A DNA stretch of 64,000 nucleotides from Prinia subflava (taxonomy: Eukaryota > Chordata > Aves > Passeriformes > Cisticolidae): positions 558,001 to 622,000 of the forward strand of contig NC_086266.1 in assembly GCF_021018805.1 (NCBI RefSeq), given 5' to 3'. The notes under the pieces are model-generated. The model ran no database searches and was not told the origin of the DNA. It saw only the letters and a list, made by a program, of their open reading frames with translations. Position 1 is the first letter of the stretch. Each line of letters begins with the position of its first letter. Below, in pieces: positions 1 through 64,000 of this stretch. The translations under genes and the position numbers were made by a program.

Positions 1-593
1 GGAGATCTCAGGGGCTGCTCCAGCCCCTGCAGCCTCTCCCCGGCCTCCCTCGCTGACCTGGCTCTCTGCAGGGCTGCTCCTCTCACAGTTCCCACTCCTC
101 CCTCTTGAGGAGGTTTGATGGCTGAGCCACTTTTGGTACTGTTTTAGACAAATCATATCAAACAGTTTGTACCCTTCATATCAAAGTAAGACAAGAGGGA
201 AAAAATTATCCTCATCTGCAAATGCTGGTTTCAAGAGCTTAACTGTTTGGTTGTGGGGGTAAATTTCACTGGGATAAGTTTCATTTATCATGGATTAAAA
301 GAAGCTGCTTAAGTCCCTAGAAAGGCTTCACCATTGCTTTGATTTCTTGCCATGCATTGCTTGTTTATTTTGATTCAATTTCATGTAGCAGCATGAAATT
401 CATGCCAAAATTTTTCTGATAGTCCTGACTGATGGATTACTTCTATCAGTGCTGCTCAGCTTCAAAAACTTCTGTTTATGCTACCTCTGCCTTTCTTCAC
501 CTCTAGGATATGCACTTGCAGACCTGCTCGTGGCCTCTTCTGTATCTCTCTTTTGCTGCTAACTTCCTTTTCTTAATCTTTTATTTATCTTAA

Positions 594-1082
594 GAGTCAC
601 AGAATATCCTGAGAGGGAAGGATATTCTTGTATGTATGGAGTCCAGCTCCTGCCCTTGCCCAGCACAGCCCCAGAATTCACACATTCTCCAAATACTCCT
701 GAGGACATTCTCAACCCTCTCCTGAGGACATTCTCCAATACTCCTGAGGACATTCTCAATCCTCTCCTGAGGACATTGTCCAATACTCCTGAGGACATTC
801 TCAATCCTCTCCTGAGGACATTGTCCAATACTCCTGAGGACATTCTCAATCCTCTCCTGAGGACATTCTCCAATACTCCTGAGGATGTTCTCAGTCCTCC
901 TGAGGACATTCTCCAACCCTCTCCTGAGGACGTTCTCCCAGTGCTCTCAGCTCTGCCAGGCTGGGTGCTACAAACCCTGCCCTGTTCCCGGGCCGACCCC
1001 TCTGGGTGAGGACCCTTTCCCCAGCACCCGGCCCAGGTGTCCCCTTGCACAGCCCCATGCCATTCCCAGGGGCCCTGTTTAT
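594..1082 (+). mobile_element. CR1 retrotransposon 3' tail interrupted by a minisatellite
   Basis: The left part (GAGTCACAGAATATCCTGAG, then GGAGTCCAGCTCCTGCCCTT) and the right part (from about 940: CTCTGGGTGAGGACC, and CCCATGCCATTCCCAGGGG) read like the conserved 3' region of avian CR1 LINEs. Between them the element is expanded by a 45-bp tandem repeat at 683-939. The copy is non-autonomous and 5'-truncated. It was identified by recalled similarity only. Confidence 0.65.
683..939. repeat. 45-bp minisatellite inside a CR1 tail
   Basis: About five to six units of roughly 45 bp, each made of two similar half-units around the motif CTCCTGAGGACATTCTC. It lies where CR1 normally has a single such segment, so it probably arose by local duplication of CR1 sequence. 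All open frames across it are repeat artefacts. Confidence 0.9.
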
Positions 1083-4000
1083 CCTCCCTGCAGGTGTTGT
1101 TTCCAGGCCAAACCCTTTTACTCACCACAGCACCCTGCTGAACAGCATTCTTCTCTCTTCCTGCCTAAACCACTTCTCCTTCCTCCTGGAGAGAAGTGGC
1201 TCCAGGGAGGACTCCACAGGCAGGCCATTAGGAGGGAGCTGCTGCTTTACAAGGCTGAAGGAGGCTGGTTCTGCTTCCCTGAACTCCTCACAGGGTGTCT
1301 CACTACACACATTTCTCTCTGTTTTTTTCCCTTGACAGTCATGGATATTTTTTCATCATTTTCTGTCAGTTTGCTCTCACTCTGGGCTCTTCCTTTTGTT
1401 GACACTGACACTGTCAGCTCCCCTCATCAGCTTTGCTCCTTTCTTAATGGCACACAGTGACACAATTCAGGTTTGACACTGGGAACCCTTCCCCACGGTG
1501 GGATTACAGCCTCATCCCACGCTGGAGGAGCCTTTGTGTCTCCTGCCTCTGATGCTCACAGTGTAAAATTCAGAATTTTACAGTTCAGCTGCAGCAGTCC
1601 CTGCCCTAGACTTCACAAATGTTGCTCTCTGCACTCAGTGGTCCCCAGTGAAAACCCCAAATAAATGAGTCTTACAGCCTAATGGCTGCTGTTTCCTACC
1701 CTGGGCTGTAAAGCAGCTGTGGCACATTTACAGAGGCAGCTCAGAGCTCTGAGGACACCACTTCTCCCGAGCTTGGCTCAGAGTCTCCCTGCCAACCTGC
1801 TCTTGCTGTCAATTATTTCCAGCTGATGAGGGGGCTGCTGCAGGAGTGGGAAGCAAAGGCACCACTTCAACAGTTCTTACTGCTTGTCTTTGCTCCACTC
1901 CACAAGACTTCTGTGCTCTCATTTCCCAGCTCTCCTCTTGCTTCACAATTTCGTGTTATTTTTTACTGCTTCACAACTTCAAGGACCATATCTGGGGGCT
2001 CGTAAATCGATATGAAAAGTTGATTTCTATGGGGACAGCTTTCAAACCATCTTTATTCAACAATAGAGGGAATATTATCCAGCACCACATAGGCACACTG
2101 ACTATGAAATCAATGGGACTTAGACTGCTGAGCCATTTAAGTCTCTTTAAACATGGTACCCACGGTTTACACAGGCTGTGAAAGAAACACTTTGTTTAAT
2201 GCCCAGAAGGAATTTATAAAGTATTTAGAAGAGACTGGTACCTCTGAGAGGAGGCATCTTGGACTCTTCAATTAAAAGATCTCAAACTAGACCATGAATT
2301 TGAATGTAACCCAAACACGCCTGCAGTGCTGGAGTTGGAATAGATGCCCTCCAAACAGGCTGCTGCAGGTAACCTGCACAGCCAAAAGGAGGAACGGGAC
2401 CAGGTGGAAATCCAGCTAATAACAGGCCTGGCTCCGCTCTGCCTCACTTTGTACCTGGCACTTGCAGGTCCTGGGGCTTGTCAGACAATGTGGCACAAAA
2501 GTGGGGTTGCATAAATCTGGAGTTTTGGCTTCATCTCTCTGTTCTGGGCTCAGAAATTCTGGATACAGAAAGGCAGCGTGCTGCCAATGCAGGTAAGGTG
2601 AAAGGAGTATTTGGAAAAGCTTTAATTGAGGCAATAATTAAGAGCTGTTTGAGAACAGTGAGGGGCTGGAGCTAGCACATTTTTGTGTCTTATAAAAGCA
2701 TCTGGGGCCTGCAAACTGAGGGGATGAAAGGATACAGAAAATGAAATTTCCAAAACTGAAAAAGGCAACCCCCCTGCCTTTCAGCAGCACCAGCCACTGT
2801 GAATATATCACCCCAAACTCAGACTCTTCCCTGAATTCTGAGTCAAACTCAAAATAAAAATATAAATTCACTTCTGTGGCTGAAGCTTTCCCTTAAGAGT
2901 TAAACTTGCAAACACAACTTCTGCAAGGGAAAGAAAGCAGGGTGGGAAAACCAGCTAAACTGCAACTCAGTTTCTGTGGGGACAGCTTGTTCCTGCATAT
3001 GCTATTGTGGCTGGAATGATTTTGTACAGACTTATGGTTTCCAAAGAGCAACACTTAATAAACTGGAGGGACGCCTCATTTCTGGAAAGGTTTGAAACTG
3101 CCTCAGCAAAGACCTGCTCTGGTCCGTTCCTCAGAAGCACAAATTCTCCTGTGGGAGCAGCTGCTCCCTGCCACACACTCGCCTCTCACTGCCCGTTCAA
3201 TTGGCTTGGCCACGTCCTGGTTCCACTGAAGTCAGTGGCAAAACAGTTGCTGACTTTGCTGGGGCCACGACTTCCACTCCAGTTATCTTTTCTGGTACTC
3301 CAGCAAAGCCAGGGAAGAAAGAACATGAAATTAAGCAGCAGAGTAAAAAGAACCAGAGAACAAGAAGACTTTATTTTGGAAAAAAACTCAGCTTTTGTGG
3401 GCTCCTTCATCCAGCAAGACCCAGAAAAATAATAAAAGTGTTTTCTAAGAAGAAAAAAAAGCTCGGAAAGTCTTCTGTAAGGGAGGACCACAAATAAAAG
3501 AAAAGGCTCTATAAATTGTTATTTCTGCTTTGTGTGCTTTTGTTCAGCAATTGGAATATTTATGCTGCATTAATTGCTCACAGCTAGAAGAATGTACCAA
3601 AGTACACAGGTAGAGGAAAGGAAAGGAAGAACAGGAGCAGTCCTGCAATACTTTGCTACAGTGAAAACAAAATCATCCCTTTCTGATGGCACAATTACAA
3701 TATTCTGCATCTAAAGTTAAAAGATGCCTTTTCTTCTTTCTGCTTTTACAAGAATGCAGTTTATAATGTCAGGTGTGCAGAGACACACCTGAAGGAATAG
3801 TGTGTGTTCTACAAACAAACACAAACTAATTAATCAGCCCCCTGTAATCTTGCAGTTGCTCTGCAATATTCTGCTCTCAGCCTGGCTTAGAAGTACTCAG
3901 CCCAGAATCAATTTGGGTTTGTGCTGGCAGCTCACTCCCCCCGTTCTCACCCGGTTATCAGATCAGATTTTTGTCTTGCACATTTTCCTTTCCTTCCTCC

Positions 4001-4405
4001 AAACGTACCCAGAGCAGGTTCAGTTCTGCTCAGGCTGTGTTTGCTCTGATGAGCAGACCCTCATTGCTGCTTTCAGGCGAGGTCACCGTGTCCTGGGAGC
4101 TTTTTGTTCAGCTCAAAAGGCTTCCAGAGTGCCACTGAAGCATATTGTGCCTGTGCAGATGCTGCTGGGGAGCGCCTGCAGCCCTTGTGACTGCAGGAGC
4201 CATGTCAGCGTTTGCATTTCCGAGGTCCAGAATAGATTTTCCAGCAGTTCTGCTCATCCTCACTCCTGCTCCCAGCAGTCTGTCCCTCACTCCCCTGGTT
4301 CAAGTAGGTCATCAACAGCGTTACCCATTGTCCTCTCCCCTCTTCTCCACCATTCAAAGCAGGCTGTCCAGGACACAACATCCCTGCCGTGCATGGGATG
4401 GAATC

Positions 4406-4460
4406 ACCTTTAAAGCCTGTTCCAGAAATCTGCCTTTAAAGCCTGTTCCAGAAATCTGCC
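4406..4460. repeat. Short direct duplication (two copies, about 27 bp)
   Basis: Two adjacent copies containing AAAGCCTGTTCCAGAAATCT. This looks like a simple tandem duplication within the intron; no function is suggested. Confidence 0.8.
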
Positions 4461-5961
4461 TTTTAATGTGACCTGTGCAAGCAAAGTGCCTACCTCAGGA
4501 ACACTGCCACATTTTTATAGGGGAGCAAGACATTTTGCAGTGTCACTGCAGTTTATGTGAGGCAAGGCAATATAGATGGTTCCCTCACATGGAGAACTGC
4601 TGAACAAAGGCTGATGAAGTGCAGGTGTCAGGAAAAAGTCTTCAAAGCAGACCTTTCATTTGGGAGCACGGCGCTGACAGTTATTAACACCATCAATCAG
4701 GCCCGAGCCATGGCTCTGGCACACACTCCTGCCTAGTGGGACTGACACCAGCACGAGAACAAGGCCATGGTTACAGCCCAAGAAAAAGCTCTTGGGATTC
4801 ATTTTCTGTTGACTTGCAAATGTTTGGTCTCTGTATTTGCAGTGGCTGTGCTCGAGATTGGTTTAAACAGCTCCCAAATAATACCTGCAGCCACTCACAC
4901 TGATAGAAATGACTTGTGGTTTGGAGCAGTGGAAATTCAGCCCACATATTTCTCATGGGAGGAAAGATAGAGGATGAAATTGCAAGATGGTAGAAATATC
5001 TGCTAATTCCCTCCCCAGCTTTCACTGTGGCAATGGGGGCAGAACAGCAAAGCTGATCACTCAGGATGAGCTGTAGTGTTTTTCCTTTCACACAAGAACT
5101 CCCCCAATGCCAATATAACTTCCAAGAACACTGGATCTGATGAAGTCTGGTTTCCTAAGGACTCCTGTCGCATGGCTGACTGACTGGGGAGTTTAATAAG
5201 AGCCAAGCGCGAAATGAAGTTTTCCTGTGAATGGGGCATTTATTACATCCTGAGTAGAATCTCTGGAGTTTAATAAAAGAAAGCTTATACTGCAATATTT
5301 CCTTTTGAAAGGGCACTTTAGGTTTCTGTCCTCCAACTGGATTAATATTTTTTATGGAACATGTAGGAATTTAATTGCTGTGAAGGCGGGTGTTTCTTTA
5401 CAAATTGGTCTGAAATTGGCCCAGACTTTTAATTTACTGTGAGGAGAAGAATACTGACAGACAGACAGACAGCCACCCAACGTTTACTTTTTAGATGTAG
5501 TTTCAATTTAATAAATAAATAATGTTATTTCTAAATTTACCAGACTCCCTGCTGAGACTGATTTTCATTTGAGAAAATGAAATGAAAAATTAACCTGATC
5601 CTGTTTATTATTTACTAGTTCAAGCCAATCAGTCTGAATGCTGGACTCAAGGAAAGCACTTTACACTTCTGATTACCTTCTTAGGAGATCTATCTCAGAG
5701 TAGCAAGCAACTTTTAAAAGCAGTCTGTATTCTTTACATAAGACCCTCTATACATTCACAGGCCATCTCCTGGGAAAAAATCAAGTGTGGTTTTGCATTT
5801 CTACACCTTAAAATAACCATGTGAGTGGAGGAACCTCTCCATCCTGTGGCACTCAGAATTCTCTGAGCCATCCAGCACGTTCCACACACAATCCTGGCAC
5901 AGCAAAGTGATCTGTCTGTGCAGTGGGCACCGGGTGACAGACGGAAGAACGAGGTGCCCAC

Positions 5962-6116
5962 CTGAGTGATGTCCATCCCCGAGTCACAGCTCAGTGGCTG
6001 GGTTGACGTGAGGCCGTTGGATCCGATGATTGTTGTGATCACACCGTTCCCATCAATTTTCCGTATCATCGTCCCATCAACAAAGTAAATAAACCCGTGC
6101 TTATCCACAGTGATGC
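5962..6116 (-). CDS. TENM1: TENM1 exon (window exon 15): NHL propeller blade, last coding exon in the window
   Basis: A 155-bp exon with acceptor ATGCAG|GCATCAC and donor ATCACTCAG|GTGGGC, ending in phase 0. It encodes [40 protein letters not shown] and [12 protein letters not shown]. The [20 protein letters not shown] stretch is teneurin-1-like; other paralogs usually read ISTLLGSNDLT here. The next exon lies before position 1, so the rest of the propeller and the C-terminal half of the protein are off the window. Confidence 0.94.
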
Positions 6117-9100
6117 CTGCATGAAGGGAAGGGCAAAAGCAGTTAGCACTGGCATTATCTTGACTAAAAAGTATGACCTTAAAATGTTTCCTCTCTTCTT
6201 AGACTATGAAAACATGCTGATTTTAAAAAGTATGACTTTTTCCCCAGTCATTACTATTTGAGGCTTATACAAACTGTGTATGGAAAGTTCATACCCATCT
6301 ATCAGATTCCCTTTAACTTAAAGAAAAAGAGGAAGATGTGAGGATGAAATAAAACAGCAGAGGCTTTGCTTTTAACGTAATTTTACAGACATAGAACAAG
6401 GCTCTTCAGTAACCTGCCAGCCTGCGAGCTCATAAATCGTGACTCCTTGGTCCTGGCTCCCTTAGAGCATCTTCAGTCTTTAATTAGAAAGTAACTGTGC
6501 CTTTGGAAACTCCAGAATGACTGGCAAGCTCCTGGCTGTCATCTGCCCCTGAGCAGCCCAAAGCCAAAGGGCTGCAGGTGAGCTGGGGTGCAGAGCTGGG
6601 CAGCAGCGAGGTTTGTTTGGTGTGGGGCAGCGGGGCAGGAGGGTCCCTGTCCCCGTGTCACTGCCCTGCCCCTGCAGCGCTGTCAGGTGGGGTCTGCTCT
6701 GCTCTCCTGGGGCTCACAGGCTGAGGGGAGAGCCCTGTGGGTGGGAAGGGGCTGTGCCTGAGCCTGCCCTGGCAGGGAGGAGAGCCCTGCCTGGTCAGGG
6801 GAGCTTTGCTTCTCAGCTGGGTCAGATCCAGCCCATACACAGCACAAGGCCAGGATCTGCCAGCAGGGCAAGAGCATCCTCTGCCTTGCGCCACTGCCCT
6901 GAGAACAGATGGCTGTGTTGGCTGCAGACCATCCCTTATATAAAACCAAAAATTATGCTGCAAGGAAATGAAGCTACTCAGCTGTGTTGCTGAATGCATT
7001 TCAAACACTGACTATGTAAGAAAACCAAGGATCTTTTAATGTTTCTAGTGCTCATGTTGCTCTCAGCCCCTGCAGAAAAGCAGCCTGTCTGCAATGGCAG
7101 ACATTAGCCCATGTCTTCTGCACTAAATTCCTGGTACTTCCTAAAAGCCAGTTTCTTTAAGTACCAGAGACTGTAGACATGTTCAGCAATGACCTACTGC
7201 TTCCAGAGCTTATGACTGTACAGGAAAACAACACGACTTTACCTGCTTGAAAAAAACTACTTATGCATTTAAGTCTTGTTGACAAATACCCTACATAAAC
7301 ATCCGTGGGAAAACAATACAGATCTGTGGCTAAACTGTCCCAATTTATTCATTAGAGCTGGATTCATTAATGCTCCTGTCACATCTTACATGATGCTACA
7401 TATAATCTGTACTCCAAGAGCTTATTTTTAATCCTTTTCTGACGTACAGTGTAATGCAGAATCAAATCACACAAAGCACAGCAACTGTGCTTTAATCAGC
7501 AAGGACCTGGGGGAGGAAACCTGCACATGCTGAGGGTGATGAATTGCACTCGAGTGCAAGTGGAGCACTGCTCACCCCACCAGTGAGTAAGAAACGTGTT
7601 TTGTTTTGGTTTTTTTTAGACAAGGAGATGTAGCTTGTATCAGGCTCTCAGTCTGATTCTGCTTTTCCTTTTTTAAGGAACTGTAGCCCTGAATTCCACG
7701 CCCACCTGATGACAAGCAGACATTTTGGAACAATATTTATATCAGAGGTCTTTTAATCAGTACCATCTGAATTCTGTTAACCAACATTAAAAATTAACTG
7801 CTGGTAATGCTGTCAAATGTGGTGACTAAGTATTATTGCTAGAAAGAGTATGCAGAAAGTTTTCTTTTTTGTAACTGTTTTCTCCAACAAATACTAATTA
7901 GTGCAGGGGCTGGGTACCCATGATAAAAGCACAGGAGGATGACCACAGCCTCTCCTGTTATTTGCTCTCCAGAGTGATTTTGGGTAAAGGGTTATTTCCC
8001 TTGACAGCTCTCCTTAGTGCACACACACGCACCATTATAAGTGCAAATAACACTCAGGAAGCAAACTGATTGCTTTTTGTGTAGTTATCATAGGTATAAA
8101 TTCAAAATACGTATGATCATTCTGTCTAGAAATTTTGGCATTTCAGGAGTTAAGCTTATAGTGCTAAAAATATGGATTAAAAGTAATATAGTAAATTCCC
8201 TATCAAGATATTTGTTTTTTTACCCCATATCATATCCCACACTTGAATTCAAAGAGAAGCTTTTTTTGGGAGCAAATCCTTTTCAAACATGCCAATAAAG
8301 AGCAGCTAGAACTAAATGTTGCCCACTTCTAGAAATTCTACTTTATATTTTTTGCTCAGCTAAAAACTTACAAATGAGCATTCTATATTGAAAACTTCTA
8401 ATTAAACTTCTGAAGAAGTTTTAAAACAACATCTACAACTACTGGTGAGGATGGATAAAAGAGAATCCCACCTTCTGCTAAAGAACAACTGTATTTAGAA
8501 GGAACTTGTGATTCTCATAAAACTTTTAATAGGAAGAAGTGAATCAAATTGGTTAATTACCATTTTATGGTGCTAAAAGGGCAAATTACATGCCATCCAT
8601 TTCTAAACTTCTAAATGTCTTCGGTGCTTTTAATTAAAGCTGCCATCTAGGAACTAAAGCAATTTTATGCAATTAGTTATTTATAGGTTACCATAATACA
8701 CCACTCAAAATATGATTCAAGTGATTTGCAGTCTCTTGCCTGGTGATCTTTGTCATCTTTACTTCCTCACTGTCTCAGCACTAGCTGCAAATACTCAGTA
8801 ATTCTTTGTCAGCTGGAACAGACTGCAGACCTTGCGCTCGAGTGCTGTTCTCTTCAGAGGCAGATCAGTGTTTTTAACACTGACTGGGAAGGAAAATGCT
8901 CCGCTTCCAGCCTGGGCCAGCATCACTGGGGTCACCCTGCACACATGGTGCACAGAAAAGGGAATGATTTATGAATTCAGATGAAGGATGAAATTCAGGA
9001 AAAGCCTGCTATCCAAAAGGTTTACAGTGCTCTGCAAGTTTCTCATACTTTGGAAATCACAGGTAGTAGCTAAGGCTACTGAAGAGAAAAATAAGGAATA

Positions 9101-11230
9101 AATTTAAATGAATGAAAAATGGCATGAGATTTTTGTTTGCTGATTTTATGATGCATATATGACAATGACTTGAGGCTGGAAAAAAAATCTCCAAACCCAC
9201 CAAACAGAATTCCCCACCCCAAAATTAAAATCCGTCACTTGGTAAAGTTCAAGTGATTGGAATTCAGTCAATGATTAATATCTTGTGTAGTTACTTCTTC
9301 ATTTTCAATATCTTCTTGTGTAATAAATGTGTTCAGCTTGTCACAGATCTTATTTTATGTCCCCACCTTGTATCATTTCAGATTCTGCTTAAGTACTCGG
9401 TCATCTATTACATGACTCATTAGTCTGAGATCTCTACAGAATTAAAGAAAGTTGCAGTAAAAATAATATATTGAAGTTCAAATTTCAACTACATCAGCCA
9501 TGCACATTTAAAAGCATCTTTCAAAGTCAGCTCAACATACAACAGTGCAAGATTAATATTCACTAGGCCCCATCTCCAGTCCTTCACAGAGAATTGGGAA
9601 CAGACTGAACAAAGCTACATGTGTTTGCTACCTGTAACATGAAAGTTGTGGAAAGATGAAATCAGAATGGATTAGTGTCTCTTCATGATATTTTCCTGTT
9701 TTACATTTAATTCTTGGTCACTAGGCAAAGAGAGTCTTCCCAGAGAAAACAGTTTTCTTTATACTCTGTGAATGTTATTTCAACAGAAAAATGGCATCTT
9801 CTGCCTTGACAAGTATTTCAAGAACAAGCCAAGTAAGTGATCCAAAAGAGTCTCTGGAACTGTAATAAAGCATGGGAGACATCTCTGGTTCTGGTGAGGA
9901 TCTCTGGGTCCCAGGCAGAGCCTTCTGCTCGTCCCCAGGGCTATCCCAGCCCTGCAGCTCAGGGCAGAGCTCGGGGCCCTTGGGTGCCCCTGCTCACAGC
10001 GAGGCACCGCCAGCTCAAGCTCAGCATGGACAGAAAGGGCACCTGGCAGTGCAGCCTGCCTCCAGACTAACCTCAAAAACATAACAAATGGCATCTTCTC
10101 ACTGACGTTATTTAAAAGAGATGCACAAATCCAAAGCACCTGGGAGTCATAGCCTCAATTTGCCAGTGGAAGGGTCATTGTCTGGTGACAATTTCTTCCT
10201 AATAATTGCTGGCTGGGGTTTTTACTCCTCCTCATTTCTTTATGACTAGAACCTTCTATTAAGGAAGTAGTTATGAGTGTCCTTAAAGTAAGCAGTGTAT
10301 CACAACACTTTCATCAACGAATTTCCCCACTAAGAAAGTAAGATGGAACAACTGATTGTACTGTAATTGGATATAATCAACTGTAATCAGAAAGAAAACA
10401 TTGATCACTTTCACAGAATCACACTTTCCTGATACAGGATCTGAAACTCTTTGTTTTCTGCTATTTTTAGAAGTAATTCATTATGTTAATTAGCTGCCTG
10501 AAGATTAGCATTTCTCTGTACTTACCTCACGCTCACCTTCCATCATTACAGACACGCTGAAGTTGCTCTGTAATTACAAAGTGTCTCTGGCTGAACCTTC
10601 AGCCAGGATTATTCCCTGTGTGGGGTGTCTGGGCCTGGCTGTGGTTTCCTGCCCATGCACAGCCTCCCTCACGGCGTTCTGCCTGTGACAGTCCTGGATG
10701 TGCTCACACGGGGGGCTGCAGTAAATGCTTATTTCATGTGCACCAGGGAGATGCTCACCTTTTGCTAAGTGTGTTAACAAGAAAGGACAAACTACAGTTC
10801 CAAATAAACTCGATTTTGCTGGCTGATTGAACAGCCCTGATTTACTTTGTATGAGTAAGCTCTGTTATGATTGCAACGCTCACCTGACGCATAAAATCTA
10901 AAAAATGGACTGTGAAACCATATAATTTGTTTAAGAGTTACCTATAATTAAATGTTGCCACCTTGCAATTGCAAGGTAATGGGAGAGGAGTGTTGTCACA
11001 CAGGGCAGAGCGATCAGGGGTTCAGGCTGGAGCCTGCTGCCCATGCTGGGCCCTCACAAATGCAGCACTGGCTGGGCTGCAGACACGAGCAGGGCTCATG
11101 CAGAGATCTGCCTCAGCAGCTAAAGCCTTGTCACAGACACATTGCTGTACATCCATTTTTGTACCACAGCTCTCAGTGATGAAGGGCAGTGGCAGGTGAG
11201 CAGCCCCCGGCCCCAGAGCCCTCTCCTCAC
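6117..11230 (-). other. TENM1: TENM1 intron between exons 14 and 15
   Basis: A 5.1-kb intron with GTGAGG at its 5' end and ATGCAG at its 3' end. It contains two 16-bp perfect palindromes (7544-7559 and 10961-10976). Otherwise it is AT-rich, apparently unique sequence with no tandem array or recognised mobile element. Confidence 0.75.
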
Positions 11231-11463
11231 CTCTGGGGCTGTTGAGGGAGGCCTCGGCCGCCTTGCCGCCGTCCCCGCAGTGGCTCTGGTCGAACGGGAG
11301 GCACTGGTCCCCCGTGCCCGCCACCACGTCGGCGTTCTTGGCCAGATCCTTGGTCTCCGTCAGGGATCTTGCTTTGTAGACTTTCCTGGTGTTGGTGTCT
11401 GATAAGTACAGGGATTCTGACACTGGATCAACAGCCAAGTAATATTTATGTGCAGGACTTGTA
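11231..11463 (-). CDS. TENM1: TENM1 exon (window exon 14): NHL propeller blades
   Basis: A 233-bp exon with acceptor TGTTTCAG|TACAAG and donor CCCAGAG|GTGAGG. It encodes (S)[60 protein letters not shown] and [18 protein letters not shown]. The segments [20 protein letters not shown] and [11 protein letters not shown] point to teneurin-1 rather than teneurin-2, -3 or -4. It accepts either the upstream microexon or the exon at 16280 directly, since both end in AG. Confidence 0.94.
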
Positions 11464-11897
11464 CTGAAACAGAAGAGAAGAGCACCAAAGTCAATAGTTT
11501 ATCCTTTCTTGTGGCAGTGTCACAATCGTACTGTGCTTACTGAAGACATAAGCTCAGGATCTGAGGAGGACAGAGGTGTGAGAGCAGCTCAGAACACCCC
11601 AGTGCCCTGCACAGAGCCTGAGCAGCGAGCTACAGCTCAGGGAGCTGGGCTGCTCTGCCCACCAGCACCAAACCACTCAGGATAAAGCCAGCTGCAGCCA
11701 CCTCAGCTTAGTTATAACTATTAATATCAAAAGCAAGATCATTTTTCTGTATCTGATACTTCCTAGTACTCTTGGCACTGAAAACAAATCTATGAGTTGT
11801 AGCAAAGTGAATCACAGGCTGCTCTGGATGGGCACAAATACCCACTCTTGGTTATTTTTATCTGTTTCTAAACCTTAGGAAATATGAAGGTGTGAAA

Positions 11898-11990
11898 TAT
11901 GGTGCCTTAATTCATGCCGACTCCATTGTCAGGAGCAAGGCAGAAGGCCAAGTACTGTCAGTGCAACTAGGCATGAATTAATGCACCATA
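11898..11990. other. Inverted repeat able to form a 21-bp hairpin
   Basis: The left arm (11898-11918) and right arm (11970-11990) are reverse complements over 21 bases with one mismatch; the shared core is TTAATTCATGCC. They are separated by 51 bases. Either strand could fold into an imperfect hairpin. It could be the relic of a small inverted-repeat element, a structured intronic RNA, or chance. Confidence 0.7.
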
Positions 11991-12564
11991 ATTCATGTAC
12001 TGTCACTGCCTTATTGAGATTATAAAATGTTATTTTAAAAAATATTTACATATGTTAATTAAATGGTGGGGATCATAAATTCCAATCTGAAAACTGGGCT
12101 GCATCTTATTATCCAGTAAGACTTTTAGTTTCTTTTTTGGTGCAAAGTTAATTTCCAGTTTGAAGACATTTTTAAGCACATGGCACACCATGCCTGTGTC
12201 CTGAGCCTGCTGAGCCTGCAGGGGGGCCTGACTAAAAATCCAGATAGAGACCCCTTCAATCACACAGCTGTTACTGAAATGGTGGCAGAGGCACAGGCTG
12301 AGAGTTTAGGGGCTCAGACAATATTTTTAACAGCTACCGTGTTCCTCTAAGGGGGAGGAGAAGATTTCTGACAGTGGCTGGGTTCTAGATGCCCAGTTAG
12401 ATTAAAAGGATTGTAAAAAATACCCTCCCTTCTTATTTTTTTAAGGGGATACTTTATTAATATCAGTACAATTAACTAACACTTATGACTGCTGCAACAA
12501 AGGTGCACAGGGAGCTGCTCCTCTGCCTGGGCCAGCTCTGTTTGTGGGGGTTTGGCCACGCTCA

Positions 12565-12806
12565 GTGACACCCCCAGAGCTGGGCAGTGACACCCAGAGC
12601 TGGGCAGTGACACCCAGAGCTGGGCAGTGACACCCAGAGCTGGGCAGTGACACCCCCAGAGCTGGGCAGTGACACCCAGAGCTGGGCAGTGACACCCAGA
12701 GCTGGGCAGTGACACCCAGAGCTGGGCAGTGACACCCAGAGCTGGGCAGTGACACCCAGAGCTGGGCAGTGACACCCAGAGCTGGGCAGTGACACCCAGA
12801 GCTGGC
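12565..12806. repeat. 20-bp minisatellite, about 12 units
   Basis: Units read GTGACACCCAGAGCTGGGCA, nearly identical, with two 22-bp variants carrying extra C. The high identity points to recent expansion or homogenisation. On the transcribed strand each unit contains CACTGCCCAG, a weak acceptor-like motif. Open frames over it are artefacts. Confidence 0.95.
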
Positions 12807-14168
12807 AGCCACAGGGGACGGGAGGGCAGAGCTATGGTGAGAGATGAGTAAGAGGATGAGCTAAAAGCAATTAATGCCAAAGTAGCACCACTATAAAATT
12901 TGTTTGTTGAAAATAGAAAGAATTATTTTTGCTCTCTGGGTGGAGGTCATGAGAGACTGGCCAGCCAAATTATGACTTTTAAATAAAACATCTCTATGAA
13001 AAAAGCTACGAGGAGAATTGTAGATTTTGAATAAACATGTTGCTCAGTATGCAGAAACTGCAGAGAACCAGGGGTCACTCCATATTCTCCTTGTAGACAC
13101 ATTTTCTGTCATCCTTGTTGTTACATTTAATAGACCAGCTGTTAGAGAACTCTTCATGTTTATGCTTAAAGCCTTGCATACTAAAATGCTGAAAGAGAAA
13201 ACTTGCTATTTTTGCAGAAGATTGAAATCAGAGATAAATCTGAGTTGATTTAAAGTAGCCTCTTGAAAACTATATGAAGTAGACTAGGATTTAAAATTAA
13301 TCTTTTCAGTACTATTCTGTACTGAATTGTTTTGTGTATTTTTCTCGAAGTTTAGTTTCCATTTTTACCAGTTAAACAGCTTTGCTATAGCTTATTAAAA
13401 TCATGATGACAAGAGAAACAAATGGGAGAAGGGGTTTGTAAACAGTCAAAAATAAGATCAGTGGCACTTTCCTTTTGCTGGTTGCCAAACTCTCCCTTTT
13501 TACACAGCATTGTCTTTTTACATGGTTAAGGGAACTCTTTTGGAGGCTAAAAGTTGTGTAGAGGAGCTGGATTTTGAAGCTTTTCCTGCCTGGACTGTCA
13601 GAAGCCATCTGTTACCTGCTACGTTTGCCTGATCATTCTGTACATCTCAGCATGACCTTCACAGCCCCGAGAGAACAGCACCCAGGGGGACTGTCCATGC
13701 TGCCCTACGACCCAAAGACCACATTAACTGATTTTCTCCATTTTTCTACAAAATTCACTTGGAGAGAATAGTGATAGAGACATTATTATTGTAATTATTA
13801 GGGCTGGAATACTTGACTATTGTCATAATTGATTGAGGCTGAAGCTCATCTCAAGAAACCAGTTCTAGTGAGCAGGTATTAAAAAGAAAAAATCCACTTT
13901 ATGATTTACATCTAAATGTAAAAGCTGATTTATGTTTTGAATGCATTATAGAGAGATTATTTTACAGAGATGCTGGTGAGTTTAAAGCAAGTGGAAACAA
14001 CCCTTCAGTTAAACAATGGTGAAAAGTGAATTTGATAAACATTTGTATTTATTACCATTTATATTCATTAAATTCAGGGTGTTTCTTTATATCTAGACTT
14101 CTAAAAGGACTTTTGTAAGACTGTCTCCTCACACGTGGTTCACATACCCGTTATTACATTTTACTTAC

Positions 14169-14189
14169 CTGTGTCTTGTGTCTCTGTTC
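14169..14189 (-). CDS. TENM1: TENM1 microexon (window exon 13): splice insert in the NHL propeller
   Basis: A 21-bp microexon encoding (R)-N-R-D-T-R-H-(S), found by searching for the short insert known in the teneurin propeller (site B). The acceptor is CTGCCTTTCCAG|GAACAG and the donor CACAG|GTAAGT is near-perfect. Upstream is a CU-rich tract with a candidate branch point (TTTTAAC or CTGAAC) and a TGC about ten bases from the AG, a setting typical of neuronal microexons. Its frame-neutral skipping changes L-R-NRDTRH-S-T to L-S-T. In teneurins this insert alters partner recognition in trans. Six perfect 24-bp repeats end about 103 bp upstream in the transcript sense. Confidence 0.92.
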
Positions 14190-16279
14190 CTGGAAAGGCA
14201 GTTCAGGGTTAAAAGGAAAGAAAAGACAAGGAATGTTAGTGCTGGACAGAGCTGTGTTCTCTGCCTGAGTGCTCACAGCCCTACTGACAGTACCCCACTA
14301 ACAAACCATTGGTTATCCCCACTAACAAACCATTGGTTATCCCCACTAACAAACCATTGGTTATCCCCACTAACAAACCATTGGTTATCCCCACTAACAA
14401 ACCATTGGTTATCCCCACTAACAAACCATTGGTTATCCTCTCACTTGGTGTTCCTTTCTCTCAAACTGCTCCTTTGCACAGCCCAGTTAATTCTGAACAA
14501 CCAGCACACAGAATCACAGAATTGGTTAGGTGGACATTAAATAAGAGAAATTTCATGTATTTATGTCCAAAACCTTTCCTGCGTTTGCCTTGTCCCTCAA
14601 AGGGAATGGGAGGCCGGGGTGATAATTACAGAGAGTCATTAAGGGCAGCACAGCCCAGCTCGGGCACTCTGTGACTCCAGGTTTGCTCCTGTCTGCTTAA
14701 ACTGAGCCCCATCCGCTGCTGCATGAGGAGCAGTGTAATTGTATTAATTATTAACATGGTAAGTCTGCAGGCCCAGTGCTGTGACCTGACATGATACTCT
14801 GCATGTTTGCTGTGGAATTATGCAGCTTCCTGCAAAAACACCCACCATGGTATATTTTAACTTTTGGAGAAAATGTATGGAAAACCTCACAGGAATAAAA
14901 ATCAGCTTTACTAATTCTGCAGTTTGCAGAAATCCATGTGCAAGGCCTGTTCTAAAGGCCACTTACCAGATCCTATTTAACTGGTGACTAAAAGCGCTTT
15001 GAGCTTTCTGGTTTGACAGCTGGTGACACACACGGCCACAAGGCACCTGCGAGGGGCTCCTTGGCCAGGCCCCAGGGCTCAGGCTCACCTGCTCTCCCAG
15101 GTGAGAGGTGCTGCTGTACCTGAGCTCCAGCATGCCCCAGGCAGGCTGAGGTGCTGTACCTGAGCCCCAGGCAGGCTGAGGTGCCGTACCTGAGCCCCAG
15201 GCAGGCTGAGGTGCCGTACCTGAGCCCCAGGCAGGCTGAGGTGCCGTACCTGAGCCCCAGGCAGGCTGAGGTGCTGTACCTGAGCTTCAGACAGGCTGAG
15301 GTGGTGTACCTGAGCTCCAGCACGCCCCAGGCAGGCTGAGGTGCCGTACCTGAGCTCCGGTCGGGCGGTGTTGGCGTACCTGAGCCCCAGGCAGGCTGAG
15401 GTGCCATACCTGAGCCCCAGGCAGGCTGAGGTGCCATACCTGAGCCCCAGGCAGGCTGAGGTGCCATACCTGAGCCCCAGGCAGGCTGAGGTGCTGTACC
15501 TGAGCTCCAGGCAGGCTGAGGTGCTGTACCTGAGCTCCAGGCAGGCTGAGGTGCTGTACCTGAGCCCCGGTCAGGCGGTGTTGCCGTACCTGAGCTCCAG
15601 GCAGGCTGAGGTGCCATACCTGAGCTCCAGGCAGGCGGTGTTGCCGTACCTGAGCCCCAGGCAGGCTGAGGTGCCGTACCTGAGCTTCAGACAGGCTGAG
15701 GTGCTGTACCTGAGCTTCAGACAGGCTGAGGTGCCGTACCTGAGCCCCAGGCAGGCTGAGGTTCCATACCTGAGCCCCAGGCAGGCTGAGGTGCTGTACC
15801 TGAGCCCCAGGCAGGCTGAGGTGCCGTACCTGAGCCCCAGGCAGGCTGAGGTGCCATACCTGAGCTCCAGGCAGGCGGTGTTGCCGTACCTGAGCTCCGG
15901 TCGGGCGGTGCTGCCGTACCTGAGCTCCAGGCAGGCTGAGGTGCCGTACCTGAGCTCCGGTCGGGCGGTGTTGCCGTACCTGAGCCCCAGGCAGGCTGAG
16001 GTGCCGTAACTGAGCCCCAGGCAGGCGGTGTTGCCGTACCTGAGCTCCAGGCAGGCTGAGGTGCCGTAACTGAGCCCCAGGCAGGCGGTGTTGCCGTACC
16101 TGAGCTCCAGGCAGGCGGTGTTGCCGTACCTGAGCTCCAGGCAGGCTGAGGTGCCATACCTGAGCCCCAAGCAGGCTGAGGTGCCGTACCTGAGCCCCAG
16201 GCAGGCGGTGCTGCCGTACCTGAGCTCCAGGCAGGCTGAGGTGCCGTAACTGAGCCCCAGGCAGGCGGTGTTGCCGTAC
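14190..16279 (-). other. TENM1: TENM1 intron between exon 12 and the propeller microexon
   Basis: A 2.1-kb intron that must be handled correctly for inclusion or skipping of the 21-bp microexon. Its first 1.2 kb is the donor-derived 30-bp array (15116-16290), and it also holds six 24-bp repeats near the microexon (14293-14436). Only about 0.7 kb is non-repetitive. Confidence 0.88.
14293..14436. repeat. 24-bp array, six identical units, just upstream of the propeller microexon
   Basis: Six perfect copies of a 24-bp unit containing AACAAACCATTGGTTATCCC. In the transcript sense the array ends about 103 bases before the microexon acceptor, in the zone where splicing regulators of microexons usually bind. 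Perfect identity suggests very recent expansion. Its effect is unknown. Confidence 0.95.
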
Positions 16280-16290
16280 CTGAGCTCCAG
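15116..16290 (-). repeat. 30-bp minisatellite derived from the exon 12 5' splice site, 39 units
   Basis: On the minus strand each unit carries the exon end plus donor (consensus CTGGAGCTCAGGTACGGC) and then a variable part encoding TSACL or NTACL. Units are exactly 30 bp apart except for two 40-bp steps near the distal end. I count 39 boundary copies; 36 keep AG|GT (including the authentic site at 16280), and three (16010, 16070, 16250) have AG|TT. About six copies read GTATGG instead of GTACGG. The unit length is a multiple of three, so all donors share the same phase. Confidence 0.95.
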
Positions 16291-16529
16291 CACGCTGACG
16301 GTGCTCCCCGAGGGCAGCAGGCGCCGCACCAGGTTGAAGTCCCCGACGTAGAGGCTGCCGTCGGGCGCGGCCGCCAGCGCCACGGGCGCGAAGAGCTTTG
16401 CGGCCAGCGCGGGCCCGGCGCAGGCGGCGCAGGCCACGGCGCGCTGCTGCCCCGTGCCCATCACCGTGGAGATGACGGGCGGCTGCTGCGACAGGAACAC
16501 GTTCTCCCCGTCCCCTTTGTGCACGATGC
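16280..16529 (-). CDS. TENM1: TENM1 exon (window exon 12): first NHL blades of the beta-propeller; its donor is tandemly amplified
   Basis: A 250-bp exon with acceptor TCCTTCAG|GCATCG. It encodes [80 protein letters not shown] and LEL(R). The NHL propeller carries adhesion and latrophilin-binding surfaces in teneurins. The authentic end is taken as GAGCTCAG|GTACGG at 16280, because this stops exactly where the family sequence requires and gives the phase (AG|G) the 21-bp microexon needs. Immediately after it, the boundary is repeated about 38 times in 30-bp units. The exon is extremely GC-rich, and several Ser/Asn positions of the family are Ala here ([12 protein letters not shown]). Which donor is used in vivo is untested. 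Confidence 0.9.
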
Positions 16530-18310
16530 CTGAAGGAGGGCATGGAGAAAACACACACCAGACAAGCAAATGCATTCACACCGCTCTGGGTTCTGGATCA
16601 CAAAATCCTCTGCAAAACCGATTACCCAAACAGCCACAAACAGCTGATATTTTACAGACCATCACAGGGCTCCACTGACCTTTCCCCATCTCGCTCACCC
16701 CAAGCTTTGCTGTCACCATTTCATTGAGCAGTGGCTATTTTAAAGCCAACATCAGGAGGGGAACTCATGGTTGGTTAATGCTCTAACAAATTGACTGCTA
16801 ATTGCAGTGCTATCTGATTTCTTGGGGATTACTGCTTTAATATTCATTTTATTCATAAATTTTTATTAGGAAGCAGAGGAATTTCTTAGGCAGTTTGAAT
16901 ATTTAATTAAAGGAGATTAATAGCAGGACCACTATGCATTTTTCAGAGAAGAGCACCAAGTGGCAGTGCAAAATCAATATTCAAATTCAGCTGTGAGTCC
17001 TTCATGGTCTATGAAAATGGTGCCAAGTGCAGCAAAGCCGAGTTAAGAGTCAAGCAGCAATTGTGAGGCACAGTGATTGTCTCCCCAGCAGAAACATCCT
17101 CCCTTCTGCCACAAAGGCTAAGGCAGTGTCTTCCAGCACTGCATGCAGCACACATTATTCAAAGTCTCCACTGGTACTGATACCAGGACTAGTACAAAGA
17201 TGCATTTTCTCAAGCTGACAGCTACAGTGTTTATTTTAAGTAACAATGAGGTAATATATTTAGGCAGTATCTCTGAAGCGACAGGTGACTGCAAGAATTT
17301 GGCCACTGCAAACAGAAGATAGGTGCTCTGTTAGATCCTGGTCCAAAATTTCTGCTTTCCCCTGGAAGGCCCAGTGCCTCATCAGAAAACTGGCACTATT
17401 AAAGGAACAAACACAGGGGAATTTACTTTCTGGAGGACTCGTGCTGGGAAATGAGAATATTCTAGAAGTACATGTTGAGACATGTCTGAGTTTTCCCAGC
17501 GTATAGCAAATGTATTCATGTATTGTCTCTACCAACTTTTGTCTGAACCATTTTTGGGACTTTCAGGTAAATCTGAAGATAAAATTCACCTTAGAAATTT
17601 GTGAATGTTACCACAGCTATTTTGCAGGGAATTATATTTTTAAAAAATTATTTATGAACAATAGAGGACAGAATGCATAGATTGGAAATATGCCTGTAAA
17701 ATAAATGGCAATATTCTCTCTTATGCAGTGGATAAAAATGCTATGAAATGAAGATGCTGCCCTTTATCTGAAATTACAATGTTAAGGTAATCTTTCAACA
17801 TCCTCTTACAAATGCCAGTAAATAATTAGAGCTCTGGAGAATATCTTTTGCTGTCAATAAATGTAAGTGTGTGCTTAATATCAGGCTTTCAAGCTGCTGC
17901 TTTAAATTTAGTTGATTATTGCTCTGTTGCACTGGGCTTGAAATTACCTTTAAGCATAAAGTCCCTCTAAAACTACTCCTCCTTGCCCCAGATAAATAGA
18001 AACGGAATCAGTGCACTTGCCCATCAGAAAAAATTAATTCAACTAACACCCTGAAAATTTGGTTAATAGCACATTCATTGGTATTCATGAGATACAGGTG
18101 TCTGTAAAAGACCTCAGTGTAGGAACTGATATTTATGGTATCTGTTCTCTTCTTGATGATGAGAAGTGCCCTGATGATCCTCCAGACTGACAGAAACTGC
18201 CCCCAGTGCCTCTCCAGGGGCCAGGGGTGGGTGCTCAGGGCTGTGCCAGCCCTCAGCAGCCTCTGGACGTCCCTGCGTGGCCGCTGTCACCGGCTGGGAG
18301 GGTGGCACGC

Positions 18311-18530
18311 CAGCTCAGCTCAGCTCGGCTCGGCTCGGCTCGGCTCAGCTCAGCTTGGCTCAGCCCAGCTCGGCTCAGCTCGGCTCAGCTCGGCTCGGCT
18401 CAGCCTGGCTCGGCTCGGCTCAGCTCGGCTCAGCTCAGCTCAGCTCAGCTCAGCTCAGCTCAGCTCAGCTCAGCTCAGCCCAGCCCAGCTCAGCTCAGCT
18501 CAGCTCAGCCCAGCCCAGCCCAGCTCAGCC
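18311..18530. repeat. Pentanucleotide array (CAGCT/CGGCT)n
   Basis: About 44 pentamers on the plus strand, switching between AGCTC, GGCTC and GCCCA versions. All three frames are open, giving Ser-Ala-Gln-Leu-type artefact proteins. Confidence 0.95.
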
Positions 18531-18686
18531 GTGCCTCTGGCCCCTCCTGCCCTGTGTCTCTCAGGTGTTTGGAGGGCTGCAGCTCCCCCTGACCCCGGCC
18601 TGGATGGGCAGAGCGGGGCAGGCGAGGAAGAGGAGCAGGGTGAGGAGGGGCACCGGGCACGGGGCTGGCAGCTCCTGTGCCCCACA

Positions 18687-19008
18687 GGGATGGGGTGGGA
18701 TGGGATGGGATGGGATGGGATGGGATGGGATGGGATGGGATGGGATGGGATGGGATGGGATGGGATGGGATGGGATGGGATGGGATGGGATGGGATGGGA
18801 TGGGAGGGGAGGGGAGGGGAGGGGATGGGATGGGATGGGATAATGGGATGGGATGGGATGGGATGGGATGGGATGGGATGGGATGGGATGGGATGGGATG
18901 GGATGGGATGGGATGGGATGGGATGGGATGGGATGGGAGGGGAGGGGAGGGGAGGGGAGGGGAGGGGATGGGATGGGGTGGGGTGGGGTGGGATGGGATG
19001 GGATGGGA
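18687..19008. repeat. Pentanucleotide array (GGGAT)n with GGGAG and GGGGT blocks
   Basis: Over 60 pentamers. The plus strand, which is the transcription template, has a GGG triplet every five bases, a pattern compatible with G-quadruplex formation. The RNA would be C-rich. One interruption (TAATGGG) occurs near 18841. Confidence 0.95.
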
Positions 19009-20298
19009 GCCTTGGTCACACCCCTGAGCTCAGGAGAGCCCTGCCTGGCTGTGCCTGGACGCGCTCAGGGTCCCAGGACAGGGCAGTGCCCGCGGGGGAA
19101 CTGCAGCAGGAACCACTGCAGCCAGACACTGACACAAACTGGAGTTACTGCCAGCAGTCAGGCTGGAAATTAAACTGTGCAAGTGGTAAATTGGCACTGA
19201 GGAGCAGACTGTGGGACTCACAGCTGGGGGCTCAGCTGACTGAGGTCAGATTTCTCTTTGTAAAATGTCAATAGCTGGCATTTAAAAGAGACAATCTATA
19301 CAAACCAGTAAGACAGGGAATGAAAGAACTGCTGTTTAAAATGTCAAACTATTTTAAATCAAAACAGAAATCCAGATAATTTACAAACTAAATCTGACCT
19401 TTTGTATTTGGGATATTTATACTGTAGCTGTGCATTCAGCAACAGAACTTGTAAAACTTGAGAGCCAGACATCTGTGCGTGAATCTTCATCAACAGAAGT
19501 TTGCAGATGGAAATAGATTTTATTGGACTGACTCTCAGCTGGAGCAAATTGAGAGAACTTTACTGAATCCAACACTCTGTTGACTTACAAGTGCTAAATT
19601 CTAACCTCAAGTTTCTCTTCTCCTGGACAATGAGATATCATCAAAACCATATATAGTTACCATAATTTATCTACAGGTATTGTTTTAATAATTTAGTCCC
19701 ACTAGCTCCACTAGTCATAGATGTTCATGGAGGAAAAGAAACCTCCCTAGGTGTAAAATAAAAGCAAAGAGAAAAAATCTTCACGCCTCCATGCTTGGAG
19801 AGTATCTCTGCAGGGTCAGTGTGTGACACCAAAGCATTTACAGTTTTTTACTAACGCCTTGCAATGTGCTGGCACTGGGGAGTGGCTGCTGGGGGGGCTC
19901 TGGAGCCCTGGCTGGGATCAGGCACCCCTGACTGCCCGGGGCTGTGCAGAGGCAGAGGCAGGCACAGGAGGAATCAGGGTAACACCACAGACAGAGCTGA
20001 AATGTGGCACTTCTGCAGCACAGAGTGAGGGAGAACCAGAGCAGTTTGCCCTTCCCCATCCCAGTGACCACACTGTGCCAGCGATCCCAGGTCAGTGATA
20101 TTAATGTCTAAACCCTGGGAGCCACAACATTAAAAACATCCCTTCAGATGGCATTTACAGTTCAGCTCTCAATAAATGAGGGTGCACATTCAAAGAGGAT
20201 TACACATTAGCAAGTGTAGCACTTAAAATCTGAACAATTAATTCCTTTAAAATTTGTATTCCCCTTCTGCATGGGCAGTTAATAAAGGAGGGACTTAC

Positions 20299-20442
20299 CA
20301 CTTTGTGGATTCAATACATGGTGTTTGTTTATAGACCAGCCACCCAGATTTGAAGCATCCATTTCAAAGCCTTGAAGGATTACTGTTCTCTTCTCCCACA
20401 GAATAAAATCAGGACATGTTTCATATTCATATCCCACCGACA
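20299..20442 (-). CDS. TENM1: TENM1 exon (window exon 11): FN-plug to propeller junction
   Basis: A 144-bp exon with acceptor GTTTGCAG|TGTCGG and donor AAAGTG|GTAAGT, phase 1 on both sides. It encodes [40 protein letters not shown] and HHVLNPQS-G. This matches the segment preceding the first NHL blade in teneurins with very few changes. AT-rich third positions contrast with the GC-rich next exon (16280-16529). Confidence 0.93.
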
Positions 20443-21470
20443 CTGCAAACAAATAATTAAAGATCTCTCAGTCTACCTATTTCTCAGTGAACTGCCAGGC
20501 AGTTTTTCATTCCAGGTTTTGATATTCATCTGTCAGGTAATGATGCCACTAATTTTCCTCTGCCTGATTGCTATTGTTGTATGGTATTCTTTGAAAAAAA
20601 GGTGTTAAGAGATTAGGATGTTATTGCAGCTATAGTTACTACTGCTTCAAAGGAGAAAATTGTCTGTGGTATCAGTTATGGATTTCATAAGGTTATAAAT
20701 CTCCTCCAATGACTACTGACTTGATTGTTTATTGCATTTCTGCTAATTACCTGAATAACAGCCTAAATACAAAAGAATCCATGCTATAACAAATTGGTTT
20801 TAATTTGTTTGCTGACTGTAAAAAGGATAGTTAGGCAGAAATGGATTGACAAGCTGAATATTTCTAGAATTACACATTTATCTTAACAGGCTTGCACAAT
20901 ATAAAAATACCTGATGAAAAATCTTGAATTTCCCTAAGGATGGTGGGTCTTAGGAACTCAAACTGATTAAAACACTTTTTCTTTAGTTCTTCCATAAAGC
21001 AAAACAAAACTTCATAATTTTGACATCTGTAATATACCAACCTTTCAAAAAATTATTTATCTCTAACTTTACTAGATTTCAGTGAAACTCATTTATGAAA
21101 GAAGAGTATTTTTTTGACACCAAAAAGAAATTAAAATCTCTGTCAGCTTACCCTCATTGTGGGGTGTTATTTTCTGATCCAATTAATTTATAGCACTTTT
21201 CTGAGGTGACAGAAATTTCACTGCATGAACGTGGACTTTAGTGCCTATGGTGTCAGACTTTAGGAGTCAGCAAGTACTGCTCTTTGCAGTCCCAAAATGG
21301 ATTTCAAAAGAGCCACTGATCATCTGCACCAAACCCCAATTCTTTTCATACAGCTGCTGAGAAGAATAATCAGTGCCAGACCTGCAGCTTGAGGGCTGCT
21401 GCCAAAACACAGGTCAGGAACAGAGGACAGTGAGGCAGACAGAGACCAGGAGTGCAACCTCCCCTGAAAA

Positions 21471-21810
21471 CCTGTCCTTACCTGTCCTTACCTGTCCTCA
21501 CCTGTCCTTACATGTCCTCACCTGTCCTTACCTGTCCTTACCTGTCCTTACCTGTCCTTACCTGTCCTTACCTGTCCCCACCTGTCCTCACCTGTCCTTA
21601 CCTGTCCTCACCTGTCCTCACCTGTCCTTACATGTCCTCACCTGTCCTTACCTGTCCTCACCTGTCCTCACCTGTCCTTACATGTCCTCACCTGTCCTTA
21701 CCTGTCCTTACCTGTCCTTACCTGTCCTCACCTGTCCTTACCTGTCCTTACCTGTCCTCACCTGTCCTTACCTGTCCTTACCTGTCCTCACCTGTCCTCA
21801 CCTGTCCTTA
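21471..21810 (-). repeat. 10-bp array of near-consensus 5' splice sites, about 34 units
   Basis: On the plus strand the units read CCTGTCCTTA or CCTGTCCTCA. On the transcribed strand this is CAGGTAAGGA or CAGGTGAGGA, so almost every unit carries CAG|GTAAGG or CAG|GTGAGG, matching the donor consensus at most positions. Three units have ATG in place of AGG at the junction (ACATGTAAGG). The array lies in the intron, well away from either exon. Confidence 0.95.
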
Positions 21811-21877
21811 CCCTGGGCAGACCCAGACACACCCGGCACAGGCAGGGCTGCAGAGCCCCCAGCCCAGGAGGGGACAG

Positions 21878-22135
21878 CCCTGCAACCCCTGCACAGCCCT
21901 GCAACCCCATCACAGCCCTGCACAGCCCTGCAACCCCTGCACAGCCCTGCAACCCCATCACAGCCCTGCACAGCCCTGCAACCCCTGCACAGCCCTGCAA
22001 CCCCATCACAGCCCTGCACAGCCCTGCAACCCCTGCACAGCCCTGCAACCCCTGCACACCCCTGCACAGCCCTGCACAGCCCAGGAGGGGCCAGCCCTGC
22101 ACAGCCCTGCAACCCCTGCACACCCCTGCTGCAGG
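21878..22135. repeat. C-rich minisatellite, about 39-bp higher-order unit
   Basis: Built of CCCTGCACAGCCCTGCAACC-type blocks alternating with CCCATCACAG blocks, repeating about every 39 bp for several copies and then decaying. On the transcribed strand it offers many GTTGCAG/GTGCAG trinucleotide ends, but without strong pyrimidine tracts. Confidence 0.9.
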
Positions 22136-23100
22136 GCTGCAGGGCTGCATGAAGCTGCACAGGAGCTCACGGAGCACTGCACTGAAATCCTCTCCTCGTG
22201 CTGCAGCACAGGGGGACGTGGGCTTCACCCCTGGGCTCTGGTGTGCAGCATGCACAGGGTGTTTACTGACCCAGAACAGAAACTGCTGCTGTGTCACCTC
22301 GGTGTGACTCTGAGGAAAGGGCCTCAGTGAGGAGCCTGGGACTGGCCACATGCCAGCAAACATTTCTCCAAGTTTAAACAGAACCATTTGCATGTGGAAA
22401 TATGCTCAGAAAGTCTTGTTTTCTGTAACTGGTTATGTGATCAGGGCTGCCAATAACCCCGAAGAAAAATATAGATGTTTATAGTACTTGGAAAACAAAA
22501 GCAGATGGTTATAATCCTGACTTCCAGGACTTCAACCTGCTCCAATTTAATTTAATTTAAATGAAAATGGAACAGAATGCATTATTAAATGTTGCTAATA
22601 TACTGGCAGAAGAAACTATTTTTGACAAAAATTCATGTGCTGGATGCAGATAAAGGTCCCTGAGTAACTACAGTGTGCCAAATTAAATAAAGCTTTATTG
22701 GAATCTAACAAACCATGCTAGTAATGCTTTTAAAATGTCAAGATTTTTGCCCCTCTTTGGAAAGAAGCATAGTTAACCTAAACTTGAATAAAAAAAAATA
22801 AGCATCAATTAAATAATTTAGAAGTTGTTATTCAGCACTATTGTGTAAGCTTTATTAATCTTGAAACACATGAAGCTTATCTAGTCCTAATTTGGGACAC
22901 TGACTGCACTATCATTTCATGAGGTGCTATGTATCTGAATTAAAACATTTTAAATCTGGATGTGCACTGGACTCCTCAGTCACTGGAGGACTCTTACAGG
23001 ATGCAGAGGGAGCAGGGTACACTGTTCCCTCTGCAGCAGGAGGCAGTGCCAGCCCTGCACACAGGGCACAGCAGGCTGTGCTGAGGAGAGCCCCAGGGGC

Positions 23101-23426
23101 CACCTGGGACACACCTGGGACCCACCTGGGACACACCTGGGACCCACCTGGGACACACCTGGGACACACCTGGGACCCACCTGGGACCCACCTGGGACAC
23201 ACCTGGGACACACCTGGGACACACCTGGGACCCACCTGGGACCCACCTGGGACACACCTGGGACCCACCTGGGACCCACCTGGGACCCACCTGGGACACA
23301 CCTGGGACACACCTGGGACACACCTGGGACCCACCTGGGACACACCTGGGACCCACCTGGGACACACCTGGGACCCACCTGGGACCCACCTGGGACCCAC
23401 CTGAGACACACCTGGGACCCACCTGG
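23101..23426 (-). repeat. 11-bp array of donor-like motifs, about 30 units
   Basis: Plus-strand units read CACCTGGGACA or CACCTGGGACC. The transcribed strand gives CCCAGGTGTGT and CCCAGGTGGGT, that is CAG|GTGTGT and CAG|GTGGGT. The 11-bp period means successive sites change phase, unlike the 30-bp array at 15116. The array is in the same intron as the 10-bp donor-like array. Confidence 0.95.
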
Positions 23427-24878
23427 TCACCCAGGGCAGTGCCCAAGGCAGGCTGGAATCAACATTTATTTCTGATTTGCACAAATATGTGCCAGCACCT
23501 CACCTGGTACCCTCCCTCACTGCACAGGCAGACAGGACCTGGTGCCAGCAGTGGGCCCAGGCTGGATCTGCCCCCTCCAGGGTCTCCTGCAGCTGCAGAG
23601 GCTGAGCAGGGCCTGCTCTGCTGCTCCTGCCACACAGCTGGGATGGCCAGAGCCCTGGGGCCAGTGCCAGCCCTGGGGCCAGTGCCAGCCCTGAAGGACC
23701 AGTTTGACTGGAGAGATGATGCAGCAGCTCTGGAGACCCTGCACCCAAGGGTGCAGCTCAGACTCCTTTAGGCCAATGCCACGTGTGAGCTCCAGCTGCA
23801 ATGAGAAGACCTGAGCTTCTGCATGAGCATTCACAGCAGATCAGGAAACTAATGAGGCCAAAAATGTATCACTTATTCAGTTTTCAGCTGAATTTGCTGC
23901 TGCTCTGGCTCATTTCCCGCCCCAGTGGCCGTGGTGGTGGCCGTGGGTAAGGGGAGAAGGTGGCCGTGTCCCTGCAGGCAGCAGGGACTGTGTGTGCTCA
24001 GGGGACAGTGCCACCACAGCTCTGGAAGAGCTCCAGCTGACCTCCTCCTCTATATTTTTCTCATCAATAGAATGAGAAAAATACAGATCCCAGGGGAGCT
24101 GCTGGCTGCCCCCAGAACAGCCCCTGCAGCCCTGCAGTGAGGGATGCAGCACCTCACGAGCTCCTGCTGACCCCAGAACTCAACAGGGCTCATTCACAGC
24201 ACTAAGCTTTGCTTGTAAAGTAACTCTAGTACAAAGCATCTATTAGTCCATTAAACAACACAACAGCAAATTAAATTAAAAAACAGAAAGCCCTTAAAAA
24301 AACAAATCATGAAATTAATGGGAAAAAAAAGCTGGCTAAATAAAATGTGTTTGCACAGACAGCACTTCTGCAGCAATTCTCAGAATAGCCTTGCTGCTTG
24401 CTGAACAAAGCCTATGAAACATGAGGATTTTTAGAGAAACATCTTTAAACAACAAATCCATTAGTTTTAACTGTTGGGGATATGAGATGTAGTAAGAAAG
24501 GATGCCCAAAAGTTAGAATTTTGCAAACCCTAAGCAGAAACGACATTTTAAATGTCACAGCCAAAAAATGACAGAAACAATGACACACCAAAGGTCATAT
24601 TCAAAGTAACATTCAAAACCAGAGACAGCTGAATATAATGCCGTTAGTACATAACCATCCTCTGAGGGAAAAGAGAATTTTCAAATTGATTAAATTAGAA
24701 AGATGACATTGGAAGAATGAGAAAATAAATGTTCTTGGGAAATCATACAAGTCACTTCAGTGACTTTAGCTAAAGAGGCATTTGATTTAAAAGAATGTAG
24801 GAGCAGCAACAGAATTTATTTGCCGTATTTTCCTGGCCTGATGTGTGTGAGTGCTTGGGTCAAGGTGATTCTACATAC

Positions 24879-25146
24879 CCATTGCCTCAGCCAGCCCAGA
24901 AACCTTCTGTCCATAGATGTCTGTCTTGTTCCAGGCAAACGTGTACACCAAATTGGCTGCAGCAGGAAACCATTTCTGGAGCAGACGACCCTCAACAGCC
25001 ACGATCAGGTGGACTTTGGCCATTCCAGAAGGGATGGTTGAGTGTGTCAGAATAATGCGCAGCAAAGTCTTGTACCCCGGGGTCCGACTGCTGAGGTAAC
25101 TGAGCTTCACAAAACTGGAAGGAATGGCAATTTCCTCCTGCACCAC
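24879..25146 (-). CDS. TENM1: TENM1 exon (window exon 10): FN-plug region before the NHL propeller
   Basis: A 268-bp exon with acceptor TTTCCAAG|GTGGTG and donor GCAATGG|GTATGT, starting in phase 0 and ending with one base. It encodes [80 protein letters not shown] and KVSGLAEAM. The NKT triplet is a potential N-glycosylation site. The segment is among the most conserved of teneurin-1. The following 4.4-kb intron holds two long arrays of donor-like motifs (23101-23426 and 21471-21810). Confidence 0.94.
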
Positions 25147-27537
25147 CTTGGAAAAAAACACGTCATTGTATCTACAGCCAAGAAAAATGCAGAACTGTAA
25201 TAGTAAGAGCAGGCAATTATTTTACATTTCACGATTATGATGTGAACACAATGCCCCTGGAACAAGTGGTTTATTCCAGCAATGCAGCAGTCAGGCACAG
25301 GACAGAAGGTCCAGCATCAGACACTGCTTGGTCACCTCCCTGCATGGCAGGCTGTGTGTTTGGTAAGAGCCTCTTCCTCTGCTGCTTCCCTCTTATCTGC
25401 TGGGGAGTGAACCCTGCATCCGTGCACATATTCTCACATACAATCTGTGCAGATTTACTTTATTACTTGGTTTACTTGAACGGAATAAAATTAAAAATTT
25501 TAAATATACACACACCTTCTATCATATGCATTGTGATGTTAAGCTGCTATCCTGCTTTGGAGACTTTAACTTGGGGAGTGTTAAGAAGGAAAAACCCCCT
25601 CCTGCTGAACCATGTGTGCAGTGAGGCCAAGCTCCAGCAGCAGGGGCAGGGCGTGGAAGGAGCAGCACTGGGACACAGCAGGGACACCTGGCAAACAGGT
25701 GAGCCCCAGGGAGAGCAGGTGAGCCCAGAGCCCGGGCCCTGCTGCCAGCCTGTCTGAACTGGGACCAAGGCTGGGCTGGGCTGGGCTGGGCTGGGCTGGG
25801 CTCCCTGTGCCGTGGCCACGGGCACACAGCAGCCAGGGCTGCCAGAGCCTGGCCTGCAGGGGAACAGGGACACTGGCCCCGACCTCCTCAGTGATGTGGG
25901 CTCGGAGCCACAGACAGGACCCAGCTCTGCAGAGAAGAGGAATCCCCTGGGACAGGCTGTGAGGAGGGGCAGGCAGAGAGCAGCACGGCTTCTTGGAGGA
26001 TGCAACCACTGTCACCCAAAAGCCACCTGGAGACTGGACTGTGGTTAACGAGGCTAATGATATCAGTGCATCTCTGTACTAATGAATCCACCCGTCACTG
26101 TTAAATTCATCGTGCTTGGAAAAAGACAAACTGTTTTGTTTGTATTTTCCAGTTTCTACATTTTCCTTATTTAACAATAGATTGCCTCACTTTCAACCAC
26201 TTCTATTTACACGTTGCAAACGTATCCCTGTCACAGCACTGCTGCAGTGCAGCTGGAGGCCTGCCAGCACTTGTCATTTCAACATATGAAATGTAGTGTT
26301 GCCAGGGAAATCCTGCTCCCTTTCTTGTTCCTGATTTGCAGTGTTCCCCTTCCTTCCTGCTGACATCCCAGCTGCCCTCTCTGTCATACAGCTGACATTC
26401 CTTTCCATTTTTTAACAGGAAAGCAGGAAGAAATATTCATGCATTAATACATGCTGATATATCTCTGCTATTATTCTCAGTTAATTTTTGCTCAATTCCC
26501 AGAACTATACAATGAAACTCAACACTCTAAGAAATCTCCAATGACAAAAAAAAAAAAAAAAGGGAAGGAAAGGAAAGAACTGGGGAGGAGTTTCTGAGCA
26601 GATTGCATCTTTGAGCACCTCAAAGAGCCAGGCACTCCTGGGGAGCACTGGGACCCAGCTCTTTCTCACTGGTGTGCAGCAGTTACTCTTAATTTATGTT
26701 CATGAGTTTCCCTTGGTACATTCTGTGAATGCTGTGACTGTCCACTGGATGAAGCATGGCAATAGCCATGGAGGTGTTCAGACATAATTCAGTTCAAGCA
26801 GAGGCCTCACATGTAGAATAAAGTAGCAACACTTTCGTGAGGCTACAGGTACCCTCCAAAGTATCTTCCAGGCTCCCTTGGTGAAATAGAAAGAGAACCC
26901 AAAAGAGGTCTTAGTCTTTAAAATCTAACTGCTCAAACAATACTAAAAAATAAGGGCATTAATCTGACCTGAGCTATGTTTTGTTGTGTGTTCCACTCTC
27001 ACAACCTCTTTTAAGTCCCAAGTAAAACAGCAGTTAATTATTAGGTTAATTAGAAATTTAAACACTTATGGGAGTGTCAAGAAAAACAAAGTTTAAAAAG
27101 AATCCTGAAGATCATGTTAAAATTGCTCTACCTTGGAAAGAAAGTAATAAATCTGAGATAAAGCTGTGAATGGATGAAACACTCCTAGGAATGTTCCAAG
27201 CATCGTCTCACACTGATCTTTGGGAAATTGAACTCTTCATCTGTAACTGGGAATGGTTTTGTGCATCACTATCAAAGCAGGGCTTCAATAATAATTCATG
27301 TTAGCATTCCCCACCTTCTTCTACTTGAAGGTAAGAAATAAAGCACCTCTAAATATTAAAAAGTAAAGAAAGAATAAAGACAAGAGAATCTTGTTAAACA
27401 GCACTGAATAGATATGCACTGGTGCTACTCTGTCAAGTGAACAACATTACAGCAGTTATTTGCTCGCTGTCTTTGAAGCCTGGCTAAACCTGGCTCTGCA
27501 ACAGAACAAACTGTTCATTCAAAAGTCTTTTCATTAC
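25147..27537 (-). other. TENM1: TENM1 intron between exons 9 and 10
   Basis: A 2.4-kb intron with no large array. It has a short GGGCT run (25769-25800) and an A-rich tract near 26547-26563. The rest looks unique, and no further exon was seen. Confidence 0.75.
25769..25800. repeat. Short (GGGCT)n run
   Basis: About six pentamers (CTGGGCTGGGCTGGG...). Too short to comment on further. Confidence 0.9.
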
Positions 27538-27799
27538 CTGTAGTTCTGGAATAACAGTTCCTCTTTCAGGACAGGACCCTCCAAATGCTGTCAGGGGGGA
27601 AGGGAGTACAATGGGATTTGGACTGATAAAACCACTGATGTCACAAGATGGTGTGTCCGGCTCTGTCCTTTGCATTACAACTTTGTCTACAATGATAAAT
27701 CTATTCCAAGGCAACCAAAGTGTTCTTTTTTCAGATATGAAAGGAGATCTGTCAAAAACCAGAGTGACAGAGATTCCTCCAACAGCCACAAGGTCAAAA
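27538..27799 (-). CDS. TENM1: TENM1 exon (window exon 9): end of TTR-like domain and FN-plug
   Basis: A 262-bp exon with acceptor CTTTTCCAG|TTTTGACC and donor GAACTACAG|GTAATG. It encodes FDLVAVGGISVTLVFDRSPF, ISEKRTLWLPWNRFIIVDKV, VMQRTEPDTPSCDISGFISP, NPIVLPSPLTAFGGSCPERG and TVIPELQ, in that order. The TLWLPWNRFIIVDKVVMQR stretch and the FISPNPIVLPSPL motif are teneurin-specific. It starts with one base completing Ser and ends in phase 0. Codon use is AT-rich and conservation is high. The acceptor is supported by a long pyrimidine tract. Confidence 0.94.
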
Positions 27800-29497
27800 C
27801 TGGAAAAGAGAAAACAAATTGTTTTGTTTCTTTTTGTTTTTGTTTCATCACATTACCACATCTTTCAATGCATCACAAACAAAAACCTCACGTTTGTTAC
27901 TACAGCTGTTAATTTAGTATGTGAAATCATTCAAGTGTACATTCCTCACATCCCCACAAAGAAGCTTTACCTCTGTGTGTTTCTCCCTGTATGACCAACA
28001 CCAAGGCACAGAATTTCACTGTTATTTCCCTCTGTCCCCTCTATTTATCAATTAGCATCACACTAACGAGCCATCTGTGACACGAGTGTGAGCCCAGTTG
28101 CTTTGGTTTGTATGAAAAGCAATTCCTATCCCAGAAAAAGGATGCCACTCCTCATCTGTGCAGGAGGAGCAGAATAAGAAGGCTTAAAGCCTGTTAGGCC
28201 TTAGCCCCATCACAGAACCCTTCCCCTTCTTCTAAAAGCAGCAGGAGGAGAAGGCTGAGTGCACTGAGCATACGACCTCCCTGCACAGGATATGAAATTT
28301 TTGGGAAAAAGGTGATTAATTGAGCACTGAGCCAGCTCTTGAGCACAAGCAGGGTGATCCTCTGGGAGCTGCTGTGCAGAGCCTTTGGCACATCTGGGCT
28401 GCCAGCAGTGGGACACAGAGGCTCCGTCTCCATTCCAGAGCTTCTGACACCCACAGTCAGGCAACACAAGGCAATATGTAAATAGCTGCTCCACTCTGTA
28501 CTACTGAATGCATCTATTATGGAGGATTTTGATGGTAACAAACTGTGATAAGAAGTCAGACTTAATTATGCATATCTCATCACATTTCCCAAATGACACC
28601 GATTACATTCACAGCAAAATACAGGTAGCATATTTTAATGCAACAACTTTATCCAGGCTAGCATAAGGAGGAAATGATAATTACTAATTTTCAGTAGTGC
28701 CATTTGAAAGTCAATAAACTGAGGTGAAATAAATATGCACACTCTCTACTTCTATAAATTGGCAAAGCCAAACAAAAAAAAACTAATTGTGGAAACAGTG
28801 ACAAATTGCACCACTTTTTCCCTGCTGGAAGACAGCTTCAGATTTCCTGTAATTCACAATCCAGGCAAGGAAGGTGAAGTCTTAACCTGCCCTTAACTGA
28901 AGTTCAGGAGCAAGTCATGGCCCTATTGCAAATGGATGCAATATAGAATATACTGAAGCCTCACCTGTCTTTGGGAAATGAACCCAGACCTGGGAGGCTG
29001 CTGAAGAAGGGGAACCTGGGGCTGGCTATGGAACAACAATTTAACCAGCTGTCTTTGGAAAGAGCCTGTTCCCACTTCTCCTTCTGTGTCTCAGGTGATC
29101 AACTGAAGGATTTGACTTCATTGACACCTCAATAAACTACGTGAATGATTAACACTTGACAACAACAACAAAAAAAGCAGGAAGACAGGATATTTCCTGG
29201 GAAACCCGACTTGTGAAAATATTATAATGTCAAGGGGGTACAGTTACAGCAGACCTGGCACATTTGGACTCCAGGAATTTGCATGTCACTGTAATTTTGT
29301 TGCAGCTCAGGTTTCTTTTCTCCTCTTTCTTCTTTGGTCCCTTCAGTACAGAGAGCTCCAACCAACCGTGCTCCCAGAGCAGGAGCAGGTGTCACCCCCA
29401 CGCCCCCCCGAGCGTCCGTGGGGATTGTGCACACGGACAGAGGCTGGCACTGGCCTCGCTGCACCGCCCGCCCCGCTGGAGGAGCCCCGGGGCTGAC
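27800..29497 (-). other. TENM1: TENM1 intron between exons 8 and 9
   Basis: A 1.7-kb AT-rich intron with a clear pyrimidine tract at its 3' end. No repeat array or element was recognised. Confidence 0.78.
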
Positions 29498-29617
29498 CTG
29501 CCGTCCTGGCGGCTGATGGTGAAGCCGTACTCGCCGTGCTGCAGGAAGCTGACGTTCACCCCCACCAGCGGCGTCCCGTCCACCGCCAGCACCTGCCCGC
29601 GGATCACGCACGCCCGC
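29498..29617 (-). CDS. TENM1: TENM1 exon (window exon 8): TTR-like domain, first part
   Basis: A 120-bp exon with acceptor CCTTGCAG|GCGGGC and donor GACGGCAG|GTCAGC. It encodes [19 protein letters not shown], then [21 protein letters not shown], split here as [10 protein letters not shown] and [11 protein letters not shown]. This is the carboxypeptidase-regulatory/transthyretin-like beta-sandwich of teneurins. NVS is a potential N-glycosylation site. The exon is GC-rich at third positions, unlike the next exon (27538-27799), which is AT-rich. The final two bases (AG) join T of the next exon to give Ser. Confidence 0.92.
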
Positions 29618-30309
29618 CTGCAAGGACAGAGGGACAAACGTCACAGGGGAGGGGGACACTGGCTTCAGAAACCGGGCTTGGGTCCCACACAGGCAGAACC
29701 GCTCTGCTCTCAGAGGCACTACGGATTTTTGGAAGCAACATCACACAAGCCCAAAAGGCTGATTTGAAAAAGTTTTCTCTCATTGGGATGACACACAGGC
29801 TCTCCCATGGACTGCTGGTACAGGGAGAATGTATTCCTGTCTCCTGACATATTTTAGGGTGCTGTTTGTTCTGCCACTGAACAGCACTGCAAAGGTTTCC
29901 CTGATGGTGTGATTTAGCTCGCTGCAGCTCCAGGGAGTGCTGGTTTGTGAGAGAATGAACCCTCATTCCCTGCTGCTAGGTACAGGGCACTGCTGTCCAT
30001 TAGAAAAAGCTGAACTAATGTGATACGGCAGCAGCGAGATACACGGGCTTCACCCAACTCCAGAAAGTTACACAGCTAAACTCACAGGGCACCTAATCAA
30101 GTGGAACACACATTTCTCTCAATCCCCCACCACATCTGATGCCCTTCCACATTCCCTCTGGGATGCGCTGGACTTGCACCCAGTCTCTCCTTTATCCTCG
30201 CATGCCAGTGAAGAGGCTGGACCATGGCAGCACAGCAGGACACATCAAAGTCAGTGGACAGGAAAGTGCACTCGTTACTAACTGCATCTAATCGGGGGCT
30301 AACAGGATC

Positions 30310-30440
30310 ACAGAGTCATGGAAAATGAGAGCTGAAAGGAAATACAAGACTTTATCTTGTCCATTCCTTTGCCTCGGGTTAGATCAACTCTGCCTCCATC
30401 AGCCCAGACAGATGCTTGTCTAACTCCATAAGCTCACCGA
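30310..30440 (+). mobile_element. Possible degraded CR1-like LINE tail
   Basis: The sequence CACAGAGTCATGGAAAATGA, then TTGTCCATTCCTTTGCCTCG and CAGACAGATGCTTGTCTAAC, resembles the 3' region of an old amniote CR1 subfamily. Similarity is from recall and the copy is diverged, so this call is tentative. Confidence 0.45.
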
Positions 30441-30704
30441 GTAACCCGCCCCAGTGCCTCTGCAGGAGTGCTCTGCTCAGTCCTTGGGCTGTCCAGCCTG
30501 ACCCTCCTCTGCTGGAGGAAATGCAACTGGTAAAAACGAACCCCTTTGTGGGTACACCGTTCACCACAGCTGCTAACGGGGATTCCATGCTCCCAGGCCA
30601 TGGGAAGATGCTGATAAATCCCAGAGGAATGGGAGACACTGCATTACTGCCAGTGTGCAAAACAGGAGTTCTGCTTTGTTTTCTACACGAAGTAAATAGA
30701 GGAA

Positions 30705-31050
30705 AACACTCCCTGCACTCAGAACACCTCCCTGCACTCAGAGAACACTCCCCTGCACTCAGAGAACACTCCCTGCACTCAGAGAACACTCCCTGCACTC
30801 AGAGAACACTCCCTGCACTCAGAGAACACTCCCTGCACTCAGAACACCTCCCTGCACTCAGAGAACACTCCCTGCACTCAGAACACCTCCCTGCACTCAG
30901 AGAACACTCCCTGCACTCAGAACACCTCCCTGCACTCAGAACACCTCCCTGCACTCAGAACACCTCCCTGCACTCAGAGAACACCTCCCTGCACTCAGAG
31001 AACACTCCCTGCACTCAGAACACCTCCCTGCACTCAGAACACCTCCCTGC
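30705..31050. repeat. 19/20-bp minisatellite, about 17 units
   Basis: Two interleaved unit types on the plus strand: AGAGAACACTCCCTGCACTC (20 bp) and AGAACACCTCCCTGCACTC (19 bp). The transcribed strand gives TTCTCTGAGTGCAG, an acceptor-like motif with a short pyrimidine run. Open frames are artefacts. Confidence 0.95.
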
Positions 31051-34000
31051 CTCCCTCCCCGGGCAGAGCCCTTGGAGCAGCTCCCTGCAGGGATGTCCCT
31101 CCACAGGCACTGCCAGTTCACGCTTCCTTGCTTCCACATCCATCCTCCTCCCAGAGGAGCTGCAGGCCGTGCTACCACTCACTGCTTCTCTTCACTTGAG
31201 CAGAGAAACCTCTAAAGATCTTGATGTCTCCTCCATGCACTGCACTCTCTGCCTCTCAGACTCATTCCTCACTCTGGTGCCTGCCCTGCTTTGCCTCCTC
31301 ACGGGGGGAACTCCACTCTCTGTCCAAGAGCCTCCTCCTTGTGGTGATTGCATAATCCCAGACCTAAGGCTCTCCAAGTTGTTTTAACTTGAAAGTAAGT
31401 GCAAAAATGTCTTCTCTAATTTGGTGAAGCTGGGCAGGAACATGTCCCTGATAAGCTGCCTTAGTGTTTCCAAATGCATTAAAAACGTTCCCGGTCCCCT
31501 GGCAAGCTGTACTAAATCTGCAGCTCCAGAGGGAGCAGTTGGCTTTTTGAGGGAAAGCTGAGATTCCCAGGGGTTGCAGGTGGCCTAAAAGAAGTAGAAT
31601 TCCTGTGTCAGTGCTTCATGGGTCATTCCATGAGTAACTGAGGAACTCACCACTCTGGGGATCTCAGATCTCTGCTATTAGGCAGTTTGTTTGACATCTC
31701 TAATTTAAAATATGAACAGAAGTTTAAATTTTAGATGTATTCTTTCAATACTTGTAAAGGATTTTATTATTTTACCACCATTCTGCCTTGCTCTGCTGCT
31801 ACTTACCTGCTATTGTTTTGCTTTTGTTTTGCATGTTATGTTTGCAATAAGCACCTCAGGCTGAGACATTAGCTCAGATATGGAACTCTGTCAAGCAGCT
31901 TGTGAATTTGCAAGTGTCACATTCCCAGAAGATGTCATTTACTGTATTACATTTCTGATTAAAATCTTCAATGAGAGAAATGAAGCTGAAGGCTAGTGAG
32001 GTACATTTGTTTTCCTGCTGACACTGTTGCTGTAAGCAGCATTTGAAGGGTAATTAATTCAGTACCACACACTGGACCCTTTTCCAGGGCAATTTGCAGT
32101 GAGTCAAGCAGCTTGCCAGCAGCATGCATGAAAATAATCCTCAGCAAAGAAACAAGCTAAAAACCTTCCTGAGAGCAGAAGTTGACAAAAACATTATAAT
32201 CTGCTACACCCTGCTACATGCAGTAGGTTAAAACCTGATGTAAGCAAGTGCATCTCCATTTATCCAGAGTGTCTCTAATCTGCCTTTCAGCATGTCACAG
32301 TTTAAGTGGGAGTTTGTGAAAGCCCAGTGCACATGACATAGCTTTGACATAACAAAAATTAACATGTTTTGCAAACATGGAGCCCCTTAACACCATTTTT
32401 GGTGTAGTATTTAGCCATGGCTCAAGCAACATCCTGACTGTACTGGATAAGCCAAATGTTTAAATATTAGGCCTAGGCTAAACTCCAAGATACAAATGCA
32501 GAGGGATGGATGTCTCAGCAGCTGTCAGAACAACTAGTTTTAGAATTTCAGATTATTTGGAAAATTCCAGGATATGGCAGAGACCAAACAGGTCCAGTCT
32601 GAAGGACAGAGATAATCTTCCCCATTTTTGATGGCTTTCCAAGATCTAATCAACATCACTTTGTCTCCAGGGAGACTCATGCAAACATGACCAGCCACAC
32701 TAGAGTTCCACTGACCTGTGGGACAGTAAAGCACAATGCCATTTGAAGAGAAGACTGAAAACTCTGGATAGATGTCTCCTCCTTAATCCTCCTAATGGTC
32801 TCAGAGATTTCTTGTAAAGGGAAACGCAAAAAAAAACCAAAACAGATAGGGCTCTGCAAAATTGGAGCACCAGTGGGGATGGATGGCAGTGCTCTGAAAT
32901 AAATGCATGCCACTATTACATCCAGTCCTTCCAAGATTTCGTGTTGACCCACCAATGCTATAAAGTCAGTGGTGCTGCAGGCAGCCGTGAGTTAATATCA
33001 TCTGCCTAGACAGAAACTTTTCAGCAACAGCCCAAAGGAGATTAAACCCCCCAAGCATTCTTTGGTCTTTACAGACAGGCTGGATCACAGATTTCTGATG
33101 TTTTTACTGTAGCAGCAGTTGTCTTTCTGTATTTTTCCAGTAATCTTAATCCCCAGGAGAAGCACCGACACAAGATGACAGATTGGCAATGTCAGAGGAA
33201 GATTTCTGAACAGAGGCAGCACAGTTTAGCTATTGCCTCTGAAAGAGACCCTGCTTATCTCTCATCCTTGAGTAAAATTCTGGCAGTTTTTAATAATATT
33301 TGACTTATGGATGAACAACATTTCAGCAGCCTGGGAGGCTCGAGGATCCAGCCGAGTGTGGCTGAGGAAGCCTCTGGGGTGCCCAGCACGTCGCAGGCTG
33401 CTGCTGCCAGACCCCAGGGACAGGCACAGCACCAGGCTCGGGGCACTGCCCGGGCTCCAAAGGTGCAGCCACCTCCTCTCAGTCCCAGGGAGCCTCTCCC
33501 GCCCAAGCAAGGATTTGTCTGCAGCTCCCACTGCAGAAATGGTCTCTGGGCTGTTGGAGGCACAGCACTGCAGCCAAGCCCTGCTCCTCAGTGGAAGGGT
33601 AGAGGCCACGGCGAGCGTGGGCTGCTGCTCCCACACTCCTCAGAGGCACGGCAGGCATCAGGGAAAAGGAACGAAATACTCAGGAAAAGCTTTTAAATCC
33701 AAGTTAAATCCCATCAATGATAGCTTTAAGAGATCAATTCCTTATATCTATAAGAGCACGTTGATGGGATTATGTGCAATCTGGCTGCCAACATCTGCAG
33801 TGTCACAGAACACTGTACAGGCACCCTGAGCACTCCCCTCCTCTGCAAGCCCCTCACTGGGAGGCATTTCGAGGAGGAGAATTGCTCAGTTTTGGTTTAA
33901 ACTCACACAGGGCCAGCCAAGGAGCCTGCCCCAAGGGCAGGAGCCTCACTATAAGCACAACACTCCAGGAGACCCACCAGGGGCAGGGGGTGCTCCTCAT

Positions 34001-35009
34001 GGAGCTCATCCTCATGGCCAGCTGTTCTGCATATTGATAACATCCTGTTACATTATTAATAGGGATTAAATGTTTAGGTATTTCAGATCAATAATGACTG
34101 TTTACAAGTTTACTTTATCAAAAATTAATGCTGAAGAAAAAGGTGCGCTGAATGTGTGTGCAGGATTGTGCTGAGGTTGTAATACAAGTGCTATGTACTG
34201 TAAAAATAAAAATTCCTTATTCCTGGAACATGGTTTATCTAATGCATAGGCCTAGTTGACAGGGTAATAGTCAGGTGATGTGGCTGATTTGTGGATCTCT
34301 TTGTCAGCATGTAAGTTATAGCTTCCCAAGTGAACTGCAGCATAAAAACTTATGTGCCCCTCTATTTCAAATGCTCAAGAAAATGTGTTACCAGGTTTTG
34401 TGAGCAAGTAAGTGCCCTTTTTCTGCTGCACAGTTCCTTCCTGGTAAAGGGCAAAGCCAATCTCACAAACACTCAGGGATCATGCTGCTCTTTGCATGGT
34501 AACCTGCAGCACAGAATGGTAAACTCCACACTGCTTCATCAAGGTGAAGCAAAACCAAGGAAGTTTTTAAATTATGTGTCTAGATTATGTAAGTGACACA
34601 TGTGAAATTCATTACACTGCAAATACCAATCAAATTGGGCAGAAGGTGACTGAAGACAGCAGGAGTGAATCCTCCTGCATCCTGCCATGAGGCATGAACA
34701 GTGTGCAGGGCTGAACTTCCCCTGCTGGTTTCACCAGGATGAGACACTTCACCTTCCACAGGAGCCAGTCCTGTTAGCAGGAGCAGCAGGGCGTGCTGCA
34801 GGGACCCTTCCACCAGTCAGACAGGCAGCAACAGCCTGATAACCAGGATCCTCAGCTGTTGGGACTTCAAAGTTTGCTATCCTCTCAAGTATTTATGAGC
34901 ACTGGTGAAGAAGTCTCAGCTCTCCAGGTATCCCCATTTTTCCCTGGCTAGATAATTTAATTGCAGTTCTCCATATTCAGAAGTGTCCCTCATTTAAAAG
35001 AAGACTCAC

Positions 35010-35226
35010 CTGCTGTCAAAGGAGACATCTCCTGGGATTACATGAGTGCTCTCCTTCCCAATGAGGAACCTGATTCGATCGTAGAAGAGCCGTGGGGGGT
35101 GCTGGTGGAAGGGTGGCTGGCTCTGCTGAATGAGGTCCAGGGGATCCGGAGAGCCCTGGCACAGAGGGCTCGAGTAGCAATGGCTCTGCTGACAGCAGTC
35201 AGGGTCCACACAGTCTGTCAGGCCAT
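35010..35226 (-). CDS. TENM1: TENM1 exon (window exon 7): Cys-rich linker and entry to the TTR-like/FN-plug core
   Basis: A 217-bp exon with acceptor GTTTCAG|ATGGCC and donor GACAGCAG|GTGAGT. It starts in phase 1 and ends two bases into an Arg codon. It encodes [17 protein letters not shown], then [20 protein letters not shown], then [20 protein letters not shown] and DVSFDSR. Clustered cysteines form the linker disulfides; the [12 protein letters not shown] segment leads into the transthyretin-like and FN-plug parts that close the bottom of the beta-barrel shell in teneurin structures. The exon is well conserved with no breaks. Introns of 8.6 kb and 5.4 kb flank it. Confidence 0.93.
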
Positions 35227-38200
35227 CTGAAACGGAAAAATGGAAACACACACAATGAAACGGCCTTTCCTGGCATCTCAAAATCCTTGCCTGACCTTCA
35301 GCAAGATAATTGCTTGGCTAAGCAAAAATTATTAACAAATCTCTCCTCTGCAGCTGGGAAATCAGGGAGAGCAGGCTGGTTTGTGACACTGAGCCAAGGG
35401 CAAACGGAGCTGGCGACAACCACGGAGGGCCCTGGGCCCCAGCAGAGCTGGCACGGGCACAGGTCAGAGTGTGCCCGGAGCCCTCCCCACGCTCCCCACG
35501 CCCTGCAGGCAGCAGGGACCCGCCAGCACTGCAGGAGGAACCTCCCAGGGCAGCGCTGAGTTCATTGACTCTGAGTGGAGCAGTCACTTCCTAGTCAGGA
35601 AAGCCTGGGAGCAGCTGGAATGTGCATGGAATTCAGTAAGCTCAGACCATCAGGGGCCTCCAGCCTAAGCAAAAGCACACGGAAAGGGATGGAGGAGCTC
35701 TCAGTGTGAACCAGAGTCCCTTCCAGTGTGTTCTGATGAAACAAAAGAGCAGTGCTCTGGGTTGAAACTTGAGGAGCATGCTTGGAACTGCAAGGAAAAA
35801 AATGTGTCATCTATTTTTTTCCCAAGGAATGAAACTCTCTGTATTCTTCAGAAGGCAACTGAAAAGTATCAAGTTACAGATGCTTCTCAGAGCTCGTCCA
35901 AGACTACAAACATTAAAGAATTCGACCAGGGTTGAAAATGCCATAAAGACCTTGCAGTCTCCTGCTGTGGTTTGTGCTGCTGGGGGGCCTGCAGAGGGCT
36001 CTGCCCGGGATGGGCTCTGCCAGGGAAGGGCTGTGGCAGTGACAGGTCCTGGTCGAGGAGTGAAGGGATTTTCTGGGAGACACCAATTCCTACAAGCTCA
36101 CCACTGACTACCCGAGAAACCTGACAAACATTGGTCCAGCAGATCATGTGCTAATCAGAAAAAAGGAGCACTCATTTCAGAATAATGGTATCCATGGGCA
36201 GCTATTTTAGAATAATTTATTCCACAATAGCAATTCTGATCAATTTTTTCCTTGTCAACAAGCCATTAGATGTGGGAACTGAGCTGACCTGATTCTCCCA
36301 TTTATGTAAGAAAAAAAAGTGAAAGGTCACAGAAATACTAGAATATGAAGATCTGCCTAGGAAAGCAATAGCTACACAAATAACACTTAACTATTTTGCT
36401 TTTTCTAATAGAGTCCTCATTTTCCTCCGCTTCGGTCAAGAGCTTCCACACCTGGTGACAACACAGCGCATTGAGGCTGCACACAAAGAGAAACCAAGGA
36501 GAGGAAAAGCAATTTTCCATCTTCCAGTCACACTCAATGTTCCTCTTTTCTTTGCAGCTCACTTGTCAGCACCACGACTGCCTCACAAACCCTCCCAGGT
36601 CCTGCTAATGGAGTTGTTTTGTTGGAATCCCTTGTGCCTGGTTTCATTTGCCTCTCCAGCTCCCGGGGTTCCCATCAGGAGGGTGTGAGGCCCCAGGAGC
36701 AGCTCTGAGCAAACCTCTCATTGTGAGAGGGCTGAGAGCCCCAACAGCACCACAAAGGTACCGAGAGCTGGAGCCAGCACAGCAAAGCTACAGAGGCAGC
36801 AGGGAGAGAAACTGGCACCCCAAGGATCAGCACTAATGCAGAGAGCACTGTCCTGTGGCACACACCGTCATTCAGGGCTTCTCCTTCTCTCTCATGGTGT
36901 ACATTTAAAAACATAATTGGACTGATCAGATGGGAATGTATTTCCCTCTCCCCTCCCAAGCATGCAGGATGAAAGAGGAGACACAGGTCAGGCTCAGTGC
37001 TGTGGGCAGGGAGCAGGAGGGGCACAAGCACCAGTCTCTCTCTGTGGGCTCTCTTTGTATTTGGCTCAGACTGCCGGGTCTATTTTAGGATAATTATCCA
37101 CAATTGTCTGAATAAAGAAACTTCCAGCTTTTCTCCAAATAATCAACCCAAATTTAGAAGAGAAACTGACTTGCATTGAACTGAAAAATATTTTTCTCAT
37201 TTTGTGAAGAAGTAAAATCAAAACCCCACCTGTTTCAGGGCAAACAGGGAACTCTCAAGTCAAAATAAAAGCTTTGTTCCACTTCAGGCTCATTCAAGAC
37301 ATTGGTTTTAAATGATACAATTTAAAAGAAAAAAAAGGAAGAAAATCCAAATCTAAGACCTTGAAAGGAAACTCCTGTAATTTAGCACAAGATCCATCAA
37401 AATGAACCAGGCAAGCCAAGCTGGTACACAATCACAAGCTACATATGGAGGCAGGCTGTGACAAGGTAAATTGTATTAGTTAGTGCATGTGAGGATAAAA
37501 TTTTCAACAAGCCAATCCTATTTGAAATGAGATTTTTAATCCAGGAGAATAACCCAGAAAAAAAGCCAAATAAATCTTGTTTATAAACTACATTGTCAAA
37601 TTCATTCACAAATACATTAGTCGGTTCTCAACCACTGGTCACAATTTTAGTTAAATTTTCATATCAGGAACCAGCTATTAAAAAGCTCCCTGTGTCAGCA
37701 AACCAGCAGGGCTTCTTTTAAATCTCAGGAGACAACAGCCAGGAACGTGAACAAACCACTACAAACAGCAAACACTGTAATTCGTCCAGCAGGGGATCCT
37801 GTACACTGAAGTTTTACTGTCAATTACCCCAAACTGCATCAGCGTAGGTGCAGACTAAAATGTATTACACATGTGTAAATGGCTTTGGTTTGTTATTTGC
37901 ATTTTTAAATTTATTTTATATGAAAGACAGTCAGGCACATTCACAGTACACTACTGATTATATAATAAAGCGATTTACATTTTGATGAGTCTGAGATTAT
38001 GGCTTCCCATCCTCCGGGTACCTCCTTTTGTATGCAAGGATAATGATGAACTGGGATTTTTGTTTTGAAAGTGAATTAGAAAATTAAAATATGTTTAATA
38101 TTACTGCTAAAACAGAATTCACAAAGATCAACTCCAGGATAGAAAGCTCTTCCTAGTACTCTTCAATAATTTAAACAACCTCAAAGCGAAGGCAGAGCAT

Positions 38201-40274
38201 GCCAAAACAAGTTGCTCTGTTTTCAGTCACAGCATTCCTATCTGCATTGCAATGGATCACAGAACTAGGACAAGATTTTCCCACTCCTTTGCTGGGGAAT
38301 AGATTTTTTCAGGAAGCCTTCTATAAGGAATGCTATTAATATTTATTGGGTCAGGAGTGTGTGTCAGTGGAATCACACAAAGCTTTCCATCAAACACAAC
38401 ATATTTTCTTGCTTATACATTTATATACATATATATATTCCTTATCCCATATGATGGAAGAGTTGTCACAGGAGTTGTGAAATTCCCTCCCCAGCCATGC
38501 CCCTGCTGCAGCCAGGGCAGGCTCCTGCTGTGCTGGTGCAGCACATTCTGTGGGCAGCAGTTTCTCCTCCGGAGGCACCACCACCCTCAGCAGCCACCCA
38601 GAGTGGACAGGACCTGTGCCACGGGCCTGCCCTGGCTGCTCCCAGCACAACAGGTCTCTGTTGCTGTGGCTGCACAGGGATGCATTCCCTGTTTGCTATT
38701 GGAGCTTTCCATGTGCTGCAGAATGCTTGTGTTCTCATAAAAATAAAGTAACAGTTGGAAAGGAGAAAGGCATTTTGTCAGCTCTTAGTTAATGGCAAGA
38801 ACATTGAACAAATCAGGTATTTTGTGCCTGATACGAACCTCTCTGTCACCTGCTGCTCAAATCCCAGCATCTCTGTTCTTCTCATCCAGCCTTGCAATTC
38901 CTGACACCAATACGGGAATACCACAGTACAAACCCTGACACAGTTCCAGAAGTGTTTGGGTAACACTCTCAGGTACCTGGTGTAATTCTGGGGCTGTCCT
39001 GTGCAGGGTCAGGAGATCACTTTGAGGATTCCTGTAGCTCCTGTTGAGCTCAGGATATTCTATAATTCTCTAGGTAGCACCGACTTTCATCTCCACTGCT
39101 GCAGAGCAGCCAGAGGGGAGTGTGTGTGCGCCAGTGCCCTCCTGCCCCGTCCATCCTGGTCCTGGGGAGGGCAGGCCAGAGATGGAGCTGTGAGATCTGT
39201 GTCCAGAACACGCTCACACAAAGTAAAAAATGGGGTTTAAGAGTCTCCTTCAATATTGCCTGTGCTGACTTCATTCACCACAGCTCAGTTCAGTCTAATT
39301 AGTGTTGCCAGGAATCCAAGCAAACGGAATCAAAGAGAACTTCAGAGGAGATGAAGCAGGAGCAGCTGTCAGAGAGCCTCTAATGCTCATTCCTATGCAT
39401 TAATTCAAAGTGCCCAAATTTCTACCCATAACAGGCAGCATGCAGCAGACAGGGGGGCTGTGAACTGGGAGCACTGGTGTTTGTCTTAGCAAACCCTGCA
39501 GTGCACCTGGGAAAGGCCGGGAGTGTTCCCCAGTGAGCACCAGCAGTGTTTGTCCTCCCACACTCGGGACATACAAATACATCAGGGGATCAGAAACTCT
39601 GAGTGTCCCTAGGGAGCCCTCGCTGCTCAGCAACAATGAAAACCATTCCCATCAGGGTTATTTATATTGGGTAATAATAGCATATTACTTATATATGGAC
39701 TCAATATCTCTGTGATGGATAGGTTATTAAAACGCCAGTGGACGGGTCAGAAATTCATCAATATTTAAGCAGCACTGGTTATCAACCCAAGGCTATGCTG
39801 AGTCATTTATTTCCTTGGGCTTGGAAAAGCTTGGAGAAAGCCACAATAACTGTCTGCAGTGACTGAAGGCATATTTGGAAAAGAATTCAAACCTTGTAGT
39901 AAACAGCATTTTCCTTAAAAACAAACAGACAAGATTGATTCATGAAAGGAAAGCGATAAAAGGAGATGCAGGCAAATTTAAAAGAGAGATCTGTATCAGA
40001 CAAACTAATGGGAGTGACAGGCTGCAACTTTCAGCTTGAGACAAAGACCTGTTTGTGCAGCAGCTGGGTAAATACACATCCAAAACCCAGGAAAACTGAA
40101 ACCTGGCTACAGCTGAGAGGGGTGTGAGCCACGAGTGTCCCCACACTCAGCAGTGTGCTCTGCCCCTGCCCAGGACACGGCCCTTTGCCAGCAAAGAGCT
40201 CAGCAGAGCTTTCCAGAGATCTTCTGGAGCTTCCAGTGAGTCTGAATTAGTGTTAGGACAGGAGGAAACGACCT

Positions 40275-40412
40275 GCTGAGATGAGCTGAATGCCACCTCA
40301 CAAACCCAAACGGTGTCAGTGCTGAGACGAGCTGAATGCCACCTCACAAACCCGAACAGTGTCAGTGCTGAGATGAGCTGAATGCCACCTCACAAACCCA
40401 AACGGTGTCAGT
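40275..40412. repeat. 46-bp minisatellite, three units
   Basis: Three copies of a 46-bp unit with core GAGCTGAATGCCACCTCACA. They differ at only a few positions. It lies about 75 bp before the 49-bp array. Confidence 0.93.
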
Positions 40413-40485
40413 GCTGGCAGGGCACGGAGAACAGGCACTGGGAACTGCAGTGAGGAAAGGCTCCACTGCAAAGGAGCTGCCTGAG

Positions 40486-40922
40486 CCCTGGGCATTCCCA
40501 ATGGACACCTCACTGCCAGCACTGCACAAACCTGCCCTGGGCATTCCCAATGGACACCTCACTGCCAGCACTGCACAAACCTGCCCTGGGCATTCCCAAT
40601 GGACACCTCACTGCCAGCACTGCACAAACCTGCCCTGGGCATTCCCAATGGACACCTCACTGCCAGCACTGCACAAACCTGCCCTGGGCATTCCCAATGC
40701 ACACCTCACTGCCAGCACTGCACAAACCTGCCCTGGGCATTCCCAATGCACACCTCACTGCCAGCACTGCACAAACCTGCCCCAGCCCTGGGCATTCCCA
40801 ATGCACACCTCACTGCCAGCACTGCACAAACCTGCCCTGGGCATTCCCAATGCACACCTCACTGCCAGCACTGCACAAACCTGCCCTGGGCATTCCCAAT
40901 GGACACCTCACTGCCAGCACTG
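40486..40922. repeat. 49-bp minisatellite, nine units
   Basis: Nine copies of a 49-bp unit containing CTGGGCATTCCCAATG, CACCTCACTGCCAGCACTGC and ACAAACCTGC. The variants GGACACC and GCACACC are clustered, and one copy has a 6-bp insertion (near 40780). Confidence 0.95.
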
Positions 40923-42175
40923 CTCTCCACAGGAGCAAACCAGCCAGCGTGCATCTGTTCTCGAGCTGAGACCTTTTCCCTGGTATTTGTAGTGATATTT
41001 GAACACGTAAACATGCCCTTAAGGCTGCGAGCAGGGAAAGCTAACACAGAGTTATGAGCTGCGATGGGAAAGGCACAGCCAGGGAAAAGTGCCGAGAATC
41101 CTAATGGGGCTCCAGAAGAAATTGTGCTTTCCTGCCCCCAGAGCAGCTCCACAGGTTTTATCTGCCACCAGCAGGGACTGCCCTGAAGGGACCCTGGTGC
41201 TCCAGTGCCTGCAGGAGCAGGGTGCTGTGAATGTGCTTATGGCTTTTCTTTGTACGACTGTATCAGTCCTTAAAAATGGATTCAAAACTTTCCCTCCCAG
41301 AGCTCTTGTGCTCTTAATACAGGGCAAACAGCAACACTAACACCTCCTCATGCCACTTAAATGACATTGTTGAATCCTTATGGCAGGAGTAACCTGTCTT
41401 TTCATCTACCATGTGCCAAGTTAACAGAAAATAAACCTAAAAACGACACAAAATTATCCCTTTGTCTAAGTCCTAAAATTAGAGTTTGTTTGAAACTAAA
41501 ATTGCTCAACTTTACTACAGCTTTGCTCTTTGGTGGTGACCTCCTTGTCATGAACTTGAAGCACAACAGGACTGAGATATAAACGTTTGATTTCAACACA
41601 GCTGGAGTGATGAAGACCTTGGCCAGGGGAGAATTCCATGATCTGGCCTCTGCAGGGGCACTAAATTATCTCTTGGGCTGTGTGTCACTGACTGTGATCA
41701 CATCTAAGGCCTTACCACCTGTCAGGTGTGTTTCCTTAACTCACCTGAGTGCAACTCTTACCTCACTTCATATATATATATAAAGAGAAGTGGTTATAAT
41801 ATGTAGATATAATTTTCTTTTCTTATATGAAATTGATTGTGAAGAAAACTTAATTACATTTAGCCCATCTGCAGTAGTCAGAATAATTAAATATTTCTCT
41901 CTGCACTTATCTCTAATTTTAATGTCAACAGAGCTGTCCTAGTCCATGTTATGTTCCCATTAAAAAGGGAAAAGAAAATTGCATTTAAAACCTGCAGTGG
42001 AATGATGTGAAGTGTCTGCCTTAAACTGACAAATTCAAGGAGATTTAAAGTTAACTCACTGTTAATAACTCACTGTTACAGCAGGGTATAGAGCACCCCA
42101 ATCCAGGGCAGCTCTCAGGAGGGTCAGAAAATGCTCTCCCCACGCTCCAGGTGAGCAGGTGGGGTGGGCAGGCTC

Positions 42176-42242
42176 AGGAGGGGGAGTGGGACAGGGGGAG
42201 GCACAGGGGGAGGCACAGGGGGAGGCACAGGGGGCAGGGGGC
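42176..42242. repeat. Short G-rich array (GGCACAGGGGGA units)
   Basis: Three to four copies of a 12-bp unit GGCACAGGGGGA, with flanking decayed copies. Located in the intron before exon 7. Confidence 0.85.
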
Positions 42243-42534
42243 AGCTGTGGGACCCCTGTGCCAGGGACACTCAGCAGGGCAGGGGGCACGGGCAGGGCAC
42301 ACAGGGCTCCTGGGCCTCTGGGAGGGGAGATGGAAAAGGAGGAACATGAGAGGAAAAAGGTGATTTTGAACAGGGTTCAGAAAGGAGGGAGCCTTTGCCA
42401 AAGGACAGCAGGGTCTTAGAGGCCACAGGATGCAAAATCAGAAGGTCTCAAAATATATCTGTAAATGAGGACTCATCACTGAGTCAGAATGTTTCTATTG
42501 AGGTCCCACAGTGACCTCAGCTCTTGGACCCACA

Positions 42535-42905
42535 TCAAGCTTTATTTATCAATGACCTAGAAGAAAAGACAATCATCACGGCAAGGTTTGCCCCCCTTTC
42601 TTATGAGTGCAAGATCCCACCAGGACACTGACACGGGCTCTAGGTGTGCCACAGGAACACAATGTGTATTCTAACACACCTCAGAGTACAATCTACAGGA
42701 AAAACTTTAACCATGTTTGGGGCTGATCACGAAACCACAGAACTGCAGGGGCTGGAAGGGACCTTAGAGATCTCCTTGTTCCAGTCCCTGCCGTGGGAGG
42801 GACGCCTTGCACTGAGCAGGTTCCTCAAAGCCTCAGCCAGCCTGGCCCTGAATGCGCCCCTGCCAGCTCGGGGGTGGGACAGGCACACGCTGCAGCTGGG
42901 AGAGG
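42535..42905 (+). mobile_element. Degraded CR1 retrotransposon fragment
   Basis: The right part (42735-42900) reads like the conserved CR1 3' region: GGGGCTGGAAGGGACCTTAG, then TCCTCAAAGCCTCAGCCAGC and CTGGCCCTGAATG. Just upstream, TTTATTTATCAATGACCTAG near 42542 resembles the end of the CR1 reverse-transcriptase coding region. No intact frame remains. Confidence 0.6.
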
Positions 42906-43851
42906 TGAGGGGGAGAAAAGCAACAGCCCTTGACTGTTCAGTAAATGAGCACTCCTAAAACAGACAGGAAAAATAATTAATTCTGAGAGCAACCTCTCAG
43001 GAATATTGTGGCTTCTCTCCCACTGCAAGTTTGAAATAGAGCTGGATGTTTTTCTTTACAAAAATGCTCCAACTCGTGTACTAGAACAAACTATTGGAAA
43101 GGAAGCAGAGACCAATGTGGGGAAGAACTGTTTTCCCCAGCAAACCTAAATCTTAGGCAGCCTTAGAATGAAATCAAGATCACAGAGCACTGAGGTGGGG
43201 AGCACTGAGTGCCAAATGCCCTTGTCCAAGTGATAGAAAGGAGCAAATGTTTCTTTCAGCACAGGGCTCTGTTTGCAGTGCTTTCCCAAATCTCTTCTGC
43301 ACACTCCCAGTTTCCTCTAGCCCTTCAAAAGTAGGTCCAGATAATTGCAAGAACTGGGCTGTGTCTCAGTAGAAATATTAAGAGAGAGAGACTAATGCTA
43401 AAAGGAACTGTAAATGTGCACTTCATGCTTGCAAATATATTAAATTAATAATAATAGAGGAGTAACTGGATGCATTTTGACAGGCACAGAGGTTTTTTTC
43501 ATTTGGGTATCTCTTGGCTGTTTTTTCTGAAAGACTGACAGAATTGTGAGGAAGAGTGGAAAGGAGATAGAGGAAATCACCGATTACACTTTTGTTTTGT
43601 TTTGGATGAGAAAAAAGCAAGCACTGGGGTGGCAGATATGGGCACAGATAGCTTCTGCCTTCAGCAGCACCAGCACAAGGGTCTGTCCCCCTGTGCTGCC
43701 TCACACAAAGTCAGTGGAACAACTGTCTTGACAAACAGACAAACACTGGCATTTGGTGATAAAAAGGAAGCATACCCCAAAACTCTGGATTTAAACAGCA
43801 GGCAAGGACGTGACAGACAAACAGAGGCACATGGGGATGTATCTATCATAC

Positions 43852-43998
43852 CTCCATCGTTGTCCAGGTTATCTGCACACACCATTTCCATGACAACGTT
43901 GCAGCCCGGGCCACTCCAGCCCACTTGGCAGACACAGTGCCACCCGTTCTGGTCCAGAGTGCACCTCCCATTGCCATAGCAGAGACCTGGGCAGCCAT
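43852..43998 (-). CDS. TENM1: TENM1 exon (window exon 6): EGF-like repeat 8 and start of Cys-rich linker
   Basis: A 147-bp exon with acceptor TTCCAG|ATGGCTG and donor GATGGAG|GTATGA, phase 1 on both sides. It encodes EGF8 ([19 protein letters not shown], then [14 protein letters not shown]), which carries the extra residues typical of the last teneurin EGF. The start of the linker follows ([16 protein letters not shown]). That Asp/Asn-rich run continues in the next exon as [12 protein letters not shown], a calcium-binding-like Cys-rich segment joining the EGF stalk to the globular core. Conservation is high. The microexon at 46167 is the optional preceding exon. Confidence 0.93.
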
Positions 43999-46166
43999 CT
44001 GGAACAGAGAGGGGGAAAAAGCCTCGTGAAGGGATATTTCCTCTTATTTTGCAGTTGCAATTTTTCATTAACATTCCTACTTCTAGCACTACGCCTGCTG
44101 CTCTCAAATGATCACAGCTCGGAAGCCACTTACATTTCTGGCCCAATATGGAAAAATCCCCACTTGGTCCTTCCCTCTGCTTGCCCAAAGGTAGTTCATT
44201 GGTGAGGAATGAAGATTTTTTTTTCAGTGTCAAATATTTGGTGCACAGGAAAAAAGTGAGTAAAGTCGTGCTATAAAGTTCTAAAGCAATGTCCCTCTCT
44301 TTCTCTATTGAAAAATAAACTGTGGTTCACCAACAATATCACACACATTATCAAGATTTATATCAGACACACATGGAAAACATTGTCTAAATGACAAACT
44401 GGCATCTGTGGACATAATCCTACACATTGCAGGGAGTAGAAGTGACCTTTTTATTCTGTTCATAAATACTCATCTGACTGAGAAAAAGCCAATTTGATTT
44501 ATGCTGCAACACACTCTTTCCAGGCAATGGAGGGAGCTTTGCCTTCCTGCTGCACTTCCTTCCCTGAGAGCTGATCCCAGCAGGACCAACACATCTCCTT
44601 TGGTGGTGCTGACTCTAGATCAGAACCAGATCAAGAAGCTGCAGCATCCTCTCAGTTATGTGCTTGCAATTGAATCCACAGTAATCTGGACACTCCCATC
44701 TCCATTTCTTGCCTGTAAGAGCGAGAGGAATGTGTCCACTCGTGTCCATCTGCCTGCACAGAGCAGTGCCAGCTCAGACATTTGTCAGCTCTCACCATGG
44801 CACACGCGGAGCCAAAGGACAGTGGACAAAGCCTGGCACCGAGTGTGACAGAGTGAGAGGCATCACTGCCAAGGTGCCTCCTTCCTTTTTGCCAGCGTGG
44901 ACATCTGAAACCCCCTGTGCACCTGACGCTGAGATAACACCCAGGTGTTATAGCAGAGAGGGTTTTTGAGGAGGAAAGAAGAATCAGTGCCTGACAGCCC
45001 CAGGATGCTCCACATGGACTTTGCTGTGTCAGGCTGTGATTCAGAGCCCCACATTTCCTGCTCACATTAGACACGGGATCTCCCTCCCTCTCACTCTGGC
45101 ACAGTTTACCAGCCCCATCTGCAGAGGGTCCAAGGGTCTGGCCCTCCTGCTCAGAAAACTGGGGATGGGTGGCACCATTTTCTCTCATTTTCCATTGACT
45201 TGTGGAAGAGACTGCTCCAAAACAACACGAACTTGGCAACCACCAAATATACCAGAAAAACCTCCTGCAGGGGGCTGGGGAAAGCGCAGGGTGTGAGAGC
45301 TCCTTTGGGTAATGTGGATGCTTTCCCACTTTCAGCCACTGTCCTGCTGAGTTAATTCATTTCTTGTACATGATTATATTTAGCTGGTGTGCGTGGTTAC
45401 CCTCTAAGTCTATAAATGCAATAAAACAAATGCGTACGTGCTTTTGCTATTATCTAATTCCAAAGAAATAAAACAAGAACCATGAAATAAGCACTGAGGT
45501 CCCTCTGAGCTTGGTTTGGTACTTGAGTGAGCAGCATTTCTGGAAGGGCTGTGCCTCCGTGCCGTGCCCAGCGTGGGGCAGGGCAGGGGCTGGCACCGAC
45601 AGGGGCGAGCAGCACCTGCACAAGGCACAGCAAAGGAGCAGCACAGACACAGCCACAGCAAACTCAGCTCTTGTGCAAATGATTTCAAGAGAACTGGATC
45701 ACATCTGGCACAGACAGCTTTACAGAACAAGAGTGCTGCTCTACATAAAGAAACTTCAAGCATAAATGACAAAAAAATATTTTTTTTACTTCTCGTGGGA
45801 GACAGTATCAACAGCAGCTTTTTAGCAAGTACTCAGCTCTGGCATTACTTTGGATGGTAAACACGAGCAAAAAATGGATTTGCCTAACACAGCACATCAG
45901 ATGGCCCTGTAAAACATGCTTACATTGCTACAAGTTTGCAAATGAGTTGAGCACATTACTTATTAAAAACTGCATTTTCTGCTGTAAATCTCTGTCTCTG
46001 TGTGTGCATATATATCTATTTATATCTCCATAAACAAATGTGTCATCTATCCTGGGAACCCAGCAGTACAGAAGCTCAAACAAAATGAGTAACAAAAACC
46101 ACTCCATTTCCAATATTTCTGTATATTTTCATTATTATTTTTGGAATGCTGATAGGAAAAGCTTAC
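43999..46166 (-). other. TENM1: TENM1 intron between the EGF microexon and exon 6
   Basis: A 2.2-kb intron with strong donor GTAAGC and acceptor TTCCAG. No repeat array or mobile element was recognised. Confidence 0.78.
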
Positions 46167-46190
46167 CTTGAACAGCATCTAAGTAGTGAG
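46167..46190 (-). CDS. TENM1: TENM1 microexon (window exon 5): splice insert between EGF7 and EGF8
   Basis: A 24-bp microexon found by searching for the short insert known between EGF7 and EGF8 of teneurins. With the flanking split codons it encodes A-H-Y-L-D-A-V-Q-D. The acceptor is a good pyrimidine tract ending TTCTTTTTTAAG|CTCAC and the donor is TTCAAG|GTAAGC. It is phase 1 on both sides, so including or skipping it keeps the frame: skipping gives I-D-G-C, inclusion gives I-A-H-Y-L-D-A-V-Q-D-G-C. In other teneurins this is an alternative site (often called site A) that alters stalk geometry and recognition. Usage here is inferred. It is too short for ORF-based detection. Confidence 0.9.
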
Positions 46191-48034
46191 CTTAAAAAAG
46201 AAAAGAACAAAACTGAGATGGATCAGACTTCTGTACCAAATGAAAATACATTTGCTCATGGCTTGACACCAAAGTTTAGGTATAAATGTCTCCCTGCTCC
46301 TGCAGGCAGAGCTGCTCTGTGCCCAGAACGTGGTGCTGGTGAAATTCTCCATTTGATGACAACTGTGCTGGGGCCCCCTGCACTGCCTACAACGTGAGCA
46401 GCAGCTCCTCTTTTCAAGCACTTGGGTCCCTCTCGGGATTTGCTCTAAACAATCTGCAGAAAACAACGCTCTTCCTCCACCACAAACCTGATTCTTGCTC
46501 AGCAAACCTGATTTAGTGAATTCTAGAGCCAGGGAATGAATTATCTTATAATGATCAAGATAAAGTTAACACATTCGAGATTTTTTTTCAAGAAACAAAC
46601 GTGAGACCTTATGCTGCTCATCTCTAAAAATTGGATAATAATCTCACTTTGTGACGTTTTAAGGAGAAACACTCAGACTTTGCAAAAAAACCTGTTGAAT
46701 TTCATTAGAATATAACTATTACATTTTTATAGTAGACTAATGACTTCTAAAAAGATCTGAAAGCTTTACCTTATTAGGAATATTCTTAGCAATCAGCTCT
46801 AGGAAAAACATCATTAGCAGTAAGTAAAATATGTAAATCCTCAGACAGAAAGAGAAGAGATTTAATGGAAGAATTATGGTAGGGTAAATAATAGCTTTGT
46901 CTCCTCACACCTTCTATTTTTTACACATTTTTCTCCTTCCTTACTACAAAATTCACAAATGGACTCATCCCGAAGATATCTTAGACTGGGCTATCTTTCC
47001 TGTCTGTGGGTGTTTTCAATGAATGAATCTGTTATTTGCCCTGCACAGAAAGCTGTGCCAGTGGGCACAGAGGCACCTCTGTCACACCTGTCTGGACTCA
47101 GACTCTGCTTTCCCGAGCCAGATTTCCATCGGAGCGAGGGTGATCATGCAGGGCTGGATGGGACTGGTGTGTTCCAGTGTGGGGCACAACTGGTGTGTTC
47201 CAAGGGCACAGTTGGTGTTGTGTCCCAGGGGGGCACAGTTATTGGTGTTTTGCCCCGGGGGGCAGAGTTGTTGGTGTTTTGTTTCAGTGAGGGGCTCAGT
47301 TGTTGGTGTTTTGTTTCAGTGAGGGGCTCAGTTGTTGGTGTTTTGTTTCAGTGTGGGGCTCAGTTGTTGGTGTTTTGTTTCAGTGTGGGGCTCAGTTGTT
47401 GGTGTTTTGTTTCAGTGTGGGGCTCAGTTGTTGGTGTTTCAGTGTGGGGCTCAGTTGTTGGTGTTTTGTTTCGGTGAGGGGCTCAGTTGCTGGTGTTTTG
47501 TTTCGGTGAGGGGCTCAGTTGTTGGTGTTTTGTTTCAGTGTGGGGCTCAGTTGTGTTTTGTTTCAGTGTGGGGCTCAGTTGTTGGTGTTTTGTTTCGGTG
47601 AGGGGCTCAGTTGTTGGTGTTTTGTCTCAGTGTGGGGCTCAGTTGTTGGTGTTTTGTTTCAGTGTGGGGCTCAGTTGTTGGTGTTTTGTTTCAGTGAGGG
47701 GCTCAGTTGTTGGTGTTTTGTTTCAGTGTGGGGCTCAGTTGTTGGTGTTTTGTTTCAGTGTGGGGCTCAGTTGTTGGTGTTTTGTTTCAGTGAGGGGCTC
47801 AGTTGTTGGTGTTTTGTCTCAGTGTGGGGCTCAGTTGTTGGTGTTTTGTCTCAGTGTGGGGCTCAGTTGTTGGTGTTTTGTTTCAGTGTGGGGCTCAGTT
47901 GTTGGTGTTTTGTTTTGGTGAGGGGCTCAGTTGTTGGTGTTTTGTTTAAGTGTGGGGCTCAGTTGTTGGTGTTTTGTTTTGGTGAGGGGCTCAGCTGTTG
48001 GTGTTTTGTTTCGGTGAGGGGCTCAGGTCCTTAC
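46191..48034 (-). other. TENM1: TENM1 intron between exon 4 and the EGF microexon
   Basis: A 1.8-kb intron. Nearly its entire first half is the array at 47165-48026, which begins a few bases after the exon 4 donor. The half next to the microexon is AT-rich and ends in a strong pyrimidine tract. Confidence 0.85.
47165..48026. repeat. About 32-bp minisatellite abutting the exon 4 donor
   Basis: Roughly 25 copies on the plus strand of a 30-34-bp unit with GGGGCTCAGTTGTTGGTGTT and TTGTTTCAGTGT. The transcribed strand is A/C-rich (AAAACACCAACAACTGAG). The first unit starts about 8 nt into the intron, so the array grew right up to the donor. Plus-strand open frames (Leu-Val-Phe-Cys-rich) are artefacts. 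Confidence 0.94.
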
Positions 48035-48220
48035 CGATGGAGCAGTGGTCGCCCTCCCAGCCCGGGCTGCACTCGCAGCGCCCGTCGCGGCAGTGCCCGT
48101 GCTCGGCGCAGGGTGCAGGGCACGTCCTCTCCTCGCACGTGGGGCCCACCCAGCCCTCCTCGCACTGGCAGATCCCTCTGGAGCACACGCCGTGGCTGCC
48201 GCAGTCCAGGGTGCACAGCT
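48035..48220 (-). CDS. TENM1: TENM1 exon (window exon 4): EGF-like repeats 6 and 7
   Basis: A 186-bp exon, phase 1 on both sides, with acceptor CCGTGCAG|AGCTGT and donor ATCG|GTAAGG. EGF6 is [18 protein letters not shown] then [14 protein letters not shown]7 is [17 protein letters not shown] then [13 protein letters not shown]. Both have six cysteines. The stretch [19 protein letters not shown] is a strong teneurin-1 signature. Tandem arrays flank both sides: one begins about 10 nt upstream of the acceptor, and another begins about 8 nt after the donor. The exon can join either to the 24-bp microexon at 46167 or directly to the exon at 43852, in frame both ways. Confidence 0.93.
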
Positions 48221-48230
48221 CTGCACGGAA

Positions 48231-48765
48231 ACACACACGGCTGTGGGACAGCACTGCAAACACACTGCAAACACACTGCAGACACACTGCAAACACACTG
48301 CAAACACACTGCAAACACCCTGCAAACACCCTGAGCACCAGGGCTAGACACACACACGGCTGTGGGACAGCACTACAAACACACTGCAAACACACTGAGC
48401 ACCAGGGCTAAACAACACACACAGGTGTGGGACAGCACTGCACACTGCAAACACACTGCAAACACACTGCAAACACCCTGCAAACACCCTGAGCACCAGG
48501 GCTAGACACACACACGGCTGTGGGACAGCACTACAAACACACTGCAAACACACTGAGCACCAGGGCTAAACAACACACACAGGTGTGGGACAGCACTGCA
48601 CACTGCAAACACACTGAGCACCAGGGCTAAACAACACACACGGCTGTGGGACAGCCCTGCACACACCCTGCACACACACTGAGCACCAGGGCTAAACAAC
48701 ACACACGGCTGTGGGACAGCCCTGCACACTGCACACACCCCGAGCACCAGGGCTAACCCCTCTGT
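48231..48765. repeat. Compound array upstream of the exon 4 acceptor (11-bp units within longer units)
   Basis: Plus-strand 11-bp units GCAAACACACT are nested in longer units bounded by GAGCACCAGGGCTA and TGTGGGACAGCACT. On the transcribed strand the 11-bp units read AGTGTGTTTGC, giving repeated GTGTTTGCAG acceptor-like motifs. The nearest lies only about 35 bases upstream of the real acceptor at 48221. Confidence 0.93.
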
Positions 48766-51700
48766 ACCAGGATCACTCACAGGCTGGATCAAACACGGGT
48801 CCATCTCTCAGCACACACCTCCTGAGCCTGCCTGCCCCCCTCTCCAGCAGTTACCTGGCACATCATTTACCTGCCTGGGTGGGGACTGCAAACGATGCCT
48901 TTGCAGAGGGTACAGTAATGTGGTGTGAACCACACAAAGAATGACAATAGACAGCTTCTGACTGATTCTACTGAGACCCAATTCTAAAATCTCTCACAAA
49001 CTCAAATACTGTGAGCTGAATTCAAGGACAGGGCGGCACATAAAATACATACAAGCAAACCAGTCTTTTAGAAATTCAGATGTTTGTGGTGATGACAGAA
49101 TGGCCTCCACTTGCAGCACAGAGGGCCACCAGAAATGCAGTAACCTCACCCTGACACAGCATGCACACTCCATGTGCAGCCCATTCAGAGCCCCCTCCTA
49201 AAATGGCTTTTGAGGATTCAGACTTGTTTTTTTCCTTCCTGACCTGCATCAGTCACCTGCTAAGAAACCAGGAAGGCTGGTTCAGGGAATACCTCCTTCC
49301 TCGCCCTCAGAGGGATTTCCCTACCTGGGCACTGCAGAACAGCCCCGATTGTGAAGTGGCAGGAAAGTCCAGAATTGTTCCAATACATCACCATTGCTAA
49401 CTGCAATTCTACTTCCATGTACACTAAAGTTGTTCCATGTATACTAAATGAAAAGAATGGTTTCATTAGAGAAATGTTCCATATAGTTTGAATTTATTTA
49501 GAACAATTATTGTAAAGACAGAATTTGCTTGTTATCCTGCAATTAACCTGCTACAGAAATGTCTCCTCCCTCTTCCTCTTGGAGAGCAGCTGATCTAAGC
49601 CAAACACTTGTGTCTGCTCTGATTTCAAATGTCATTGCTACATATTTAGTTGTGGCAGGATTTCTTCCCTTGTCAGATTTTAAACAATGATCATTTAGAT
49701 CTTGGAACTATTGTATATAAACACCCTTAAACGCACTTGTAGTGACAAATGCTGTCACTTACATACCAAGAAAAGTTTTTAAAGTTTAAATTGAAATCTT
49801 ATCTTCCAATCATTTTAACACAAAGTAAAAAGCAGCACAGAAGTGGAACAGCACAGTGACATCAAAGACCTGCTGGGCTCTGTCTTGAGAGCTCAGCCCT
49901 TATTTTTGTTGCCAGCCAGGGTGACAGCACAGTGCACAATCAAAAGGATGGGTGAGTGACAAACTGCAAGAGCACTGTCCAACTCAAATTCAGAAGTAGG
50001 AGGCATGGCAAAGAACATCACACAAAATGCAGTAAAAGCAATTGCAAAGTGTCCTTAGGAAGTCAAAATCAGCTATATAAAAAATTACTGAATTTACTAT
50101 TTGGACAGGGAGTTGCGTTATACTGGAGCAGAAGATACAAGTAACTATCGGATGGTACAATTCTATGATATTCCCCAAGAACAGGATGTAAAACAAGAGA
50201 AGAGACTGCTCTGTTATACTGAAATGAAAAACGGGGCTGAGTCTGGGGCATTAGAGCTTCCCCAGCCACCCCAGCTGACCTGAGCTCAGCCCGCTCACAC
50301 TCTGTTGTCTCTGAGCCTTGAGACTCACACTCTGGGGTGATTTCATAGGGCTTCAGAAATGCTGTTTACCAGGATAATTTATTCTTCTGCCAAGCAAATC
50401 CAAGATTCTCCACAGACTTCTCATGCAAAGCAAGGGAAATCAAGCCTAACATCATCCTATTAATGCTGTGGTAGAACATGCAGCTGTAATCCACAGCTAA
50501 TTCAAACAACCAAGACCAAAACAAGGATTATCAGTTCAGGTTGTCCTGTTTTAAATGCAAAACTATTTCTTAACTCCTCCTGCAGATCAACAAGCCCAGA
50601 AACCTCCATGTAGCAGGGAGCCACATCAGCATTTGTGTTTGTGTTGAGGGTTTCTGCCAGCCTGGACAAACTGTGCCATTTATTCTGTTAAAAGTTAATT
50701 TTGGTTTTGAACAAAGCCCAGCCTTGCAGAGTCACTGGCAGAGTGCTGGGGGCTGGCTCAGACAACCCCTGCAGCTTCCCCCAGAATTTCTGCAAATCCA
50801 CTTTGCATCAAATCTCAATTTCTGTGTCCTTACACTCACACCAGTTAATGAAAAGAGACTTCAAAGATGTTCAGCTCAGTCTAGAATTTTTACTGACACA
50901 TCCTTAATTCTGAATGCTCATTAATTTCTTGGAAAAAGGCAAATGTGAGCTGTGAACCATTATTTGTACATATTCTTCAGATGGAGACAAACAGTTGATC
51001 ATTCCTGAGCTAATCTAAAAAGCATTAAAAATGCACTCCACACTCTTCATTTTAATTACCTAAGTCAACAGTGAGTTCTTTCAAATGTGTTTTATAATAA
51101 GTTCCTACTTACGTGTTATGAAAAGGGAAATTAAAGCTAAATATTTTATAATTTGTAATGATAAGGGAAGATTTTAATGTCAATTCAACATGTGTCAGAA
51201 ATAACTCCTGGAAAGTCATGCTAAGAATACAAAACTGTATGTAAACAAAAGTGACCAAATACCAGGAAACACTCATTAGACTTTTGTTCAGTGGTGAGTC
51301 TTGTTCTACAGAGAGTCTAAACTTTCAGCATTATATTAATAATTTTGCTATCCATTTTTTAATAAGTGGTTTTCCATGAAGATTAGAAATTAATCTACCC
51401 TGACTTTCACCCAATAACCTTAACTGCCAGAGGCAGCAAAAAAATCACCTATCTAGACCTAATAAAGAAGTTTCTTCAATTTAAATATACATTGCATTTA
51501 ATAAGTTTGCATGATAATTTCAAGAATGTTCCTGAGCTTTTTAAATTACTTTCCTGCTGTGTCCTGGAGACAACTCTGCTCTAGCTTTCATTTTCAGCAA
51601 CTGACTTTATTAATATCATTTTTTACACCACAAAAAAAGTTCAAAAATGTAGAATTTTAGGAGTTTCAAAAGCACTTGAGCTTTTTTCCCCCTGTAAAAC

Positions 51701-52028
51701 CTGATGGAAATTTGTTCCCCTTAGAGGAGGTTACCCAGGAGTGCACTGCAGAGGTTTCATGCAGACACCAAGCTGTACCTATCCCTGCTAGGAGAGAGGT
51801 TATTTTTATGGAACATTTATCTCGTTTTCCCAATTTCCACAAAGCCCTTTGGCAATCTGGATGTTAACTGATGCCAGCAGTGCCCCAGGAGGGCAGGGAG
51901 GTGTGTGGCTTCCCACACCCTTTACTGGCACAGCTGTGCCAACAAAGGCCCTGGCAGGGTCCAGGGGTGGGCGCTGCCCTTGGGATATCCCTGAGACCCC
52001 TCCAGCCCAACCCTCCTGTGCCCTGTGG

Positions 52029-53304
52029 CCAGGCAGGGACAGCACAGCACAACTGCAGGGACAGCACAGCACAACTGCAGGGACAGCACAGCACAACTGC
52101 AGGGACAGCACAGCTGCAGGGACAGCACAGCACAACTGCAGGGACAGCACAGCACAACCGCAGGGACAGCACAGCACAACTGCAGGGACAGCACAACTGC
52201 AGGGACAGCACAGCACAACTGCAGGGACAGCACAGCACAACTGCAGGGACAGCACAACTGCAGGGACAGCACAGCACAACTGCAGGGACAGCACAGCCGC
52301 AGGGACAGCACAGCACAACTGCAGGGACAGCACAACTGCAGGGACAGCACAGCACAACTGCAGGGACAGCACAACTGCAGGGACAGCACAGCACAACTGC
52401 AGGGACAGCACAGCACAACTGCAGGGACAGCACAGCCGCAGGGACAGCACAGCACAACTGCAGGGACAGCACAACTGCAGGGACAGCACAGCACAACCAC
52501 AGGGACAGCACAGCACAACTGCAGGGACAGCACAGCACAACTGCAGGGACAGCACAGCACAACTGCAGGGACAGCACAGCACAACTGCAGGGACAGCACA
52601 GCACAACTGCAGGGACAGCACAGCACAACTGCAGGGACAGCACAGCACAACTGCAGGGACAGCACAGCACAGCTGCAGGGACAGCACAGCACAACTGCAG
52701 GGACAGCACAGCACAACTGCAGGGACAGCACAGCACAACTGCAGGGACAGCACAGCACAACTGCAGGGACAGCACAACTGCAGGGACAGCACAGCACAGC
52801 TGCAGGGACAGCACAGCACAACTGCAGGGACAGCACAACTGCAGGGACAGCACAGCACAACTGCAGGGACAGCACAGCACAGCTGCAGGGACAGCACAAC
52901 TGCAGGGACAGCACAGCACAACTGCAGGGACAGCACAGCACAACTGCAGGGACAGCACAGCACAGCCGCAGGGACAGCACAGCACAGCTGCAGGGACAGC
53001 ACAGCACAGCTGCAGGGACAACACAGCACAACTGCAGGGACAGCACAGCACAGCCGCAGGGACAGCACAGCACAACTGCAGGGACAGCACAACTGCAGGG
53101 ACAGCACAGCACAACTGCAGGGACAGCACAGCACAGCTGCAGGGACAGCACAGCACAACTGCAGGGACAGCACAGCACAGCTGCAGGGACAGCACAACTG
53201 CAGGGACAGCACAGCTGCAGGGACAGCACAGCACAACTGCAGGGACAGCACAACTGCAGGGACAGCACAGCACAGCTGCAGGGACAGCACAGCACAGCTG
53301 CAGG
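52029..53304. repeat. 17/22-bp minisatellite, about 60 units
   Basis: The largest array: plus-strand units of CTGCAGGGACAGCACA plus an optional GCACAA step, giving 17- and 22-bp forms with CAACTG, CAGCTG and CAGCCG variants. On the transcribed strand each unit presents GTGCTGTCCCTGCAG, a plausible acceptor motif. Several frames on both strands stay open for over 450 codons only because no unit contains a stop. Confidence 0.96.
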
Positions 53305-56300
53305 GGCTCTGCCGTGTCCAGGGCCCCAACAGCCCCAGCTGCATCAAAGGGATCTCAAGTGGCTGCAATAATTAACGCTGAAGCCCTTCTCTGTTCCTGC
53401 CAGGCCGGGGAACAATTCCCTGTGGGACCTGAGCCCAGGCTCTGTGTGGGAGGCAGCAGTGGGCACTGCTGTCCCTGCCTGTCCCCCACACCACCGAGGA
53501 CACGTGATGGGAGCCTGCACAGAGCCTGCTGTGAAACGGAGCTCAATCAGAAATAAATCAGTGTGATAGATCACCGCCAAATGACTGATCTATTTTAGCA
53601 TAAATTTATAACAAATAGAGCTGCAAAGGACTTCCCAGGATCATCTATTATTGTTTCAAATTAAATCATGCCCGGCATCCCTGAAAAGCTCCCAGCACAG
53701 AGAACAGGACTGCTGTGACAGGCAATTCATAGCAGACCATCTTCACGGACAAATATTCTCTCAATCTAAACTCCTCTTGCTGCAACATTCCTTATCCTTC
53801 TCTTCATGCATGGCATGCAAAGAGCTGACACTGAAATATATTAAAGGTCACCTCACAGTACCACAACAATGTGCTATAGTTGGGTGGATAAATTCAAAGC
53901 AACTCTTTCTGCAAAACTATTGCATTGAATTTATTATCATATATCTCTCCAAAATAATTTTCACAGTCATTTCCAAAGATTCTTTGCCTGAAGTGGGACG
54001 TGGTGGCCCATCCCAACAAAAGGCTCAGAGTGAGATTCCTCTCACCTGAACTGAAACATTTGTCTGAAACACTTTCCTTTTGCAGTCTGTTATCAGACTA
54101 GAATGCTTAAATTTATTCACCTATTGATATTTATCCTTTCTGACACTGTCACAAAGCACGACTGTAGCATTTATATAAAGCTGTGTTAAGCCAAAGAAAA
54201 ATTATTTGGAAAAAATCTTAAGGAGAAAACAAGTCCAGCTCTAAATTGCATCTGCCCTCCTTTCTGGCTCTGAACGATGTTAGAGAGGCTCAGAGCATAT
54301 TCCAGCTATTTACAGTTTGCCATGAATTACACAAACAGGGACTTGTCTTAGCCCACAAAATACCATTTTTTTATGTGTCTTCTTGATGTCTTCTAATACT
54401 TTAATTCGTATTAAGTACCCCCTTCCCTGCATGATTACCTGACTGATAACCTGTTCATATTTCCTCTTCAGTAGATCTCTGGGTTTTGCTATGAAATGAA
54501 TTAGTGATTCCAGAAAATAAGCTTTTGTGTGGTCGTTAGCATTTAAAAAACCCCAGCACGGCTGAGATCTGAGTAGAGGACTGGCCCAGGCCCTGTTTTG
54601 CTCAGGATTATCTCAGGAGCTGTTCTACCAGGAGGCCAAGAGGCCCTTCAGGAGGTTGGGTCTTCCTCAGAGAGACAAGAGTTGCAGAAAAGAACCATTG
54701 AATAGCCATTAACTCCAGTGCCTAATTATAGATTATTAATAGAATGCCTCCAGTAGGAAGGCAGCCTTTAGCACTACTGTGTATCACAAGATACATGAAT
54801 GCAACTGCATATAAAAAGCCCTGTAAGGTAGTTTCTGACAATGCTACATCTATTTACAAGCATCTTTTTGCAACTGGAAGCCTCAATTTGCTTGAAAATT
54901 TATTTGTGTGGAAAAGTAATCAGTGGACAGACAGAAAGGTCTAGAGGGCAAATACAACAGAGGCTGGGGAAATGACAGAGCAACTTTTTCCCCTTCTGAG
55001 ATGTTCTATCACACTTTTTTCACCCAGCTTTATTTTTCATCTGATGAAGATTTTCTTCCTGATCCAAATCCAATTTATATATATAAAGCCCCTCACTCTG
55101 TATCGATTTCAGTGTGGTTCAAAATGGTATTTTTACAGTACAAAAATTTAATCAATACCGCCCGAAGAAGCTGGACTGGTAATGGTAAACATGCTAACAG
55201 ATATTTCATTTCAGGCAGCCCAAGCACCGAGAGCGGATACCCCTGTACGGATTCCTCATCTGGCACTGGAACATCTCTGTTTGGCCAGGGCAGGGTGTGA
55301 AGGAGAACAGGGCTGGGCTGGGCTGGCCACAGCAGGGCTCAGCTGGGTCTGTCCCAGAGGTGACACAGCTGGGACGAGGCCAGCAGGGAAAATGCTAAAA
55401 TAAATGAGCAGAAGTGAAACCTAAGAGCACACACGGGCAAGGAGGGGCACACAGAGACCTCACCAGGGTAAATGTGGCATTTCCTTGTCCCGTTTGGTCC
55501 TGTTCTATAATTTGTCCTCACAGTTTCATTTCAAGCCCTACTTGTGGCAAAGCAGGGAGGTGTCAGTCACCACTGGGGACCTCTGCTCTGACTAACGAGC
55601 CCTGAAATCCTCTGCACACCACAAGAACCACAGGAGGAAGGGCTGTGCTGCCTCTGCTGGATTAATTCATTGCTGAATGAGGTGCAGACAGCAACAGATT
55701 AAGAATCTTAATTTTCAGGAAGAAAAAGGAAAGGAAAGGGCCATTATTTTTGGCATATCTGCAAGATAAGCAGAGATCAGTTGAAAAACACTCCATGTTT
55801 CCTCATTGTGTATCTCATACCCTTGACTTATCCCGTTTCTTAAATCAATACATTACTACATCAGGTATTTTTGGTTCCCTGGGGACTGATTTAAACACGT
55901 TGGATAATTATTTTTTATTGGAATGCTTCTTCACTGCCTTAAATTTCTCATGCTTTAAATTCTGCAGCAACACATATTAAGTGTTCCAATCTTTAACTAG
56001 TATGTTTTTAATAGAAACCTCGCTCACCAGATACATTTTTGCAAACTCTTGCAACTCTACAGGAGATAAAAAAATCAAACTGTCACACATTTTTTCTTTT
56101 CAATGAAATATACAGTAGTAGGGAAGAGTCTTTCTACAATGCCAGACAATGTACAGCAGGGGAACTTCAATCATCCTTTTAATTAGCAGAGCAGCAACAG
56201 GCAAAGCTCCTCACAAATTACAGAAAGAGGACGGTTAGATGAAATTAAGCAAGTCCATCATTTCTTAAGAACAAACCAGGGAAGGATGTTTCTAGTATAA

Positions 56301-59162
56301 TTAAAAAGTTCTTGAGATTTGTCTAAAACAGGCAGCAGAGTGGAAGCACCAATGTGCTACTGAGCAGTCCATGGAAAATGCACATTTCATCATGCACCGA
56401 GGAAATTCCAAGGCCATTTTCACTACTGCAGGCTCTTTGTAGTGAACATCCTTGTCCTTGCACATGAGAATGACTGACACCCGTACTCTGCAATTCCCTG
56501 AACCTGAAGAGTTTCTGATTACGAGGAAATGGCTTCACCTAATTATTTTTTCAAGTTGCAGTTTTTGATGTTTAATTTTGAAACCTATTTGAGATGTCTT
56601 GAACTATATTAATATACTGCATTATGCCTTCATTTCTTTTTGAAGTACTTTACTGTAAAAAATGCAGACTTCTAATGATTTTTAAATTACTCCACTCTGC
56701 ACATATCAATTTACAACAATTACAACATTTTGCATTTTTCAAAGCACTTCAGTTTTAAAGAGGTTTTTTGCTTCACCAAGATATCGAAGGAAGAGGCTGC
56801 TGATTCATTTTTGCCCTTTGTAAAATTACCACCAATCTTGCTAGGAGAGCTTAACCAAAAATAGATATGCTAAATATATACCATCTCCATGTAATCATTT
56901 TAGGATGAATGTTTTTTGTGACTAAGAACTGCCAGTATTCTTTTCCCAATCATAATTAGGTTGCTTCAGTGATATAAATGGATTCAGTGGAATTATGACA
57001 AATGTCCTGGAGTAAGGGGACAGAAAGTGGCCTACTTATGTGAGCAGAGTCTAAAGGAATGAATGCAGGACGGGCTGGCAGAGGCAGCAGCTCTGTCACA
57101 GCTCTCTCAGTCTCTCATATTTAAGGCACAGTGCTGCAATTAATTAATTAATTAGTGACTCGGGGCTGGATTCTCACCTGAAGCACACTGGGGCTGCACT
57201 GCTGGTATCACTGCAGGTACACTGATTTATGCAAGGCCCTGCCCCCTGGAGAACTCTGTGTCTGTTTTCTCTCGATATTTCTCTCCCTTAATCTGGAGGC
57301 CCCATGTTAAAGGTGTCAATCTGAGAAGAGAATTTGAGTTCTTTTGTTCAGTTGATGCTGCACCTTCAATTACCCAGAGCCTCCCTTCCACCCGACAGGA
57401 GCAGTCAGTGTGAGGAGTTTGATTTTCTCTTTCTGAGCAGCACAGCCTCAAGGGGGGTGACTCATTAACATCAAGGCATTTTGGGTGACAGCCTATAAAT
57501 AAAGCAACAAAGTTCCACAGACACTGAGTAGAAAGATGATTACACTGAAGTGCTGGTGACATTAAATAGTGTAATATCAGCCTCCCATGCTCCTGGCTGT
57601 GTCGTGTATTGGCAGATCACACCCCCAGGGCACAGCTCAGCTGGGGAGTCTGCTGCAGGTCACCCTGGGACTGGGTTCCACACACTGTCAAACTGGGTTC
57701 AGCACAAAACTTGTGTTCTCCACGTCTCGCAGGGGCGGGGGAGGACTGAATGAGAAATGGAACTCAGTGTCTGTGCAGTTCTCTTGGGCACATCTGCTGT
57801 CACATGGCTAAATGTCTGTGAGCACCTTGGAGTGATGTGCCAAGGGATGACCAAACTAGGAAAAATCTAAAATTAAATGGGCAAAGTGATAAACAAGAGA
57901 GCAATGGATCAACAGGCTAATCCATCTCCCTCATGGTAAATACATGTCACTCTGCTACCATACAGAACAGTCACAACACTTTGATCTTGTCCATACAAGA
58001 AACCAAAGACAGACAGAGGCATTTTTAGGTTTCTTCTCCTGATCACACATGGCTGTAGAAAAGACAACAATGTTGTTTTGACTGGTGTAACTAAAAATCT
58101 CCCAGAATCTCTCCAGGTGAAGTTCAGTTGACACTGCCTAAAGAAGGCAGAAGAACCAGAGGTGTGTTATCTGTGTTTGTAGTCAGCTGATAGCAAGAGC
58201 CTTTACAAAGATGCTCATAAGCAGAAAGGCAAAGCTTAAAGGAAAACAATGTCATCCCTGGGAGAGTAAAATTGAAATCTGAGCTAACAAAGGAAAGTGG
58301 CTTTTCATGGAAGTTCAATATTGTAGGGTAGAAAGAGGCCAAATAAATCTGAAACAGATATCCAGCTAAGGATATTGAAAGGATGGGTCTGAACAGAGCT
58401 GAACAAAGAGCCAGCCTAAGTTGTGTCCTACACATAGTAGAGGATTAGCAATACCAAGTAGCTGAACAACTTTCAAGCCATATTGAGCTGCTGTTATTGA
58501 GAACCAATTTAAGCAGAATGAAAACATATCCTGACAGCTCTTTGGAGTTCTGCAGGAGGATTTTCTGGCCCTGAAGGGATGGCAACTGTCTGGCAGTAAC
58601 TCAGGAAACAGAAGGAGGATCTGGAGGTGGTGCAGCGATATTGGGCTGTGCCAGTCTCAGGTCAGAGCAGAGGTCAGGCTGGACACTGGAAAGGGCTGCA
58701 GATAATTTGCCAGTTTTTCACCTCACAGAAAGAAACATGATTGCAAGACAGCACCTATTCAAAGAGGAATGCAAGGTGCACTTACCAGCAGCCAGGGCCA
58801 GCCCTAATTGAAACAATTTATCCAGGAATGGTAGACTACCCTTCATTTTCAGTCTCTGCGTGAAGCTTCACTTTCAGAACACTAAACAGAAACTATGAGT
58901 GCCAAGCAAAATGTGAAGGATGATTGTTATTTTTTGGTAATGCTCTACAGAAAATCAAACAACATGAACAACATGGTCTTTTCCAGCCTCAAAAGTCCAT
59001 GAATGACTCCAGAGCCCAGGCTGGGCCTCAAACATTGGCAATTCCTAAGGATACACACGGGTCACAGTCACTCCTCATCTCTCCTCTCCCACCCAGGCCG
59101 ATTGTTGTCCTTCCCCTCCCTGCCCCTTTTCAAAGGGGAGTTTATATCGTTTGAAGAGCTGG

Positions 59163-59351
59163 AGAAGGACAGGCAGGGAAGGTGTCGCAGGGGTGGCTCG
59201 AGAGGGGCAGGCAGGGAAGGTGTCCCAGGGGTGGCTCCAGGAGGTGGATAGGGGAAGGTGTCCCAGGGGTGGCTCCAGGAGGTGGATAGGGGAAGGTGTC
59301 CCAGGGGTGGCTCGAGAGGGGCAGGCAGGGAAGGTGTCCCAGGGGTGGCTC
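59163..59351. repeat. Minisatellite near the exon 3 donor (about 37-bp units)
   Basis: Five copies containing GGGAAGGTGTCCCAGGGGTG followed by GCTCGAGAGGGGCAGGCA or GCTCCAGGAGGTGGATAG, so two alternating sub-types. It starts about 45 bases downstream of the exon 3 donor in transcript sense. Confidence 0.93.
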
Positions 59352-59395
59352 GCCCTCTGCAGCCCCCCAGCCCCCCGTTGTCCCTGTCCCCGTAC

Positions 59396-59593
59396 CTGTG
59401 GCGCAGTCGGGGCCGGTCCAGGGCGGCTGGCAGGCGCAGTGCCCCGTGTCCAGCAGCGCGCCGTGGCCCGAGCAGCGCTCCTGGCACGCCGGCAGCGCCG
59501 CCTCGCAGCCCAGGCCGCCCCAGCCCGCCGAGCAGTGGCACTGCCCCTGCACGCACACGCCGTGGCCGGAGCACGAGGGGTCCAGGCAGTCCT
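59396..59593 (-). CDS. TENM1: TENM1 exon (window exon 3): EGF-like repeats 4 and 5
   Basis: A 198-bp exon, phase 1 on both sides, with acceptor CTGCAG|AGGACTG and donor CCACAG|GTACGG. EGF4 reads [19 protein letters not shown] then [14 protein letters not shown]5 reads [18 protein letters not shown] then [14 protein letters not shown]5 has five cysteines, the second unpaired-Cys dimerisation module of teneurins. Its middle loop (GALLDTGHC) looks one residue shorter than the usual teneurin loop. The exon is very GC-rich and less conserved than its neighbours. A 37-bp minisatellite begins about 45 bp into the following intron. Placement is firm from phase and cysteine spacing. Confidence 0.9.
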
Positions 59594-62346
59594 CTGCAGG
59601 GGGAGAGACAGCTCAGGGCAGGACCCACACCCAGCACCACCCAAACGCAGCAGGGACTCGGACTGAATGGGTTTGTGCAAATACCCAACTGAAACAACGC
59701 TAACAAACACCAGGGAAAAACAGTCCCAACTTCTGTGCAAAGGGACAAGGGGAAAACAAACACAAAGGAAACATGTGGGCTGTTAGAGGCCATGTGAATC
59801 TCTGGTTGTGGATTTTGTCTCATTTTTAAAACACAGATTGCCAGGACAGATCTATTGGTCTAAGCTGCTGAAGTCTGTGCCTCAGTAGTAGGGCTGGGAA
59901 ACAGCTGGAGCCATTAATTGTTACTTCTGTAATTGTGCTTTGTATTTCCATTTGGGTATTTGTGCACTGTGTGAAAGAAAGATTTATCCTTTCACTTTCC
60001 TCTCTGAAAATCTGCTACCAAAAAGAGGTTGTCGACTAAGACTGAGCAGTGAATCTCTGACTCAATGCCTGCTGTAAAAAAATTCCCATACCTATAAAAA
60101 ATACGTGCTGGCCAATTGCAGGTAATGAAAAGCTTCATAAAAGTCATAATGTACTGATGAACAATTTGCAAACAAAGAACAAAATTTGTTCTCAATTTGG
60201 ATTAAACTATTCCTAGTGAAAAATTCAGGAGCTCTGCAGAGGAATTCAGATCAGCTGGTTGGTGCTGTGTGAGCAGCACAGCCCTGCTGGAACAGGACAG
60301 GTCTGGGCAGGAGCAGCCGCCCTCCCTGGAGCTGCAGGGCTGGGGAGCTCAGGGATCTCTCGGGTGAGAGCCTGGGAAACAACAAGCCAGCAGCCCACCA
60401 CGAGATATCAACATGTTAGAGACCCTGGCAAAGCTCTGCTGTGCATTTCTCAAGTATCAGCACAAGTACTGCGTTAGTAATTAAACTGTAAACTTAACAA
60501 AGTATCCTGTGCTGTGGGATTGAAGAGATGTTTTCTGCTCCAGGAAGGGAAGGCTAAACACCTCAGACATAGAAATTAATGGCCTCCGGTTCATAGGACC
60601 TTTCAACCTAAAAATAAAGAAGTAAAGCTTTATCTTTTGAATGGCTTTGCCACCAATTCAACATCTTATTTCAGGATTTATTTTGTATCTTTTTTAGCCT
60701 TCCAGGCTTGTGCACAGCAGTGTCATTCTGAGAGAGGGAATCTGGACAATGCGCATCTTGCTAAGCATAGGACAAAAATACACAGCAATTTTCTCTCATC
60801 CTGAGACAGCTCCTTATTTGCTGGTATTTTAAAATTAATAGAGTGCCTCCATTTTAGGAATGATAATCTGGCAGGACAAATTCAAGGGACTCCCCTAGCG
60901 ATGAGTACATGCAGTTACTGGTGCTCCCTGGATAATACATCTGTTAACAGCACTGCTATAAAACTAAACCTTGTTTACATACAATAAAGTAATCTTAATT
61001 CCCGATGGAATTCCCTAACTATGACACAAGTTATGTTTTACAATACAAACTGAACAGTCATGTCAAGGACACACTGTTACAATAAAAACCCACTGTACTT
61101 GGTTACACGGGTTTGTTCCATCCACCATATTTCTGTTTTTCTACATAACTGCACCTTTTTTTAATTTAAATAAGATTCTTACTATAAAAATCTAATGTTT
61201 TCCCACTCTTGGTTCTGGCAGCTGCCTGAGTACATTTATGTCATTTTTTTCCCCAACCATTTTGCAGGATCTCATTATGGCAAGAAACAAAGCAACTCGA
61301 ACCAGCAGTCAGCCTCTCAGCAGCTACAGGCTTGTTCAGCATCACGGCCTCACTGGAAAATCCGAGCATTACCTGCTTTTTCCCATTTGGGTTTTCTTGG
61401 TTTCTGAAACTACCAACAATTGACTATGTCAGAAGCATTCTCTTGATCCTCCATTTAAAAACCATTCCAGGTATGTCAAATCTATCAAATCCATCCTGGA
61501 CATTTTTCTGACTAGAGAATTCGGGCAGCATAAAAAGCCTCCTGTGTGTGCTACTCAAAAGAATTACTGAAAATCTCTACAGCAGGAAGCACAAGTATGC
61601 TGTCAGTAGCTCCAGGCTAAGGGGACCAGTGAAAAATCATCAAATCAGGGAGAGCACGAGGAAGGTTCTGCGTTCTGAGGCTGTGCACAAGGGAGGAAAG
61701 TCAGAGCTGATGAGCTATCTCAGATATGCTGAGGGAAACAACTGCCTCTGTTTACAGACGAGACACGTCAGTACCACAACCAGCAGAAACACAACAGCTT
61801 CTTCTCCCAGAATTTCCCACTTTTTGTTAGCCAAGCCTTAAAGGCTCCCAGTAAAAATGACACATGAAAACAGAATTAAACAATATGCTCTGGTAAAGTA
61901 ACCTGTTTGCTGCCCTTTTGGTTTTATATTGTCAGAAAAATCTTAGATTGACAGAAGGAAAAAGGGAAAAGCTGGTTACAATTGTCTGACTGCTCTGGAA
62001 AACTACCACATCATGTTTTGTTTAATGGTCTTCTGACTGCCTTACCCTGAGCTTTTGGCCAAATAAAAGGAAATAATTTTAAAATAAATAATTTTAAAAT
62101 AATTTTCAAATAAAATGTGAACTTTTTGTGATCAGCCCATTGGACTGTCACCAAGACCTGAATACCTTCACCTCTGGACATTTTCTATCTTAACATCAGT
62201 GTCTGTGAGGCAGCAAAGGCAGTTTTGAGCAGAACAGTGCTGCTCCCCAGAACGCTGACCACAGCCCTGTGGGTTTTTAACTGCCCCAGACCAGGCGGAG
62301 ATGACAGCCAAGGCTCTTTGACAGTGCAGAGGGCAGCGGGACAGAC
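59594..62346 (-). other. TENM1: TENM1 intron between exons 2 and 3
   Basis: A 2.75-kb AT-rich intron without arrays or recognised mobile elements. An AT-rich stretch with AATAATTTTAAAATA repeats lies near 62075-62110. Confidence 0.77.
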
Positions 62347-62541
62347 CTTGCTGGCAGATGTCTCCCCTGTAGCCGGGCACGCAGATGCAGACGCCGCTGA
62401 TGCAGGTGCCGTGGCCGGAGCAGGTGGGGTCCAGGCACTGCTCCTGGGGCACGTCGCACTCGGGGCCCTTCCAGCCGCCCCGGCACACGCAGTGACCCCG
62501 CTCGTACTCCCCGTTCCCACTGCACAGCACCGGGCACGAGT
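62347..62541 (-). CDS. TENM1: TENM1 exon (window exon 2): EGF-like repeats 2 and 3
   Basis: A 195-bp exon, phase 1 on both sides, flanked by CTGCAG|ACTCGTG and CAGCAAG|GTCTGT. It encodes EGF2 ([18 protein letters not shown], followed by [11 protein letters not shown]) and EGF3 ([18 protein letters not shown], then [11 protein letters not shown]). EGF2 has only five cysteines: a Tyr (GEYERG) stands where the third Cys would be. In teneurins such an odd module leaves an unpaired Cys used for covalent side-by-side dimerisation; the same feature recurs in EGF5. Third codon positions are largely G/C. It joins in frame to the exons at 63567 and 59396. Confidence 0.92.
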
Positions 62542-63566
62542 CTGCAGGGCAGAGCCACCTCTTAATGGACTTACACACCCCACAGAGTAACATTTATTGC
62601 ATTCATCATTCTGTAAAATCGCCCTTCCAGTCCAGCTCTCAACTCCTCATCTGCTTCAAGGGTTGGAACAGACTGAAATCTCTGAACTAGGCAGTGCAGC
62701 AGTGCCACAATGTCCCCGTCTCCTCGTGTTCCTTAACTTTGACCACAAATGGGATAGTTGAGAAGATAAATCAACTCTCCCCTTGATTGGCCTCTGTGGA
62801 AAACTTGCAGGGAAATCTGATTTTCATTGAGATTAGTATTTCTTTCCTGTGAAATGAACCAAGGTCCTGTCTTTTTCTTTTGTCTTCTAAGAAGACACAG
62901 TATCATTGAAATTGTAGCCATTACTATCTGTATGTTAACCAGCAACGTGGAAGCTTACTTTCACCATCCAGTATCAATTTCTGGGCCAACTGAGCCTTAA
63001 AAAACCAAACCCCACATTTGAGGAGACATTGGGAAATCGTGGGAACTCCTGGCCATCACCTGCAGCAGATACTGGACAATACTGACAGAAATACCTGAGA
63101 CAGGAGTAAGCTCACCTAACATGGCTGTTTTGCCTTAATGCTGGAACACCACCTCTAAGCTGCTTTAGGTTTCTTACCTACACCCTATTCAGGTTAAGAC
63201 CACAGAAGCATTTGATTTACTTATGTTTTCTCCAAAGTGAAACTGTTTGTCTCTTTTAAATAACAGATAAACATAATGCTATGTTAACACACCTATTAAA
63301 AATGTATTTCAGAATTACAGACAGGATGCAAAGGTGGCTGGAGGAACCTATTAAATTTGAAAGTCAGGGAGGGAGAAGTGGTTGATCCGTGTTAACTCGA
63401 GTACAGCATAAAGAAACCCTCCACATGTGTGCTGTACTGTATCTGCCATCTGTCTGGAAAAAGGAATTTAATCTCCTTTAATCACTTTGAATCTTTGCAA
63501 GCCCAGCAGTCACACACCATAATCACGATCCTGCCATGCACCGTGGGTCAGTTAAAATGAGATTAC
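62542..63566 (-). other. TENM1: TENM1 intron between exons 1 and 2
   Basis: A 1.0-kb intron, GTAATC to CTGCAG, with no repeat or element recognised. Confidence 0.78.
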
Positions 63567-63668
63567 CTTTTGCACAATCAGGACCAAGGAATCCTGGGAA
63601 GCAGTGGCAGTGGCCCGAGATACATTCTCCATTCCCATTGCAATTAGTGGAGCAGTCATCCAGGACTT
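63567..63668 (-). CDS. TENM1: TENM1 exon (window exon 1): EGF-like repeat 1
   Basis: First of 15 exons of a teneurin gene read on the minus strand. It encodes a complete EGF-like module ([18 protein letters not shown], then [14 protein letters not shown]) with six cysteines, matching EGF1 of vertebrate teneurins. EGF repeats form the extracellular stalk of this type II transmembrane adhesion protein. The acceptor is AAACAG|AAGTCC and the donor is AAAAG|GTAATC. The exon is 102 bp, starts with two bases completing a Glu codon and ends with one base (phase 1). Upstream exons (cytoplasmic and transmembrane parts) lie beyond the window. Boundaries are direct readings; the name rests on recalled family sequence. 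Confidence 0.9.
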
Positions 63669-64000
63669 CTGTTTATTCAGGCAATTGTGCACAAAGAAAA
63701 ACATAAATTGGCTGAATTCAAAATGAATGGCATCTTCACCTCACTCTGCAGGACATATCTCAACACACAAATAGGTGCAGAAGCAGTAAAAAGCCCATTT
63801 TCATTCATAGGGAGCATAAACAAAATTCCTGTTGAAGCAGCTTACAAATATTTATTAGATTTTTTCTTGACAGCTTTGAGATAACAGGTGCATCATTTAT
63901 ATGACACCAAAAAGCTTTTAAAGTAAGTGTTCATGTAAAATTTACCACCATTAAAAGCACTGCAGGAACCTGAGTATTTGCTGAAAAATGTCCACCTTAA
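63669..64000 (-). other. TENM1: TENM1 intron upstream of window exon 1 (partial)
   Basis: The end of the preceding intron, closing with a weak acceptor AATAAACAG. No coding signature was seen in the remaining 332 bases. Confidence 0.7.

Follow-up and report, generated by a model that had tools for sequence, protein, structure and literature searches.

In chicken, the edge of a coding exon, together with its splice donor or acceptor, has been found copied through the adjoining intron, a phenomenon described as exon stuttering (Hron et al., 2026, PMC12954441). In the parts of that report drawn on here, it involves 236 introns of 115 genes, with 1-44 copies (median 4); 190 of these introns lie on dot chromosomes, 10 on other microchromosomes, and 36 on macrochromosomes, and in more than 90% of the chicken cases the source lies no more than one base from the exon border. 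A further mark of stuttering is an array length that varies between individuals. The same parts discuss a link of stuttering to GC content, recombination, and GC-biased gene conversion (gBGC), and mention that it occurs also in GC-rich gerbil genes, for which the data are not shown there. In humans, the units of the IFI6 (G1P3) minisatellite are reported to supply splice donors, two downstream units being used in mRNA (Turri et al., 1995, as cited in PMC4526556). GC-ward bursts of change, such as those of Fxy and of human exons (PMC2631073) and that of gerbil PDX1 (PMC7574485), are tied to recombination by the authors in the passages cited.

We found a comparable array at an exon of the teneurin gene TENM1 in a songbird, Prinia subflava. 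Measured against the cited parts of these reports, it resembles exon stuttering in that an exon edge and its donor recur in imperfect tandems of tens of bases per unit, with a copy number within 1-44, in GC-rich, fast-changing coding sequence. Its source lies at the exon border and includes the splice site, the units running through CAG|GTAC. It differs from the published stuttering in being found in a songbird, on a 9-Mb contig (8.99 Mb) rather than on a known dot chromosome, and in having a 30-bp period that keeps the reading frame. As in IFI6, the units carry a donor consensus and begin at the donor of the exon; two downstream IFI6 units are reportedly used in mRNA, whereas the TENM1 copies are candidate donors. 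Zhuo et al. 2007 reportedly described introns that arise from tandem arrays, by tandem duplication carrying splice sites; at TENM1 it is the donor of an existing intron that is multiplied, with no sign of a new intron. The preliminary description of this locus knew of no described case of a coding-exon donor turned into a minisatellite on this scale, a claim that gives way, as far as the cited parts go, to exon stuttering in chicken (PMC12954441) and the IFI6 donor minisatellite (PMC4526556).

The analyzed window is a 64-kb stretch of one contig (C20:558001-622000) and holds at least 13 teneurin exons and one microexon, all on the minus strand (Table 1). TENM1 was the top match of the window's teneurin in protein searches (best 120 of 554 matches listed). 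A tree built on 692 residues, which 10 of the 13 exons supplied, grouped the window with the three sampled Sylvioidea (support 0.99); on only the five less GC-rich exons the window still grouped with Nicator and Sylvietta, with low support, and Cyanoderma fell elsewhere. The propeller exon, whose start and frame are backed by TENM1 homology, begins at 16529 after the acceptor CCTTCAG|GCATCG and ends in CTG GAG CTC AG|GTACGG. The microexon, 2.1 kb downstream, had been called a regulated teneurin splice site, and in keeping with this some of the TENM1 proteins compared carry the 21-nt insert (NRDTRHS) and others skip it. Earlier work, in the parts cited, gives the teneurin microexon splice site a role in TEN2 and TEN3 (PMC7195488, PMC11058771).

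Table 1. Coordinates of the TENM1 features in the window
Feature	Position	Strand	Details
TENM1 NHL-propeller exon	16280..16529	-	250 nt, phase 2; homology to TENM1
Minisatellite	15120..16279	-	38 units, 30 bp long in 36 cases and 40 bp in 2, each with an extra CAG|NTA site
First in-frame stop, TGA	15571..15573	-	Array read as coding from the exon
40-bp unit	15310..15349	-	End identical to the last 16 nt of the propeller exon (GCGTGCTGGAGCTCAG)
Distal 40-bp unit	15120..15159	-	End identical to the last 13 nt of the propeller exon
Strong donor-like site CAG|GTGAGC	15083..15091	-	Last exonic base 15089, just beyond the array, 10.69 bits
Alternative 21-nt microexon	14169..14189	-	Encodes (R)NRDTRHS; acceptor CAG, donor CAG|GTAAGT
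Next constitutive TENM1 exon (STSPAHK...)	11231..11463	-	First base 11463 from CAG acceptor; donor GAG|GTGAGG; homology

Tandem Repeats Finder placed the repeat at 15134-16304, with period 30, 38.7 copies, and 86% matches. Parsed from the propeller exon outward, it gave 39 CAG|NTA sites with last exonic bases from 16280 to 15120, that is, the authentic donor and 38 extra sites. They are spaced by 30 bp except over two 40-bp units, and this regularity (36 of the 38 units at 30 bp, 2 at 40 bp) indicates that no whole copy was missed. The dinucleotide after CAG is GT in 36 of the 39 sites (the authentic one and 35 extra) and TT in three (16250, 16070, and 16010). The parse and the TENM1 homology thus agree with the preliminary description, according to which the boundary |GTACGG of the exon at 16280-16529 heads a 30-bp array that runs into the intron, with 35 extra copies keeping AG|GT and three having lost it. 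The 31 bp at 15119-15089 were considered as a 40th unit and not accepted (p = 0.073). With up to 3 mismatches, one array unit matched the window 27 times, always inside the array, against a mean of 0.00 in 100 shuffles, which excludes a chance origin. A search of the same assembly with the exon and about 80 bp of the array gave 16 matches, a lower bound because the search skips common words, and every one lay at C20:573-575 kb. In viral contigs, a weak test, we found no exact match to a 27-nt piece of the unit.

The unit resembles the end of the exon that it adjoins. The sequence CTGGAGCTCAG, terminal in many units, equals the last 11 bases of the propeller exon, and upstream of it the exon (GAGCACCGTCAGCGTG) and the unit (GGCACCTCAGCCTGC) match colinearly. 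Compared with the exon, the type A consensus body gave p = 0.0004 (20,000 mononucleotide shuffles) and ranked 3 of 234 exon 16-mers and 28 of 62,743 minus-strand 16-mers; the type B body was weaker (p = 0.016, ranks 27 and 405, respectively), and local alignments without the shared 11 nt were weak (p = 0.033 and 0.038). The residues LEL were found in 15 of 15 aligned vertebrate TENM1 rows, which makes the exon the likely source of the unit. We read the 30-bp unit as a copy of ~26 bases from the coding end of the propeller exon followed by GTAC, and the authentic donor of a coding exon apparently seeded the minisatellite that it heads. The donor had earlier been named the seed of the array, a reading that the exon-end homology supports.

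The array is probably an exon-derived minisatellite of the exon stuttering kind, a tolerated passenger at a local hotspot of instability, recombination, or gBGC near a chromosome end, and unstable local DNA is a likelier reason for it than a function in splicing. A short duplication across the exon-intron junction would have copied those coding bases and GTAC, and the duplicated copy would then have grown to ~39 units. A hotspot of instability and GC-biased gene conversion near the chromosome end would also have driven the GC-ward amino-acid change of the exon.

The donor had been described as amplified about 39 times. A donor matrix gave 8.36 bits for the authentic site, and 27 of the 39 sites (26 of them extra) lay at 8.13-8.53 bits, like the authentic one; nine sites without +5G were weaker (4.4-4.6 bits), and the three without GT scored -1.6 bits. 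U1 duplex energies were -7.1 to -7.7 kcal/mol for the GT sites and -1.7 for the TT sites. Ten other donors of the gene scored 4.85-12.75 bits with the same matrix, a set that left out EGFc and two donors unmatched by the patterns given. Past the array, the site with last exonic base 15089 is 1191 nt downstream of the authentic donor and in phase, yet behind a TGA; a second stronger donor-like site is at 14967 (10.75 bits).

Sites as strong as the authentic donor were counted over the whole window. On the sense strand, 128 of 3855 GT sites had at least its score, 60 of these in arrays at 21470 and 23100, and on the opposite strand 35 of 2946. The first array (21470-21812, minus strand) consists of AAGGACAGGT units with 16 CAGGTAAGG and 13 CAGGTGAGG sites, near-perfect donor consensus sequences that each outscore the authentic propeller-exon donor; it is intronic, and each of the two flanking exons, 25149-24879 and 20443-20299, is more than 1 kb away. 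The second (23100-23426, minus strand) is an 11-bp array deep in an intron, with 15 CAGGTGGGT and 14 CAGGTGTGT donor-like sites. Neither has an exon beside it, and for this reason we did not accept them as additional cases of donor amplification.

The preliminary description saw in the TENM1 array a supply of dozens of competing or buffering donors that may set how the propeller insert is spliced, in effect a donor bank. U1 bound at many equal sites would buffer the loss of a donor or delay commitment, and so tune inclusion of the NRDTRHS microexon. The 26 extra sites with scores like the authentic one, the nearby microexon, and the retention of CAG and TA in 39 of 39 sites, both demanded by the parse, speak for this reading. 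Against it, nine sites are without +5G and three without GT, and the constancy of CAGGTA is unexceptional: the 36 units of 30 bp have 16 invariant columns, no more than 6 of them follow one another when the unit is read circularly (p = 0.23), and variation is as low or lower in 4 of 30 circular windows, the CAGGTA window counted. Column variation thus gave no signal of selection on the donor motif. Moreover, the stronger donor-like array more than 1 kb from any exon indicates that donor-rich arrays in the window need no splicing role. We consider the donor bank unlikely, and the earlier claim is not upheld.

The exon itself has changed strongly at the protein level. Between 56 and 61 of its 82 residues (68-74%) are identical to those of each of 11 birds and one turtle, while eight pairs among those species (seven bird pairs and one bird-turtle pair) are 93-99% identical over the same exon. 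Relative to Catharus, the balance is 12 FYMINK residues lost with none gained, and nine GARP residues gained with one lost; the GC3 of the exon is 0.98. Seven of the 57 residues invariant in 13 amniotes are changed in it, against 0-5 in a leave-one-out over 13 species (Anolis 5/62, Nicator 3/60), and some of its derived states are common to Sylvioidea rows. Identity to Catharus is 93-100% in 8 of the 13 exons and lower in EGFb (81%), EGFc (78%), EGFd (86%), e29 (90%), and the array exon (71%); the GC-ward tendency recurs in EGFb, EGFc, EGFd and, less strongly, in e29. GC3 is 0.91-1.00 in exons 62551-62347, 59596-59396, 48218-48035, 29618-29498, and 16529-16280 (71-90% identity to Catharus) and 0.31-0.73 in the remaining eight TENM1 exons (93-100%). 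Over the 13 exons, identity drops as GC3 rises (rho -0.72, p = 0.005); its correlation with distance to arrays was not significant (rho 0.34, p = 0.25), and the nearest array to the accelerated exon EGFb is 2.9 kb away. In 200-bp bins, GC is 0.64-0.71 over 15001 to 16600. It is lower on both sides: the next two bins upstream of the exon have 0.46 and 0.34, and the three that follow the array have 0.39-0.51.

There is thus a lineage-specific GC-ward excess in part of the gene, as in GC-biased accelerated exons, found at the protein level only. The burst in the propeller exon fits, we infer, a local hotspot of GC-biased conversion. Fxy in mouse, the human W->S exons (PMC2631073), and gerbil PDX1 (PMC7574485) likewise show, in the parts cited, a local GC-ward amino-acid burst in a conserved protein. 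TENM1 differs from them in that its burst is seen at the protein level only and in the minisatellite at the exon.

The assembly comprises 1.12 Gb in 537 contigs, one of them of 154 Mb. C20 has 8,985,111 bases and starts with CCCTAA repeats; none were found in its last 2 kb. The TENM1 window lies 0.56-0.62 Mb from the end that bears the telomere repeats. The share of repeats with a period of at least 7 is 10.6% in the window, compared with 0-2.1% in eight 10-kb samples taken on other contigs; three of these samples contain 164-591 N. The window bins exceed the other contigs in repeat density (p = 0.001). Along C20 the density is patchy: the repeat share is 0.012 in the first 10 kb; 0, 0.131, 0.062, 0.005, 0.154, 0.068, 0.004, and 0.169 in eight 10-kb samples at 0.2-1.0 Mb outside the window; and 0.3% and 3% at 2 and 5 Mb. 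The excess of the eight flanking C20 samples alone over the other contigs was not significant (p = 0.094).

One study reports, in the part cited, that a portion of 4A became attached to the sex chromosomes in Sylvioidea and that 9.6-20.7 Mb segregates as an autosome in Acrocephalus (PMC13333021). C20 might, at a guess, be the autosomal piece of 4A. We found no published location for TENM1; PMC13333021, PMC9327509, and PMC12954441 do not name the gene in their main texts. A rearrangement, the split of 4A, could have put TENM1 near a new chromosome end, as in the case of Fxy; recombination would then have rewritten exons GC-ward and stuttered the exon edge. The result would be a length-graded ladder of in-frame insertions in a propeller loop, beside a synapse-switching microexon and individually variable by copy number. 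We regard this sequence of events as improbable.

An ordinary intronic minisatellite could also merely abut the propeller exon, for arrays are common in the window, which has 18 or more besides this one. For a placement test, 19 arrays covering 11% of the window bases were picked from 43 overlapping Tandem Repeats Finder rows and randomly placed outside exons; the short arrays at 25769, 35995, 42052, 45607, 59436, and 62071 were omitted. An array lies within 5 bp of 1 of 14 exons (expected 0.07, p = 0.064), within 15 bp of 2 (0.17, p = 0.011), within 50 bp of 3 (0.51, p = 0.012), and within 150 bp of 4 (1.45, p = 0.045). Arrays are therefore closer to exons than chance, only mildly. One of them (47204-48026) starts 9 bp beyond the last base of the EGF exon 48218-48035, just past its donor, and was rejected as exon-derived: its unit is unlike the exon end by eye, and BLASTn-short gave no match of at least 20 nt. 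Such an array, without visible exon homology, speaks for mere abutment. At TENM1, the exact identity of 11 nt, and twice of 13-16 nt, between the unit and a conserved exon end, and the colinear match upstream of the 11 nt, make mere abutment very unlikely. Exon homology was seen only in the array 15120..16279, and the BLASTn-short screen would miss short homologies elsewhere.

Other arrays near exons of the window have features of their own. Acceptor-like TGTTTGCAG units occur in the arrays at 48252-48756 (minus strand), which begin ~34 bp upstream of the EGF exon 48218-48035. The donor nonamer of EGFc (59396, minus strand), CAG|GTACGG, is identical to that of the array exon; 44 bp beyond EGFc lies the start of a 38-bp array (59158-59352).

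Tandem arrays are readily mis-sized, and the copy number or the whole array could be an assembly error. The 38 units, however, comprise 22 distinct sequences (the commonest is GTACGGCACCTCAGCCTGCCTGGGGCTCAG), so that the array is more than a single unit copied over and over. The contiguity of the assembly and the start of C20 in telomere repeats suggest, in addition, a long-read assembly, and we give an artefact very little credence.

The unit equals 10 codons, and most sites therefore stand in the phase of the exon. Counting the 39 sites and that at 15089, 33 of 40 are in phase. For 24 of the 33 the frame is also free of stops, and 21 of the 24 have GT, the authentic one included. Read from the exon into the array, the frame meets no stop as far as 15574; phase is lost at the seven sites between 15310 and 15120, both included. 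Selection on the reading frame was considered and nothing is claimed, the single stop in the array being about as expected by our own estimate. That the array is exonised, the frame running on so that a tandem repeat of 10 residues is made from some of it in a propeller loop, is hardly credible: the period of 30 and the 24 open sites would allow it, but among 3006 candidates (~1.5-4.7 kaa) no annotated protein carried the repeat at E<=1 in a database clustered at 90%, which may hide repeat-bearing forms; 27 of the 28 matches to a 319-aa query span 18-29% of it, about the share of the exon; P0126, which aligns further (36%), proved on inspection not to be array; and one stop is, by our estimate, roughly the number that array mutations would predict.

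If the array is a passenger, as we prefer, splicing would occur mainly at the copy nearest the exon, or at the nearest few. If it slipped to a later copy, every unit passed would lengthen the protein by 10 residues. The frame would hold as far as the 23rd extra site (20 of the 23 have GT); farther on, slippage would meet the TGA or lose the frame. Because the period keeps the frame over the first 23 extra sites, most splice errors would be mild and the array tolerated. Judged from its sequence, the likeliest main effect of the array would be mild in-frame splicing noise.

In the cited part of the chicken study, the stuttering screen used BLASTn-short with thresholds of at least 20 nt and 42.1 bits (PMC12954441). 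The TENM1 array falls below them (best match 16 nt, 32.2 bits), and BLASTn-short of 13 exons against 13 introns of the window gave 0 matches of at least 20 nt. By its sequence the array belongs to exon stuttering by concept, though the published screen would miss it; the exon-derived unit being too short for that screen, current counts of stuttering may be too low. What is new is a songbird TENM1 case near a telomere-bearing contig end, where the exon concerned shows a GC-ward burst specific to the lineage. If our reading is right, exon stuttering would not be confined to the dot chromosomes of chicken and would reach a conserved neuronal receptor in a songbird. A single exon would join an exon-seeded repeat, a GC-ward protein burst, and a position at a chromosome end, and it would offer a natural test of the splicing machinery facing dozens of near-equal, frame-compatible donors.
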